A stretch of 64,000 bases of DNA from the NCBI GenBank assembly GCA_002085155.1, contig NASX01000016.1, forward strand, positions 7,264 to 71,263, in the 5' to 3' direction. Numbering within the stretch: the stretch's first letter is position 1; each line of letters begins with the position of its first letter. The notes below the pieces were generated by a model that ran no database searches, was not told the DNA's origin, and saw only the letters and a program-made list of their open reading frames with translations. The stretch comes from Sorangiineae bacterium NIC37A_2 (lineage in GTDB: Bacteria > Myxococcota_A > Polyangia > Polyangiales > Polyangiaceae). Positions 1 through 64,000 of the stretch are shown in pieces. Position numbers and translations under genes: made by a program.

Positions 1-970
1 GAGTTATGTGGCGAAGAAGGGCAGTCCTTCCTATCCGCTCAGCTCGGAGGTCTTCGTCGGGGGGCTTCCCCAGGGTTTTTCGATGTCCTTCCAGGCGTTC
101 CGGCTCCCCCGCACGTCGGCAAGCTTCGACGCTCCTCCCGAAGACGTCGCCGTCGGACCCGAGGGAGACACCGCAGCCGCCTTCCTCAGCCACAGCCGAA
201 AGCAGTACGTTTTCCGGAACACCACCGCGAGCGGAGTCGTAGCTGGCTTTCTTTCTCCGCTCGCTGCCGGAAAAGAAAGAGCTGGCGTGCTAATCGGATT
301 TCCGAACGGGATCTACTGGGAAGAAGCGCGCCACTTCGGCCGTACCTCACTGATCACCTTCTCTGATTTCATTGAAGAGACTTCGGTCGGTTGGTTCGGA
401 CAAGACGCGATGGTCGCGATCGGTCTGACCTACACGAAGCACGACGTCGGTTGGGGCGCTTGGAGGATCGCCGCTCCTCCCGATCGGGAAGACGTTAGTC
501 TCATTCGCGTCGCCCGCCTCGAGGCCGATCGAGCTCCTCAGTTCTTCGAGCTTGCCATCGGCGTCACCGACTTCGCAGAGGGCGGAGGCATCGCTATCGG
601 TGATGACGAGAGCTTCGGGGTCGTCCTCTGGGCTCAGCGTTTCCCCCATAAATCTCAAGTCCGCTTCGCGGTCATCCAGGACGGCCTCCTCTTCGAGAAG
701 GCCTCCTTCGATCTCCCGACGGAAGCCTCCTGCCGCGTGAGCTCACCCATGTTCGCCCAGAGAGCGCTTCGTTTCCTCGCTTCCGCTCACTGCTCGGACG
801 GGAGCGCTTACCTGTTTGGTATGGACTGGTTTTGGCCCCTTCCGGGCAAAGTTGCGAGCCTCCCCGCCGTCGCCATCAACGAAGACGGCTCGATCGGTCT
901 CGCCCTTTGGACGGAAGAAGACGGGCAGAACGGGGACTATCTCATTCAGACGCGCACCCTGGTTTGGTGA
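1..970 (+). CDS. ACGARS-family lipoprotein, copy 1 (5' end outside window)
   Basis: This is the 3' part of a gene whose start lies left of the window. The reading frame is open from base 2, and the first visible residues (SYVAKKGSPSYPLSSEVF) align with the middle of the two complete downstream paralogues, so the GTG at base 8 is internal. The protein shares with them the blocks SSEVF-GGLP, QYVFRN, WGAWRI, a Gly-rich EGGGIAI stretch, SCRVSSP, SAHCSDGSAYLFG and a terminal QTRTLVW. The paralogues carry an N-terminal lipobox, so this copy is probably also a surface lipoprotein. Function unknown. It is the first of four tandem same-strand copies and its TGA is about 97 bases before the next start. 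Confidence 0.75.
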   Translation, partial: SYVAKKGSPSYPLSSEVFVGGLPQGFSMSFQAFRLPRTSASFDAPPEDVAVGPEGDTAAAFLSHSRKQYVFRNTTASGVVAGFLSPLAAGKERAGVLIGFPNGIYWEEARHFGRTSLITFSDFIEETSVGWFGQDAMVAIGLTYTKHDVGWGAWRIAAPPDREDVSLIRVARLEADRAPQFFELAIGVTDFAEGGGIAIGDDESFGVVLWAQRFPHKSQVRFAVIQDGLLFEKASFDLPTEASCRVSSPMFAQRALRFLASAHCSDGSAYLFGMDWFWPLPGKVASLPAVAINEDGSIGLALWTEEDGQNGDYLIQTRTLVW

Positions 971-1067
971 TTCATCGACGCGTCAAATCCCGGACCGGCC
1001 GCGGGCGGCGGTGAGCCTCTCGTGAGGATCACGGGACGGGCGGTTCGTCTCGTGCTACGAGGCGGCC

Positions 1068-2585
1068 ATGGCCATGCGGTGGAGGGGGCTTACGGTGTCA
1101 CTTTTTGTGGTGGCTTGTGGAGCGCGGTCGAGTTTGCTGCTCGAGGATGGTCCGATCACCGCTGACGGAGATTCGGGTTCGGGCGCCTCGAAACCGGCCG
1201 GGGGCGGCGGCGCACCGGGAAGCGGCGCGTCGGCGAGCGTCGGAGCTGCGTCAGGCGTAGGGGGGGCAGCGGGCGGAGGAGGGAGGCCCGGGAGCGGGGG
1301 CGCACTTGCCGCGGGCGGAAGTGGATTGGGCGGAGGACCCTTTTCCACTGGGGGAAGGATCGATTTCGAGGATTACGAGCCCACCGTTACAGCCATCACT
1401 TATCCCGAGAGAGCCGCCTCGCCGGCGCTCGCCCTCGCGATATCGCCGAGCGGCGAAGCTGCGGTTGTCTTCTTCACCACCGAGAAGGGCCACGTGGGCC
1501 AGGCGCGGTGGCTCGGGGCGAGTTGGGAACCGGGTCTCGACGGAACCGACGATAGGGTCAGGACCGTAACGAACGCCTGGCTCTCGGAGGACGGATATCG
1601 TTCGTGGGTCAGCTATGAGTTTGCTCGCGGAAGCTCCCCCTATCCGCTCGGATCGGAGATCTTCTCTGGGGGGCTCCCCTTCGGAGTCACGACGTCGATC
1701 GAGGAGTTCCAGCTTCCGTACCGGCAGGTGAGCTTCGAGAAGCCTCCTCTCGAGGTTGTCCTCGATCGCTCCGGGGACACAGGCGCGGCGTTCCTCGACA
1801 CAAGCCGCTTTCAATACATGGTCCGGGACTGGAGCGTCCCGGGGTCGGACTCTTCATATGTCCTTCCCCATGTCATGGCTGCCCTCGAGGACTGCCCGAG
1901 CGCGCTCATCTCGCTGCGCGACCAGGTCCTCTGGGAGGATGCACGTTACGATGGGACCGGGATTACCCTTTCCCACATCCCCGTCGACGGCGCCTTCATG
2001 AGCAGACTCCCGCGCCATACCTTTGTCCCTTTCGGGCTCTCCTATTCGGCCAGTAGCAGCGTCTGGGGCGCCTGGAGGGTCGTCCCGCCCGCCAGCGACT
2101 CCTCCGAAGCGTTCATTCGATTCGGATTGCTCCGGACCGGCGGGGACCACCTGATCTGGGAGTTTCCGACGATACGCTCTCCTCGATTCATCGAAGGAGG
2201 AGGCCTCACAGTGAGTCGGGACGGAGAGGTCGCAGCGACCACTTGGGGGTACCGCTTGGCGAACGCATCGGCCGTCCGACTCGCATGGATCAAAAACTGG
2301 GTTTCGAACGAAGGGATCACCGTCCCCTTGGAGACGCCGTCCCTCTGCCGCGTGAGCGCACCTGCTCTCTCCGCAAGCGGTCACCGCCTCATCGCCTCCG
2401 CTCACTGCTCCGACGGACGCGCGTATCTGCTCGCTCCCAATTGGCAGCTCAGCCTGAGCGACTGGGCCGCCGATCTCCCGAAGATCGCTCTCAGCGATTC
2501 CGGCAACCAAGGGTTCGTCGCCTGGACCGAGTGGGTTCCAGGAGACTCGCGCTATCGCATCGAGACGCGCGTGCTCGTTTGGTAA
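1068..2585 (+). CDS. ACGARS-family lipoprotein, copy 2
   Basis: A 505-residue predicted lipoprotein. The N-terminus MAMRWRGLTVSLFVVACGA has a positive charge, a hydrophobic core and a lipobox (VVAC) placing the lipidated cysteine at residue 17. Residues about 40-100 are a Gly/Ala/Ser-rich linker that would hold the globular domain away from the membrane. The remaining 400 residues are rich in Trp and aromatic positions, and include two conserved cysteines in SLCRVSAP and SAHCSDGRAYLL that may form a disulfide. Most of its length aligns with the flanking copies. No enzymatic motif was recognised, and a repeated-strand (propeller-like) fold is only a guess. The ATG at 1068 was chosen because the M-x-(M/L)-R-W-R start is shared by the other copies. 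Confidence 0.8.
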   Translation: MAMRWRGLTVSLFVVACGARSSLLLEDGPITADGDSGSGASKPAGGGGAPGSGASASVGAASGVGGAAGGGGRPGSGGALAAGGSGLGGGPFSTGGRIDFEDYEPTVTAITYPERAASPALALAISPSGEAAVVFFTTEKGHVGQARWLGASWEPGLDGTDDRVRTVTNAWLSEDGYRSWVSYEFARGSSPYPLGSEIFSGGLPFGVTTSIEEFQLPYRQVSFEKPPLEVVLDRSGDTGAAFLDTSRFQYMVRDWSVPGSDSSYVLPHVMAALEDCPSALISLRDQVLWEDARYDGTGITLSHIPVDGAFMSRLPRHTFVPFGLSYSASSSVWGAWRVVPPASDSSEAFIRFGLLRTGGDHLIWEFPTIRSPRFIEGGGLTVSRDGEVAATTWGYRLANASAVRLAWIKNWVSNEGITVPLETPSLCRVSAPALSASGHRLIASAHCSDGRAYLLAPNWQLSLSDWAADLPKIALSDSGNQGFVAWTEWVPGDSRYRIETRVLVW

Positions 2586-2673
2586 GGCCGACTCGGTCAG
2601 CCAAAACGAAACCTAGAGCGCGCCCGCACTTGCAGGCGACACAAAAAGCTTGGTCTCACGACACTGACCATTC

Positions 2674-4224
2674 ATGGCTTTGCGGTGGAGGGCAATCGCT
2701 GTGTCGCTCTGGGCGGTCGCCTGCGGCGCTCGGTCGGGTTTGATTGTCGACGACAACTCGACGTTTTTTCCGGAGGGCCCCTCTGACCTCGGCGCGGGCG
2801 CCTCGAATCCTGGACAATCGGGAGGCGGAGGCGCGCCAGGCGCGGGGGCAGCTCCGAGCATCGGAGGCGCGCCAGGCGTCGGGGCGGCACCGGGTGTCGG
2901 GGCGGCACCGGACGTCGGTGGGGGTCCAAAAAGCGGCGGCCTGAGCGCCGGGGGGAGCGGAGCCAGTGAGCCGTGGACTCCGAGCCCCACGGGCGGAGGA
3001 CCAACCTTCGGCGACCACGAGCCCGAGGTCGTCGAACAGGGAACTTACCCTGAGCGCGCCCTGCTCCCCGACCTCGCGCTCGCGATGACCCGGAGCGGCG
3101 AAGCCGCCGTTCTCTTCTTCACGTCTGAGAGCGCTCACATTGGCCAAGGTCGTTGGTTCGGAGAAGAGTGGAAACCGGAACACGAAGGAACGGAGGTGGG
3201 CGTGCACGGGGTAAAGCGCGCCTGGATCCGAGAGGACGGGCTCCTTTCTTGGGTCAGTTATGCGGTGGAGAGCGGGACTCCTCCGCTCAGCTCTGAAGTT
3301 TTCTCGGGAGGTCTTCCGATGGGCTTTTCGACGTCCTTTGAAGAGTTCCGACTTCCGCTTGGTCCCGGGAATTTCGAGGCGCCGCCTTCGGACATCATCC
3401 TCGGCCCGAGCGGAAACGCGGTCGCCGCTGAGCTGAGCTCGCGCCAGTTTCAGTACACGGTCGACGACGTCAGCGCTTTGGGAGACGACCATGGTGCGCC
3501 TTGTGCTCTCGCCGCAGGCGAGACCGGCGTCAGCTCTCTCTATTCCGTCGGCGACCAGCTCCTCTGGGATGACGCGCGTTACGACGGCGACCTCTTCCTC
3601 CACCCGACTCGAGTCGATGGCGCTGCCCAGGGCGAACCTGATCGCGTCTTTCTCCCGGTTGGCCTCGCTTACACGGACGACGATGTCGCCTGGGGCGCGT
3701 GGAAAGTCGTCGAACCAGGCAATACCGCCACCTTCCCCTATCTCAGAGCCGGCGAACTCTCGCCCGATGGCGATCACGAGCTCTGGGACTTGTACGTGGT
3801 GTCCGCGGCACCTTTTGCGTACGGGGGAGGGCTCGCGGTAACGCCTGACGGCAATACCGCGGTCGTCCTCTGGGGCTATCTCCCGAGCACGCAGGCCTCG
3901 CCAGCGGGCTCTCATGCCCGGATGGCGTGGATCAAAGACAACCTGCTCATCGAGGGCACCACCCACGATTTCCTTACGACCTCCTCCTGCCGCATTGGTC
4001 CCCCATCACTCGCTGGCAGCGGGGAACAGGTCATCGCTTCAGCTCACTGCTCGGACGGCAGCGGCTTCCTGTTTGGGCTCGACTGGCTCGTGCGACTCCC
4101 GGGGAAGGTCGCGGGCCTCCCGGCTGTCGCTATCGACGAATCCGGCGCGGTCGCGCTCGCCGCCTGGACCGAGCGCGACGCCTCAGAGCGCTATCGTATC
4201 CACACACGAACTCTCCGTTGGTAA
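2674..4224 (+). CDS. ACGARS-family lipoprotein, copy 3
   Basis: A 516-residue paralogue of the preceding gene. The N-terminus MALRWRAIAVSLWAVACGA gives a lipidated Cys17. Residues about 40-105 form a Gly/Ala/Pro/Val linker built of short repeats (GAAPGVGAAPDVGG-like), which is the part that differs most between copies in length and sequence. The C-terminal domain keeps the shared blocks SSEVFSGGLPMG, LLWDDARYDG, WGAWKVV, SSCRIGPP, SAHCSDGSGFLFG and a final HTRTLRW. The bases just before its start (CACGACACT then ATTCATGG) recur before copy 4, so the duplication unit includes upstream sequence. Role unknown; probably outer-membrane or surface exposed. Confidence 0.8.
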   Translation: MALRWRAIAVSLWAVACGARSGLIVDDNSTFFPEGPSDLGAGASNPGQSGGGGAPGAGAAPSIGGAPGVGAAPGVGAAPDVGGGPKSGGLSAGGSGASEPWTPSPTGGGPTFGDHEPEVVEQGTYPERALLPDLALAMTRSGEAAVLFFTSESAHIGQGRWFGEEWKPEHEGTEVGVHGVKRAWIREDGLLSWVSYAVESGTPPLSSEVFSGGLPMGFSTSFEEFRLPLGPGNFEAPPSDIILGPSGNAVAAELSSRQFQYTVDDVSALGDDHGAPCALAAGETGVSSLYSVGDQLLWDDARYDGDLFLHPTRVDGAAQGEPDRVFLPVGLAYTDDDVAWGAWKVVEPGNTATFPYLRAGELSPDGDHELWDLYVVSAAPFAYGGGLAVTPDGNTAVVLWGYLPSTQASPAGSHARMAWIKDNLLIEGTTHDFLTTSSCRIGPPSLAGSGEQVIASAHCSDGSGFLFGLDWLVRLPGKVAGLPAVAIDESGAVALAAWTERDASERYRIHTRTLRW

Positions 4225-4318
4225 GCCCGGGGCGATGCTCCTCTGGTCAGGCCGGGTAGGATGAGCTCCGCGTGAGAATCGTGCGACGAAAAGCGCCGTC
4301 CCACGACACTATCGATTC

Positions 4319-5221
4319 ATGGTGTTGCGGTGGAGGGGGCTCGCGGTGTTGCTCTTAGCGGCGGCTTGTGGAGCTCGCTCAGAATTGCTGCTCGATGATG
4401 AGCCGACTTTTTCCCCGACGGACCCTCTGACCTCGGCTCAGGCGCCTCAAAACCCGGACGATCGGGGGGCGGAAGCTCGCCGGGCGCCGGAGGGGCACCT
4501 GGAGTCGGCGCAGGGCCCAGTAGCGGCGGCGGCATGAGCGTCGGCGGAAGCGGCACGGGAGGTGAGCCGGAGGTTCCGTTGGGCTCCGGAGGAGCGCCTG
4601 ACCTCAGCGACAACGAACCAAAAATCGCGCGCGCGGAGTATCCGGTGCCCGCCAGCTCACGCTGCTCGCGCTCGGCGACGACAAGGTCGTCTGGGAGAAG
4701 GCGTGCTTCGACGGCACTAACGTGAGCCCTCCCGCCTCCGTCTTGGTGGACGGCGCTGAGCCGAGCGGGCTCGCGCACCACACCTTCGCTCCTCTCGGGC
4801 TGGCCTATGGCAGCGGCGACATCGCCTGGGGCGCGTGACGAGTCGTCCCACCCATGGACGAGTCCACCCCAGGATTCCTGGGGCTATGAACTCTCGAACG
4901 AGTCGCAGGGCCGACTCGCCTGGATCAAGGATGGAGTCACGAGCGAAGGGCCCACCTTCCTCTTCGACTCACCGTCCCTCTGTCGCATGAGCGCACCTGT
5001 CCTCTCCGCCAGCGGCCATCGTGTCCTCGGCTCGGTTCGTTGTTCGGACGGCACCGCGTACTTGTTCGGTGAAACCTGGGCCTGGAGAGGTCCCGGTGCG
5101 ATCGCCGACCTTCCCGCTGTCGCTCTGAACGAATCCGGCTCCCTCGGACTCGCCGCTTGGACGGAAGGCAGTGGCCAGGGCGGGGCACTATCTCATTCGG
5201 ACGGCGGAGCTCGTTTGGTGA
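4319..5221 (+). pseudogene. Decayed copy 4 of the ACGARS lipoprotein family
   Basis: The start MVLRWRGLAVLLLAAACGA is intact, but the gene is broken in several ways. Around 4408-4416, at a T-run/C-run, the frame shifts: the Gly-rich linker continues in the other frame as GPSDLGSGASKPGRSGG and leads into MSVGGSGTGGEPEVP. After YPVPAS (about 4650) roughly 200 codons are missing compared with copies 2 and 3. The next block LVDGAEPSGLAHHTFAPLG ends in IAWGA followed by TGA where the paralogues have TGG (Trp). After that stop, RVVPP and then WGYELSNES, RLAWIKDG, SLCRMSAP and VRCSDGTAYLFG follow, with a further deletion. The last codons GHYLIRTAELVW and TGA lie in a different frame from the body. 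Not expected to give a full protein. Confidence 0.85.
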
Positions 5222-5261
5222 AGTCCCAGCTCCCACGAGCTGTGAAGTCCCAGTCCCACGA
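5219..5261 (+). repeat. Two-copy direct repeat after the pseudogene
   Basis: TGAAGTCCCAGCTCCCACGA followed at once by TGAAGTCCCAGTCCCACGA. The first copy begins at the stop codon of the decayed lipoprotein gene. It is a small local duplication with no evident function. Confidence 0.6.
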
Positions 5262-5365
5262 GCGTGCGCCACTCGGCGAGTCGGACACGCTCGGACTGCG
5301 TCGGTCACCCTTGAGCGCCCGGAAACCTAAGGCGCGGACCCAGAGGGCGTTCGTGCGCCCGATCG

Positions 5366-6364
5366 TTACTCCTCCGGCGAAGGCTCCGCCGCGGGAGGCG
5401 GAGCGGGCGCGGGAGGCGCTTCTTCCTCGTCATGGGGAGTCGCCGGCGACGCGGCAGGCGCGGTAGCCCGGGGCGCAGCTGAGCGCACGGCGGTCTGTTT
5501 CGGAGCTTTCGCCTTCGCTGCGATCGCCTTGTCGAGCTCTTCTTTCAGCTCGGCGAGCTCAGCGTCCTTCTTGTCGAGCTCGGAGCGAAGAGAAGCGAGC
5601 TCGCTCGTTTCTTGTTCGGTGTCTTTGATCTCCTGATCGACGCGCCGCCGTTCTCCATCGACCCACAGGCGCAGACCGAGATCGCTCTTCGCGAGCTGAC
5701 CTTCGACGAAGCTCAAGATCTCCTTCCGCCTCTCCGGAGAGCTCTCACCTCCGTAGTAGGTCTTCATGACCTCTTCGCGAATGTTCGCGCGGGTGCGCGC
5801 CTCGGCGGAGGTCCCGGAGAAATAGCCGATTGCGCCGCCGGCCGCCGCGAAGGCGAGGAGCAGGAGCGTTCCCCGAATGATGAGTCCGCGGCCGGTCGCT
5901 TGAGCGATCTTTGAGAGCTCCGTGTTCACTTCGCGCAGGCGCGTCTCGAGGAGCATCTGGAGCCCGTCGAAGCCCATGTTGATGAGCGGGGGGCTCACGC
6001 GCATCTCGGAGTCAGAACCCGGAGCGTGACTCGGGCGCGGCGGAGAGAGGGAAGTTTTCTCCGGAGGGTGTGGCGGATTGTGGCTCGGGCGCGGTGGCGG
6101 ATTGTGAGAGGAGGTCCTGGGCGCAACTTTTGGTGTGCCGAGCGAGGGCGTCGGTTCCTCTTCTTCTGGTTCGAGGAGCTCTCCTTCAAGGCTCTCCGGT
6201 GGACGATCGTCGTCGAGGAGCGTCACACGCCTTGTGCTCAACGCTTCGACGTCCGCTGCACTCCCGAGGGGGTCCGTCGGCCGAAGCTCCCTCACATCCG
6301 ATTGACCAAACTCGCCCGTCCCCGTCTGATTCGCCGCGACCCGTCCCTTGGATTCCATCGTCAT
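5366..6364 (-). CDS. Single-pass membrane protein with coiled coil
   Basis: A 332-residue protein of unknown function. Residues 1-125 are acidic, then Pro/His/Ser-rich and probably disordered, with the short repeat SHNPPPRPSHNPP near residue 90. One membrane segment (LIIRGTLLLLAFAAAGGAIG) lies at about 161-183. After it, residues about 235-290 (TEQETSELASLRSELDKKDA and onward) form a strongly heptad-patterned coiled coil. The tail is Ala/Pro/Glu-rich. The arrangement suggests an inner-membrane anchor with a disordered cytoplasmic part and a coiled-coil part on the other side. The gene faces the decayed lipoprotein copy convergently and diverges from the barrel gene at 6642. The start ATGACGATGGAA at 6364 is preferred as the first Met in frame. 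Confidence 0.65.
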   Translation of the reverse strand: MTMESKGRVAANQTGTGEFGQSDVRELRPTDPLGSAADVEALSTRRVTLLDDDRPPESLEGELLEPEEEEPTPSLGTPKVAPRTSSHNPPPRPSHNPPHPPEKTSLSPPRPSHAPGSDSEMRVSPPLINMGFDGLQMLLETRLREVNTELSKIAQATGRGLIIRGTLLLLAFAAAGGAIGYFSGTSAEARTRANIREEVMKTYYGGESSPERRKEILSFVEGQLAKSDLGLRLWVDGERRRVDQEIKDTEQETSELASLRSELDKKDAELAELKEELDKAIAAKAKAPKQTAVRSAAPRATAPAASPATPHDEEEAPPAPAPPPAAEPSPEE

Positions 6365-6641
6365 CCCCGTCCCCGCTGACGCCTAGTTGTCCCTCCTACT
6401 CTACCAAAGTCCTCGCCTTTCCGCCTCTGGCTCAGCTCAAAAATACGCGGCGCTCACGGGCGCACCCGAAACGCTTCGGCCGCGGAGCGGGAACGCGGGT
6501 CGAAGTGCCCGAGACTCCTCGAACAAACACATAGGGCTGTTTCTCTCCCCGTCTCACGGCGAAAACTTGTGACGCGGCCCCCGAGGATGGTAGCGATGTG
6601 AGGGGGCGCCACCGAAGGAGCCCTATTTCCAGGGGAACATC
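6365..6641. other. Divergent intergenic region
   Basis: These 277 bases separate the membrane coiled-coil gene from the barrel gene and must hold both promoters. I found no convincing -35/-10 pair, operator or RNA structure. A purine-rich stretch AGGGGAAC sits just before the ATG at 6642. Confidence 0.4.
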
Positions 6642-7523
6642 ATGACATTACGTACAGCAGCCTTCGCCGCGGCCCTCCTCGCTTTGGGACCGGCAACGGC
6701 CCACGCACAGGCCCGCAATACCTTCTCAGCGCCCACCGGCGAGCTCGGAGCCAACCTGAGCACCGATCCGACCCAAATCTCCCGCATGCACGGGGAGCTC
6801 TCCTTCTATACAGGCAGCCAGGGAAACGTGACGGGGAACGCTCTCGTGCTCCAGGTCGGCGGCGGTGTGAAGGTCACACGGAACCTCGAGATCGCCGGCG
6901 GGGTCACCGGGCACGGATTCATCCAGTCCCAGAACGGGGTCACGACCGACCGGTTCGCTTTTGGCAACCTCTTGCTCGGGGTGAACTACGTTCGCGCCAT
7001 CAACCCCCAGTTTCGTTTCAAGGTCGGCGGCTTCCTCGGCTTCGGTCCCTGGAACTACCAAAACAATCAGTCCACAACCGAAGGCTTCGTTCAGAACATC
7101 ACCGGTCTCGCCACGCACGCGTTTCAGGACCTCTGGTACCACACGCCAAACCTCGTCCACCTGGTCGTCCCCGCGCGCCTCGAGTACGACGTCACGTCCT
7201 CTTTCGTCCTAACGGGCGACGCTCAAGCAGATCTCGGCATCGGTCTCGGCAACAGTAGCACTGGTTTTCTCTTCATCTTCGCGCCAGGCGCCGCCTACTG
7301 GGCCAGCGACAGCTTCTCCCTCGGTTTGCGCCTCCCGCTCCAGTTCCAGAGCTTCGGCGGCGACGGCACGCAGGTCTCCCTCGAGCCCTACGCGCGCTTC
7401 GAGCTCGGCGAAACGGGCTTCCTGTCCACGCGCTTCACCTTGAACCTCGACGACCCCTACGGTTTCTCCTTCGACACTGGGAAAGTCTGGGGCCTTCACG
7501 TCGCTCTCGGCGGGCACTTCTAA
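6642..7523 (+). CDS. Outer-membrane beta-barrel-like protein
   Basis: A 293-residue secreted protein with a clear signal peptide (MTLRTAAFAAALLALGPATA, cleaved after about AHA-QA). The mature part is a series of amphipathic strands with alternating hydrophobic residues and turns: ALVLQVGGGVKVTRNLEIAG, FRFKVGGFLGFGPWNY, NLVHLVVPARLEYDV, GFLFIFAPGAAYW, SLGLRLPLQFQSFGG. It ends in an aromatic (GGHF), as expected for an outer-membrane barrel. Family and substrate are not recognised. The RBS AGGGGAAC precedes the ATG. A broken paralogue lies at about 32200-32830 on the other strand, so this is a small duplicated family in this genome. Confidence 0.65.
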   Translation: MTLRTAAFAAALLALGPATAHAQARNTFSAPTGELGANLSTDPTQISRMHGELSFYTGSQGNVTGNALVLQVGGGVKVTRNLEIAGGVTGHGFIQSQNGVTTDRFAFGNLLLGVNYVRAINPQFRFKVGGFLGFGPWNYQNNQSTTEGFVQNITGLATHAFQDLWYHTPNLVHLVVPARLEYDVTSSFVLTGDAQADLGIGLGNSSTGFLFIFAPGAAYWASDSFSLGLRLPLQFQSFGGDGTQVSLEPYARFELGETGFLSTRFTLNLDDPYGFSFDTGKVWGLHVALGGHF

Positions 7524-7845
7524 CGGTTCACATCCCGCGCCCTCCGCCAGAGCGCGCGACAGGGCGCCTGAGTCCGCCCGCCGCGGCACTTCGACCTTAC
7601 GCCCCAGCGCGATCCACTTCGACCGGCTCCTCTCCGAGTCCGGCCGAAAACATTTTGTGTGCGGCGCTCTTGAGAGAGCACCCCGTGCTTCATCCGCTGC
7701 GCCGGTGAGCCTCGTGAGAGCGTCCCTCGTCGCGAGCGAACGGTCGACGAACCAAACGATGAACGGCGCGGCGAGGGCAAGGCCCAGGGCGACGGACGCG
7801 ACCGACTCGAGGCCGATCAGGCGGCCGCGGAGCCGCGTGGCACGC
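7524..7845. other. Convergent intergenic region containing a gene fragment
   Basis: These 322 bases lie between the barrel gene and the 276-residue lipoprotein gene. Bases 7695-7829 are a displaced copy of an MFS 3' end (listed separately). I see nothing else: no T-tailed terminator and no complete small gene. Confidence 0.5.
7695..7829 (-). pseudogene. Orphan fragment of an MFS transporter C-terminus
   Basis: On the minus strand this stretch reads RGRLIGLESVASVALGLALA, then APFIVWFVDRSLATRDALTR and LTGAA. This is almost identical to the last 45 residues of the intact MFS gene at 11279-12511 (RGRLIGLDYVAYVALGLALA, APVVVWFVDRSLATRDALTR, LTSATG). The match stops abruptly at both ends and there is no start codon of its own, so it is a remnant of a duplicated or deleted transporter. 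Confidence 0.8.
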
Positions 7846-8676
7846 TCACAGGCCCAGCCAAGCCGCTGTGTCCACCCGGCCGAGGACAAGGTCAGCTGTG
7901 ATGTCGCCGCCGTACATGTCGCCGAGGGGCATGTCGCTAAGGTTCTTGAGATCTGCTGAAATTCGAATCTGAGTCGGCTCTGTCCCAGGGCAGGTAAAGA
8001 CGAGCGTATCCGTGCCTTCCTCTTCCTTGAGCAGTTCAGCCTCCTTCAGAACGCATTCGAGCGCCCGACTCCCAGAATGCAGCGCGACTACCTCGCCTGG
8101 CTTCCGTTGGTCCCTCACCCGACCAGAAAACTGGACCGTCACCTCGTAACCGCCAGGCGCAGGTTTCGAAGTCACTTTCTGAACGAGGAGCTTCGAGTCG
8201 AGCGCGACCCGCGTCATGAGAGCGCCTGGGCGCTTCTTTGTCGTCTCCCGTAATCCGGTCAGCAGGCGGGTCGGCACCCGACTCAGATCGAGGCTCGTCG
8301 CCAGAAAGCCTTTTTCTAGCGGCGTCTTCAGGAGAACGAGGAAATTGTGCACTACCGGACTCCCCAATCCGCCACCCTCGACCCGGACTTCGAAGTCGAC
8401 CGGGGCAGCATCGGGCCACGTCGTCAGGGAGAGACTCGATTGGATGGCGTTGATTTCGTCTTGAGACAGCTTCTCTCTCGAATAGAGGCTCGCCGCGATC
8501 GGCCCACGAACTCCTGTCGACAGGTCCTCCGGTCCGAAGAACAACTTGCTTTCCTGCTCCTCTTGAGAATTCTCTCCCCGCCGAGCGGAGCTCGACGGAA
8601 TGTCCTGCGCGCTCTCGTCACACCCGAGCGCGACCATAGCGAGGCAGGCGATGAATGCGGCTCGATAGAGCTTCAC
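7846..8676 (-). CDS. Predicted lipoprotein, last gene of protease operon
   Basis: A 276-residue protein starting MKLYRAAFIACLAMVALGC, with the lipobox (ALGC) putting the lipidated cysteine at residue 19. The mature part begins with a disordered Ser/Glu-rich stretch. Its later region contains EVTVQFSGRVRDQRKPGEVV and two cysteines (ALECVL, FTCPG) that could pair. No known domain was recognised. The start is GTG at 8676, overlapping the stop of the upstream gene as GTGA, which implies translational coupling. In general character it resembles its upstream neighbour (strand-rich lipoprotein with two late cysteines), so the two may be distant paralogues. Confidence 0.7.
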   Translation of the reverse strand: MKLYRAAFIACLAMVALGCDESAQDIPSSSARRGENSQEEQESKLFFGPEDLSTGVRGPIAASLYSREKLSQDEINAIQSSLSLTTWPDAAPVDFEVRVEGGGLGSPVVHNFLVLLKTPLEKGFLATSLDLSRVPTRLLTGLRETTKKRPGALMTRVALDSKLLVQKVTSKPAPGGYEVTVQFSGRVRDQRKPGEVVALHSGSRALECVLKEAELLKEEEGTDTLVFTCPGTEPTQIRISADLKNLSDMPLGDMYGGDITADLVLGRVDTAAWLGL

Positions 8677-9656
8677 GGCGCTTTCTCCTGTGCCTTCGGA
8701 ACGCCCGCCTGCTCGAGCAGAGAATTCTTATCGGCTTCACGCGGAGTTGCTGGTTCCTTCGGATCGGGACCAGGAAGCATCACCTCGATTGTGACGTCCT
8801 CGTCCCCGGAAAGAGAGTAGGACTCTGCGAGCGAAGCGCCGGCACTGCTCTTGATCGATGACTTGATGCGAATCTTGAGGGCCTCTCCTAAGGATGGGCA
8901 TTCCAGCAGCAACCCTTTGAGCGCTGGCCCTGGCATTCCCTCGAAGTTCCAGCTTGGTTTGCAAGCTATAGTCTCCGCCGCCTCTGACTCAACTTCAACG
9001 ACGTTACGAAGCGCCATTGGAGCGTCGGACAAGCTCCCAAACTCCACTTCTTCACTCAATGTGATCCCCAAGAGGTCATTGCCTTTCTCTCGAGGCGGAG
9101 CTCCGCTCGTCTTCCCATCATCATCTTCAACCACTCGCGTCGCGTAAACTGAAACTACTATCGGTCGCGACACCGGTGAGTAAACGACTGGCGGACCAAC
9201 ATGGCCCGCGCCACCGAATTCCTTCGGCATCTTGGCCGCGTCGAGCACAACCGCTTCCCAGGAGCCGGAGGGTTCACCTTCTCGTTCGAATGCGATCTGG
9301 TTCGGAGCCCCCTCCGGAGTCGTCCATTTCCCTGGAACGACTTTTCCCGACGGCCATTCCACGACACTCGCAAGCTTCACCGCAACTTCTCGCAGCTCTT
9401 CGTCGGGAACGGTACGCTTACTCAGATCGAATGAAGGGGAGGGCCACGAAATAATGGGCTTATCATTATAGTTCGTCACAAGCCCCGGCCCTGGTGCTCC
9501 CACACTGATAAACGTGCTCGGTTCAGTATGGAATGGCGCGACCTCATTCTTCGACTCACACCCAAGAAGTAGCAAACCTAACGCAGCCAAAAGGCAAGAG
9601 CGGCTACCGCTCCACGGAGCCTTCTTTGTTACGCCAGAAAAAGAGTCAGTTCTCAT
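8673..9656 (-). CDS. Predicted lipoprotein in protease operon
   Basis: A 327-residue protein with a long N-region and a lipobox LLLLGC (lipidated Cys33, after SCLLAALGLL). The mature protein is strand-rich, with two cysteines near its C-terminal half (TIACKPSW, LLLECPSLG). It reads like an extracellular adhesive or Ig-like domain, but no family was recognised. The start overlaps the end of the metalloprotease gene by 11 bases and its stop overlaps the next lipoprotein start by 4, so the three genes are very likely one transcript. A role as partner or anchor of the protease is inference from position only. Confidence 0.7.
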   Translation of the reverse strand: MRTDSFSGVTKKAPWSGSRSCLLAALGLLLLGCESKNEVAPFHTEPSTFISVGAPGPGLVTNYNDKPIISWPSPSFDLSKRTVPDEELREVAVKLASVVEWPSGKVVPGKWTTPEGAPNQIAFEREGEPSGSWEAVVLDAAKMPKEFGGAGHVGPPVVYSPVSRPIVVSVYATRVVEDDDGKTSGAPPREKGNDLLGITLSEEVEFGSLSDAPMALRNVVEVESEAAETIACKPSWNFEGMPGPALKGLLLECPSLGEALKIRIKSSIKSSAGASLAESYSLSGDEDVTIEVMLPGPDPKEPATPREADKNSLLEQAGVPKAQEKAP

Positions 9657-11163
9657 AAGCTCTCCCGATATCTTGCCTAAGGGTGAAACCCTGGGGCACG
9701 TACGCCATGTTCTGTTGAACGAGAGGAATCAGTCCGTTGAAAGGAGTGGACGGCGACCACCTCTGCCAAGCGCTCGTGGGATCGGCCGCAATATTCTGCG
9801 GCCCACAGGTAATCCCGTTCGGACCACGAATGCGGTCGATATTCTGGTAAGAGGTCGCCGTGTATTCCGGCAGCGATCGATGGTTGAGACTATTGCAGAG
9901 TGAGTTGGTGTTATTGTACTGCATATCCATGATCGAGTGGGCGCAAAGCATTGTCTGATGCGCGCAGCCAGAAACTGGTTCGGCGTACTCATCGGGGAGA
10001 CCGAGAAGCGCGTGACCGAACTCGTGCGCGAGAACGCGAGCCGGGCCGTACCAAGCGTCAATTTCGGCCGCACCACCGCTCTTGAGACGGGTGACGTCTT
10101 CCCCGCATAAGTAAACCTTGCCGTTCTGAGCGTAGGAGCGACTACACGAGGAACTGAGACAGACGTCACACGAGCCACCTTGAGGTCCATCGCACCCGAA
10201 TTGAGGTTCGGTGTGACACAGATCGTTTCTATAGAACACGTAGGAGGTGATGATGCGCGTACCCTCGGTCGCGCCGTAGAGCCGCCAGGCGGCGCTCTTA
10301 AATCCGTACGTGATCCCAACAAACTCGGTCGCACTGGGGAAACCGGGAATTCCGACGCGCAGATTATTGATGATTTGACTCTCCCGATGCGCGTGAGCCG
10401 TGAGGTGAATGACAGCCGCGGGAGCACCAGGCTCGGAGGCGATGCTCACAAACCGTTCGCTGGTGCAATTATCCGTGGAACGGATGAACACAGGAACGTT
10501 AGTTCCAAAGTATCGACGCTGATGATAATCAGTCGCGTTCGGCAAAGCGCCGCAGCGGAGCCAGACTGAAAATTTGCCGGCGTTAGGGCTTGTCGGATTC
10601 TCGAGCCACGCTTCGATCGTCACGCCTTCTGACGTCGTTCGCACAGGCAAACGAAGGTTCACCACCGTTCCACCAGGATTGAGTAGAATCATGCCTCTAT
10701 CGAAGGGCTGGAAAAGAGGCGGCGACGTGTCACCGATCGTGGAGCTGAAGTTCGCGCGGAGCGTCGTCATGACGACTCCACGCGCCTCGCTTTCTACTCC
10801 TATCGTAGTCGGCGACGGCCCCGAGACGAATCGGAAGCTTATCCCAGGGTTCATCATCGATCGATTCCCCGATTGAGCAACATCAATGAACGCCGGCAAG
10901 GCCCCGTTTGGGTATGTGCCACCCGTGACGGTAGTCCACGATCCAGGCCAACCCATCGTAATGAAGTCCCCGGTATCCCCAGGGAAGAGCCCGCCGGTCA
11001 TCGTGATTCGTCCCGAACGAGCGTAAGGGGACGAGAAGAAGTACAATCGACGATCCTGCGACGCAGCATACCGCCTGTTCGCTTCCGGCGCCGTCGGCGA
11101 GCGGTCCAGCGTTCGTCCTCCGTCCTGCATCCATTCTTTGAACGAATCGAAGCTGACCGGCAT
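9646..11163 (-). CDS. Zinc metallopeptidase, HEFGH-GLPDEY type
   Basis: A 505-residue protein whose C-terminal third carries HEFGHALLGLPDEY. HExxH (His380 and His384, with Glu381 as catalytic base) is followed by GLPDEY, resembling IgA-peptidase-like M64 and other zincin families. Near it are several cysteines (CDGPQGGSCDVCLSSSCS, GCAHQTMLCAHS), typical of a secreted, disulfide-bonded enzyme. The first 250 residues are strand-rich. I cannot see a signal peptide after the ATG at 11163, and that start has no good RBS. The frame is open further upstream, so the true start is uncertain and export may use another route. First gene of a three-gene operon. Confidence 0.7.
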   Translation of the reverse strand: MPVSFDSFKEWMQDGGRTLDRSPTAPEANRRYAASQDRRLYFFSSPYARSGRITMTGGLFPGDTGDFITMGWPGSWTTVTGGTYPNGALPAFIDVAQSGNRSMMNPGISFRFVSGPSPTTIGVESEARGVVMTTLRANFSSTIGDTSPPLFQPFDRGMILLNPGGTVVNLRLPVRTTSEGVTIEAWLENPTSPNAGKFSVWLRCGALPNATDYHQRRYFGTNVPVFIRSTDNCTSERFVSIASEPGAPAAVIHLTAHAHRESQIINNLRVGIPGFPSATEFVGITYGFKSAAWRLYGATEGTRIITSYVFYRNDLCHTEPQFGCDGPQGGSCDVCLSSSCSRSYAQNGKVYLCGEDVTRLKSGGAAEIDAWYGPARVLAHEFGHALLGLPDEYAEPVSGCAHQTMLCAHSIMDMQYNNTNSLCNSLNHRSLPEYTATSYQNIDRIRGPNGITCGPQNIAADPTSAWQRWSPSTPFNGLIPLVQQNMAYVPQGFTLRQDIGRAYEN

Positions 11164-11278
11164 CGCCAGCGGCTGATTTTTATTTGACCCGAGCTCGCAT
11201 TCGGCCCACGGGTCAGTACGTCCGAGTCGAAGAATTCTCGCGCCCCTGACGGCGCGCTCACGGCGGGACCCTCGAACT

Positions 11279-12511
11279 CTACCCCGTCGCGCTGGTGAGC
11301 CTTGTGAGAGCGTCCCTCGTCGCGAGCGAGCGGTCGACGAACCAGACGACGACAGGGGCGGCCAGGGCGAGGCCGAGGGCGACGTAAGCGACGTAGTCGA
11401 GGCCGATCAGGCGGCCGCGGGGATCGGCGGCGAGGAAGGCGGAGCTCATGAAGGCGCCGGCGGCGGAGGCGAAATGTTGGACCGCGGACTGAGCCGACAT
11501 GAAGCGGGCGCGGGCGGCGGGTTCAGGGACGCGCGTCGACAGCGTCTGGAGCGGGACCATGCGCGAGCTTCCCGAGACCATGAACACCGAGAAGACGAAC
11601 AAGATCGGTAGCGATTGGCTCGGGTGGATGAAGCCGAAGACCAGGGCGAAGGCGTGAAGGAGCGTACCGAAGGCGAAGACGCTCACGGCTCCGAAGCGGT
11701 CGACGGCCCGTCCCACAAGACGCACAGCGATGAAACTCGCGATACCTCCGACGAGGTAGAGGGTACCGAGGAGCTCGCGGGGATAACCGAGGTTGAACTC
11801 GACGAAGGTCGCGATGTTCGGGACGATCGAGAACACTCCGAGCATCACGATGCCCATGCCGCCGAGACAGAGGAGAGAGCTCGGTGAGAGGAGAGAACCG
11901 CCTCGGCCTGTTTTTTCTCGAGGGCGCTCTAAATGAGCGCGGAGCTCGGGCAACATGACGCGCGCGGCGAGCGTCACGAGGAGTCCGAGAGCCGCGACCG
12001 CAAAAAAGGGCGCGCGGAAGTTGAAGAGACGCGAGAGCTCGAGGCCCGCGGGCACACCGAGCACGGACGCGACGGCGAACGAGCTCCCGACGACGCCGAG
12101 GGCTTTGCCGCGGCGCTCCGTGGGGACCGTATCGGTCACGATGGCCAAGGCGACGGAGGTAGCGGGCCCTCCGAACACTCCCGCGAGCACACGAGCGGCG
12201 AGGAGCGACGCGAGATTGAAGGCGAAGCCGCCGAGGGCTGTCGCGAGGGCGAGCCCGGTCATGAGCCAGGTGAAGACTTTTCGGCGCTCGAAGCGGTCGA
12301 GGAAGAACGAGCCAGCGACGCCCGAGAGAGCCGCCGCGAGGGTATAGGTCCCGCCCACTGCACCCATCATCGACGTTGGCACACCGAGCTCCCGAGCAAA
12401 GTCAGGACCCAGCGGCATCACCATCATGAAGTCGAGGATGTTCACGAACTGCACAGCAGCCACGATCAAGACGATGGAACGCTCGCGCGAAGAAAGGTTC
12501 GGCTGGGTCAT
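11279..12511 (-). CDS. MFS transporter (12-TM exporter type)
   Basis: A drug:H+ antiporter-like major facilitator of 410 residues in the cytoplasmic membrane. It has about 12 hydrophobic segments, the inter-helix 2-3 loop with FLDRFERRKV (motif A-like), and VTDTVPTERRGKALG after helix 4. FVNILDFMMVMPLGPDF in helix 1 is typical of the AraJ/YdhP group. The ATG at 12511 (MTQPNLSSRERS) is preferred over the ATG 45 bases upstream, because the extra 15 residues are Pro/Gly-rich and precede the usual start. Substrate unknown. Its final 45 codons are duplicated at 7695-7829. Confidence 0.85.
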   Translation of the reverse strand: MTQPNLSSRERSIVLIVAAVQFVNILDFMMVMPLGPDFARELGVPTSMMGAVGGTYTLAAALSGVAGSFFLDRFERRKVFTWLMTGLALATALGGFAFNLASLLAARVLAGVFGGPATSVALAIVTDTVPTERRGKALGVVGSSFAVASVLGVPAGLELSRLFNFRAPFFAVAALGLLVTLAARVMLPELRAHLERPREKTGRGGSLLSPSSLLCLGGMGIVMLGVFSIVPNIATFVEFNLGYPRELLGTLYLVGGIASFIAVRLVGRAVDRFGAVSVFAFGTLLHAFALVFGFIHPSQSLPILFVFSVFMVSGSSRMVPLQTLSTRVPEPAARARFMSAQSAVQHFASAAGAFMSSAFLAADPRGRLIGLDYVAYVALGLALAAPVVVWFVDRSLATRDALTRLTSATG

Positions 12512-12692
12512 AGGGGTCGGCGCGCCGGGAACACCCGGGGCTCGGGGGAGGCACACTTCAGCATGACTCAGGCGTGAGCGCCCATGCCTCGGGGCACGCG
12601 GAAATCATTTTTCCCTCGGAGCGAACAGTTTCCGCGCCTCGCCAGTTCGGCGAAACTCCTTGCGCCCGGGGGCCGAGAGGGAAGAATAAACC

Positions 12693-13169
12693 GTGGCCAC
12701 CGAAATCGAGCGGAAGTTCCTCGTCGCAAAGGAAAACCTCGCGCGCATCCAGCCGGAGCGCAGCGTGCACATGCGGCAGGGGTACCTCTCCCGCGCACCG
12801 GGCCGCACCGTCCGCGTCCGCATCGAAGACGATCGGGCGTTTTTGACCATCAAGGGCCGCGCCTCGGGCCTCGCTCGACCGGAGTTCGAGTACGAAATCC
12901 CGCTCGCGGACGCGAGCGCGCTCCTCGAAATGGCGGACGGGCCTCTCGTCGAAAAGGTTCGCCATTACGTTCCTTTCGGGGGGCTCGTCTGGGAGGTGGA
13001 CGAGTTTTTTGGGGACAACGAAGGGCTCGTCGTCGCGGAGGTCGAGCTCTCCTGCGAGGACCAAGCGTTCGAAAAGCCCGATTTTGTAGGCGCTGAGGTC
13101 ACCAGCGATCCGCGTTATTTGAACTCGCGGCTCGCGGTCGAGCCCTATTCGACTTGGTCGAAGGCCTAA
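12693..13169 (+). CDS. CYTH-domain phosphohydrolase
   Basis: A 158-residue single-domain CYTH protein (the adenylate cyclase class IV / inorganic triphosphatase / thiamine triphosphatase superfamily). It begins with the signature MATEIERKFLV (E-x-E-x-K). It also has the strand motifs VRVRIEDDRAFLTIKG and PEFEYEIPL, and acidic/basic pairs around VWEVDEFFGDNEGLVVAEVE that line the metal- and triphosphate-binding tunnel. Known bacterial proteins of this size hydrolyse tripolyphosphate. The exact substrate here cannot be told from sequence. The start is GTG at 12693, fixed by the family N-terminus. Stand-alone gene, divergent from the MFS gene. Confidence 0.88.
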   Translation: MATEIERKFLVAKENLARIQPERSVHMRQGYLSRAPGRTVRVRIEDDRAFLTIKGRASGLARPEFEYEIPLADASALLEMADGPLVEKVRHYVPFGGLVWEVDEFFGDNEGLVVAEVELSCEDQAFEKPDFVGAEVTSDPRYLNSRLAVEPYSTWSKA

Positions 13170-13204
13170 CGGACGAAAGGACGCAGCGGCCCCTCGACGG
13201 GCCG

Positions 13205-13338
13205 AACCAAAAACGTTCCCGCGTCCGCCTGACTCCCACCGCGCGCGCTCCCTGATGTTCACGCGGAGCGCGCGCTCTGACGTTACCGCCTCCGCCACGC
13301 GGTGCGCGCGCTCTCTGAAAAACGTTACCGCGTCCGCC
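13205..13338. repeat. Imperfect repeats at the 3' end of the TPR gene
   Basis: ACGTTNCCGCSTCCGCC occurs at 13212, 13280 and 13322, interleaved with GCGCGCGCTC-(C/T)-CTGA-type segments. The copy at 13322 includes the stop codon and last codons of the minus-strand gene ending at 13325, so the array probably arose by repeated duplication of that gene's 3' end into the convergent gap after the CYTH gene. Confidence 0.6.
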
Positions 13339-16300
13339 GCACTCGCACCGCCCGCGCAAGAGCGCTGTCGGCGGCGCGCGTGTACTCCTGGAACTTCGGG
13401 TAACTCTCGACCTGAATGCGCCCGGCTTCGGTCACGACCCGCCGCTTCAGACGAACCGTCGAGGGTCCCGTCGCTCCGCTCGTATAGGCGTCTTCGATCT
13501 TGAAGAAGGAGCCCTTTTCTCCGAAAGCACCGGAGGTCGGATAGACCTCGGCGATGTAACCCGGGGGCAAGGTGACCCTGAGATCGAGGCCCTGTTCGAC
13601 ACGCTCTGCGATCAACAGAGGTGTCTTCCGTTCCGCGAGGGAGGTGAGCTGGGACAGGCGGGGCATGAACGGAGGACCGAGCAGCAGGACACCACCGGCC
13701 ATGGTCCCGAAATGGGGAACTTCGACTTCGACCTCGAGGATGAGCGGCTCGTCGAGAGCGTCCTTCTTCTTCACTTCGTGGCGCACGAGACGCGCGCCGC
13801 TCAGGTGTTGAGCGAGGAGTTGACTCTCGATGATGCCTGGGAGCTGATTCTCGGGGATCTCGGCGAGCCCCGCACGAAGGCTCGCGCCATACTTCCCTTC
13901 GAAGACAATTTCGAGGTGCAGCTCAGCGTCGCCGTTCTCTTTCAGCTCACCGGTGCCGCGGTAGGTGATGCTGTCGTCGATGCCCCCGAGGGGAATGGTG
14001 GCCTTTCCGAGCTGCCCACCGCCGAGGACATAGGCGTTTTGACCGCGCACGTGGGACGGAATCGTCCCGAAGGGCGCGTAGCGGTTGTCCATCGTCAGGT
14101 ATTCGACGTCCTTGCCCGAGCCGACGCGCAGCAGCGGGAACAAGGGACGCTCGAACTCGCTGATCGGCCCCCGCGGAGGCGAGGCAATCCGACTCTCCGC
14201 CATCACCCAAGCTACAGGAATGCCGAGAGCTTCACACAAGATCTCAAACCCGTTTTCGCGGCGGCCGTTCCGACTCACAACGACCTGACGACCGTCCTCG
14301 GTGGAACCCTCCTGCACGTTGTCCAGGATCCAGTGATACAGCTTCCGCGCTCGTTCGAGAGGCCGCTTTTCAGACACGCCTTCGACGATGCGCTCGGCGA
14401 TCCTCTTCACCCGCGGGTCGACCGGCGTGAGGGTGACTGCGCTCGCGCGCAGCGCGTCGAGACGCTCCGCAAACTCGAGACCCCAAGCTACGGTCACCCG
14501 CGGTAGGAATTCCGCCGTCGGAGGGCTATTGGGCTCAGAGACGTAAGCGGGGCTCCGATCGACCCGGAACCTCCGCACCACAAAGGGTCCCGCCTCGGTC
14601 ACGACGGGCTCCGGCGCGCCACCGGTCGCCTCCACGATGAGCGACTTGGCCTTCGGCGCGATCACCACGAACTCACTGCGCGCGTAGGCGATGCCTTCTT
14701 CGCGGAAGTTCCAGGTCGGACCCATGTAGCTGCTGCCGTCACCCCGACCCCAGTTCGAGAAGATGCGCTCCTGCTCGACGTAATCGCCGACCTCGAGGTG
14801 CGGCATGGTTTGAGTCGGTTTCCCGCGGACGCTCTCGGGCTCGAGAATGCGCCCGTCTTTCTTCAGGACCCGCAGCTTCAACGTCAGCCCCCCCACGTCC
14901 ATCTCAGCGAACTGGCGAATGGCCTCTTCGCTCTGGATGCGGACGATTTCGTGCTCGAGGAACTGGGACGAACCATCGGAGCGAACGAGCACAGCTCCGT
15001 AGTCGAGGACGCGCGCAGCAGTGCCGGCGAGCTCGGTGCCCTCGCGCTCGAACTCGGCGATGACCGCCTTGCCATCGAGGCGATAGGGCTCGAGAGCCGT
15101 CACGCCTTCCGCGAGATCGATCGCACTTTCGAGGAGGCTCGGATCGCCGCCCGCCTGGATTGCGGAGACGACCGCGCGCGCGAGCGCGCTCTTCTGACCC
15201 CGAGCGAGCTCGGCGTCCGCCAGCGCGAGGCGCGCGTGGATGTCCCGAGGCTCTCTCTCGACGGCGCGCTCGAGGCGCTGCCAAACCACACTTTCGTCAC
15301 CGGAGCGCTCCAGGAGCGCGTCGATCCGATCTTGGATGTCTTTGCGTTCGGGACGCCTGCTCAACAGGCGCTTCAGCTCACTCTTGGCGGTCTCGTAGTC
15401 GCGGCGGGAAAGGGCGCGCGAGAAGAGCACTTCCGTATCTGGGTCGGCCTTCTTGAGACGTTCGAGCAGCTCTTCGACCTTCTGATGATCGCCGCGCGCC
15501 TCCGCGACATCGATGGCGTACGTGAGCGCGTCGGGTTCCGTCGGGAACTTCTCGAGGATGCGCTGGACGGTGGCTTCGAACTCCGGGCCCCAGCCGAGCT
15601 CTTCGTAGAAGGCGGCCAACGTGAACTCGAGAGTGAGGACTTCGGGGAACTCCCTCGCCTGCTGTTCGAGCTTCGGGAGCGCGTGGACCTTTCCTTTCTG
15701 GTCTCCGAGCCAGAGCGCTGTCGCGTATCGGGGATACCAGAGGCCGCGGTCCCGCTGCTCTGCACGCACATAGAGCTCATGCATCAGATCGCGGGTCTGG
15801 GACTCGTCGAAGATCGGATCGCTCTCGACAAACCCGGCCGCCGTCATGAGAACTCCGCCGGTCGCCTTCTCAGGATCGCGCACCAGGGGCTCGAACAGGA
15901 CGGACGCGGCGTCCGGCGATCCTTCAAAATCGAGCAGGCTCGCGACGATGAAGCGCTCCGCCGGGCTCATCTCCTTTTCTTCCTGGAGCCCTTCCACGTA
16001 AGCCATGAGGTCATTCGGGTTCGGAAGGACCCGCGGCGGGACGCCGACGAATCCCGGCGCGAGAGCCGACGAGCGCACCGGGAGCGCTCGCCCATCCGGA
16101 CGAACCACACGCAGCGAAGTGCTCCCGGAGGAGAGCTTCCAGAGCACCCGGTGTTTGCCCGGACCGAGCTCCACGCGCACCCCAAAATCCGGCCAAACGC
16201 CGAACTTCCGCGGATCGCGATCGAGCACGAGGTGGTCATCGATCCAAACGCGGAAAGCGCCGCTCGCCGCGATGATCAAATCTTCGGTCTTCTCGAGCTC

Positions 16301-17107
16301 GATATAGGACTGAGCGTAGAAGATCCCTTCTCGCACGGGCGCATCGAGATCTGCATCACAACCCCGAACCTTCGCGTCGTAACGGCGCGGCGAATCCTCA
16401 GGTCTCAGGTCGTCGTGAAAGCGCACCGGCCAGGGTCCCGGCTTTTCAGCTTCGAAGGACTCCAGCAGGTCGGCGGAGCGACCTTTCCCGAAGGGACCAG
16501 CGAACTGAACCGTCGACACGCAGCCGAGCAGATCGCGGACGCGCGCGACCCGATCCTGGACGCGGCTTCGCACCTGATGGCGGGCTGTCATTTCGACGAG
16601 CGTCCCGTAAGCGCGAAAACCGATGTTCCCGGGCCGCTCGAGCCAGTCTGAGAACTGCTTCTTGTGGGCCTCGTCGAATCCTTCGAGGTGTCCCGAGAGC
16701 TCGTAGGCCTTCTGCGCCGAGTACCAGGCGCGCAGACGACCGAGCGCCGCTCCTTCTTCGTTCGGATCCCGCTCAGCTTCCGCCGCGAGCACCTCGAGGA
16801 AACTCTCGGCGGCGCGGCGGGGACGGCCGTGGAACATATCGTCGAGACCGCGCGCGAAGGCGGCGTGAGCTCCTTTGATCTGAAGCTCGTCGAGGCGAGC
16901 CCGAGCGCGCTTCGCCTGAGCCGCGTCTCCGCCGGGGCTCAAGAGCTCTGAGATGAGCCATTCGCTGAGCACGTCCGGGTCCTTCGAGGAGCTCGCTTGT
17001 TTGCGCTGCTCGCCCATCGGATCGGCGGGCGATTTCGGCTGACCCTGGCATCCCTGACCAGAAGCGAGCACGAGGGCCAGAAGGGGCGCGAGGTAACGGC
17101 GTCTCAT
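13325..17107 (-). CDS. TPR / DUF3857 / transglutaminase-like protein, probably inactive
   Basis: A 1,260-residue exported protein (MRRRYLAPLLALVLASGQGC, possible lipoprotein). It has a TPR-like helical region, a DUF3857-type strand domain around residues 700-900 and a transglutaminase-like domain near 910-1050, followed by a C-terminal strand domain. It has the same order and almost the same length as the protein encoded just upstream. Where that protein has the catalytic WGDCKDKA, this one reads SRNGRRENG (Asn947 at the cysteine position by my alignment). The His region is also lost, so it is probably a pseudo-enzyme. Its ATG overlaps the upstream stop as ATGA. A complex of an active and an inactive partner is inference. 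Confidence 0.75.
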   Translation of the reverse strand: MRRRYLAPLLALVLASGQGCQGQPKSPADPMGEQRKQASSSKDPDVLSEWLISELLSPGGDAAQAKRARARLDELQIKGAHAAFARGLDDMFHGRPRRAAESFLEVLAAEAERDPNEEGAALGRLRAWYSAQKAYELSGHLEGFDEAHKKQFSDWLERPGNIGFRAYGTLVEMTARHQVRSRVQDRVARVRDLLGCVSTVQFAGPFGKGRSADLLESFEAEKPGPWPVRFHDDLRPEDSPRRYDAKVRGCDADLDAPVREGIFYAQSYIELEKTEDLIIAASGAFRVWIDDHLVLDRDPRKFGVWPDFGVRVELGPGKHRVLWKLSSGSTSLRVVRPDGRALPVRSSALAPGFVGVPPRVLPNPNDLMAYVEGLQEEKEMSPAERFIVASLLDFEGSPDAASVLFEPLVRDPEKATGGVLMTAAGFVESDPIFDESQTRDLMHELYVRAEQRDRGLWYPRYATALWLGDQKGKVHALPKLEQQAREFPEVLTLEFTLAAFYEELGWGPEFEATVQRILEKFPTEPDALTYAIDVAEARGDHQKVEELLERLKKADPDTEVLFSRALSRRDYETAKSELKRLLSRRPERKDIQDRIDALLERSGDESVVWQRLERAVEREPRDIHARLALADAELARGQKSALARAVVSAIQAGGDPSLLESAIDLAEGVTALEPYRLDGKAVIAEFEREGTELAGTAARVLDYGAVLVRSDGSSQFLEHEIVRIQSEEAIRQFAEMDVGGLTLKLRVLKKDGRILEPESVRGKPTQTMPHLEVGDYVEQERIFSNWGRGDGSSYMGPTWNFREEGIAYARSEFVVIAPKAKSLIVEATGGAPEPVVTEAGPFVVRRFRVDRSPAYVSEPNSPPTAEFLPRVTVAWGLEFAERLDALRASAVTLTPVDPRVKRIAERIVEGVSEKRPLERARKLYHWILDNVQEGSTEDGRQVVVSRNGRRENGFEILCEALGIPVAWVMAESRIASPPRGPISEFERPLFPLLRVGSGKDVEYLTMDNRYAPFGTIPSHVRGQNAYVLGGGQLGKATIPLGGIDDSITYRGTGELKENGDAELHLEIVFEGKYGASLRAGLAEIPENQLPGIIESQLLAQHLSGARLVRHEVKKKDALDEPLILEVEVEVPHFGTMAGGVLLLGPPFMPRLSQLTSLAERKTPLLIAERVEQGLDLRVTLPPGYIAEVYPTSGAFGEKGSFFKIEDAYTSGATGPSTVRLKRRVVTEAGRIQVESYPKFQEYTRAADSALARAVRVRRTR

Positions 17108-20100
17108 TGCTTGGTCTCCTTCATGGGCTCGAGCAAAAGAGGCGTGTCGAGCGCGCGATCCGCCGCCGCACAGAAGGCTCGGAAATCGGCGTATTGTTCC
17201 GGAGTCACACGATCGACAAACAAGTAGAGAGAGCTCTTCACGGTGATGGTGCGTCCGGTCTTCTCGTAGCTGATTTCGTAGCTGCCGAAGGGGGTCTTCT
17301 TCGACACGTTCTCAGGCGCGCTCTGCACCTGCATCCCTTCCGGAATCGTCACGGTGATCGACTCCTCTCGGTTCGAAAAATCCGTGATGCGCACGTCGTG
17401 CTTCCGCGTCGAACGCGACGCGTACGTCGAGGCGAGATGCGACGGGACGGTCACGTTCACCCGGAGCAGGCTCCCCTCTTCTCGCGCAAAGTTCGGGACT
17501 ATTGCGTGGAAGGAGACGCGAGGGGGAGCCTCGATGTCCGAGAGGTCACCGGTCGTGATCGAGTCAGAGTCGAGCTGGATCCCGGGGAACTCGCCGGCCA
17601 TGTCCTCGGAAAGACGCGTCACCCGCGTCCCCTTCGCTTCATAACGACTCCGCCAAGAAGACGCCCGGTTCCCCCTCACTTCGTAGGAGACGTTGATCTC
17701 GCCGCGCCCGTTGCGTTGTAGGTTCACGCGGGTCTCGCGCTTCGTCACGTTGTCCTCGGGTTTGAGCCTCGGAATTTCGACGAGACGGACCTTGCCGTTT
17801 TGCATGATGAGCGCGAGCGCTCCCTGATCCATCGCGGGCAACTCCCGCATCCCGGTGTACTCGGCGGTTCCGTCCAGATAGAGGTCGAGCTCGGGAACGT
17901 AAGCGATCGCGTGATCGAAGGGAGCCAGGCTCGCGAGCTTCGTCGGGAAGTCTCCGCGCAGCCGCGTCCTCACGACGACGAAGTTCGCGTCAATCCCGAG
18001 CTCGCGAAGCAGCGTCACGATGACCGTGGCTTTGTCCTTACAATCGCCCCAGCCGCGCGCGACCGTCTGCACACAGCGGCGCGGCTTGAACCCGTAGATT
18101 CCGAACTCGAGCGCGACGTAGCGCGTGTTCTTCACGACCCAGCCGTAGACCGCGCGGACCTTCTCTTCGGTCGTCTTGGCGTCTTTGGTGATCTCGCGCG
18201 CGAGCTTCTTCGTCTCGTTGTCGAGATCGAACTGGTCGCGGATGAGCCCCCAATAGAAGCGCCCGAGCGCGTCCCAGTTCTCGAAGGTCGAGGCGTGAAT
18301 GAAGCCGAGGGTCTCCGCCCAAGGCGGCATATAAGGCTCGGGGTTCATCGCCTTCAGGTTGTCCGCGAAGAAGCGATAGACCTTCGAGTCCGCCGTCTCC
18401 TTCACCTCCTGTTTCAGCTTCAGGCCGCGCTGATCGAAGTAGATCTGACGGCTCTTCGGCATCACCAGCACGTACTCGGCGTTCGCGACGGGCTCGTCGT
18501 TCTGGAGATAAGCGATGTCCCCGAAATAGTCGGCGAACTCGTTCCGCAGGGTGACGTCTTCGATCTGATACCGAAGCTCGACAACGTCGCCCGGCTCGAG
18601 GCGCGGGAACTGGACGTAGAAGGTCCGCGCCGAGGTGTACATGGCGATCGAAGGATCGTCCGCCGCGCCTTCCCCGCTCTCGATCGCCTCATCCGTCGTT
18701 CCGTCCGCTCGATAAACCCAAGCGCCCCGGAGCTGCACGACCTGAGAGTCGGCCTGGTACTGGAAGGCGTATTGGCGCGAGAAGGCGGCGGCCGCGTCCG
18801 TGAGGGGCTGGAAGGCGACCTGGCGGAACTGACGCGAGAGGCCGCTCGGGTAAACCGTCGAGACCGTCAGATCCCGGAGCGTCCGGCGCGAGTGCCCGTC
18901 GGCCTTGGCAAAACGGTACTTCAAGAACTCGCTCGCCGGCATCGCGTACTTTTCGTCCGGCGGAGCGGGAGGGGGAGCCATGTGTTCGACGTACTCCCTG
19001 GTTTGTGCGTCCTGCGGCCGGAGCCTCAGGATCTCTTTGAGCAGGGCGAGCTGCTCCTGTTGCGCTTTGTCGCGTCCCTTGTAGTCGGCGAGCTGGCCGA
19101 GGACGGCGGCGTCCTCCGGAGCGAGCTCCCGAGCCCGCTCGAGCTCCGCGTAGGAGCGCTCGTGGGCGCCGAGCTGACGATGGGTCTCGGCGGCGATCCT
19201 GTGAACGATCACATCATCGGGAGCCACCGCCTCGAGACGGTTCAAGAAGTGTTCGACAGTCGACTTGTCCTTGCGCCGGAGGGCGAGGTCGATGCGCGCG
19301 CGCAGGGTACCAAAGTCGTCGAAGCGCCCCGCCGCCAGGCTCTCTTCGATGGCTCGCGCCGCTTCGGTGCGGCCGAGGCGCCCAAGGCTACTCGCGACGA
19401 GCTCCTTGAGCTCACTCGCGTGAGGCCGGCGAACCAAGGCTTTCTCAAGGGTCTCGAGGGCCGTTCGATAGAGCCCCGCGTGACTCAAGAGATCGACGCG
19501 CCCTGAAATCGCCTGCAGGTTGTCCGGGTCGAGGGCGAGCACCCGATCATAAAGAACAAACGCTTCTCGCGGGTTCGGACCGCTGCGGAGGAAAGACGCC
19601 TCGGCGAGCAGGAGCATGACCTCTTCCCGAGAACCGGCCGCCGCGCCTATGGCCTTGGCTTTCTCCAGGTGGACGCGAGCGGTGTTTCGGTCTTCGGAGA
19701 GCGTGGCCGCGAGCAAGAGCCTCACAATGGTCGGTTCGAGGGCCGCCGCCCGCTCGGCGAGACTGCGCGCTTCGTGGATCGTCGGATCGTCGCCGCCGCT
19801 CAGAAGCAGGTACTTCGCCGCGTTCTCGAGGTCCGCGGCCTTCGCCTTCGGATCGTCTTTGATACGTTGAACTTCATCGAGGGGCCCTGGCGCGACACCT
19901 CGGATCGGAGCGCTCGCCTTTGCGGGTTTCGCCGCCTCCTCCTCCGCGCTCAAAGCGACGTCCGCCCGCACCGTGACGCCCGGGAGGACACGTCCGTCCG
20001 TGTGACCGAGCCGAAGGCTGAGCCGCGGCGCGCGCTCGTTCGCGCAAAGTTTCACCGTGAGCCGGTTCCATCCGGGCTTCACCTTCACGCCGACCGAGCG

Positions 20101-20868
20101 GCGATCGAAATCGAACCCTCGATAGGAGTCGTCCGAGAGAACACTCTCTCCGTTCCAATAGACTCGATAAGCCCCGCCCGCGCCCACGAAGAGCGCAGCG
20201 TTCGCCGGCGGCTTTTCGACGGAGACGAAGGTCGTCAAATAGGAGCAGCCGTAGTTCCCGGGGCGCAGGACACTCCCGAGGTTCACGCTCCCCTGCCAAA
20301 AGACCTCGGGCAGCGTTCGGTAGCGAATCGGCCGCTCTTTCCCCGAGTAGGCCCGTCCGGGCACGATCGGCAGAAGCAGCTCATCTTCGGGACCGTAGGC
20401 CGTGTCGAAGCCGGCCTTGCCTTCGTTATCGAAGGGCCCGAGCAAGAGCCAATCGGTCATGTACCCGATCTCGCCGAACATCTCCCGGGCGCGCTTCACG
20501 TCGCCGCGCCGGAGCCGAGCAAACGCGCTCAGGGTATTTGCATAAACGCGCTCCAGGGCGGGGCGCGCCGTATTGTTACCCGCGAGCCGGAGCGCCGACT
20601 CGACCGCCGCCGGATCGACCTCATCCCAATGTGCCCACATCTCGCGCAACAGGACCACACCCTCGAGACCCCGCGCCTTCTCGAAGGCGAGGAGCTCATC
20701 GGTCAGGGCCTCTTCGGGCGTTCGCAGGGGCGACTTGGCCACGCGACCAGCCGCCGCTTTTTTCGTGACCTGAGCGGCGCCTTCGGCGCCACTTGCGGAA
20801 GTCGACGCAAAGAGCGCGGCGAAGAGCGCGAGCCCGCCAATTCCGGCCGAAAGAAAGTTTCGCTTCAC
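17104..20868 (-). CDS. TPR / DUF3857 / transglutaminase-like protein, intact triad
   Basis: A 1,254-residue protein with a signal peptide (VKRNFLSAGIGGLALFAALF, cleaved near ASG-AEG). The middle is many TPR-like helix pairs (about residues 330-650), followed by a DUF3857-type domain and a transglutaminase-like cysteine-protease fold. The likely triad is Cys943 in GWGDCKDKA, His986 in PFDHAIAYV and Asp999 in YLDGTAEYTG. Transglutaminase-like proteins of bacteria are usually peptidases or peptide cross-linkers; the substrate is unknown. The open frame extends 210 codons further upstream, but GTG at 20868 is preceded by AGGGAG at ideal spacing and begins a clean signal peptide. Coupled by ATGA to the next gene. 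Confidence 0.82.
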   Translation of the reverse strand: MKRNFLSAGIGGLALFAALFASTSASGAEGAAQVTKKAAAGRVAKSPLRTPEEALTDELLAFEKARGLEGVVLLREMWAHWDEVDPAAVESALRLAGNNTARPALERVYANTLSAFARLRRGDVKRAREMFGEIGYMTDWLLLGPFDNEGKAGFDTAYGPEDELLLPIVPGRAYSGKERPIRYRTLPEVFWQGSVNLGSVLRPGNYGCSYLTTFVSVEKPPANAALFVGAGGAYRVYWNGESVLSDDSYRGFDFDRRSVGVKVKPGWNRLTVKLCANERAPRLSLRLGHTDGRVLPGVTVRADVALSAEEEAAKPAKASAPIRGVAPGPLDEVQRIKDDPKAKAADLENAAKYLLLSGGDDPTIHEARSLAERAAALEPTIVRLLLAATLSEDRNTARVHLEKAKAIGAAAGSREEVMLLLAEASFLRSGPNPREAFVLYDRVLALDPDNLQAISGRVDLLSHAGLYRTALETLEKALVRRPHASELKELVASSLGRLGRTEAARAIEESLAAGRFDDFGTLRARIDLALRRKDKSTVEHFLNRLEAVAPDDVIVHRIAAETHRQLGAHERSYAELERARELAPEDAAVLGQLADYKGRDKAQQEQLALLKEILRLRPQDAQTREYVEHMAPPPAPPDEKYAMPASEFLKYRFAKADGHSRRTLRDLTVSTVYPSGLSRQFRQVAFQPLTDAAAAFSRQYAFQYQADSQVVQLRGAWVYRADGTTDEAIESGEGAADDPSIAMYTSARTFYVQFPRLEPGDVVELRYQIEDVTLRNEFADYFGDIAYLQNDEPVANAEYVLVMPKSRQIYFDQRGLKLKQEVKETADSKVYRFFADNLKAMNPEPYMPPWAETLGFIHASTFENWDALGRFYWGLIRDQFDLDNETKKLAREITKDAKTTEEKVRAVYGWVVKNTRYVALEFGIYGFKPRRCVQTVARGWGDCKDKATVIVTLLRELGIDANFVVVRTRLRGDFPTKLASLAPFDHAIAYVPELDLYLDGTAEYTGMRELPAMDQGALALIMQNGKVRLVEIPRLKPEDNVTKRETRVNLQRNGRGEINVSYEVRGNRASSWRSRYEAKGTRVTRLSEDMAGEFPGIQLDSDSITTGDLSDIEAPPRVSFHAIVPNFAREEGSLLRVNVTVPSHLASTYASRSTRKHDVRITDFSNREESITVTIPEGMQVQSAPENVSKKTPFGSYEISYEKTGRTITVKSSLYLFVDRVTPEQYADFRAFCAAADRALDTPLLLEPMKETKQ

Positions 20869-21222
20869 TTGGGACTCCCTCACGCGGGCAGGCCCTGGCG
20901 CTGACTCCACCGCGGCGTCGCCTCCAGAGCTCGAAGATTCAAGACACATAGCGCGCCCCTCGGGCCCGCCAAAGGGGGAAAGAATGCGAGAAGCGCCACA
21001 CAAGCGAAGCGCGAGGTCACCGGCACGGTCCGTCACATGGGCCCTTACGTTGTGGGACGGACAGCCGTTTCGCCTGGAGGTTCCCCCGAAAGCTCTGACT
21101 CCCGCCCCATGGAGAGTGCGAGCGACTCGGGACGACCCACTCAAGTCAAGGCTTGCTGGAACGAGACCCCTCATACTAAAACGGAGCTCCGTGAGACGTC
21201 TCGACCTCACCGGAGGCAACAT
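20869..21222. other. Divergent promoter region between TPR gene and mglB
   Basis: This 354-base gap holds the start signals for two operons reading outwards. The minus-strand gene has AGGGAG just before its GTG; mglB has GGAGG at 21211-21215. An A/T-richer patch around 21172-21181 (CATACTAAAA) is the best candidate for a -10 region of mglB, but no matching -35 at proper spacing is visible. Confidence 0.4.
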
Positions 21223-21708
21223 ATGGCGAACCCGCAGATGGTGATGTACGAAGAGGAGTTCACGTTGATCCAAGAGGTCGTCGACCGATTGGTTCGAGAC
21301 GCGAACGCCAAGGTCGTTTTCATCGTCGACAAGAACGGACAGCTGATCGCCGCGAGCGGCGAGGTAGCTGAAATCGATACGACCTCCCTTGCTTCGCTCA
21401 CCGCTGGCAACATTGCCGCCACGGGCGGCATCGCGAAACTCCTGCGGGAGAACGAGTTCGCGACCCAGTTCCACGAGGGCGAGAGCCAAAACATCCACAT
21501 TCAGCTCGTCGGAAACCGCGTCATTCTCGTGGTGATTTTCGATGCCAAGTCGAGCCTCGGCCTCGTGCGTCTCCGGGTTCGAAAGGCCACGGACGAACTG
21601 AATAAGATCTTCGAGGATCTCCTCAATAAAGCGCGCGAACCTGGCAACAGTGATTCACCCTTTGGTGAGATCACTGATGAAGACATTGACAGCCTCTTCA
21701 ACGACTAA
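21223..21708 (+). CDS. mglB: MglB, roadblock/LC7 GTPase-activating protein
   Basis: A 161-residue roadblock-domain protein. In Myxococcus xanthus MglB stimulates GTP hydrolysis by MglA and marks the lagging cell pole, so that front-rear polarity of gliding and pilus motility can reverse. The sequence shows the roadblock pattern: an N-terminal helix ([20 protein letters not shown]), strands [16 protein letters not shown] and [20 protein letters not shown], and a long C-terminal helix ending in acidic residues. ATG at 21223 follows GGAGG by 7 bases. The gap to mglA is 14 bases, as expected for the conserved mglBA operon. Confidence 0.93.
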
Positions 21709-21722
21709 GGGAGCTCGGTACC

Positions 21723-22316
21723 GTGCCTTTCGTTAACTTCATGGCCCGGGAGATCAACTGCAAGATCGTTTACTACGGTCCGGGTCTCTGCGGGAAAACG
21801 ACGAACCTCCAGTACATCTACGAGCGGACCAACCCGGACGCCCGCGGCAAGATGATCAGCCTGGCGACGGAGACCGAGCGCACGCTCTTCTTCGACTTCC
21901 TCCCCCTCGCTCTCGGTGAGATCCGCGGTTTCAAGACCCGGTTTCACCTCTACACCGTCCCCGGCCAGGTCTTCTACGACGCGAGCCGCAAGCTCATCCT
22001 CAAGGGCGTCGATGGCGTGATCTTCGTCGCTGACAGCCAGTTCGAGCGCCTCGAGGCGAACCTCGAGAGTATGGACAACCTGCGCGAGAACCTCGCCGAG
22101 CAGGGCTACGATCTCGACAAGATCCCCTTCGTGATCCAGTACAATAAGCGCGACCTGCCGAACGTCGTCGACGTCGCTGAGCTGCGCGCGGAGCTGAACC
22201 CGCGGGGCGTTCCCGATTTCGAGGCCAATGCGCGGACGGGCGAAGGTGTCTTCGAGACGCTCAAGGCCGTCAGCAAGCTCGTCCTCACCGAGCTCCGGAA
22301 GAGCCACAGCACCTAA
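21723..22316 (+). CDS. mglA: MglA, Ras-like GTPase for motility polarity
   Basis: A 197-residue cytoplasmic small GTPase, the molecular switch that localises to the leading pole in GTP form. It has the P-loop GPGLCGKT (19-26), TVPGQ (78-82; the switch-II DxxG aspartate is replaced by Thr, a known hallmark of the MglA family) and NKRD (141-144) for guanine recognition. Length and sequence fit the family closely. The start is GTG at 21723, where MPFVNF is the usual N-terminus, with AGGGAG before it. Partner of the MglB encoded directly upstream. Confidence 0.95.
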
Positions 22317-22327
22317 AGTAGCCTCCG

Positions 22328-23017
22328 ATGAGGCGCGCCCCGCGAGACCTGGAGCCCGACGAAGAGCGAGAAGGGGAAGACGCGCCGCGCGAAGCGCGAG
22401 GCGGGCGCGGCGGAGCTGTGCGCGGCTCCGCGGGGCGTGGATCTAGCGGACGCGACTCCGGAGGGCGCGGAACCGGCGGACGCGGCTCGAGCGGGCGAGA
22501 CGCCGGCGGGCGCGAGGGGAAGAAAGAGAAAGAACCGCTCACCGAGGCCGGGCTCGCCGAAGCGGCGCTCAATTATCTGAACAGGTACGACGCTTCTTTC
22601 CAGGGACTTCGGCGCGTCCTCTTGCGCAAGATCGCGCGCGATGGAGATCGGGCGAAGCTCACGGAAAAAGAAGTCGACGAGCTCCTTCTGCGCCTCGAAG
22701 GGTCGCGGGTGATCGACGATCAGAGGTACGCCGAGAACCTTACGGCCAATCTGCGCAGCCGGGGCGCCTCCTCGCGCAAGATCGCCATGAAGCTCCGGGA
22801 GCGCGGCATCCAAGCAAGCGACGCCGACAAAGCGCGTGAGACCGATCGCGTGAGCGATCTCGAAGCCGCACGCACCTACGCCCGAAAACGTCGCCTCGCC
22901 TCTCGGTACAACCTCGAAGACCCCGCCGAGCGCCAGAAAGCGCTCGCGGCCCTCGCGCGCCAAGGGTTCTCCTTCGAGGTCGCGGTGCGAGCGCTTGCGC
23001 CAGTGGAAGAGGAGTGA
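22328..23017 (+). CDS. recX: RecX-family regulator with Gly/Arg-rich N-terminal extension
   Basis: A 229-residue protein whose last 150 residues match RecX, which binds RecA filaments and modulates recombination. It has three-helix repeats with ALNYLNRYDASFQGLRRVLL, LLLRLEGSRVIDDQRYAENL, LRSRGASSRKIAMKLRERGI and a C-terminal GFSFEVAVRAL. The first 65 residues are unusual: nearly all Arg, Gly, Ser, Asp and Glu in short repeats such as GRGSSGRDSGGRG, resembling an RGG-type disordered nucleic-acid-binding tail. It starts 11 bases after mglA and is probably cotranscribed. Pairing recX with mglBA is not the usual recA-recX order. Confidence 0.85.
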   Translation: MRRAPRDLEPDEEREGEDAPREARGGRGGAVRGSAGRGSSGRDSGGRGTGGRGSSGRDAGGREGKKEKEPLTEAGLAEAALNYLNRYDASFQGLRRVLLRKIARDGDRAKLTEKEVDELLLRLEGSRVIDDQRYAENLTANLRSRGASSRKIAMKLRERGIQASDADKARETDRVSDLEAARTYARKRRLASRYNLEDPAERQKALAALARQGFSFEVAVRALAPVEEE

Positions 23018-23024
23018 CCCGGGC

Positions 23025-23220
23025 GCAACGAGCAACGCATCCGCAACGAGCAACGCATCCGCGATGCAGCGTCGCGACGAGCGACGAGCGCGACCTCCAA
23101 TGGCCGCACCAGGGAGACGCTCCCGCAACGACAAGCGCCGCCGGCAGCGGCCGCACGACGGAGACGCTCGCGTAAGACAAATGCGACCCGCAACGGCCGC
23201 CTGACGGAGACGAGCTCGTA
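23025..23220. repeat. Two kinds of short tandem repeats after recX
   Basis: GCAACGAGCAACGCATCC occurs twice back to back (23025-23042 and 23043-23060). It is followed by three imperfect copies, about 46-47 bases apart, of a unit containing GGCCGC and then GGAGACG (near 23102, 23149 and 23194). No ORF or spacer structure accompanies them, so this is not a CRISPR array. It fills the gap between convergent genes. Confidence 0.65.
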
Positions 23221-23224
23221 GGGA

Positions 23225-23860
23225 CTAGGCTTTTCCGCCCGATTTCGGCGCGGCGTCCTTGAGCTCTTGTTCGACGCGCGCCCTGATGCGAGCCGAGGCC
23301 TCGAGCTCCTTCTTCCGGGTCTCGATGGCCCGCGCGCGCTCGCGAGCGATCTTGTCGAAGAGCACTCGATCCTCGGTCTTGGTCACCTGAGGCACCTCAG
23401 CGGAGATGCGCTCATAGACGGAGAGGGCTTTGTCGAGATCTCCTCGAGCCTCAAAGACTGCTGCTTGGCGCGCGAGAGCCGCGAGGCGCGCTCGCCCCTC
23501 GGGCGGACTCACACGGACCGCGAGCTCTGACGAGCGCAGCGCTTCGTCCAGCTCACCGAGGGCAAGTGAGCATTCGGTGAGTCGGAGCAGCGGGGTCGGC
23601 GACCTCGGATCGAGGGCAGAAGCTTCTTGGTACGATGCGCAGGCGCCACGCAGGTCCCGCGCCATCATCTGCGCGTCGCCTCGAGCCACGAGCGGCAGGG
23701 CAGGGGAGCCGGCAGGACTCTTTTTGGGCGCGGCCTTCTTCGCCGCAGCTGCTGAGCCCTCGGAGGCTCCTTTGGAGCCTTCTTCGGCGAGAGCCGGCTG
23801 CGCGAGGAGGGCCCCAAGGGCCACCTGGGGAAGAATGCGTCGAACCCAAGGCGCCGTCAT
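23225..23860 (-). CDS. Secreted TPR protein
   Basis: A 211-residue protein with a signal peptide (MTAPWVRRILPQVALGALLA, cleaved after PALA). A low-complexity Ala/Lys/Ser linker (SAAAAKKAAPKKSPAG) follows, then two or three TPR-like helix pairs (ACASYQEASALDPRSPTPLL, LGELDEALRSSELAVRVSP, GDLDKALSVYERISAEVP) and a charged C-terminal helix. TPR proteins of this type scaffold other periplasmic or outer-membrane proteins; the partner is unknown. The frame stays open upstream through a repetitive Trp/Gly-coding stretch, but the ATG at 23860 begins the signal peptide and is preferred. Confidence 0.75.
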   Translation of the reverse strand: MTAPWVRRILPQVALGALLAQPALAEEGSKGASEGSAAAAKKAAPKKSPAGSPALPLVARGDAQMMARDLRGACASYQEASALDPRSPTPLLRLTECSLALGELDEALRSSELAVRVSPPEGRARLAALARQAAVFEARGDLDKALSVYERISAEVPQVTKTEDRVLFDKIARERARAIETRKKELEASARIRARVEQELKDAAPKSGGKA

Positions 23861-24172
23861 GATCGGGCAGGGTACCTTCCGCCGACCAGCGCGACCAGAA
23901 GAGCCGCATCGAACCTCCCCCATACGCCCCCCAAACGTCGCCCCGCACGGCACTCCCCACAGGCCCCCAGACGGCGCCCCTACGCCGCCCCACATAGCGC
24001 CCCCACAGCGCCCACCCGGCGTCCACCCACACGGCGCCCACGTGGCGCACCCCCACAGGGCTGCCCACCCGCGCCCGCACCGTGCCCTCGTTGCACGCGA
24101 GACGCGCATCGCCCCCGCCTGTTTCCTTCTCGAGGAGACGCTTTCAAGGAAACTCGGGCTATCGTCCGGCCG
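23861..24172. repeat. Degenerate C-rich repeat region
   Basis: Bases about 23915-24085 consist of degenerate 14-18 base units around CCCCACANGGCGCCC (plus strand), for example CCCCACATAGCGCCCCC, CCACCCACACGGCGCCCAC and CACGTGGCGCACCCCCACAG. Translated on either strand they give low-complexity peptides (WGAVWG-like), not a believable protein. The tract lies in the divergent gap between the TPR gene and the 186-residue lipoprotein gene. Confidence 0.6.
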
Positions 24173-24733
24173 ATGACGGTCCTTGGGATGGCGAATTCAA
24201 TGAGTGCTCCTTCGGTCCTCCGAGCGGCTCTCCTGCTCGCGCTCCTCGCCCCGACTGCCTGCAAGAAGGACGCGCCTCCGCCTGAGAAATCTGAGCCGCC
24301 TGCCGCGCCCGCCGAGGTCGCCCCCGCGCCTCCGCCCGCGCCCCGCGAGTGGTTCGTCGGGCGCTTCGAAGGCGAAATCCCCTTGGTCGAGCTGCCTTTC
24401 GCCCCCGAACGCCTCCCGAAAAAGCAGCGAGAAGAAGGCTCTCGGCCCGTCCCCCGCGGTCACGCGCGCCTCTCCGTGACCATCGACGAAAACCGCCGCG
24501 TTCAGGTTGAACTCACCGCCCCCTTTCTCCAGAAGGCCGAGACCACCCTCGACGGGGACGAGATCCGCACCCGCTTCGTCCCGACTCCCGAGCTCCTCGG
24601 CTCCGGCACAATCGTGCTCGAACGCAAAGGTGATTCTTTCGTCGGAAAACTCGCGCTGCTCGACCCGACGCGCACGATGCCCCTCTCGGGAACCATCGAC
24701 GAGGACACACTCACAAAAACCTCCGCTCCATGA
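24173..24733 (+). CDS. Small predicted lipoprotein
   Basis: A 186-residue protein with lipobox APTAC (lipidated Cys30 if translation starts at 24173; starts at the in-frame ATGs at 24188 or 24200 are equally possible and would leave a shorter signal). After KKDAPPP comes a Pro/Ala linker to residue about 60, then a compact strand-rich domain (EWFVGRFEGEIPLVELPF, ARLSVTIDENRRVQVELTAP, ERKGDSFVGKLALLDPTRT). No family was recognised. Its stop overlaps the next gene's start as ATGA, so the two are coupled. Confidence 0.7.
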   Translation: MTVLGMANSMSAPSVLRAALLLALLAPTACKKDAPPPEKSEPPAAPAEVAPAPPPAPREWFVGRFEGEIPLVELPFAPERLPKKQREEGSRPVPRGHARLSVTIDENRRVQVELTAPFLQKAETTLDGDEIRTRFVPTPELLGSGTIVLERKGDSFVGKLALLDPTRTMPLSGTIDEDTLTKTSAP

Positions 24734-25605
24734 ACGCGCCGTTGTTTCGGCGCTGCTGGGGCTTTTCGCTCCTCCTTTTCGCTCTCTGCTGCGAGAGCGC
24801 CGAAAGTTTCGAGCCGGATCCAGAACCCCTCCGCCTCTGCTCCTGGAATCTCGAGCGGCTCGGCAGCAGCGGGAAAGACTTCAGGACCATCGCCGCCCTC
24901 CTCGACGAACACTGCGACGGGGCTGTGCTGCTCGAGGTTCTCCGGGAAAACGACGGCGCGCCCGGCTTTGACCAGGTGCTCGAAGAGCTCAGCGACGACT
25001 GGCTCGGGGTCCGCACGGAAGAGCCGCGCCCGGAGAGGGCGAGCTACGCCGAATACGTCGCCGTCGTTTGGCGTCAGGGCTCCCTCGAGCCCTGCCCGGG
25101 CGATGCCGAGCTCTCGTACGCGCCCGATCCTGACGATCGCTTCCAGCGCGAACCCGCCTTCGGTTGCTTTCAAACCCCGACCGGCTTCGACTTCCTGCTC
25201 GGCGGCTACCACGCGGAGTGGGACGAGGACATGAGCGTGATTGAAGAGGAGGTCCGCTTCCTCGATGAAGCCGTTCGTGAGGCACGCCGCGCCTGGCCGG
25301 ACGAAGATGATGTGCTCCTGTTCGGAGATTTCAATCTCATCCCCGAGCGCCTCGCCCCTCTCACCCACCTCACACTATTCGCAAAAGGCGAAGGCTCCAC
25401 CCTGAGCGCCTCCGGCGCCCGCTCCAGAAACCTCTACGACAATCTCCTCGTCGCTTCCCTCTCCGACACCCCCGAGCTCGTCGATCCCGCCGAACCCCTC
25501 GATCTCCGCGACGAAGCCGGCGGCCCCAGCGACTATGTTCGGCTCGTGAGTGACCACTTGCCGCTTCGCGTCCTGCTCCACGCAACTCTCCCCGACGACG
25601 ATTAG
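24730..25605 (+). CDS. Exported endonuclease/exonuclease/phosphatase-family hydrolase
   Basis: A 291-residue protein of the EEP superfamily (DNase I / exonuclease III / inositol phosphatase fold). Seen are the metal-binding and catalytic blocks SWNLERLG near the start, VLLEVLREN (Glu), LFGDFNLIPE (D-x-N) and SDHLPLRV near the end (Asp-His pair). The N-terminus MNAPLFRRCWGFSLLLFALCCES is a signal with a Cys pair compatible with lipidation. It would act outside the cytoplasm on nucleic acid, lipid or phosphate esters; the substrate cannot be deduced. Coupled to the upstream lipoprotein by a 4-base overlap. Confidence 0.78.
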   Translation: MNAPLFRRCWGFSLLLFALCCESAESFEPDPEPLRLCSWNLERLGSSGKDFRTIAALLDEHCDGAVLLEVLRENDGAPGFDQVLEELSDDWLGVRTEEPRPERASYAEYVAVVWRQGSLEPCPGDAELSYAPDPDDRFQREPAFGCFQTPTGFDFLLGGYHAEWDEDMSVIEEEVRFLDEAVREARRAWPDEDDVLLFGDFNLIPERLAPLTHLTLFAKGEGSTLSASGARSRNLYDNLLVASLSDTPELVDPAEPLDLRDEAGGPSDYVRLVSDHLPLRVLLHATLPDDD

Positions 25606-26030
25606 TCTGGTCGATCTCCTCCGCACTCAGCGAGAAGTCGCATCACCCCCCCGCCTTCATCCCCAAAACACCCTCGCTCCCCAGACTCTCCGCAGACAAA
25701 GAAGTCCCGTCACGCCCAACCGCTCCTTTCCTGACGACGATTGAGTCTCCGTCCCTCCGTCCCCATTGCACGATCCGTTTCCGCCCCGAGTCCCCGTTCT
25801 TTTCTGGCCCCGGTCCATCACATCCGACTCAGCCCACCCGAGCCTTCTCCTCAGCCCACCGCCTCCCGCTTCGCTCCAGCGCCGCCGTCGCGTCCGCCTT
25901 CCCATTCTGCCCTCAGAAACACCGAGCGGCTTCCAGCCTTGAAACAACTCACGGCGAAGTCTGGCCCGCCGCGCTTTGGGCCCCTAGATTTTTTCCGCGC
26001 GTCTTTTTGAGATGCGCTATGGAGGGCGCC
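25606..26030. other. Long intergenic region
   Basis: These 425 bases between the EEP hydrolase and the YggS gene are C-rich on the plus strand and carry copy A of the 72-bp dispersed repeat (25806-25877). No believable gene is present: the ORFs crossing it are Pro/Ser/Arg low-complexity. GGAGG at 26021-26025 serves the next gene. Confidence 0.5.
25806..25877 (+). repeat. 72-bp dispersed repeat, copy A
   Basis: It begins GGCCCCGGTCCATCAC, has CGAGCCTTC at position 34 and ends CCGCTTCGCTCC. It aligns without gaps to copy B at 45949-46020 (about 62 of 72 identical by my count) and more loosely to copy C at 59201-59272. A run of T lies just before it. Orientation is the same as the gene upstream of it. 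Confidence 0.75.
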
Positions 26031-26726
26031 GTGAGCGTTCAAGAAGCCCTCGAAATGCAGAAGCGGCGGATCCGGCAGGCGCTCGAGCGATCGGCTCGAG
26101 CGCCGGGCGCCGCGCGACTGCTCGCTGTGTCGAAGAAGCAATCGGTGGAGGCCATACGTGAAGCGTACGCGGCGGGCCAGCGCGACTTTGGAGAAAACTA
26201 TGCGCAGGAGCTCGTGCAGAAGGCGGAAGAGCTCCGGGACCTTCCCGAGCTTCGATTGCACATGATCGGCCACCTCCAGTCGAACAAAGCGAAGCTCGTC
26301 GTCCAAACGGCCCATTCAATCCAGAGCGTCGACTCGATCTCGCTGGCGAAGGAGCTCAACAAACATGCTCGCGACAAGCGCCCCGGGCACCTTCCGAAAC
26401 TCGAGGTCTTGATCGAAGTGAACATCGGCCGCGAACCCCAAAAACACGGCGCTCTGCCCGAGGATGTGCCGGCGCTCGTGGCGGCGATCCGTGAGCTTCC
26501 GCATCTCACGCTCAAGGGGCTCATGTGCATCCCGCCCGCCGCTGACAGCGCCGAGGAGAGTCGCCCCTTTTTCCGCGCCATAGCTGAGCTTCGCGCCGAG
26601 CTCGGGGGAGAGGCGGCGCTCCCGGAGCTCTCGATGGGCATGAGTCAGGACGCGGAGGTCGCGGTCGAAGAAGGGGCCACCTGGGTCCGGATCGGCACAG
26701 CCATCTTTGGCGCCCGCCCTGCCTGA
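26031..26726 (+). CDS. yggS: YggS-family pyridoxal-phosphate homeostasis protein
   Basis: A 231-residue PLP-binding protein (YggS/PROSC, alanine-racemase-like barrel), which controls free PLP and amino-acid balance in the cytoplasm. Signature blocks: LLAVSKKQ with the PLP lysine, DFGENYAQELVQK, LHMIGHLQSNK, VLIEVNIGREPQKHG, LMCIPP and LSMGMSQDAEVAV with the final VRIGTAIFG phosphate-binding turn. GTG at 26031 is chosen because GGAGG ends 5 bases before it; an ATG at 26019 and a start at 26007 are in frame but poorly placed. Single-copy housekeeping gene. Confidence 0.92.
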   Translation: MSVQEALEMQKRRIRQALERSARAPGAARLLAVSKKQSVEAIREAYAAGQRDFGENYAQELVQKAEELRDLPELRLHMIGHLQSNKAKLVVQTAHSIQSVDSISLAKELNKHARDKRPGHLPKLEVLIEVNIGREPQKHGALPEDVPALVAAIRELPHLTLKGLMCIPPAADSAEESRPFFRAIAELRAELGGEAALPELSMGMSQDAEVAVEEGATWVRIGTAIFGARPA

Positions 26727-26888
26727 GAGAGCAACAAAAAAGCCGAGACGTCGCTCCGTCCAATTGACCCGGCCTCTGGGGATCGCTCTCGTGGGCGACC
26801 CGCTCGCGCCGAGCGAGCCGAGCGGCGTCCCATCGAGCCCCCTCGGCGGCGATGGGCGCCTGCGCGAAGTTCCGCTAAGAATTCCCGC

Positions 26889-28292
26889 GTGAAGCGCGCG
26901 AGCGGAACCAGCCAGGGGGGGCCTTCTCTCCTCGAGCATGCCGCCACGCGCCGCGGCGATCTCCCGAGTCCTCTCGCCGATCGGCTGCGGCCGCGCACCC
27001 TCGATGAGGTCGTTGGCCAGAAACACCTGCTCGGACCTGACTCGTTCCTCCGCCGCATCATCGCCGGCGATAGGCTCGTCAGCTTGATCCTGTGGGGTCC
27101 GCCGGGCGTCGGCAAGACGACGATCGCCGAGGTGATCGCCCATACGACGTCGCGCAGCTTCGTCAAAATGAGCGCGGTGCTCGGCAGCATCGCAGAGCTC
27201 CGCGAGATCGTGAGTCGCGCCGAGGAAGATCGGAAGTTCCGCGGCAAGGGGACGATCCTCTTCGTCGACGAGATCCACCGCTTCAACCGCGCCCAACAGG
27301 ACGCCTTCCTGCCGCACATGGAGAGCGGCACCATCACGCTGATCGGCGCGACCACGGAGAACCCCTCCTTCTCGGTGAACCGCGCCGTGCTCAGCCGAGC
27401 CAAGGTGCTCGTGCTCGAAGCGCTCAGCGACGACGATTTGAAGGGCCTCCTCTCTCGGGCGGTGCGCGATCCTCGCACCAAAGTCCACCCGGGACGCAGT
27501 TTCACCGAGGAAGCCCTCGGCGTCCTCGCGCGCGCCGCCGAAGGCGACGCGCGCCGCGCCTTGAGCCTCCTCGAGAACGTTCTTTCGTTCCTCGAGACCG
27601 AACCGAACGCGCCCGAAGTCGTCGGCCAGGACGAGCTTCGGAGCATGGCGGAAGGGGAGCTCCTCAAGGGCGGCGCGCTCCCTTACGACAAAAAGGGCGA
27701 TCAACATTACGGCGCCGCTTCGGCCTTCATCAAGAGCATGCGCGGGAGCGATCCCGACGCCGCGATTTATTACATGCTCCGCATGCTCGACGCGGGAGAA
27801 GATCCCGCGTTCATTTTGCGCCGGCTCGTCATCTTCGCGAGCGAGGACGTCGGAAACGCCGATCCTCGCGCGCTCCCGCTCGCTGAAAGCGCCGAGAGCG
27901 CCTATCGCCGGCTCGGCATGCCCGAGGGCATCTATCCGATGGCCCACGCTTGTCTCTATCTCGCCTCCTGCCCGAAGAGCGGCAGCGTCAAACAGGCGAT
28001 CGCTCGCGCCCGCGCCGCCATCGAAGAGAAGGGACCTTTGCCGATCCCGACCAAGCTCCTGAACGCTCCGACGGCGCTGCTTCGCGAGCTCGGTCACGGC
28101 AAGAACTACCGCTACGCTCACGACTACGCGGAAGGCTTCGTGCCGGCTGAGACCTACTTGCCTGAAGCGCTCGTTGGACGCCGCTTCTACGAGCCCACCA
28201 AACATGGCTTCGAGAGCCACATCGCCGAGCGCCTCGCCCGCATTCGCGCGAGCACCCCGGGCTCCGCCGACAGAGACGGGCCCGAGGAGTAA
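26889..28292 (+). CDS. rarA: RarA/MgsA replication-associated AAA ATPase
   Basis: A 467-residue clamp-loader-like AAA+ protein acting at stalled forks (MgsA/WRNIP1 family). It has Walker A GPPGVGKTT (70-78) and Walker B ILFVDEIHRFNRAQQD, with sensor 1 TLIGATTENPSF. The C-terminal tetramerisation and collar part has GDARRALSLLENV, YDKKGDQHYGAASAFIKSMR and IFASEDVGNADP. All are diagnostic. The start is GTG at 26889; the N-terminal LADRLRPRTLDEVVGQ is conserved. It converges with aconitase across only 11 bases. Confidence 0.95.
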   Translation: MKRASGTSQGGPSLLEHAATRRGDLPSPLADRLRPRTLDEVVGQKHLLGPDSFLRRIIAGDRLVSLILWGPPGVGKTTIAEVIAHTTSRSFVKMSAVLGSIAELREIVSRAEEDRKFRGKGTILFVDEIHRFNRAQQDAFLPHMESGTITLIGATTENPSFSVNRAVLSRAKVLVLEALSDDDLKGLLSRAVRDPRTKVHPGRSFTEEALGVLARAAEGDARRALSLLENVLSFLETEPNAPEVVGQDELRSMAEGELLKGGALPYDKKGDQHYGAASAFIKSMRGSDPDAAIYYMLRMLDAGEDPAFILRRLVIFASEDVGNADPRALPLAESAESAYRRLGMPEGIYPMAHACLYLASCPKSGSVKQAIARARAAIEEKGPLPIPTKLLNAPTALLRELGHGKNYRYAHDYAEGFVPAETYLPEALVGRRFYEPTKHGFESHIAERLARIRASTPGSADRDGPEE

Positions 28293-28303
28293 CGCGGTGC
28301 GCG

Positions 28304-31099
28304 TCAGTTCGCGCCCGGGCGCGCGAGCTGACGGAGGACGAAGGGCAAGATGCCCCCGTGGCGGTAATAGCTGACTTCGGTCGGCGTATCGATGCGGCAG
28401 CGGACGGAGAAGATGCGATCACCGCTCGCGTCCGCGACGCGCACCGTCAAGATCTGACCCGGCTCCACTCCGTCGGCGATGCCGAGAATGTCGAATCGCT
28501 CGAAGCCCGTCAGGCCAAGTGTCAGGCGCGACTCCCCCGGCAAGAACTCGAGGGGCAAAACGCCCATTCCGACGAGATTACTGCGGTGAATGCGCTCGAA
28601 GCTCTCGGCGATCACCGCCCGAACCCCGAGCAGCAGCGTGCCCTTCGCAGCCCAGTCGCGGGAGCTTCCCGTGCCGTACTCCTTGCCCGCGATGACCACG
28701 AGCGGAACTCCTTCGCTCCGATAGCGCTCGGCCACATCGAAGATCGTCTCGACAGGGCCGAGAGCGCCGTCCTGTCCAATGTGGCGCGAGAAGCTGCCCT
28801 CCGTGTCCGGAACGAGCAGGTTCTTCAGCCGGACGTTGCCGAAGGTTCCTCTCACCATCACTTCATGGTGCCCGCGCCGCGTCCCGTATTGGTTAAAGTC
28901 GCGAGGTTCAACGCCGCGCTCGCGCAGGTACCGTCCGGCGGCGCTGTCGACCTTGATGTTCCCGGCGGGGGAGATGTGATCGGTGGTGATCGAATCGCCG
29001 ACGAGAACAAGGCAGCGCGCCCCGGAGATATTCGGCGGGAAACTCGGCGTTTCGCGAGATAGAGCCTCGAAGAAGGGAGCCTTCGCGATGTAGGTCGAGC
29101 TCGCCTCCCATGCGAAACGATCCCCCTCGGGGACCTCTGTGGTCTGCCAAGCGGCCGGACCCGTGAACACGTCGCGGTACTTCTCCTCGAAGGCGTCGAG
29201 CGTGACGCTCGCGCGCACAGCCTGGCTCACCTCTTCGGGCGTCGGCCAGACGTCGCGCAGGTACACGGGCTGACCGGAGCTGCCGATGCCCAGAGGCTCG
29301 CTTTGAAGATCGATGTTCACGGTCCCCGCGAGCGCGTAGGCGACGACGAGCGGCGGCGAAGCGAGGTAGTTCGCGCGCACATCCGGCGAGATCCGGCCTT
29401 CGAAATTTCGGTTGCCCGAGAGGACCGAGACTCCGACCAGGTTCCCCGACTGAATCGCGCGGCTGATCGGCTCCTCGAGAGGACCCGAGTTCCCGATACA
29501 GGTCGTGCAGCCGTAGCCTACGAGATGGAAGCGAAGGGCCGCGAGATCGTCGAGGACGTCCGCCCGCCGCAGGTACTCGGTAACGACCTGAGACCCGGGC
29601 GCCAAAGAGGTCTTCACCCAAGGTTTCACTTGAAGCCCGAGGGCTCGCGCCTTCTTGGCGAGAAGACCCGCGGCGAGCATCACCGAGGGGTTACTCGTGT
29701 TCGTACAACTCGTGATCGCCGCAATCACAACGTCCCCGTGCCCGAGCGTGAACTTCGACTCTCGATCAGCGCTCGGTCCGAGATACGCGCCCTCGAGGTT
29801 CACGGGGATCCGCTTCTCAACCTCCGCGCGCGCTTCCTTCGAGAGGGACTCCGCTGTGCCGCCCTCGGCCCAAGCCGCCTCCTGTTCCTCGACCGCGACG
29901 GAGGCGAGCAGGGAGCGGCGCCAGGCCTTTTTCATGTCCGTGAGCGCGACCCGATCCTGGGGACGTTTCGGCCCTGCGAGTGAGGGAACCACCGTGCTGA
30001 GATCGAGGTGCAGCGTGTCCTTGAAGCGCGGGCGTGGGCTGTTATCAGTCCGGAACAGGCCCTGCTCTTTGTAATAGGTCTCGACGAGACGAACCTGAGC
30101 TTCGCTGCGCCCCGTCAGCCTGAGGTAGGCGAGAGTCTCCTGATCGACAGGGAAGTAGCCGATCGTCGCGCCGTATTCCGGCGCCATGTTCGCGATGGTC
30201 GCGCGGTCGGCCGCGGGCAACGAACTCAGGCCGCTTCCGAAGAACTCGACGAACTTCCCGACGACCCCCTTCTTCCGGAGCATCTCGGTAATCGTCAAAA
30301 CGAGGTCGGTCGCTGTCACACCGGGAGCCAGTTTTCCCTCGAGCTCGAACCCGACCACCTCGGGAATCAGCATCGAAACAGGCTGGCCGAGCATCGCCGC
30401 TTCCGCCTCGATGCCTCCTACGCCCCAGCCAACAACACCGAGCCCGTTCACCATCGTGGTGTGCGAATCGGTCCCGACGAGCGTATCTGGATACACAAAC
30501 AGCTCACCGTCCCGTTGTCGCCGGAACGCAACGGAGGCGAGATACTCGATGTTCACCTGGTGCACGATACCCGTGCCGGGAGGCACGACGCGCAGATTGC
30601 TGAAGGCACGCTGACCCCATTTGAGGAAACGATAGCGCTCACCGTTCCGCTCGAACTCGCGCCGCACGTTCTCTTCGAAGGAGCGGAGAAGCCCGAAGGA
30701 GTCGACCTGGACGGAGTGGTCGATCACCAGATCGACCTGTTCGAGGGGATTGATGCGCTTCGCATCGCCGCCCATCTCAACGATGCCGTCTCGCATCGAA
30801 GCGAGATCGACCAAACAGGGAACGCCTGTAAAGTCCTGAAGAAGGACGCGGGCAGGGACGAAGGGTATCTCGCTTTCCCCGACGTTTTTCGCGTCATATC
30901 CGGCAAGGCGCTCGATATGCGCCTGGGTGACGTTCAGTCCGTCTTCTTGGCGCAGGAGGTTCTCGAGCAGAATTCGAATCGAGCAGGGGAGCGTGTCGAT
31001 GTCCCCGAGGTTTTTCAGTCTGTCGAGTCGGAAGTAGCTGAACGTTTCGCCGCCGACTTCGAGCTTCGCCTTCGCGCCAAATGAATCGATGCTTGCCAT
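28304..31099 (-). CDS. acnA: Aconitate hydratase A
   Basis: A 931-residue aconitase of the AcnA/IRP group, interconverting citrate and isocitrate in the TCA cycle. The 4Fe-4S ligands are in SCTNTSNPSVML and GYGCTTCIGNSG. Substrate-site blocks include GTDSHTTMVNGLGVVGWGVG and GKEYGTGSSRDWAAKGT. Length is as expected. The frame extends 40 codons further, but ATG at 31099 (MASIDSFGAK) has GAGGT before it and matches the usual N-terminus. It is a separate transcription unit, with a 180-base leader and promoter region upstream. Confidence 0.96.
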   Translation of the reverse strand: MASIDSFGAKAKLEVGGETFSYFRLDRLKNLGDIDTLPCSIRILLENLLRQEDGLNVTQAHIERLAGYDAKNVGESEIPFVPARVLLQDFTGVPCLVDLASMRDGIVEMGGDAKRINPLEQVDLVIDHSVQVDSFGLLRSFEENVRREFERNGERYRFLKWGQRAFSNLRVVPPGTGIVHQVNIEYLASVAFRRQRDGELFVYPDTLVGTDSHTTMVNGLGVVGWGVGGIEAEAAMLGQPVSMLIPEVVGFELEGKLAPGVTATDLVLTITEMLRKKGVVGKFVEFFGSGLSSLPAADRATIANMAPEYGATIGYFPVDQETLAYLRLTGRSEAQVRLVETYYKEQGLFRTDNSPRPRFKDTLHLDLSTVVPSLAGPKRPQDRVALTDMKKAWRRSLLASVAVEEQEAAWAEGGTAESLSKEARAEVEKRIPVNLEGAYLGPSADRESKFTLGHGDVVIAAITSCTNTSNPSVMLAAGLLAKKARALGLQVKPWVKTSLAPGSQVVTEYLRRADVLDDLAALRFHLVGYGCTTCIGNSGPLEEPISRAIQSGNLVGVSVLSGNRNFEGRISPDVRANYLASPPLVVAYALAGTVNIDLQSEPLGIGSSGQPVYLRDVWPTPEEVSQAVRASVTLDAFEEKYRDVFTGPAAWQTTEVPEGDRFAWEASSTYIAKAPFFEALSRETPSFPPNISGARCLVLVGDSITTDHISPAGNIKVDSAAGRYLRERGVEPRDFNQYGTRRGHHEVMVRGTFGNVRLKNLLVPDTEGSFSRHIGQDGALGPVETIFDVAERYRSEGVPLVVIAGKEYGTGSSRDWAAKGTLLLGVRAVIAESFERIHRSNLVGMGVLPLEFLPGESRLTLGLTGFERFDILGIADGVEPGQILTVRVADASGDRIFSVRCRIDTPTEVSYYRHGGILPFVLRQLARPGAN

Positions 31100-31279
31100 G
31101 ATTGACCTCGATGGTGAGAGCTTTCTTTCACCCCCATTCATTCCACACGGAGTACGGGGAGTCGAGCGATCGAGCCCCTCTCCTTTCTCCGCCGAAACCG
31201 AGGATACACCGACCCCCACGCGATCCCGCGAGGAAAGTGGGGAAAGGTTGTGTGTAATGTGCGCTCTGTACGCGGAAGC

Positions 31280-32197
31280 TCAGGGAGAGAGCTCGCCGGG
31301 GAGCGGGATGAACTCGACCTCGTCCCCCGGAACAAGCGGGAATTCCCGGCGACGCCACTGCTCCTTGGCGGCGGCGATGCGCGCCTCAGAGCTCGAGACG
31401 AAGTTCCAGTCGATGAAGCGAGGAGCATCGAGGGCGTCACCGCCGATCAGCACCAGACGCGCTCCTGTTTCGCTCTCCACGCTGACCTCAGCGCCGCCCT
31501 TCACAATGACCAGATGGCCTGGCTCGATGGTCCGTCCGTCGATCACGAAGCTGCCCTCGATGCTGTACAAAGCGCGCTCTTCTGCGAAGGGCACCCCGAA
31601 GACTCCGCCGGGCTTGAGCTCGATGTCGAGGTAAAGGATCTCGGACAGAGTCGTGACCGCCGAACGGGCGCCGCCAAACTGGCCCACCACGACGCGCACC
31701 TTGAGGCCTTCGCGCTCGACGACGGGCAGCGCCGAGCTGTCATAGTGGTCGAATTTTGGCTCGCATTCCTCCTCCTCGAGGGGCAACGCGACCCAGAGCT
31801 GGAGCCCGTGGAGGCGCATCGGGCCCGCACCGGGAACCGGGCGTTCCGAGTGCACAATGCCTCGTCCGGCAGTCATCCAGTTCACCTCAGCGGGGCGAAT
31901 CACCTGCGCGAAGCCGAGACTGTCGCGATGAAAGACTTCGCCTTCGAAGAGGTAAGTCACGGTGGCGAGACCGATGTGCGGATGGGGTCGAACATTGATC
32001 CCTTCGCCGGGACCGAAATCATTCGGACCCATGTGATCGAAGAACACAAACGGTCCGACGTTACGCACCCGGGGGGTCGGAAACAGCCGACGCACCGTAA
32101 ACGTGTCGACCGGGCGCGGCCGGGGCTCGATGATGGCCTCGATCGGGCTCACTACGCGGTCCTCCGAGTCCAGCGACGCGTCATCAGGTCGTCTCAT
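31280..32197 (-). CDS. Pirin-family protein
   Basis: A 305-residue bicupin. The N-terminal pirin domain has the metal-binding motif RPHPHIGLATVTYLFEG with downstream HSE (GIVHSERP), and the C-terminal domain resembles the pirin C-cupin (PFAEERALYSIEGSFVIDG, GHLVIVKGGAEVSV). Some bacterial pirins have quercetin dioxygenase activity and others are regulators; the role here is unknown. ATG at 32197 is chosen (MRRPDDAS, GGGAGAG before it). The frame stays open for 62 more codons, but those belong to a decayed barrel gene, so the longer start would be a false fusion. Confidence 0.9.
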   Translation of the reverse strand: MRRPDDASLDSEDRVVSPIEAIIEPRPRPVDTFTVRRLFPTPRVRNVGPFVFFDHMGPNDFGPGEGINVRPHPHIGLATVTYLFEGEVFHRDSLGFAQVIRPAEVNWMTAGRGIVHSERPVPGAGPMRLHGLQLWVALPLEEEECEPKFDHYDSSALPVVEREGLKVRVVVGQFGGARSAVTTLSEILYLDIELKPGGVFGVPFAEERALYSIEGSFVIDGRTIEPGHLVIVKGGAEVSVESETGARLVLIGGDALDAPRFIDWNFVSSSEARIAAAKEQWRRREFPLVPGDEVEFIPLPGELSP

Positions 32198-32199
32198 CG

Positions 32200-32830
32200 C
32201 TCTCCCACATTGCCCCTCCTCCGCCATCTTGTGAAGCAAGATCCGCTCGAGAGGGGCGCAAAGGTCCTTTCCGACACGAGCACCAAACAAACGAACGAAC
32301 GGCTCGACCGCGATCTGCGTCAAGCCATAGAACACCGAGTAGAGCTGCATCGGCGCACGCGCCCCGACCATGAGCCTGTCCATCGCCGAGTAGGCGAGCC
32401 TAGCGCGGAGACGAGGACGAAACCCGAAGCTGCTCCATCCAATCCGAAGGCAATGTCGGGCTGGACATCGAGCGTTATGACGAGCTCCTTCAACGCGTCA
32501 AACTCGAAGCGAGCCGGAAAAACGAGATGTACTTGGTAGCGACACCACGATCCAGAGTCCCCTGCGCGTGCGCTCCGTCCCCATCGCCGACAAGCCAGTA
32601 CCCTTCGCTCCCATAGCCGAAGGTCATCTCAAAGTTCTTGTTCAGGCGAATTCCCGCACCAACCGTGAGCGTGACGAGATGTGTCGTAGCGTCGTCGCGC
32701 CTCCGCTTCCCCAAGAGTGAGCGACGGGGCGAGGAGCACGCCGACTGCGATCCTCAGACAAGGACCCCCGTACCCCACCGACCGATGATACGCGGAACTG
32801 CGCTCGGGCAGGATCGACCTCGGTGCATTC
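32200..32830 (-). pseudogene. Decayed paralogue of the beta-barrel gene at 6642
   Basis: Read on the minus strand from right to left, protein-like pieces continue from frame to frame: YGGPCLRIAVGVLLAPSLTL (to about 32712), then THLVTLTVGAGIRLNKNFEM (to about 32545), then YQVHLVFPARFEFDALKELV and SGFVLVSALGSP (to about 32385), then GARAPMQLYSVFYGLTQIAV and EPFVRLFG. The intact barrel protein has NLVHLVVPARLEYDV, STGFLFIFAPGAA and GLRLPLQFQSFGGDGTQVSL with EPYARFELG in the same order. So this is a relative broken by at least three frameshifts, with a shortened 5' part. Its last open frame runs into the pirin gene. Confidence 0.7.
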
Positions 32831-32901
32831 CCACATAACGGAGCTCTCGTTCTCAAGCCGCCAAGCCAAATGGCTGTCAGCGAAGTTGACCGCCTCTCTC
32901 G

Positions 32902-33435
32902 TTATGCCCCTTCATTCGCGATAGCAGCCGCCCCTCCGGCGCCACCTTCGCCGAGCGGCTGAAAGGAGGAGTTCGATTGACCGCAGCCTTGGGATCCATC
33001 AGTGTAGGTCACGCAGAACCGCTGCGCCATGGAGCGACGAGTCAGGTCGACTCGAAGTCCAGGGATGGACCAGCTCGCGTACCCAAGTGCTCTTGCTATC
33101 TCGTCAATGTCGCAGGTCACGCCGGTGGCATCGAATGTTCGCGCGTCGCCCTCGATGCCAGTGAGCGGGACTCCACTTTGACAGGCTGGAAAGGTGAGCA
33201 TGTAGCGTGCCGACATTTTCGCGATCGTCACCTCCGTCGCGAAAGCATTTGATCCCCGATTCCGAGTATGGGGACCCAGGCGACCGTCACCATAGAATAC
33301 CTCGCCCCCACTCCACCAATAGACCCCTTCGATAGGTGTCGGCTCAGGCGGCTTATCCCCCTCCGTTCGGCCGCAGCCCGATACCACCAACGAGGCGAGA
33401 GACGGCGCCAAGCAAGCTCTTCGGAACATGCTCAT
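32902..33435 (-). CDS. Small lipoprotein, short paralogue of the next gene
   Basis: A 177-residue lipoprotein with lipobox VVSGC (lipidated Cys21). Its body aligns along its length with residues about 30-185 of the 314-residue lipoprotein upstream: YWWSGGEVFYGDG, LTFPACQSGVPLTG, ARALGYASW, LRVDLTRRSMAQRFC, TDGSQGCGQS and the Gly-rich end GEGGAGG. Four cysteines are shared, probably forming two disulfides. Function unknown. Last gene of the five-gene minus-strand group, 46 bases after its paralogue. Confidence 0.7.
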   Translation of the reverse strand: MSMFRRACLAPSLASLVVSGCGRTEGDKPPEPTPIEGVYWWSGGEVFYGDGRLGPHTRNRGSNAFATEVTIAKMSARYMLTFPACQSGVPLTGIEGDARTFDATGVTCDIDEIARALGYASWSIPGLRVDLTRRSMAQRFCVTYTDGSQGCGQSNSSFQPLGEGGAGGAAAIANEGA

Positions 33436-33481
33436 GCTGCACTCTTACCTCCTATGTATCCATCTGCATGCGCGCCATGGC

Positions 33482-34426
33482 CTAGGGATCGACGAGCGGC
33501 GCGTCGACGATGAGATAATACGTATAGTCCTTCCCGCGCATCTCGGCTTTGAAATGCAGGTCCGTGCCGTTCAACTCAAATCGGTAGATCCAAGCCTGCG
33601 GAATCCCCACGTCCTCGCCTCCGTCGAATGACTGTCCGCAGCGAAGCGGCTCGCCATCGTAGCCGTTTTCGACGTAGCAATCGTAGCCAGCGAGGTAGTA
33701 GCGCCCGTCCTTCATTTCGTGAACGGTCCCGCTGATCCTGATGGAGCGAATGCTTCTCGAGTCTGGATCACACGCTTCGCCGGTTTCATCGAGTGCGGCG
33801 CACTGCCGCATGAGAGCAGCATCGGACTCGTTATCGAACCGCCACGCCCGAACGCTATCCGAGAAGTTGGCAAGCTTCGGATCAAGTCGACCGTTCGAGG
33901 CTCCACCTCCACCTCCGCTGCCCTCTCCTTCGAACGGAACGAAGACACCCGTCGCCTGAGCGCAGCCGACGGAACCATCAACTGAGGTTCCACACTCACG
34001 GTTTGCCAAAGATCGCCGCTTCAGGTCGATGTGAAGCGCCGTATAGAACCGCTCGGTGTAGCCGAGAGCTTTGGCTGCCTCTGTCGGCGCGCATTGTTCG
34101 CGATGAGCCGTGAAGACCTCCGAAAAATCCTCGTTGAGCGTGAGGGGTATCTCGTTGGTGCAGGCAGGAACGTCTAGGAAGTAGCGGTTCTCCCTTCGGA
34201 TGATGGAGCTCGAGTGAGTTAGGTTGCTCCCTCCCGTGAGCCTCGTCGGCAGACCTCCGGGAGAGTCATCCCTGAAAGCTACCTGTGCACCAAATCTCCA
34301 ATAATTCCCGTCAGCTCTCTGCTGATCATCTCCCTGGTCGAGCAACCCGCAGCCCGTCAAGCTCAGCGCATACAAACAACTCCATGACGCCTGAAGGGTG
34401 CGGTCTCTATTCACCGAAGGGCTCAC
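33482..34426 (-). CDS. Two-part lipoprotein, long paralogue
   Basis: A 314-residue lipoprotein with lipobox SLTGC (lipidated Cys26). Residues about 30-185 form the domain shared with the downstream gene (YWRFGAQVAFRDD, LDVPACTNEIPLTL, AKALGYTERF, LHIDLKRRSLANREC, GSVGCAQ, GEGSGGGGG). A second domain of 125 residues follows the Gly linker (DSVRAWRFDNESDAALMRQC, GYDCYVENGYDGEPLRCGQS, YTYYLIVDAPLV) and has its own cysteine pairs. No family was recognised. The start overlaps the preceding gene's end by 20 bases, indicating cotranscription. Confidence 0.7.
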   Translation of the reverse strand: MSPSVNRDRTLQASWSCLYALSLTGCGLLDQGDDQQRADGNYWRFGAQVAFRDDSPGGLPTRLTGGSNLTHSSSIIRRENRYFLDVPACTNEIPLTLNEDFSEVFTAHREQCAPTEAAKALGYTERFYTALHIDLKRRSLANRECGTSVDGSVGCAQATGVFVPFEGEGSGGGGGASNGRLDPKLANFSDSVRAWRFDNESDAALMRQCAALDETGEACDPDSRSIRSIRISGTVHEMKDGRYYLAGYDCYVENGYDGEPLRCGQSFDGGEDVGIPQAWIYRFELNGTDLHFKAEMRGKDYTYYLIVDAPLVDP

Positions 34427-35093
34427 TCAAAGAAACTTGTGTAAAAGGCATAACGCCGGGTAGATTTTTCAACGTCACGTCCCAGTAGGTCGGCTCGTTC
34501 AACGTCAGAGTCGCTTCGGCCTCAGGGTGGTCGCAGGGCTGAAGGGTCTGCGTCCAGCCGGTAGGTGCGTCAGCGTCATCATTCCCGTCCAGAGTCTCAG
34601 CGAAGAGCATCACGACTCCAGGAAGATAACCGGAGTCAACCAACGCTTGCGACGGCGGAACGTCGACTGGCTGCGGGTTGAACCATTCCCACTTGAAGGG
34701 AGCCGCGCCGACGAGTCCGTTCCCCTGGTAGGTCGGGGCATAGTTGAGTGTGACAATGACGTTTGCGTCCAGGAAGGAACACCGTGGATCCGGAACTTCC
34801 TCCGGAGTATGGCCCGCGCAGGTATTGATGCCGAATCCAGTCTGCGGATCCATCACCGTCGAGCTGCGACAAACTATCGCGTCTCCAAATGGGCAACCGT
34901 CACAGCAGTCCGAGTGCTCGTTGGCCACCGCGCCGCATTCGCACGCGACCTTCAGGTCCCCCTTGCTGAGCTTCGTACCGGGTTCCATGGCCTGTCGCGC
35001 ATCATTCGAGGAACAAAGCGGCGATTCCGTCACCTCACACCCCAGCACGAGAGCGCACCCCACAAGCACCTTCATCCCTTGGCTGAACTTCAT
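34407..35093 (-). CDS. Cys-rich predicted lipoprotein
   Basis: A 228-residue protein with lipobox LVLGC (lipidated Cys19). The N-terminal 100 residues contain a dense cysteine cluster (ACECGAVANEHSDCCDGCPF, ICRSS-like VCRSS, NTCAGH, RCSF) that must be disulfide-bonded or metal-bound. The rest is strand-rich with aromatic residues (FKWEWFNPQP, TYWDVTLKNLPG). Function unknown. It begins 12 bases after the preceding gene's stop, in the same operon. Confidence 0.65.
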   Translation of the reverse strand: MKFSQGMKVLVGCALVLGCEVTESPLCSSNDARQAMEPGTKLSKGDLKVACECGAVANEHSDCCDGCPFGDAIVCRSSTVMDPQTGFGINTCAGHTPEEVPDPRCSFLDANVIVTLNYAPTYQGNGLVGAAPFKWEWFNPQPVDVPPSQALVDSGYLPGVVMLFAETLDGNDDADAPTGWTQTLQPCDHPEAEATLTLNEPTYWDVTLKNLPGVMPFTQVSLSEPFGE

Positions 35094-35105
35094 CGTATTT
35101 ATCCC

Positions 35106-35522
35106 CTACTCAGAAAAATTGGCCATGATTTTGTTGCGTTCTCGCGAGAAGGCGCGACGAATCTCGGGGTCGCGAAAATGCCCCTCGGCTTGATCGAGGA
35201 CCTTCAAGACCTCCTCCCGGGCCGAAACTCGAACGAATGCGGCGCTCGGCCCCTCGGAAGAACCCTCCGCCATTTCGCGACTCACAGAGTCCGTACCAAG
35301 CTCCTCGTTCGGGTCTTTTTCGTTCGCGGTCGGCGCTAACGAAGAACGATCGACCAGTCGCTCGGAAGCAGAGCCAGCTCGGGCCGCCGGGACCTCGGGG
35401 GGCGAACTCGGAGACGCTGCCGCGCCAAAGTCGGACCGAGGCTTGACGTATGTGGCCAAAAGGAACGACACGAGCCCGAGAACGCCCACGCCGAGCCCCA
35501 ACAAGACGTGCGTTCTCTTCAT
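35106..35522 (-). CDS. Small single-pass membrane protein
   Basis: A 138-residue protein with one N-terminal membrane segment (HVLLGLGVGVLGLVSFLLAT) and no obvious cleavage site. A Ser/Pro/Ala-rich disordered stretch follows, then a charged helical C-terminus (SAREEVLKVLDQAEGHFRDP, FSRERNKIMANFSE). The start at 35522 (MKRTHV) overlaps the upstream stop as ATGA and is preferred over an ATG 12 bases earlier. Probably anchored in the inner membrane with the C-terminus outside. Function unknown. Confidence 0.65.
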   Translation of the reverse strand: MKRTHVLLGLGVGVLGLVSFLLATYVKPRSDFGAAASPSSPPEVPAARAGSASERLVDRSSLAPTANEKDPNEELGTDSVSREMAEGSSEGPSAAFVRVSAREEVLKVLDQAEGHFRDPEIRRAFSRERNKIMANFSE

Positions 35523-37462
35523 AGAGAGGGACATCCCGGCGGAAGGTTGACGGTGAGCAGCATCGTGTCCCGAGCCACGGATCGGAACTCGTCGATGACC
35601 TCGAGCCCGACGGTATAGACTCCCGACCTTCTAAAGGGGAAAGTCCTCTCTTCTCCGCTTCCGATCGACGCTCCGTTCGCGGTCCACAGGTAATGTGCGA
35701 GGTTGTTCTCCGGATCGCTACTTGCGCTTCCGTCGAGCTCGACATCGAGTACGCAGCTCCCTGTCGCCTTCGTAACGACCCGATCGGGCCCGGCATTGGC
35801 CGTCGGCGGGCTGTTGGTGAGAGGCGCGTCCGCCGTGGCCGAAAGGCCGATCGTGGTCAAGCGGCCAGCGACCATGCCCGTGAAAAACCCGGTAAGCGCT
35901 ATCGAACCCCCATTTTCCGCATCAAACGTAAAGATCGTTCCGGCCGGCTGAAGCGGGACCGTGTAGCGCTTATCCGTTTCGACCCACGCCACGAATTCGA
36001 GCGACGGCGGCAGGAGGACGAACGGTAGATGGCTACCGCCCAGGGCGAACTCGAGCGTCCGATTGTTCGTCGCCTTGATTCGCGTCACGTTCACCCCCGC
36101 GACCGAAAAGGCGCCGAACCACAAGTGAAGCGTCGTGAGCGAATAGCGACATACCGTCTCTTGATCGGGAGTGCAGCCTTCGTCGATCGCCTTGATCTCG
36201 AAGTTTGCGAACGTCACGGGGACGTTCGCTTCGTCGCCATTGATGCCCACAGCGGCCGCGCCGGTGTGAGTTACCCCGACGTAATCCGGCCGTGGCAGTG
36301 AGCTCACCGGCGCGGGCGGATTCGTCACCTGACCGACGCTCAGATTGTCGAGGTAGTGAGCTGAAGCGCCGGATGGGAGATTGAGCGCGATCGAGAACGT
36401 CAGATCGGAATACCCAGAGGAATTGAGGAGGGTCCGAACTCCGCCATCGAGCGTAAACTCGATCTTGTTGAACTGATCGGGCGTAAGACCGAGGAGCTCC
36501 TTTTGTCCGACGAACGAATTATAAAGACCGAGAGAAGGCGCGCTCACATAGAGCTGCACCGCGCCCCACCAGCCGGGGTTCGGCTGGGCCGAGGGCACCC
36601 AAAGATCGAAAGAGACCTTTTCGGAGACCGGCGCCAGACTCGTCATCGGAACGCTGGCCACCACCGTGTATCCATTCGGAGTCACCTGAAGCGAAGTGTT
36701 GCCTTGTGAACGGGTGGAGAATGAATGACTAATGGTTCCGCCGGAGACGGACCAATCCGAGTTCGGTTCGAAGCCGAGGACGCGCGGCAGATCATCGGGG
36801 CCGATCGTCGTGATTCCAGGGATCGCCGACGAGACTTGAACGTTGTCGAGCAAATAGGGGTCAGCAACACCCGCTGGCACGTTCAACGCGAACTTGATCG
36901 AGATATCGTAGGCGTTCGCAGAGAGAGACCCCCGAAGTTCCTCGGAGAGCGCAAAGGAGAGCTGACTGAAGGCTCCTCGAGGAAGCGCACCGAGATCGAT
37001 CTGACCTACGTAGCGTTCATTCACTCCTTGCGACGGAGAACTCACGTACGCCTGAATCGCTCCCGTCCACCACGGGTCGGGCTGCGTGGATGGAACCAGG
37101 AGATCGATCGAAACATGGTCCGCGACGGGGCCAAGCGGACCCAGAAGACGACTCTGGACCGTCGTAAAACCATTCGTCGCGATGGCGAGAGCGCTATTTC
37201 CTTGCGTTCGGGAAGTGCTCGAGCTCAGCGTCGCTCCAGACGGCGACGACCAATCGGCCGGGTCTTCACAGCCGAGAGTTCGAACTGCGTCTTCTTGTGT
37301 CGCGTGGCTATGCAGGGCGAAGAAGCCCCCTCCCGCAATCCCGAGAAGGGCTGTCAGTGGCCACGAACGCCACGGGCGCGCCCAGGAAGTGAGCGGCAGG
37401 AGCTCCTCTCCGTTGTGGTCGGTTCGTCTACCCCGGAGCAAACTCACAATGTCCCAACGCAT
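35519..37462 (-). CDS. Large surface protein: two internal repeats plus PKD domain
   Basis: A 647-residue protein heading the operon. After a basic N-terminus there is one membrane/signal segment (WPLTALLGIAGGGFFALHSH, about 33-53). Two homologous strand-rich repeats of about 155 residues follow (about 62-220 and 225-385), each with the pattern W-S-x-SGxT, S-T-R-S/T-QGN, V-S-x-D-L-x-VPS-x-QP, WW-GA and LDN. They look like carbohydrate-binding jelly rolls, which is inference. A third strand-rich region precedes a C-terminal PKD domain (ANAGPDRVV, LDGSASSDPENN, YTVGLEVID). ATG at 37462 is used; the frame is also open upstream through a run of 12 C, so a longer product is possible. Confidence 0.68.
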   Translation of the reverse strand: MRWDIVSLLRGRRTDHNGEELLPLTSWARPWRSWPLTALLGIAGGGFFALHSHATQEDAVRTLGCEDPADWSSPSGATLSSSTSRTQGNSALAIATNGFTTVQSRLLGPLGPVADHVSIDLLVPSTQPDPWWTGAIQAYVSSPSQGVNERYVGQIDLGALPRGAFSQLSFALSEELRGSLSANAYDISIKFALNVPAGVADPYLLDNVQVSSAIPGITTIGPDDLPRVLGFEPNSDWSVSGGTISHSFSTRSQGNTSLQVTPNGYTVVASVPMTSLAPVSEKVSFDLWVPSAQPNPGWWGAVQLYVSAPSLGLYNSFVGQKELLGLTPDQFNKIEFTLDGGVRTLLNSSGYSDLTFSIALNLPSGASAHYLDNLSVGQVTNPPAPVSSLPRPDYVGVTHTGAAAVGINGDEANVPVTFANFEIKAIDEGCTPDQETVCRYSLTTLHLWFGAFSVAGVNVTRIKATNNRTLEFALGGSHLPFVLLPPSLEFVAWVETDKRYTVPLQPAGTIFTFDAENGGSIALTGFFTGMVAGRLTTIGLSATADAPLTNSPPTANAGPDRVVTKATGSCVLDVELDGSASSDPENNLAHYLWTANGASIGSGEERTFPFRRSGVYTVGLEVIDEFRSVARDTMLLTVNLPPGCPSL

Positions 37463-37875
37463 GCTTCGTCTTCTACCCCGATGGGGGGGGGGGGCATGCA
37501 AACGAAAAGTGCCGGGCGCTCGAAGTTCGGCCGAGCGTTCAGTCGTTACAAACTCATTCGCCGATTTCCGGTGCGCGTTCGTCGTGTTGGGCCCGTCCTC
37601 CAAATGTCATCGAACGCCCCGCTCTCTCTCCTATCACCACTATCAAGTTGCCTTCTGCACTGAAGCCCCGGGTCTGGTCTCGCCGAGACTTCAATCTCAC
37701 AACGTGTTCCAATCGAAGGCCGGTGCCGCCCCCCACCTCCCGCCCGTCAAGGCCGAGTCTTCGGGTGAGCTCGGTGCGAGCTTCGGCGGGCCCAGCCGCG
37801 AGGACGACAGTTCGTTCACCTTATGCGCGCCAGAAACGTGCGCTTTCTGCGCCGCAGGACTACCTTACCCTCATC
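37463..37875. other. Divergent intergenic region with poly-G/C tract
   Basis: This 413-base gap lies between the surface-protein operon and the Uma2 gene. The open frames entering it from both sides are extensions without good start signals. Its one notable element is the homopolymer at 37483-37494; I saw no clear promoter boxes. Confidence 0.45.
37483..37494. repeat. Run of 12 G (12 C on the operon strand)
   Basis: GATGGGGGGGGGGGGCATG on the plus strand. On the minus strand it is a C12 tract ending 20 bases before the ATG of the surface protein at 37462. It is the longest mononucleotide run I noticed in the window. Confidence 0.9.
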
Positions 37876-38694
37876 ATGCAGCGGGCTAGCTTCGCCGTAG
37901 ATCGAGACGCGCCCAAGGCGCCTCCGCAGCGCCTGTGGGACGTACTCAGTCCCGAGGAACGAACCCAGATCCTATCGGCATTGCCCTCCGAGCTCCCTCG
38001 CGCCGCGCCCCCTGAGGGCGATCGACACCGGATTCCCAAAGAACGCGCCTTCTCGGCGCTGGATGAGTACTTCCGCCGCATCAAGCGCAGCGTCTACCTC
38101 GGCTCGGAGCTACCCATCTACTACCCCGACGAGCCGGTCTTCGCGCCCGACCTCATCGCCGTACTCGACACCTCCACCCATGAGAGACCGGCCTGGGTTG
38201 TCAGTCATGAAGGACGAGGGCTCGACTTCGTCCTCGAGATCCACGTCTCGGGGAGCGCCCAGAAGGACTTCGAAGCGAACGTCATTCGGTACGCAAACCT
38301 CGGGATCCCCGAGTATTTCGCGTTCGATGCAGGACGCGGCAGACTCCTCGGCTGGCGCTTGCTCGAGCCCGGCGCTGGAAAGTACACGCCTATTCTGCCC
38401 CAGGAAGGTCGCTGGACTTCGAACGTGCTCGGGCTCGACTTGGCCCTCGAGAGGGACGGTCTTCGCTTCTATCACGGCTCGGCTCCTCTCCCTCACGCGC
38501 GTGAGCTGATCGGACGCTTGTCGAGCATGGTGGACGACGCCCTCCGCCGCGCAGAGGAGGAAGCTCGCCGCGCAGAGGAGGAAGCTCGCCGCGCAGAAGA
38601 GGAAGCTCGCCGCGCAGAAGAGGAAGCCCGCCGCGCAGCACGGCTGGCGGCTCGCCTGCGCGAGCTTGGGTTCGACCCCGACGACACCGAATAG
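37876..38694 (+). CDS. Uma2/DUF820-family putative nuclease with heptapeptide-repeat tail
   Basis: A 272-residue protein. The core (about 20-205) matches the Uma2 restriction-endonuclease-like fold: AFSALDEYFRRI, YPDEPVFAPDLIAVLD with the catalytic Asp, FVLEIHVSGSAQKDFEANVI with Glu and Lys, then RYANLGIPEYFAFDA. Uma2 proteins are common in cyanobacteria and myxobacteria, and their biological role is unsettled. The C-terminus is a helix of four exact or near-exact RRAEEEA repeats (about 223-255). The ATG at 37876 is preferred, since upstream in-frame codons are low-complexity. A single-gene unit. Confidence 0.8.
   Translation: MQRASFAVDRDAPKAPPQRLWDVLSPEERTQILSALPSELPRAAPPEGDRHRIPKERAFSALDEYFRRIKRSVYLGSELPIYYPDEPVFAPDLIAVLDTSTHERPAWVVSHEGRGLDFVLEIHVSGSAQKDFEANVIRYANLGIPEYFAFDAGRGRLLGWRLLEPGAGKYTPILPQEGRWTSNVLGLDLALERDGLRFYHGSAPLPHARELIGRLSSMVDDALRRAEEEARRAEEEARRAEEEARRAEEEARRAARLAARLRELGFDPDDTE
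38545..38640 (+). repeat. 21-bp in-frame tandem repeat within the Uma2 gene
   Basis: Four copies and a half of CGCCGCGCAGARGAGGAAGC followed by T or C, coding RRAEEEA. Copies 1-2 and 3-4 differ only at one G/A position, suggesting recent expansion. As the unit is a multiple of three, changes in copy number keep the frame. Confidence 0.9.
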
Positions 38695-38714
38695 CCGATC
38701 GACGCGGGCGAGCT

Positions 38715-39254
38715 TCAGTCCGTCTCGATGGCCGCGACGTAGGGCAGATTGCGGAAACGCTGCGCCCAATCAAGGCCATACCCGACCACAAACTCGTCGC
38801 CGAGCTGGAAGCCGACGTAGTCGGCGCGCACCTTCTGTTCCTCGGTCGGCTTCTCAAACAGCGCACAGACGCGCAGGGACGCGGGGCTTCGCGCCAGGAG
38901 ACTCTGGACCAGGTAGGCGATGGTCAGGCCCGTATCGATGATGTCCTCGACGAGCAGGACGTGTTTCCCTTCGATGGGGTTGGTCAGGTCGTGGGTGATC
39001 TGGACATGGCCCGAGGACTGAGTCGCGTCGCCGTAGCTCTGGACCCCGAGAAACTCGACGGCCACGGGGCCCGAGATGGCCCGGGCCAAATCGGCCGCAA
39101 AGATGAACGATCCCTTGAGGATACAGAGCAGAGTGATCTCCTCGTCGCTTCCGAGGTCCGCCCGGATCTGACGGCCCAGCTCCGCCACCCGCTCCCGAAT
39201 TCGTTCCTCGCTGAAGAGAACGGTCATGCGCTTTCCATCGGAGGGGTGGCTCAT
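38715..39254 (-). CDS. hpt: Hypoxanthine phosphoribosyltransferase
   Basis: A 179-residue purine-salvage enzyme that makes IMP/GMP from hypoxanthine/guanine and PRPP. The PRPP-binding motif [13 protein letters not shown] spans 99-111. The active-site flexible loop contains [10 protein letters not shown], the N-terminal [12 protein letters not shown] is typical, and the base-binding end reads [20 protein letters not shown]. Length is normal. A single gene, 20 bases from the convergent Uma2 gene. Confidence 0.94.
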
Positions 39255-39298
39255 CGCCCCGAGGCTATGAGATCCCTTGAGCTTCGAGAAGTCTTCTT

Positions 39299-41746
39299 TC
39301 AGCGCACCACCACCCGCACCGATGCGACGCGTCCGTCTGTCTCGAAAGTCAAAGAGCCTTGGCGGTCGGTGCGAAAGATCTGCGTGCCCATTCCTTCGAG
39401 CCGCTCGAGCACATCGCGCTTCGGATGGCCGAAAGAGTTCCGCGCGCCCACGGAGATGAACGCGAGCTCGGGCTGGACCCGAGCGAGGAGCTCCCTGGAG
39501 CTCGACGTATCGCTGCCGTGATGGCCCACCTTGAGGAGCGTCGAGCGCAGACGATCGGGAGCAGCCGCGACCAAAGAAGCCTCTCCGGGAAGCTCAATAT
39601 CCCCGGTCAGAAGCGCGCTGTGGGCCCCGTAGTCGATCCGAACGACGAGAGAGGCGTCATTGCGCCCGAGGTCGAGAGCGGCGCCGCAGGGGGCGAGAAC
39701 GCTCACGCGGGCCCCGAAGTCGTGATCGCTGCCGCAGAGCTCGGCGGCGCCGCGGACGCGCACTCCGCGCTGTCTCGCCAGCGCCAAGAGGCGCGCGAGC
39801 TCCCGAGAGTGTTCGGTAGGCTGCGCTGTGTGCCAAAGCTCGCGCACCGGTACCGCTTCGAGCACTCCGAACAAGCCGAGCATATGGTCACGGTCCGGAT
39901 GTGAAAGGATCATGAGATCGAGCTCACGCACTCGATGGGCCCGAATCCAAGGCAGAAGGACTCGCTCGGCCACGTCGGGCTTTCCCCCGGGATATCCACC
40001 GCCATCCACGAGGGCGACTTTCCCATCGGGAAACTCGAGCCAGAGCGCGTCCCCCTGACCGATATCGAGGGCTGTCACGCGCAGGAGCCCGGGGCTCGCC
40101 CCTCCCGCCTCTGCCGACGGCAGGTACCGAAACAAGCCGATCCCGAGCGTGAGCATGGCGCCCAAGACCCGCGCCTTTACGTGCGACAGGCGCGCAAACA
40201 CCCCGAGCGAAACGAGCCCCAGCGCCACGAAGAACACCATGTCCCAGGCGTCCGGCAGGCCGACCCCAAATTTCAGCTCCTCCACTCCCGCGCTCCATTT
40301 CGCCACCCAGGCCACGAGCAAGAGCGCCGACGATCCGACCCAGGCCAAACCGCGCTCGAGGTCTGGCAGCGGCGCGCTCACCGCATGCAAGAGACAAGCG
40401 GGCAGCGCAAAGAGCTCACCGACCGGCGCCGCGAGCAGATTCGCGAGCAGCGCCGCCAAGGTCAGTTTGTCGTTCATGAGCGCGATGGCCGGGGCGCAGC
40501 CGAGGGAGGCGCTCACCGTCGCGACGAGGTTCTCGATGATGAATCGAAGGGGCTGTTTGGTCAGGAATCGCCCGCGCATGAGGGCGCGCGTGAGGGGCTG
40601 ACCGAGGGCCAACAAACCCAAGGTCGAGAGCGCCGACAGCAGGAACGAGAGGTCACCGCCGAGCAAAGGATCTGCCGCAAGTCCCCATAAAATCGACAGC
40701 CCCAGCGCCGAGCCGCCCCGCACACGAAAGCCGAGGGCCCGAGCGCCCAGCACCGCGCTGAGCATGCAGGCGGCGCGGAAGGCGGACCCGCTCGCCCCAG
40801 AGAAATCCTCGTAGAGCCAGGAGAGAGGGATTCCGAGCGCGCTCGAAAAGCGCGTCACATCGAGGCGCCGGGCGAGGCGCGGGACCCGAACCAAGAGCAT
40901 CCGGAGCAGGTTCGTCAGGGTCAGGATCGCGACGACGAGATGTGTTCCGCTGACGGCAAGGACATGCATCAATCCACTCGCGGCGAAGGCGATCCGATCT
41001 TCGTCTTCCAGGTCGGTCTCCCCGAGGACCAGCGCCTTCGCGAGCGGGACAGCGCCAGGATCAAAAGTCGCGACAATCCGCTCGCGCACCAGCGCTCGCG
41101 ACCAGTCGACGGCTCGCCGGAGCGAGCGTCCCGCGATCCGTTCGTCGAGAGCCACGAGACCTCCCGAGAGAATCACTCCGCGCCGCGCAGCTCCGCTCGG
41201 GTCGTCGGAGATCTTCTCATTGCGAAATAGCTCGAGAGGCGCGAGCTGAAACACGCCGACGAGCTCGTCTCCGCGCCCGAGACCCATCGGCTCACTCCCC
41301 ACTCGAACCAGAAGAGGCCCTTCGACCTTCAGCCTGTCGCACTCGAGGGGTCCCGCCTCTCCGACCCAGCTCTCGCGCACTTCGCTGTCTCCGCGAAAGC
41401 CACGACTCGTCCTCTGGACCGGGGAGGTCACGATCCGGATGCGCCCCGCGCAGCGCTCTGGCCCCGAAAACTCGCCGCGCACCGCCGCCGAGGTCCGCTC
41501 ATACTCTTCAATGGCTCCCCCCGCTCGCGCCGCACAGAACCAGAAAAGAAACCCCGCCCCCAGCGCGAGCGGCACGCGCGCCCTCGGCTCCGCGCTCGCA
41601 CAGGCCCACGACAGCCACAGGAGCCCCACGGCGATCGCCGCTCCGGGCGCGCTCCGGAGCTGACTTCCGGCGAGCGCAACGCCCGCGAGCGTCAGAAGCG
41701 GGCTCAGCAGAAAAGGCGCCGAATCGAGGAGCGCTCGCTCGCGCAT
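39299..41746 (-). CDS. comEC: ComEC/Rec2 DNA-uptake channel
   Basis: An 815-residue inner-membrane protein that passes single-stranded DNA in natural transformation. N-terminal membrane helices and a soluble OB-type region come first ([20 protein letters not shown]). The competence domain follows with [20 protein letters not shown] and [14 protein letters not shown], then many helices. The C-terminal metallo-beta-lactamase-like part has [34 protein letters not shown] and LKVGHHGSD. The frame is open 81 codons further upstream; ATG at 41746 ([12 protein letters not shown]) starts the first helix and is preferred. It diverges from tlyA. Confidence 0.92.
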
Positions 41747-41885
41747 ACCCGCGCGTCCAGCAAGACTCGCGCCCGCATTCACTCCGCAAAAGTGCAGCCT
41801 TTTTTCCCCGAAGAACGTCCCCAGCGACCCTGGCCGCCGCTCGGCTCGCCATCTCTCGCCAGGCTTGCAAGAATGAACCAGCTCT

Positions 41886-42716
41886 GTGGTGAACCCAACC
41901 GATCTCCGGCAGTCCAAAAAAGTGCGCGCCGACGCGCTCCTTCTCGAGGCAGGGCTCGCCGACTCACGCACCAAAGCGCAGGCGCTCATCCTAGCCGGCG
42001 ACGTGTTCGCGGGCGAAGAGCGCGTCGAAAAGCCGGGTTCGCTGCTCCGGCGCGGAACCGAGCTCCGGGTCCGCGCGGGGGCCCGTTACGTCTCCCGCGG
42101 CGGCCTCAAGCTCGAAGGCGCCCTCGCGGATTTTGGGTTCGATCCTCAGGGCCTCGTTTGCGCGGACATCGGCGCTTCAACCGGCGGTTTCACAGACTGC
42201 CTCCTGCAAGCGGGCGCGGCGCGCGTGTATGCGGTGGACGTCGGACACGGTCAGCTCGCTTCCAAGCTGCGCACCGACGAGCGCGTGGTGGTGCTCGAGC
42301 GCACCAATGCTCGCTCTCTCACGGCGGAGACGGTCGGCGGCGGCGTCGATCTCTCGGTCGTCGACGCTTCTTTCATCGGACTCGAGAAGCTGCTTCCGGC
42401 GCTGTTTGCGATCCTTCGCCCGGGCGGCTTCCTCCTCGCGCTCATCAAACCTCAGTTTGAGGTCGGCCGCGAAGAAGCGAAGAAAGCTCGCGGCGTAATC
42501 CGCGACGAAGAGCTCCGAGCCAGCACCGTGCGCGAGGTCCTCGACCAGATCGAGCGGGCGGGGCTGGTCGTCCATAAAGACGCTCCCTGCCGCGTCCCAG
42601 GGCCCAAAGGAAACGTCGAACACTTCGTGCTCGCGGAGCGCCCGAGCGGCGATGCATCGGCACGAGCTCCCGCCTCCAGCGACGCTCCGGTAGCTCGGCA
42701 GAGAAACGAGCCATGA
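41886..42716 (+). CDS. tlyA: TlyA-family RNA 2'-O-methyltransferase
   Basis: A 276-residue protein with an N-terminal S4 RNA-binding domain (RADALLLEAGLADSRTKAQA, to about residue 65). A Rossmann methyltransferase follows, with SAM motif I CADIGASTGGFTDCLLQAGA, ERTNARSL and LIKPQFEVG. TlyA enzymes methylate cytidines of 16S and 23S rRNA. The end is a disordered tail. The start is one of two adjacent GTG codons at 41886/41889. It is coupled by ATGA to the extensin-type gene. Confidence 0.92.
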   Translation: MVNPTDLRQSKKVRADALLLEAGLADSRTKAQALILAGDVFAGEERVEKPGSLLRRGTELRVRAGARYVSRGGLKLEGALADFGFDPQGLVCADIGASTGGFTDCLLQAGAARVYAVDVGHGQLASKLRTDERVVVLERTNARSLTAETVGGGVDLSVVDASFIGLEKLLPALFAILRPGGFLLALIKPQFEVGREEAKKARGVIRDEELRASTVREVLDQIERAGLVVHKDAPCRVPGPKGNVEHFVLAERPSGDASARAPASSDAPVARQRNEP

Positions 42717-43423
42717 GTCCCGCGATCCTTCTCTTCTCGACCCTGCTCGCGCTGCCTTCGGCGCTGACGGACCCAGCGCCAACCTACAAAAAGCCTCTCC
42801 CGGAGCCCGCCGTACTCGCCCGAGGCACCGCCAACCGCTACGCGAACCTTTCGCCCGCCGCCTGCAAAAAACAGCTCGCGGCGCGCAAGGTCGCCATCGA
42901 GTTCGTCGGCGCCGCCCCCGGCATCGCCAATCCGGTCCGCATCGTCGGCCCCATCGGCGGCATCCAGTTTCACACGGGTCCGAAGAAGTCGCCCTTCGGC
43001 ATGGCCGATTGTCGCCTCGTCTTGACCTGGCTCGATCTCATCCCGCTGCTCCGCGACCACAAAGTCGCCAGCATTCGCATCGACAACTTCTACCGAAAAG
43101 GGGCGCGCCTTCCGGCCCGCAAGTCCAAGAAGAGCCAACACGCCTACGCCTTGGCTACGGACCTGACGTCTTTGACCCTCGACGACGGCACCCTGCTCGA
43201 CGTCGAAAAGGACTTCCACGGCCAGCTTGGCCAGGAGGTCTGTGGTCCTACGGCGGTCGTCCAAAACAACGATCCGCAAGGCGTCCTCCTCCGCAATCTC
43301 GTCTGCGATATCGGCCGAACCGGCGCCTTTCACCACATCCTGACGCCCAACGCCAACCTCGCTCACCGGAATCACCTTCATCTCGACATCGCGCGAGACT
43401 GCACCTGGTTCTCGGTGAAGTAA
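42713..43423 (+). CDS. Secreted extensin-type / M15-like peptidase
   Basis: A 236-residue protein with a short signal peptide (MSPAILLFSTLLALPSALT). The mature part matches the extensin-like C-terminal domain, related to LAS metallopeptidases. SQHAYALATD (Ser141, His143, Asp150) and HRNHLHLD (His221, His223) supply the zinc ligands. Two cysteine pairs are likely (ACKKQ, ADCRL, EVCGP, VCDI). Probable role in peptidoglycan or other wall peptide cleavage; the substrate is inferred from family. It overlaps tlyA by 4 bases. Confidence 0.82.
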   Translation: MSPAILLFSTLLALPSALTDPAPTYKKPLPEPAVLARGTANRYANLSPAACKKQLAARKVAIEFVGAAPGIANPVRIVGPIGGIQFHTGPKKSPFGMADCRLVLTWLDLIPLLRDHKVASIRIDNFYRKGARLPARKSKKSQHAYALATDLTSLTLDDGTLLDVEKDFHGQLGQEVCGPTAVVQNNDPQGVLLRNLVCDIGRTGAFHHILTPNANLAHRNHLHLDIARDCTWFSVK

Positions 43424-43713
43424 CGGCAATCGGACTTCCCAGCTCTCCGCGCCGGGCCCGATTCGCGGGGGGCCCACCTGCGGCCGAAACAACGCCATCT
43501 CGGCCACTATTTCTCGCGTCTCACCTCTCGGTTTCGAGATGACTTTGGAGTTTGTGCCGACACACTTTCGAAACGCTCACAGTTGTTGCGCATTCTTCGC
43601 GCATGCGCGATTGCGGATGGAGATCCACTCCGCGCCTCATTTTTGAACGCGAACGCTCACAGATGCGCTATGGTCGAGAGAGACGCGCGCTCGGGCGCGT
43701 CGGGAGAACGCTC

Positions 43714-45102
43714 ATGGCCTGGCGACAACGAGTGGTCATCATTGGCGGCGGGTTCGCGGGGGTCGCCGCCGCAAAAGCGCTCAAGAATGAGCGCGTCGAC
43801 GTTCTCTTGCTCGATCGCCAAAATCACCATCTCTTTCAGCCGCTCCTCTACCAAGTCGCCACCTGCGCCCTCTCCGCGGCCGAGATCGCCTTCCCGATCC
43901 GGCATATCTTCGCGCGCCAGCCGAACACCGAGGTCGTATTCACCGAGGTCACCGGCATCAACCTGAAGGCTCGCTCCGTCGAGACGACCTCAGGACCCAT
44001 CGACTACCATTTTCTCATCATCGCCGCCGGCGCCGAGACGAACTTCTACGGGCATAAGGACTGGGCAGAGGCGGCGCCGGGCCTGAAAACTCTCGACGAA
44101 GCTCTCGAGATCCGCCGCAAGGTCTTGCTCGCTCTCGAGCTCGCGGAACAGGAGACGGACCCCGCCCGCAGACGCGAGCTTCTCACGTTCTGCGTCATCG
44201 GCGGCGGCCCGACGGGCGTCGAGCTCGCAGGAGCGCTCATCGAACTCTCCCGCGGCCTGGTGCGCCGCGACTACCGGCACATCGATCCCAGCGAAATCTC
44301 CGTGCGCCTGATCGAAGGGGGTCCGGCGGTTTTGAGGACGATGACCGAGTCGATGCAAGTGAGCGCGCGGCGTCAGCTCGAGTCCCTCGGTGTGATCGTA
44401 CACACGGGCTCGCGTGTGGTCTCCATCACCTCCGACTCCCTCGGTCTCATCGATCAGGACGGCACGCCCCAGACCATTCCTGCTGCAACGATCCTGTGGG
44501 CCGCCGGAGTCCGAGCGGTTCCGCTCACCGCGACCCTCGGAGTTCCTCTCGATCCGGGCGGTCGCGTGCCCGTAACGCCTTCTTTGAACATTCCCGGCTA
44601 CGACGAGGTCTTTTGCGCTGGAGACGTCGCGGCCTGTGTCGACGCAAAGGGAGTGAATGTCCCGGGGGTCGCGCCTGCGGCAATGCAGATGGGGAAATTT
44701 GCGGCACAGCAGATTGTGCGGCGGCTCCAAGGCATGGAGGTGCGCCCCTTCGTCTACCGAGACAAAGGAAGCCTCGCCACGATCGGCAAGCGCCGCGCCG
44801 TCGCCCAGTTTCGCCACTCTCGCTTCTCAGGAGTCATCGCTTGGTACCTGTGGCTCGTTGTCCACATCATGTTCCTGATCGGCTTTAGGAACCGACTCAT
44901 CGTCCTCACCCAGTGGGTCTGGCAATACGTTACGAGTCGCGGCGGCGCGCGCATCATCACGGGTATCTCACGAGGACATCTCGAGTGGCCCGCGCAGCCG
45001 AGGCGCCTCGGTCGCATTCCGCGGCGAGGCGGGGCGCCCGAGCCGAGCGAAGCCGAACCCCGCGTGGTCCAAGCTACGGCGAGCGGCGGCCCAGGCGGGT
45101 GA
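43714..45102 (+). CDS. ndh: Type II NADH dehydrogenase
   Basis: A 462-residue FAD enzyme that oxidises NADH and reduces quinone without pumping protons. The FAD-binding GGGFAGVAAAKAL is at the start, NHHLFQPLLYQVAT is typical of NDH-2, and the NAD-binding GGGPTGVELAGALIEL lies near 165. ILWAAGVRA and VFCAGDVAAC follow, then the quinone-site region VAPAAMQMGKFAAQQI. A C-terminal amphipathic/hydrophobic part (IAWYLWLVVHIMFLIGFRNR) anchors it to the inner membrane. ATG at 43714 has GGGAG before it; the 54 codons upstream are unlikely to be coding. The last 45 residues are Pro/Arg-rich. Confidence 0.93.
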   Translation: MAWRQRVVIIGGGFAGVAAAKALKNERVDVLLLDRQNHHLFQPLLYQVATCALSAAEIAFPIRHIFARQPNTEVVFTEVTGINLKARSVETTSGPIDYHFLIIAAGAETNFYGHKDWAEAAPGLKTLDEALEIRRKVLLALELAEQETDPARRRELLTFCVIGGGPTGVELAGALIELSRGLVRRDYRHIDPSEISVRLIEGGPAVLRTMTESMQVSARRQLESLGVIVHTGSRVVSITSDSLGLIDQDGTPQTIPAATILWAAGVRAVPLTATLGVPLDPGGRVPVTPSLNIPGYDEVFCAGDVAACVDAKGVNVPGVAPAAMQMGKFAAQQIVRRLQGMEVRPFVYRDKGSLATIGKRRAVAQFRHSRFSGVIAWYLWLVVHIMFLIGFRNRLIVLTQWVWQYVTSRGGARIITGISRGHLEWPAQPRRLGRIPRRGGAPEPSEAEPRVVQATASGGPGG

Positions 45103-45171
45103 AGGCTCGAACGGGCTCCTAGGTCCGCGCGGGATCTTCCTCGGCACTCGACCTCGTGCTTCATTGGTTCG

Positions 45172-45777
45172 GTGAGGATCGGGTTCGGGGGAACGCGGGT
45201 GGGAGTGTGGCTTGTGGCCCTCTTGGGGATCTTCCTCGCGGCGCAAGCAGCCCAGGCAGGGGAATTCCGCGCACCACGACTCCGCGGTGGAAGCCTCTTC
45301 GGCGTAACGTTCGGGACCGCAGAGGGGCACCAGCAAACGAGGCCAGACTCCGGCTACCAAATCGAACCCCTCCCTCTCATCGTGGTCGGGGGAACCTTCG
45401 GGGTTCAGATCGATGAAAGGTGGTCGGTTTCGCTGCGCGGGACATCAGGCTTTTTCCCCTTTCGAGCGCACTTAGCGGCCTCTGTCGTCGGCGAGTACAA
45501 CCTGACGAGGGATTGGTCCGCTGGCTTGGGAGCGGGTGCGGCGCATATGAGTGAGTCCCATCTCAACTTTTGCTTCAACACTTCTGGAGCCTGTCCGAGA
45601 GGTGGTCCCTTCGTTTGGACCGGCATCACATTCCCCGCCTTCATCACATACACATTTCCCACCGAGCGGCGGCGCAGGTTTGGGATCACGGTTGAGATGG
45701 CGCCAGGCTTCGATCCGTTACGGCCCAGAGAGACAAGCGTACGGGGCACGCTCAACATGAGTGTCGTTTGGAGATGA
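45172..45777 (+). CDS. Small outer-membrane barrel-like protein
   Basis: A 201-residue secreted protein with signal MRIGFGGTRVGVWLVALLGI, cleaved near AQA-GEF. The mature part shows alternating strands typical of eight-stranded barrels (IVVGGTFGVQIDERWSVSLR, HLAASVVGEYNLTRDWSAGL, RRRFGITVEMAPGF) and ends in an aromatic-basic VVWR. One Cys pair (FCFNTSGACPRG) suggests an extracellular loop disulfide. Function unknown. The start is GTG at 45172. Confidence 0.6.
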   Translation: MRIGFGGTRVGVWLVALLGIFLAAQAAQAGEFRAPRLRGGSLFGVTFGTAEGHQQTRPDSGYQIEPLPLIVVGGTFGVQIDERWSVSLRGTSGFFPFRAHLAASVVGEYNLTRDWSAGLGAGAAHMSESHLNFCFNTSGACPRGGPFVWTGITFPAFITYTFPTERRRRFGITVEMAPGFDPLRPRETSVRGTLNMSVVWR

Positions 45778-45948
45778 GCGCCGCAGAGCGTGTCCGAGGC
45801 TTTCGGTCCCAGAGCGCAGGACCCCGATGGTCGTCGAGTTGGGCCATGCGGAGCGGCTTCCCGGCACAAAGCGGCTCACGGCGACGTTCGTCCACCTTGC
45901 GTGAACATTGAGTGAAGTCTGTTCGTGTCGTCGCGTCGGTCGCAAGTA

Positions 45949-46020
45949 GGAGCGAAGCGGTAGGCGTGGGGCTCAGGGGAAGGCTCGGGTGGGCTCAACT
46001 GGAGGTGATGGACCGGGGCC
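45949..46020 (-). repeat. 72-bp dispersed repeat, copy B
   Basis: The minus strand begins GGCCCCGGTCCATCAC and ends CGCTTCGCTCC, aligned without gaps to copy A. It is preceded by a run of seven T (minus strand) and starts 22 bases after the stop of the TetR gene, in the same orientation. Confidence 0.78.
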
Positions 46021-46041
46021 AAAAAAATAGCCGGGAGCGCT

Positions 46042-46743
46042 CTAACAATCACTCTCGGCGAGGAGCGCTCGGGCGAGCAGGGAGACGTGGCGGGTGAAGT
46101 CCCGTTCGAAGTCTCTGCGCATCGAGGCGAGCTCGGGTCGATGTAAAACGGCGCGCACCTCCGGGGAGGGATGGCCAAAGGACCAAGCGCCGACGAGAGC
46201 GGTCAGTGAGAGATGTAAGAGCTCCTCGTATCTCCGCGGCGGAAGCAGGGGCGCGGTTTCGTAGAGGAGAGCGGCGACACGGCGAAAAAACTCGACGGCG
46301 TCGCGCTTGAAGTCGAAGACAGTCTGGGCCTCGACGTTGTGTTCGAGGACCGTCGGAAGAATCGCCGAGAGGCGGCCGAGGAAGGGGCGCGCGGCGAAGC
46401 TCTTGGCGAGCATCGCGGCCAACTTGTCCAAGAAGGCGTGACGCGCGGCGTCGTTCACAAGGGGAACGCGCTCGTGACACCTGAGAGTTTCCTCAAAGTC
46501 GACGAGCCACCCGGTCCACTCTCTCCGCAAGAGCTCGAGGAGGATCGCTTCGCGGCTCTCGAAGTAACGGTAGAGATTCGACTTCGCCATCCCGACGCGG
46601 CGCGCGAGATCGTTCAGACTGAGCTCACGTTCGGTCTCGCTCTCGAGCAGGAGGGCTTGAGCCGCTTCGAGGATCTCCTCGCGGCGCTCGCCTTTCTGCT
46701 CATCGCTTCGGGCGCGTTTGAAACTATCCTTCTCGTCCGTCAC
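46042..46743 (-). CDS. TetR/AcrR-family regulator
   Basis: A 233-residue repressor-type protein. The N-terminal HTH covers about residues 20-65 (REEILEAAQALLLESETERE, LSLNDLARRVGMAKSNLYRY, FESREAILLELL). The C-terminal ligand-binding part is all-helical (FLDKLAAMLAKSFAARPFLG, LSLTALVGAWSFGHP). GTG at 46743 is chosen, as AAGGAAG lies just before it; a TTG at 46758 is in frame and would add five residues. The gene diverges from an SDR, and paired palindromes sit between them, so it probably represses both itself and the SDR. Confidence 0.88.
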   Translation of the reverse strand: MTDEKDSFKRARSDEQKGERREEILEAAQALLLESETERELSLNDLARRVGMAKSNLYRYFESREAILLELLRREWTGWLVDFEETLRCHERVPLVNDAARHAFLDKLAAMLAKSFAARPFLGRLSAILPTVLEHNVEAQTVFDFKRDAVEFFRRVAALLYETAPLLPPRRYEELLHLSLTALVGAWSFGHPSPEVRAVLHRPELASMRRDFERDFTRHVSLLARALLAESDC

Positions 46744-46757
46744 AAACTTCCTTGACA

Positions 46758-46797
46758 AGAGACCGCTGGTCTCTCATTCAAGAGACCACTGGTCACC
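46758..46797. promoter_or_regulatory. Paired TetR-type operators
   Basis: AGAGACCGCTGGTCTCT at 46758-46774 is a perfect 7-bp inverted repeat with a 3-base centre. AGAGACCACTGGTCACC at 46781-46797 is a second, weaker copy (GACC-ACT-GGTC core), 23 bases centre to centre. A TTGACA immediately left of the first (46753) would have it as spacer of a plus-strand promoter, though the -10 is poor. Confidence 0.75.
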
Positions 46798-46858
46798 AAA
46801 CAGTGTGCCTGGGTTTTCGCCCCAGGGCACGTCCGAATTTTCTGGAAGGAGAAACAAC

Positions 46859-47830
46859 ATGGCCCAACCGCTCATGTGTGACAAGAGATTGTTATCATTG
46901 GATTTATCCGGAAGGACCTACGTCGTGACAGGGGGCGCGTCGGGGATCGGACGCGTCACTGTCGAGCAGCTCGCCCGCCAGGGGGCCACCGTCGTCGTCG
47001 GGGTGCGCAATGGGGCGGCCGGGCAGAAGGCGGCTGATCAGATTCGCCGGGAGGTGCCCGGAGCAAAGATCGAGATCTTGCACCTCGACTTGGCGAGTCT
47101 CGATTCGGTCGAGCAGTTCGCCGAGCAGTTCCTCGCGACTCACAGCGAGCTCCACGGGCTCGTGAACAACGCGGGAGTGATGAACACGCCGCGCGGACAA
47201 ACCAAGGACGGCTTCGAGCTTCAGTTCGGCACGAACCACCTCGGTCACTTTTATCTCACAGAGCTCCTCCTCGATGTGCTGCAAAAGACCGAGGGCGCAC
47301 GCATCATCTGTCTCTCGAGCTGCTATCACGACAAGGCCATGGGCCGGGAAGGGAAGATCGATTTCGACGACCTTCATTTCACGCGCCGGAAGTACGACGG
47401 CTGGACCGCTTACGCTCAGTCGAAGCTCGCCAACTTACTCCACGCCAAAGAGCTCGCGCGCCGTCTCGAGGGCACCGGAGTCACCGCCGTCAGCGTGCAT
47501 CCGGGCTGGGTCCGGACGAACCTGATTCGGCATTCGGCGCCTGTTTTCCTGCAAAACGCGCTGGCAGGCGTTCTCAAGCTCGCCGGGCTCATCGAGCCCT
47601 GGGAAGGGGCTCAGACGACGCTCTATGCGCTCCTCTCTCCTGAGGTTCCGAAACATAGTGGGGCCTTCTTCAGTCAGACGGGCATGTACCGAGATCGCTC
47701 GAAGAACGCAGGCGGCTGGCCGATGAGCTCGCCGAACCCTCACGCGCACGATGATGAGCTCGCCCGGCGTCTCTACGACGAAAGCGCGCGCATCATCGCC
47801 GAGGCCAGGCAGAAGCGGCGCGCGGCTTGA
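46859..47830 (+). CDS. Short-chain dehydrogenase, retinol-dehydrogenase-like
   Basis: A 323-residue NAD(P)-dependent oxidoreductase. It has the cofactor motif TGGASGIG (24-31), NNAGVMNTP, the catalytic Ser in ICLSSCYHD, and the YxxxK pair in WTAYAQSKLANLL. VSVHPGWVRTNLIRH follows, and a C-terminal extension typical of the RDH11-14/WWOX-like subgroup. The substrate is probably a lipophilic alcohol or carbonyl, by family only. ATG at 46859 is preceded by GGAAGGAG. It is divergent from and likely controlled by the TetR gene. Confidence 0.9.
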   Translation: MAQPLMCDKRLLSLDLSGRTYVVTGGASGIGRVTVEQLARQGATVVVGVRNGAAGQKAADQIRREVPGAKIEILHLDLASLDSVEQFAEQFLATHSELHGLVNNAGVMNTPRGQTKDGFELQFGTNHLGHFYLTELLLDVLQKTEGARIICLSSCYHDKAMGREGKIDFDDLHFTRRKYDGWTAYAQSKLANLLHAKELARRLEGTGVTAVSVHPGWVRTNLIRHSAPVFLQNALAGVLKLAGLIEPWEGAQTTLYALLSPEVPKHSGAFFSQTGMYRDRSKNAGGWPMSSPNPHAHDDELARRLYDESARIIAEARQKRRAA

Positions 47831-47936
47831 TCGAAAGGTGGCACCGAACGGGCTCAAGGGGCGCGGCATGATCGAAAGGGAGCACCGAGCGGACTCAAGG
47901 CGCGCGGCTTCACCCACGGACGGGCTCAAGGGGCGC
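47821..47936 (+). repeat. Tandem duplication of the SDR 3' end
   Basis: CGCGGCTTGATCGAAAGGTG continuing to GGGCTCAAGGGG is followed by a second copy from 47862 (CGCGGCATGATCGAAAGGGA continuing to GGACTCAAGG). A shorter third is at 47904 (CGCGGCTTCACCCACGGACG continuing to GGCTCAAGGGG). The first copy includes the SDR stop codon. Confidence 0.7.
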
Positions 47937-48039
47937 TGAACGCTCACTGACGCGCGATCGAGAGGGGCGCCCCGCACGCCGGGCCAAATGGGGCCAGACA
48001 GACGCGGCGGTGGAAAGGCTGCGCGACGCTTCATCAGAG

Positions 48040-48066
48040 GCGCGCGCCCCCTTGGGGGGCGCGCGC
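48040..48066. terminator. Strong GC hairpin between convergent genes
   Basis: GCGCGCGCCCCC pairs perfectly with GGGGGCGCGCGC across a TTG loop (12 bp). It lies 7 bases after the CPBP protease stop and downstream of the SDR. There is no T-run on either side, so intrinsic termination is uncertain; it may act as a bidirectional block or 3' stabiliser. Confidence 0.5.
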
Positions 48067-48072
48067 TCGAGC

Positions 48073-48861
48073 TCAAAATGCCATCACCCAAAGATCGTAG
48101 AGCGCATGGGTCCAAACGGCGGGAGCTAAACCGCGCAGCTCGTAGATGACGGTGAAGACGAGGCCGCAGGCGGCGCGGAAACAGAAGATCTTCAAGTCGA
48201 AGTCTTCGCCAAAGGCTCCGTAATGGTGCCAGGCACTAAAAGCGATCGCGGCGACGAGCGCCCACACGATCCGCACAAGCATGCGCTTCATGCCGCGGGC
48301 GATGTTGAACAGGAAGATCAAAAGCGCGGCGCCTCCTCCGTAGAGCAGCGCACGGAAGGTGAGCTCTTCGTAGAAGCCAGCTCCAAGACTCATGATGACG
48401 CCTGTGAAGCGCGTCCCGGCGTCGAGGGCTTCACTCGCCTGTTCGACGGAGTAGGAGAGGGCGGGCGCCACGCGGAGGAGGCCCACGGCGTCGTCCTGGG
48501 CCGTGACCCAGGAGAACAAACGCGCCGCGGCCAGGCCCGCTAGGATGCGCATGGCGACGGCGTAGAGGATCCCCTCCGTGCCCATCCAAGCGAACCGGTG
48601 CCAGGAGATGTGCTTGCCCCGTCCCATCATCAGGAGCGGCACCACGTAAGCGGCTCCGAGCGAGACGGTCAAAAGCGCGTAGATGGGCATTGAATGGTCC
48701 ACGAGGGCCTGGAGCTCCTGCGTGACCCAGTCGGCGGCGTTCCGATATGGGAGAAAGACGACCCCGAGGTGGTACCCGATGAAGACGGGCATGGTCAGGG
48801 CCAGGTCGGTCCAAGGTCCCGATCGGTCGAGGTTTTCCTCGGTGGCGGCCGCAGCGGTCAT
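48073..48861 (-). CDS. CPBP-family intramembrane metalloprotease
   Basis: A 262-residue multi-pass inner-membrane protein with the CPBP/CAAX-protease motifs: EExxxR (Glu165, Glu166, Arg170 in FYEELTFRALL), a His in FSAWHH (about 212), and H-x3-D in WTHALYD (His252, Asp256). Related proteins process prenylated or signal-bearing peptides, and some give self-immunity to bacteriocins. No bacteriocin gene is adjacent. The start MTAAAATEEN at 48861 is the first Met in frame. Confidence 0.85.
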   Translation of the reverse strand: MTAAAATEENLDRSGPWTDLALTMPVFIGYHLGVVFLPYRNAADWVTQELQALVDHSMPIYALLTVSLGAAYVVPLLMMGRGKHISWHRFAWMGTEGILYAVAMRILAGLAAARLFSWVTAQDDAVGLLRVAPALSYSVEQASEALDAGTRFTGVIMSLGAGFYEELTFRALLYGGGAALLIFLFNIARGMKRMLVRIVWALVAAIAFSAWHHYGAFGEDFDLKIFCFRAACGLVFTVIYELRGLAPAVWTHALYDLWVMAF

Positions 48862-48988
48862 CGGCAGAGACCGTACCGGCTGCGCCCGTTTCTAGGCCAA
48901 TTTTCAGCTTTATTGGCGGAACAGGAGCCGGCCGAGCCTGGCCGGGCGGAACTTCACGCTGCGGCGCGCCTGCCGTGGCGCGCGCTCC

Positions 48989-50029
48989 TCACGCTGCGCC
49001 AGGCGTCAGGTGGTAGACGAGCCAGAAGACGACGGTGACCCAGAGAAGCACGATACCGACCATCGGACCGTCGCTGAGCATGATTTGGGTCGGGCTCTCC
49101 GCCTTCGGCCGGAAGCGCACGAGGTAGAGGAATCTCCAGTTCGCGGCGGCGACAAACAGGCTCGTGAGCCAGAGATGATCGGCTTGGAAGAACTCGCGCG
49201 TGCGCGGGTCCAGCGTGTACACCAAGTAAAGGACGAAGGTCAGGCCGCCGCTCAGAACCACGGCCACGTTCAGACCTCGTTTCGAATAGCCTTCGAGGGC
49301 CGCTCGCTGCTTCTTGGCGCCTCCCGCTTCCGCGGTCGTCAGCTCATGGCGCCGCTTCCCGAAGCCCAAAAAGAGCGCCAGCGTCGCGGTGCAGGCGTAG
49401 AGGTACCAGGAGATTTCGATGCCCGTGGCGAGACCACCGCCGACCACGCGAAGCACAAAGCCGGCCGAGATACAGCCCACGTCGAGATAGGCGACGTGCT
49501 TCAGGCGACCCGTGTAGGCGAGGTTCAAAATGAAATAGGCCGCGGCGACCGCGCCAAAGCCAAAGTCGATGGCAAAAGCAGAGCCGACGGCGAGGACGAT
49601 GAGCACCGCCGCGAACACCTTCGCCACCCCGAGGGGCACGCGCCCTGACGGAATGGGCCGGAGGCGCTTGATGGGATGTTCGCGATCCGCCGTGACGTCG
49701 GCGATGTCGTTGATCGTGTAGATCGCGCCCGCCAAAAAGCAGAAGACGAGGAAGGCCAGCCCAGCGTTCGTGAGCAGGCGGGCTTCGAAGATGTGCTTGG
49801 CAAAGACGACCGGCGCCAGCACGAACACGTTCTTCACCCATTGGTGCGGGCGGATGGTGCGGATCAAGCCGAGCGCGACAGTGCCAGGCGAGGGCGGTCC
49901 AGCAGGAGCAGGGGGCACCGCAGGCCAGCTGACCTGGCTCGGGATATCGCCCGGCTCGCTCAACCCTCGAATGGATGGCGCCTCCGGTGCGCTTTGTCCC
50001 TCCTCTGCGCGGCTTTCCTTCAACGCCAT
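48989..50029 (-). CDS. UbiA-type prenyltransferase, decaprenyl-phosphate phosphoribosyltransferase-like
   Basis: A 346-residue membrane enzyme of the UbiA superfamily. IRPHQWVKNVFVLAPVVFAK and the aspartate motif NDIADVTADREHP (107-119) are characteristic of the subgroup that transfers phosphoribose to polyprenyl phosphate (DPPR synthase). The second motif lies near YTGRLKHVAYLDV. About nine helices are seen. In actinobacteria this activity supplies arabinose donors for the wall; in this organism the end product is not known. The first 48 residues are Pro/Ser/Ala-rich and likely disordered. It diverges from ligA. Confidence 0.8.
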   Translation of the reverse strand: MALKESRAEEGQSAPEAPSIRGLSEPGDIPSQVSWPAVPPAPAGPPSPGTVALGLIRTIRPHQWVKNVFVLAPVVFAKHIFEARLLTNAGLAFLVFCFLAGAIYTINDIADVTADREHPIKRLRPIPSGRVPLGVAKVFAAVLIVLAVGSAFAIDFGFGAVAAAYFILNLAYTGRLKHVAYLDVGCISAGFVLRVVGGGLATGIEISWYLYACTATLALFLGFGKRRHELTTAEAGGAKKQRAALEGYSKRGLNVAVVLSGGLTFVLYLVYTLDPRTREFFQADHLWLTSLFVAAANWRFLYLVRFRPKAESPTQIMLSDGPMVGIVLLWVTVVFWLVYHLTPGAA

Positions 50030-50045
50030 CGGGCCCCGCTTTTAG

Positions 50046-52166
<2,121 letters not shown>

Positions 52167-52171
52167 GACTC

Positions 52172-53038
52172 TTGGGGAAAATTTCTTCTCCGCGGTTTCT
52201 TCTCATCGGCGCTGTCACCGGGGCAGCGCTCTTCGCAGCCACCTTCGGGCTCGCTCTTTTTCTCGCGCGCGAGCCTGACCCTTGTACGGACGGGCTCGAG
52301 CTTTTCGGGGAGCGCTGCTGCGCGCCGGGTCAATCCCTCGTCGGAGGGCGCTGCTGGGGGCTTCCGAAGAGCTGTCCGGATGGCATGGCCCTTCTGGGCG
52401 GGGAGGCGCCGGGCTGCGTCGCGCGCTCTTGGGCGATCTCTTACACGGGGGGGCAAGTCGTGATCGCTCCGACCGATTGGGACAGCGAGCAGGTCGAGCG
52501 GGAGACCTTCTCGGTGGCTCCCTTCCGCTTAGACAGCCACGAGGTCACTTGGCATCGCTACTTCGGATGTCCTGAGGGCAACTGTGCGGCGCTCGAGGGC
52601 CGCGAGCCGGGGGCGCCAGTGACCCGAGTGACCGCGGCGGAGGCGGAGCGCTTCTGTCGCTCAGCTGGAGGGCGCCTGCCGTCGCCAGAGGAGTGGATGT
52701 TCGCCAGCATGGGAGAGCAGGCTCGCCGTTACCCCTGGGGCGCCCACGGGCTCACCTGCCGGCGCGCCGCTTATGGTCTCGAGCGGGGGCCCTGTGGGAC
52801 GACGCTCAGCTCCCCTGAGCTCGCCGGCGCGCGGTCTCTCGGTCGCTCCCCGGAAGGAGCCGAGGACTTGGTGGGCAATGTCCGGGAGCTCACGCGCGAC
52901 GCTTCGGGACGGATTTTCCTGGTCGGAGGGTCCTTTCGTTCGCGCTTCCCGGCAGAGGTGAAAAGCTGGGCTCGGGTGCCCCATAGCGGGGCGCCCCAGG
53001 ATGACGTTGGCTTTCGTTGCGCTTACGAGGTCGAGTGA
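52172..53038 (+). CDS. Membrane-anchored FGE/SUMF1-like protein
   Basis: A 288-residue protein with one N-terminal membrane segment (FLLIGAVTGAALFAATFGLA). A cysteine-rich stretch (PDPCTDG, RCCAPGQ, RCWG, SCPDG) is followed by a formylglycine-generating-enzyme-like domain: FRLDSHEVTWHRYF, RVTAAEAERFCRSAGGRLPS, PEEWMFAS, YPWG, LVGNVRELTRD and DVGFRCAYE. The copper-binding cysteine region of true FGE is replaced by GGSFRSRFPAEVKSWARVPH, so formylglycine synthesis is unlikely. Probably a ligand-binding lectin-like fold. The start is TTG at 52172, 5 bases after ligA. Confidence 0.72.
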   Translation: MGKISSPRFLLIGAVTGAALFAATFGLALFLAREPDPCTDGLELFGERCCAPGQSLVGGRCWGLPKSCPDGMALLGGEAPGCVARSWAISYTGGQVVIAPTDWDSEQVERETFSVAPFRLDSHEVTWHRYFGCPEGNCAALEGREPGAPVTRVTAAEAERFCRSAGGRLPSPEEWMFASMGEQARRYPWGAHGLTCRRAAYGLERGPCGTTLSSPELAGARSLGRSPEGAEDLVGNVRELTRDASGRIFLVGGSFRSRFPAEVKSWARVPHSGAPQDDVGFRCAYEVE

Positions 53039-53177
53039 CGAAGCGTCATGGCCCGCTGCGCCTCTCATCACAAGACCCCATGTTCTGACGAAGCCCAGTG
53101 CGAAGCTATGGGGCGCCGTTTCGACTTTTCTGACAAGGGGCAAGGAAAAGCTCGCCTGTGCTATCGTGGCGCCCGTC

Positions 53178-53399
53178 ATGTCGGTCACGCCGAGCGAGCT
53201 CCGCGCGAATATCTATCGTCTCATCGATACCGTGATCGAAACGGGCGTCCCGCTCCGCATCCTGCGCGGCGACACGGTGCTCGAGCTCTCTCTGCTCGAG
53301 CCGCCTTCGCGGCTCGCTCGGCTTCCGATCCGGAACCTCTTTGATTGTGACCCGGACGAGCTCATCACCCGGCCCCAGGGAGAGCCGGATCACCCGTGA
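53178..53399 (+). CDS. Putative antitoxin (Phd/YefM-like)
   Basis: A 73-residue protein beginning MSVTPSELRANIYRLIDTVI, in the pattern of Phd/YefM antitoxins (helix that dimerises and binds DNA). ETGVPLRILRGDTVLELSLL and a C-terminal tail rich in Pro/Asp follow. It directly precedes and overlaps a PIN-domain gene by 4 bases (GTGA), the classic antitoxin-toxin order. ATG at 53178 is chosen because it begins the conserved helix. The antitoxin probably neutralises the PIN toxin and autoregulates. Confidence 0.72.
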   Translation: MSVTPSELRANIYRLIDTVIETGVPLRILRGDTVLELSLLEPPSRLARLPIRNLFDCDPDELITRPQGEPDHP

Positions 53400-53779
53400 A
53401 AACCCCGCTACACCTCGATACCCACGTCATCGCTTGGCTGTACGCGGGGCGCGTCGACCAGTTCAGCGCGCGCAGCCGCGCGCTGCTTGAGGAGCGACCC
53501 TTGTTCATTTCGCCCGCTGTCGAGCTGGAGCTGGGTGTTCTTTATGACCAAGGCATCTTGCGCGTTCCGGCCGGCGAGATTGTTCAAGATCTCGCCGATC
53601 GCATTCAGCTCACCGTCTCGACCGCTTCCTTCTCCCGTGTCACGAACAAGGCGCTTGAGTTTTCTTGGGCGACGGATGTTTTCGATCGCTTGATCTGCGC
53701 GGAGGCAGAGCTCGCTGAGGCGAACCTCCTCACAAAAGACGCGGGCATTCACGCCCATTTTTCGAGGGCTTTTTGGTGA
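53396..53779 (+). CDS. PIN-domain toxin (VapC-like)
   Basis: A 127-residue PIN-domain ribonuclease. The acidic metal-binding residues are Asp8 (HLDTHV), Glu43/Glu45 (AVELELG), Asp97 in the ATDVFDRLI motif and Asp115 (TKDAGI). Length and layout fit VapC-type toxins, which cleave tRNA or rRNA to stop growth. The start is GTG overlapping the antitoxin stop. The stop TGA overlaps the cinA ATG by one base (TGATG), so all three may be translated from one mRNA. Confidence 0.85.
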   Translation: MKTPLHLDTHVIAWLYAGRVDQFSARSRALLEERPLFISPAVELELGVLYDQGILRVPAGEIVQDLADRIQLTVSTASFSRVTNKALEFSWATDVFDRLICAEAELAEANLLTKDAGIHAHFSRAFW

Positions 53780-55019
53780 TGATTTGTGCAATCCTGTTGA
53801 TTGGAACTGAGCTGGTTCGCGGCGAGCTGCGCGACGCAAACGGCCACTGGCTCGCTGGAAAGCTCGCGGAGCTCGGCCACGAGGTCCGCGAGCTGCGCAC
53901 CATCGACGATGACATGGATCGCATCGTGGAGACGCTCAAAGAGCTCGGGGCTCATCACGACTTCCTTTTCGTCACCGGCGGCCTCGGACCGACCTCCGAT
54001 GACCTCACCGCGGCCGCCGCCGCTCGCGCCCAAGGGCGCGAGCTCGCGCTTGACACCCGTTCCCTCGAGCGCGTCCGCGCCGCTTTTCAGAACTCCGGTG
54101 TGCCCATGCACCCGATGAACGAAAAGCAGGCCGTCTTCCCCGAAGGCGCCACCGTTCTCGACAACGACCTCGGCACCGCTCCCGGCTTCGCCTGCAAGAT
54201 CGGCCGCGCGAGCGCGTTTTTTACGCCCGGCGTTCCCCGGGAAATGCAGCACATCTTCGAAGAGCGGATCGTCCCTTCGCTCCCGAAGCCGAACGCTCCT
54301 CTCGTCGTCGAGCGGGTCACTGTCTTCGGCCTCCCCGAGAGCACCGTCGCCGGCCGCGTCGAGAGCGTCGAACGCGAGTTCCCCGTGACCCTGGGCTATC
54401 GCGCCGGCTCTCATGAAATCGAAGTCAAGGTCCAAGGGCAGGCGACCCCCGGCGAGCCCATCGAGGTCGTCCGGGCTCAGGCCGTCGCCGCTCGAAATCG
54501 CGTCATCGAGCTCCTCGGTGACGCCATTTTCGTAGAAGGGCGCGTCGCGCTCCCCGAATACTTCGGAAACAGCTTCAAGGAACGAAACATCTCGGTTGGC
54601 TTCGCTGAATCCTGCACGGGAGGCCTCGTGAGCCACCTTGTGACCACGGTCGCCGGCTGCAGCACCTGCTTCTTCGGCAGCGTCGTGAGCTACGACAACA
54701 GCGTCAAACAAGGGGTGCTCGGCGTTCCCGCCGAGATCCTGGAGCGCCACGGAGCCGTGAGCGAAGAATGTGCTGTGGCGATGGCGCGCGGCGCCGTCCG
54801 CGCGCTCGGGGTGGACGTCGGTATCTCCATCACGGGCATCGCCGGCCCCTCCGGAGGCAGTCCGGAGAAGCCGGTCGGGCTCGTGCATTTTGCGGCGACG
54901 AGCGGGGACATCGTCCTCACGCGGCGCCACGAGTTTCGCGGCGATCGCGCTCAAATCCAGAGGCGGGCTGCGACTCGTGCGCTCGTGCTCGGTCTCGAGC
55001 TGCTTCGGGAGCTCTCCCG

Positions 55020-55023
<4 letters not shown>
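53779..55023 (+). CDS. cinA: CinA-family protein
   Basis: A 414-residue protein. The N-terminal molybdopterin-binding-like (COG1058) domain has [20 protein letters not shown] and [14 protein letters not shown]; family members hydrolyse ADP-ribose-type nucleotides. The C-terminal nicotinamide-nucleotide amidase domain has [28 protein letters not shown] and [12 protein letters not shown]. Together they recycle NAD intermediates; the name comes from competence-induced expression. ATG at 53779 forms TGATG with the toxin stop. Its TAG overlaps clpB's TAA on the other strand. Confidence 0.92.
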
Positions 55024-57665
<2,642 letters not shown>

Positions 57666-57744
57666 CTCTCTCCTCCGGGTCGTCTGCCAACCTAAGTCCA
57701 TCACTTCTCCCCGCAAGGCCGACCCTCGTATCGCCGAAGCAAAA

Positions 57745-57766
57745 GGCGCGCCGATTTCGGCGCGCC
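57745..57766. promoter_or_regulatory. Near-perfect 22-bp palindrome upstream of clpB
   Basis: Two 10-base arms, GGCGCGCCGA and TCGGCGCGCC, are separated by TT. It sits in the 159-base divergent gap between clpB and the peroxiredoxin gene. On the clpB strand it is followed by TTTT, so it could be an operator, an attenuator-like hairpin in a clpB leader, or a terminator for transcription coming from the right. Confidence 0.55.
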
Positions 57767-57824
57767 GCCGGCTGTCCGAAAAATGCCGCGAATTTTGCGC
57801 CGTTTTTGTGCTAGTGCGCTCGAG

Positions 57825-58400
57825 ATGACTACATGGGCGCACCTCAAAATTTTTCGCCTGCTCCTTCTCTCAGGCCTCCTCAGCGCACAGCTTGCGTGTT
57901 CGAAGTCCCAGACGAAGAGCGGCGGTGAGGTCCAAACTTCCGCGCCCCGTCGTCACGAGCTTCTCACAGTTGGCAGTGAGGCGCCGCTCTTTCAAACCAC
58001 CGCTCACAATGGCACCCCGATCGAGCTCGAGAAGCTCCGGGGAAAAGTCGTTGTTCTCTACTTCTATCCGAAGGACGGAACCCCTGGTTGCACAGCCGAA
58101 GCTCAGGGCTTCGCTGCCGAGTACGAATCCCTTGAAAATCAGGGCGCCGTTGTCCTCGGAGTCTCCACGGACGACAGCGATTCGCACCGCAAATTCGCCG
58201 AGGAGCACGGCCTTCCGTTCTATCTGATTCCGGATACGGACCGGGCTTTGGCCGAAGCCTACGGCGTCGGGAGCACGTTCGGGATGACCTCCCGCGTCAC
58301 CTACATCATCGACCGCGCCGGCAAGATTGCCCGCGTCTATCCGAACGTTCAGCCCAAGGAGCACGCCAAAGAAATCCTCCGAGCGCTCGCCGAGCTCTGA
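57825..58400 (+). CDS. Lipid-anchored Bcp/PrxQ peroxiredoxin, 1-Cys type
   Basis: A 191-residue thiol peroxidase of the Bcp/PrxQ group, reducing peroxides. The peroxidatic Cys89 is in [16 protein letters not shown]. The usual resolving cysteine five residues later is Gln94, so it must act as a 1-Cys enzyme. The N-terminus ([20 protein letters not shown], then AQLAC, Cys25) is a lipoprotein-like signal, so unlike cytoplasmic Bcp it is predicted in the envelope. ATG at 57825 begins the signal; a start 42 bases earlier is in frame. Divergent from clpB, perhaps sharing stress control. Confidence 0.88.
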
Positions 58401-58470
58401 GCTCGCCCCGCAGTTTCATCCTGGACAGAGCGCGTTTGTCCATCGAAGGAAGCCTTGAGCGCTCGCCTCT

Positions 58471-59070
58471 TCAACAGGCGACACAAGCGCAGTCCGAGGA
58501 CTCTTCGATCGTGGGCGCGTCGCATTCAAGCCGGCAGTCAGGAGACTGCGCGCTTTTTGGCGGACAAGGGTTCTCCATGTCTCGCCAGCTCGTGTCGCAA
58601 ACGCACCACATCGACCAGGGAACACCGGTCTCTTCCGGTCGATCGAAGCATTTATGCTCCATGCTCGGGTAACGACAGTCGCTCGCTTCGACCGTCAACG
58701 TCGGATCACAAACGCAACTGTCCGGGACGTCCCGCTGGCAATGGATGTCCGACGCGCTGCACGATTCAAAGCCCCCCTCGCAGCCGCAGCTCTCGCTCGT
58801 GCAATCGAGCGCTGTCTCATCGCAGCTTTCGACAGCCTCCAATCCACCGCTGCTCGGGTCACCTCCGGCACCCCCTGACCGCGGATTTACGGCTGTCCCG
58901 CCAGAACCCGCGCTTGTCCCTCCTGAAGAGAACTCGGCGCCCCCTGAGCTAGGATTCGCCCCTCCCGCTGCCACGCCGCCCGTCTCAGAGTCGTCATCAG
59001 AAGCCGCGTGGCCCCCGCACCCAAGCACCAGCACAAAAGCTCCAACCCACAGGTTCCCCCACGCCTTCAT
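58471..59070 (-). CDS. Gly-rich, Cys-rich predicted lipoprotein
   Basis: A 199-residue protein with lipobox LVLGC (lipidated Cys18). Residues about 25-80 are a Gly/Ser linker (SSGGAEFSSGGTSAGSGGTA). The last 115 residues hold 17 or so cysteines in a spaced pattern (CDETALDCTSESCGCEGGFE, CSASDIHCQRD, SCVCDP, WCVCDTS, CRLECDAP, CACVAC), implying a disulfide-knotted extracellular domain. No family was recognised. A single gene whose translated style is common in myxobacterial surface proteins. Confidence 0.7.
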   Translation of the reverse strand: MKAWGNLWVGAFVLVLGCGGHAASDDDSETGGVAAGGANPSSGGAEFSSGGTSAGSGGTAVNPRSGGAGGDPSSGGLEAVESCDETALDCTSESCGCEGGFESCSASDIHCQRDVPDSCVCDPTLTVEASDCRYPSMEHKCFDRPEETGVPWSMWCVCDTSWRDMENPCPPKSAQSPDCRLECDAPTIEESSDCACVAC

Positions 59071-59273
59071 CCGAGGAGCCTATCCGATTCGGATGACGAG
59101 AGCTCCCTGGGTGCGCGCGAGCGCGCAGGACGGCGGAGAATCGCTGGGTTCCGTCTTTGGCCCAGGGGCCGAACCTCGCCGCGCCCGCGCTCGCGCGCTG
59201 ACGAGCTCTCTCGAGGCGGTGGACCCTATCGAAGGCTCGTCCGCGGTCACGCGGGTGTGATGGACCGGGGCCC
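59071..59273. other. Gap between Cys-rich lipoprotein and gyrB
   Basis: This 203-base stretch contains the lipoprotein promoter region and copy C of the dispersed repeat (59201-59272). No gene is seen. Confidence 0.5.
59201..59272 (-). repeat. 72-bp dispersed repeat, copy C (diverged)
   Basis: The minus strand begins GGCCCCGGTCCATCAC one base after the gyrB stop. CGAGCCTTC is at the same offset (34) as in copies A and B, and CCACCGCCTC at the same offset as in copy A. The bases between differ. It also contains a 5-bp hairpin CCGCG-TGAC-CGCGG not present in A or B. Confidence 0.65.
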
Positions 59274-61778
<2,505 letters not shown>

Positions 61779-61867
61779 TCAGCGACCTTTCGACAAGCGA
61801 AAGGCCCCTTTGCTGCGGGGTCTCTGAGCCCAGAAAAACCGCTCGAATCGCGGCTTCGAATCGCGCC

Positions 61868-62983
61868 TCAAAGGGGACTGATTCGGCCCAATTCGACCCG
61901 AAAGTCCGCGCGCGCACGAGATGCGCTCTCGAGGATTCGACCAGCGTCGGCGAAGAGCTCCGGACGCGTTGTGGTCACGAAAACCTGATTTCGTTCGTGG
62001 CCGAGAAAGCGAAAAACAGCCTCGGTCCGCTCTCTGTCGAGCTCGCTCGAGACATCGTCGAGCAGGAGAATCGGACAGGTCAAAGAGCTTTCCCGGATCA
62101 GCTCCAGCTCCGCTAGCTTCAAGCTGAGCGCGAGCATGCGCTGCTGTCCTTGGGAGCCGTAAGCGCGGGCGGGGCGACCGTCCAGGCTCACGATGAGCTC
62201 ATCGCGTTCAGGCCCATAGGTCGTCATTTTCCGCCGCTGATCGATGGCCCGGCTTTCTTCGAGCCTGCGCCGGAAATCCTCGACGTTCGTTGTTCCTCCG
62301 GGACGGAAGAAGATCGACATGGAGAGATCTTCGCGGGCCAGGCGCGTAAAAATGGCGCTAAATCGGCCTTCGAGCGCGATCACAGCTTGTTCTCGCGCTC
62401 CGGAGAGCAAAGCTCCATTTTCGGCCATCACTGCCTCAAAAGCTTCGAGCTCGCGGCTCTTCGGCCTTTGTTCGAGGACGAACAGGCGCTTTTTCGCTGC
62501 TTCGTCAAAGGCGCGTTTGGCGTCGATGGCGCCCGGTTGCCTGTGCAGGATGATGCGATCGAGCAGGCGCCTCCGGAGTTGGGCCGCGCCGGTGATGAGC
62601 AAAAGGTCGCCCGGATGGAACGCGACGACCGGCGTACTTTGGACGTAGAGGAGGCGCTCCTTCGGTCGCGCGCCGTTTTTCAGGAAAGAGCGGCCCCGCT
62701 GTGAAATCTGAGCTTCGAGGGTCCAGGGGAGCCCTCCGCGCTCGAAACTGCCCTTCAATCTAGCCTGAAGTGCGTCTGTTTGAATGACCTCGCTGAGCTT
62801 GGTCGTGCGGAAAGAACGCGTCGTACAGAGCAGGTAGATGGCCTCAATCAGGCTCGTCTTACCCTGTCCGTTTTCGCCGAAGATAACGTTCAGCCCGGAA
62901 GCAAACTGAAGCGAACCTGCTTCCAGGTTCCGAAAACCCACCGTGCCCAGGCGGGCCAAGCAGAGCTCGACGGCCGCGCTCAT
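61868..62983 (-). CDS. recF: RecF recombination protein
   Basis: A 371-residue SMC-like ATPase that loads RecA at gaps with RecO and RecR. It has Walker A GENGQGKTS (36-44), a signature region AYGSQGQQRMLALSLKLAEL and Walker B LLLDDVSSELDRER. The N-terminal strand pattern GFRNLEAGSLQFASGLNVIF is typical. Length is normal. It begins 21 bases after the dnaN stop, and the two are probably cotranscribed. Confidence 0.95.
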   Translation of the reverse strand: MSAAVELCLARLGTVGFRNLEAGSLQFASGLNVIFGENGQGKTSLIEAIYLLCTTRSFRTTKLSEVIQTDALQARLKGSFERGGLPWTLEAQISQRGRSFLKNGARPKERLLYVQSTPVVAFHPGDLLLITGAAQLRRRLLDRIILHRQPGAIDAKRAFDEAAKKRLFVLEQRPKSRELEAFEAVMAENGALLSGAREQAVIALEGRFSAIFTRLAREDLSMSIFFRPGGTTNVEDFRRRLEESRAIDQRRKMTTYGPERDELIVSLDGRPARAYGSQGQQRMLALSLKLAELELIRESSLTCPILLLDDVSSELDRERTEAVFRFLGHERNQVFVTTTRPELFADAGRILESASRARADFRVELGRISPL

Positions 62984-63004
62984 GGATCGCTCGGCCGCGC
63001 TCCA

Positions 63005-64000
63005 TCAGATGCGCATGGGCATCACGACGGCCAGATAGTCCTGGTTCTCGCGGCTCCCACCGGGACGAATCACCGCCGGATCGAGCTCACCGGTGATACC
63101 GATGATCACCTCGTCATCCACGATCGCTCCGAGCACCTCGAGCAGATACCGAGCGTTCAAGCCGATCGTGATCGGGCTGCCGACGTAGTCGACAGGCACC
63201 TCGTCGAAGCCTTCTCCCGCCTCAGGGCTCTCGCTTTCGACGCGCAGCTGGTTCTTGTTCAGGGTGAGCTTTACGCCGCCAGTACGGTCGCTCGCGGCGA
63301 GAGAGACGGCCTTGAGCGCCTCAGAGAACGAGAGCCGGGGAGCGCGCACAGCGACGCTCGACTGGGCCGGGATGACCTGTCCGTAGGGGGGGAACTGAGC
63401 GTCGACGAGCTTGACGCTGAAGTGGAAACCGCCGACCTCGAAGAAGACGTTCGGTCCGCTCTGGAGAATGCGAATGCGGGCGGGTTCGTTCTTTCCCTCA
63501 GGATCCGAGCTCTTGCCCGAATCGCTCAAAGCTTCGTCGCAGAGTCGCTTCAGCTCGAGCACACCCTTGAGCGGGATGAGCATCGTGGCTTTGCCGGAGA
63601 GCTCGGGAGCGCGCACCTCCATTTTCGACAGACGATGTCCGTCGGTCGTGACCATGCGCGCGCGGTTGTCCTCGAGCTCGAAGAGAGCGCTCGAGAGGTG
63701 CATCCGCGTTTCGTCAGAAGAAATCGAGAAGTAGGTCGTCGCGATCAGGCGCGCCATCGAAGCGACGTCGATCTCGACCCAACCATCGCCCTCCGGCGCG
63801 GGCAGGCGCGGGAACTCGTCTCCAGGCAGCCCGAACAGCGTATAGCGACGCGCGCTCGTCAGGGAGCGGATGGTGATGTTCGAGCCATCGCCGACCTCAA
63901 TGCCGATCTGACCTTCGGGCATCATCCGCACGCGGTCGAAGAAATCTTTCGCAGGGACAGCGATGCTCCCTGGCTTTTCGACCTTTGCGGGAACGCTACC
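63005..64000 (-). CDS. dnaN: DNA polymerase III beta clamp (5' end outside window)
   Basis: The C-terminal 331 residues of the sliding clamp. The frame is open to the window edge, where it reads GSVPAKVEKPGSIAVPAKDF, so the start lies beyond base 64000. Clamp features seen: MVTTDGHRLSKMEV, LIPLKGVLELKRL, SVKLVDAQFPPYGQVIP, FSEALKAVSLAASDRTGGVK, LNARYLLEVLGAI and the terminal YLAVVMPMRI. It is the processivity factor for replication. dnaA is expected further right, but this cannot be seen. Confidence 0.95.
   Translation of the reverse strand, partial: GSVPAKVEKPGSIAVPAKDFFDRVRMMPEGQIGIEVGDGSNITIRSLTSARRYTLFGLPGDEFPRLPAPEGDGWVEIDVASMARLIATTYFSISSDETRMHLSSALFELEDNRARMVTTDGHRLSKMEVRAPELSGKATMLIPLKGVLELKRLCDEALSDSGKSSDPEGKNEPARIRILQSGPNVFFEVGGFHFSVKLVDAQFPPYGQVIPAQSSVAVRAPRLSFSEALKAVSLAASDRTGGVKLTLNKNQLRVESESPEAGEGFDEVPVDYVGSPITIGLNARYLLEVLGAIVDDEVIIGITGELDPAVIRPGGSRENQDYLAVVMPMRI

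Follow-up and report, generated by a model that had tools for sequence, protein, structure and literature searches.

An old tandem array of putative lipid-anchored beta-propellers in a Sorangiineae bacterium and a candidate sorting tag at its lipoprotein starts

Background

In Capnocytophaga canimorsus, the lipoprotein export signal (LES), which drives surface exposure and was first found in silico, reads K-(D/E)2 or Q-A-(D/E)2 after the lipidated Cys (PMC5080379). In Myxococcus xanthus, the destination of a lipoprotein depends on residues close to the +1 Cys, with Lys at +2 for the inner membrane and Ala at +7 for the matrix, while outer-membrane lipoproteins are reported to share no conserved residue there (PMC3222651). 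The MYXO-CTERM/myxosortase system of Myxococcota sorts surface proteins by a C-terminal tripartite tag (PMC11980579), and LptM-like proteins, in which a Gly follows the Cys, generally have fewer than 70 residues past the motif (PMC10567701). Here we describe an array of lipoprotein genes at the beginning of a 64,000-nucleotide stretch of contig NASX01000016.1 from Sorangiineae bacterium NIC37A_2 (the window), and we compare the tag at the start of its mature proteins with these systems.

Results

The array and its copies

A genome search finds five copies side by side on the window's contig, psi1, A, B, C and D (Table 1), of which A, B and C are intact, and the two at the array edges, psi1 and D, are dead. 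The original prediction had four copies in a row, one cut by the window, two intact and one broken; all four stand, and the count was incomplete, since counting further to the left adds one decayed copy, psi1. Tandem duplication, decay and the lipoprotein nature of the family are likewise supported. The relatedness of the copies is far beyond chance (B vs C, E 1e-124; A vs C, E 3e-94), and each of the 9 matches that the genome search gave for the array family lies on the array's own contig. Copy A contains one N, at L009:7263, the base directly preceding the window. By tblastn the pieces of D lie in three frames (4319-4453, 4659-4880 and 4876-5184), with a stop after GLAYGSGDIAWGA; relative to B, D lacks about 240 and about 40 residues between its pieces.

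Table 1. Features of the array (window positions, unless prefixed L009)
Feature	Position	Strand	Remark
psi1	L009:6113-6747, left of the window		5'-truncated remnant; frame shifted by a 65-bp tandem duplication
Copy A, full	L009:6839-8233		464 aa lipoprotein
Copy A, 3' part (domain)	1..970	+	5' part at L009:6839-7263, outside the window
Copy B	1068..2585	+	intact, 505 aa
Signal peptide of B	1068..1115	+	16 residues ahead of the lipobox Cys
Tag CGARSSL of B	1116..1136	+	
Gly/Ala-rich linker of B	1143..1376	+	from sequence
Predicted beta-propeller domain of B	1377..2582	+	AlphaFold2 model, VIA-align Z 23.6
Copy C	2674..4224	+	intact, 516 aa
Tag CGARSGL of C	2722..2742	+	
Gly/Ala/Pro-rich linker of C	2749..3018	+	from sequence
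Predicted beta-propeller domain of C	3019..4221	+	
Copy D, pseudogene	4319..5221	+	tblastn
Tag CGARSEL, readable in broken D	4367..4387	+	

The lipoprotein starts of A, B, C and D have a charged start, a hydrophobic core and a lipobox Cys, as in MAMRWRGLTVSLFVVA-C. Lipoproteins were called by a simple custom rule, which misses some of them, such as L012, which has Glu in the core. The cysteines C439 and C459 of C are present in A, B and C alike, and the C-terminal ends of the copies are conserved. The intergenic gaps A/B/C/D measure 97, 88 and 94 bases, and a scan for promoters and terminators found 8 terminator-like sites (4.7 in shuffles) and 0 promoter-like ones (0.4 in shuffles). An origin of the array from integron cassettes, considered because an integron integrase is located to the left, was dropped because GTTRRRY cores are rarer (4) than in shuffles (mean 11.3).

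The domain is predicted to be a beta-propeller from two models of different copies. The AlphaFold2 model of B has a pLDDT of 72.1 and a pTM of 0.77; against solved propellers, its best match (Z in Table 1) extends over 302 residues at 3.6 Å, and the best match of the C model has Z 21.5 over 324 residues at 4.7 Å. The longest poor stretch is 75 residues in the C model and 66 in the B model, and model residues ~86-163 are unreliable, a range that bears on whether the number of blades is seven or not. The matched chains are Rsa4, ODA16, CylK and the glycoside hydrolase BT3686, which we take, partly from titles, to be propellers, and with which the array domains share 6-13% sequence identity in the alignments listed. 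Searches of Pfam, of NCBIfam (two matches, both far under the cut-off) and of PDB sequences (one match, E 0.18) gave no family for the array proteins.

Divergence and distribution

The array paralogues are old, under net purifying selection and without clear conversion tracts. Pairwise domain identity among A, B and C is 39-46%, dS among the intact copies exceeds 1 and is near saturation, and domain dN/dS is 0.38-0.44; the closest pair seen is a fragment of psi1 and C (60% over 140 residues). The "expansion" of the original prediction is therefore an old one. The gene-conversion test gave a signal in 1 of 12 settings (p ~0.002), with none below 0.07 at third positions. The linker had been named as the fastest-changing part, which is true of its length (39 gap columns for A-B, 51 for A-C and 12 for B-C) and not of its aligned residues, where linker identity is 39-50% vs the 39-46% of the domain; within the domain, the central part has the lowest aligned identity. 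Similarly, the bases before the start codon, claimed to be shared among copies, are shared by two pairs: over the 60 bases 5' of the start, the similarity of A-B and of C-D was reached by 0/500 letter shuffles and that of B-D, which is weak, by 5/500, and there is no similarity for A-C (483/500), A-D (305/500) or B-C (328/500).

The family is lineage-specific, being absent from all other genomes searched. No convincing relative was found in 38 related genomes or in 376 other genomes, two sets that overlap in part, and there was none in phages, plasmids and viral contigs, or among genome contigs searched with a single-protein query, which reaches close relatives only. Two matches were rejected as homologues, one in G016 (L010, E 5.3e-5) that sits on a Gly-rich repeat region and one in G058 (E 4.7e-4) that covers 85 model positions. 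None of 25 other genomes has a match to the right-hand neighbour gene of the array, and hence no synteny or empty site is readable in sister genomes.

The tag on other lipoproteins

ACGARS was originally presented as a mark of this family, which is wrong because unrelated lipoproteins begin with ACGARS too. Across 39 genomes, ACGAR[ST]x[LF] starts a mature lipoprotein, by our custom rule, at 39 of 56 distinct in-frame S/T sites (one S/T site, G026:C138, was left out), compared with 0/19 and 0/19 in-frame sites for two permuted motifs (drawn from 30 of 47 and 30 of 39 sites, with 19 in frame with S/T in each). The reversed control concerns raw counts only, and placement was compared against the permuted motifs. 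Since raw matches (71) do not exceed those of the reversed control (76; both row sums over the 39 genomes), the signal of the tag lies in its placement.

The tag sits on bodies that are unrelated to each other: the 39 tagged proteins form 25 groups (BLAST E < 1e-5), and in a Pfam scan of 10 tag proteins, the cut-off was passed by RCC1, MopE and DUF4215, with VWA, EGF and PKD scoring under it. The organism's own genome has a lipoprotein with ACGARSPL on another contig and two further ones with CGGRTEF and CGTRSAL, none of which resembles the array. In a set of 62 tag proteins, chosen by the pattern so that the identities of the tag residues are preset, the residues preceding the Cys are variable, except for the Ala that the search pattern demands, and Pro at +10 is mildly more frequent (19/62) than in other predicted lipoproteins (33/162). 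The tag codons are diverse, with every GGN, GCN and CGN codon in use, while the residues are constant. The linkers behind the tag are Asp/Ala/Pro-rich in many tag proteins and Gly-rich in the array.

The stricter form of the tag occurs mainly within a single order of Myxococcota. In the G024 sample, whose contigs were picked for holding the tag, 2 of 162 predicted lipoproteins carry it, the rule having missed a third known one; 2000 column shuffles of the CG starts in this sample gave a mean of 0.13 and a maximum of 2. We rejected the tag as a general lipoprotein or outer-membrane signal because it is rare in this sample and has no strict match in the two other genomes of the genus. The relaxed form CGxR[ST]x[LF] is mostly noise: in all but one of 9 genomes its matches do not outnumber those of the reversed control (the exception is G000, 21 vs 11). 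Of the in-frame sites read in these nine genomes, 5 of 19 are lipoprotein starts, and of the relaxed sites read away from the array in the organism's own genome, 2 of 17 are. The tag string was not found in the literature searched.

Comparison with known sorting systems

As judged from sequence, the tag matches none of the sorting rules compared. Like the LES of Bacteroidota, it is a short conserved stretch behind the lipidated Cys on differing lipoproteins and was first seen in silico (PMC5080379), but that signal is acidic, whereas C-G-A-R-[ST]-x-[LF] is basic and hydrophobic, occurs in a different phylum and has few carriers (two in the one sample above); A, B, C and D all read C-G-A-R-S after the cut, which is not the acidic LES motif. 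The M. xanthus rules also place the directing residues near the +1 Cys, as proposed for the tag, which differs in having Gly at +2 and Leu or Phe at +7 (PMC3222651); all three intact copies have Leu at this last position, in place of the Ala of the matrix rule. With MYXO-CTERM the tag has in common that it is short, contains Cys and is found on different, here presumed, surface proteins of the same phylum, although it is an N-terminal lipobox and not a C-terminal tag (PMC11980579), and by reading, the C-termini of A, B and C (...TR[TV]L[VR]W) lack a hydrophobic helix. The start of LptM (PF13627, LptM_cons) is likewise a lipoprotein start with Gly behind the Cys, and in contrast to the short LptM-like proteins (PMC10567701) the counted tagged proteins have, by selection, at least 100 residues. 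No PF13627 match over the cut-off occurred in the 39 genomes, and one weak row listed (G029:C80, E 0.79) overlaps a tag. LptM starts further resemble the tag in their basic +4 residue and in a Leu at +7.

Discussion

We consider the chances evenly balanced that the locus holds a tandem array, old and lineage-specific, of lipid-anchored propellers whose shared tag is a sorting address. Each copy would have a short signal peptide, with cleavage and predicted lipidation at the Cys of A-C-G-A-R-S, and a propeller held on a Gly/Ala-rich tether of ~40-90 residues. The propeller most likely projects from the outer membrane, probably to the cell exterior, where it may bind a ligand such as a glycan. 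New copies would have come from duplications that took in the leader along with the gene; their divergence is of long standing, and the array is losing members at its two ends. The first seven mature residues, CGAR[ST]x[LF], would form a sorting address that is read on the mature N-terminus. We propose only tentatively that this address is a dedicated N-terminal one for surface display in Polyangiales-type myxobacteria, used for a few unrelated binding or sensing domains. The resemblance of the tag to the LptM start would make an Lpt-type translocon a candidate reader; in Borrelia, according to a commentary (PMC13317210), an LptD homologue is reported to move lipoproteins to the surface.

The tag might instead be a footprint of shuffling, in which a gene start (signal peptide, CGARTGL, linker) was repeatedly fused to new bodies and kept by descent, as the rarity of the tag and the modular look of tag, linker and unrelated bodies suggest. 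The varying pre-Cys residues and tag codons beside constant mature residues argue against this, as do the differing linkers; because the search pattern preset the residues, the evidence that bears on this point is confined to codon diversity, placement and the permuted controls, and we regard shuffling as rather unlikely. A periplasmic orientation, in which the propellers would serve structure or assembly in a BamB-like position and the tag would be the usual start of an outer-membrane lipoprotein, is also somewhat improbable. Propellers do occur in the periplasm, and a Gly at +2 agrees with normal transport to the outer membrane, but in our judgement the long flexible linkers fit surface display better, as do the domains that follow the tag in other proteins (RCC1, MopE and DUF4215, and more weakly VWA and EGF), and the permuted motifs gave no lipoprotein start.

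A role of the array in antigenic or kin-recognition diversity, raised in the original prediction, is unlikely: paralogous presumed surface proteins adjoin each other, and the central part of the domain is the least conserved in alignment, but the substitution and conversion patterns, proposed as a check and now measured, speak against it (dN/dS ~0.4, a nearly negative conversion test), no second homologous array was found in the genomes searched, and 2 of the 5 copies are dead. Still further from what we expect, and very improbable, is that the copies are SitA-like lipoprotein toxins, passed from cell to cell via outer membrane exchange. SitA genes are paired with an immunity gene, and the short gaps of the array leave no room for such a partner; the conserved C-terminal ends of the copies also argue against toxins, although the SitA lipoproteins of myxobacteria are polymorphic (PMC8546572).

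Taken by itself, the array offers a good, if ordinary, example of an old, taxon-restricted paralogue cluster that is dying at its edges. How myxobacteria choose their surface lipoproteins is poorly known, and the published M. xanthus rules do not fit these proteins. A seven-residue tag at the lipoprotein starts of unrelated bodies, where permuted motifs are not seen, offers a concrete and easily tested sorting candidate.

The tandem array and its flank

The window spans C105:7264-71263. Reading across its left edge (locus L009, which is C105:1-14000) reveals five related units, all on the forward strand, with spacers of 91, 97, 88 and 94 bases for psi1-A, A-B, B-C and C-D, respectively. The four copies in a row of the original prediction are real, but the total is five, as one further copy, psi1, lies to the left. 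The genome is assembled into 150 contigs (5.0 Mb), and all nine matches of a search within it fall on one contig, C105. The frame of psi1 is broken by a 65-bp tandem duplication (98% matches), and D consists of pieces in three frames with an internal stop, with about 240 and about 40 residues absent relative to B.

Copies of the lipoprotein array
Copy	Position	Strand	State
psi1	L009:6113-6747	+	5' part missing; frame broken
A	L009:6839-8233; window 1-970	+	intact
B	window 1068-2585	+	intact
C	window 2674-4224	+	intact
D	window 4319-5221	+	broken

Identity in the domain behind the signal peptide, tag and linker is 46% for B-C, 44% for A-C and 39% for A-B. The dN/dS values (NG86) of this domain across the intact pairs are 0.38, 0.44 and 0.44, with dS at 1.2-1.3, indicating that the intact copies are old and, on average, constrained. 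psi1 is most similar to C, with 60% identity along a 140-residue stretch, against 37% to B and 34% to A. For the tail of D the values are 55% to B, 50% to C and 48% to A, a slight lead for B. The bases before the start codon, originally thought common to the copies, fall into two leader types: the last 60 bases are alike in A-B and in C-D (none of 500 letter shuffles reaches the score), B-D has a faint likeness, its score reached by 5 of 500 shuffles, and A-C, A-D and B-C show none against the same control. Signal peptides are 41-65% identical between copies and linkers 39-50% at aligned positions, with linker lengths differing widely. Shared differences were tested for clustering, and one setting in 12 gave a low value (p about 0.002, for A-C at C residues 465-489). 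Conserved C-terminal blades would explain this as well as an old conversion; with third positions alone, the lowest p was 0.074. The array is genuine and old, has dead copies at its two ends, and is in other respects ordinary.

The domain was left unnamed by the family and structure-sequence libraries (Pfam, NCBIfam, PDB sequences). Two AlphaFold2 models, with C as first sequence (pLDDT 66.7, pTM 0.73) and with B (pLDDT 72.1, pTM 0.77), are mostly beta. Several propellers are among the top Foldseek rows, with modest TM-scores of up to about 0.5, and the best VIA-align matches are CylK (Z 21.5; 324 residues, 4.7 A) and Rsa4 (Z 23.6; 302 residues, 3.6 A). Such matches to predicted models would indicate the fold, not the function. 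A, B and C all retain two cysteines (C439 and C459 in C numbering), which might form an extracytoplasmic disulfide.

Apart from one low-complexity match, the family was not found in 38 relatives, of which two belong to the genus of the array's genome, and a profile search of the 376 other genomes of the phylum, a set overlapping these relatives, returned no member save one weak stretch. Neither the GTDB species genomes, scanned with a single copy as query, nor the phages, plasmids and viral contigs searched yielded a member. Within the collections searched, and at the sensitivity of these methods, this is an orphan family of its own lineage.

Near the contig end, left of the array, lies an integron integrase (L009:394-1446; TIGR02249, 430.7 bits, cut-off 265) with one GTTRRRY core (GTTAGGC, L009:305) just ahead of it; if there is a cassette array, it would be past the contig end. 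The ORF at L009:1561-3354, close to the array, combines a stretch rich in Gly and Ser with a sub-threshold match to a right-handed beta-helix, and is possibly another exported protein. A single ORF at L009:3418-4755 carries a 6-O-methylguanine methyltransferase DNA-binding domain and an HhH-GPD glycosylase domain, and is apparently a fused repair protein.

A tag at the mature N-terminus

The pattern A-C-G-A-R-[S, T and a few others]-x-[LF] occurs at 71 sites in 26 of 39 genomes and its reverse at 76, so there is no excess of the motif in raw counts. It is placement, not frequency, that sets it apart. Among the sites read, 56 are in-frame Ser/Thr sites, and 39 of these have a signal-peptide-like start and an ORF of 100 residues or more; without the array's four sites, 36 of 52 open a lipoprotein ORF. 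Two controls with the same residues in permuted order gave lipoprotein starts at 0 of 19 and 0 of 19 sites, from loci drawn for 30 of 47 and 30 of 39 sites. The ACGRACxL sites of one control are repeated at short distances in genome G029 (C16, C28, C73, C189), perhaps as a family of Cys-rich repeat proteins.

Past their first 12 residues, the 39 tag proteins form 25 groups (BLAST E <1e-5), 17 of them single, with two further, weaker links. A Pfam scan of ten (nine of the 39 plus L012, from the array's own genome) gave RCC1 repeats (L027), MopE metal-binding (L045) and DUF4215 (L053, L100) above cut-off, VWA, EGF (L012), PKD and a second MopE match under it, and nothing for two proteins. For a partly overlapping ten, NCBIfam gave a single match above cut-off, to the Cys-rich acidic repeat in L053. 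Another tandem set, at L080 (G004:C72), consists of three CGARTGL lipoproteins spaced by about 1 kb, mutually 60-64% identical and in a BLAST group distinct from the NIC37A_2 array.

In the array's own genome, different contigs carry the ACGARSPL lipoprotein L012 and two lipoproteins with relaxed tag forms, CGGRTEF (L217) and CGTRSAL (L224). None of the three is similar to the proteins of the array (best E 0.07), and all continue into Gly/Ser/Ala-rich stretches resembling the array linkers. No strict match occurs in either of the genus's other two genomes, one of which encodes a lipoprotein beginning with the relaxed form CGSRSGL (L340).

Among 62 tagged lipoproteins, some of them related and with Gly at +6 fixed by several of the searches, Gly codons are GGC/GGA/GGT/GGG 35/6/7/14 and Arg codons CGC/CGG/CGA/CGT 45/10/5/2, and no residue upstream of the Cys is common except the pattern's Ala. 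This codon diversity and the unshared residues before the Cys argue for a tag rather than chance. Outside the pattern, +11 is often Asp or Glu (27/62), and Pro at +10 (19/62) is mildly above the 33/162 of a lipoprotein sample. That sample, 1.2 Mb of G024 contigs chosen for holding the tag, has 162 lipoproteins by our simple signal-peptide and lipobox rule, two of them tagged (a third known tag protein is missed by the rule), indicating that the tagged lipoproteins are a small class.

The stricter ACGARTG[LF] was run over 377 genomes of the phylum. It occurs in 10 of 35 genomes of the family (the array's own genome counted, without a match), 6 of 36 from other families of the order, 1 of 33 from the remaining orders of the class and 2 of 273 from other classes. 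Its sites number 32, and those of the reversed pattern 8. By the rule, 24 of the 30 sites read (of 32) are lipoprotein starts, and neither of the two outside the class is. Among the 40 matches listed from named records, 19 have myxobacterial or delta-proteobacterial labels (Myxococcales, Myxococcota, Myxococcaceae, Polyangiaceae, Byssovorax, Sandaracinus, delta-proteobacteria); 16 of these are lipoprotein starts by rule and three open long ORFs. The other 21 listed include one such start, in a Thermodesulfobacteriota record, and three Erythrobacter records (L188, L199, L203) whose lipoprotein-like ORFs are short (30-64 codons after the motif), start CGARTGLxPV and are LptM-like in size.

Relation to known sorting signals

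In letters, the start of LptM is presumably nearest to the tag. PF13627, the LptM family model, had no match over cut-off in the 39 genomes. The M. xanthus rules, with +2 Lys for the inner membrane, +7 Ala for the matrix and no rule for the outer membrane, do not match the tag (PMC3222651); nearest in kind is the LES of Bacteroidota, which unlike the tag is acidic (PMC5080379), and nearest in lineage is MYXO-CTERM, which unlike the tag is C-terminal (PMC11980579). Literature searches, with most subscription journals outside their coverage, found no paper with the strings CGARTGL or GARTGL or on tandem paralogous lipoproteins of myxobacteria, and no title or abstract describing such a tag.

The tag is a short mature-N-terminus signature on unrelated lipoproteins of one bacterial order, and it may serve as a sorting address. 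It is of more interest than the array itself.
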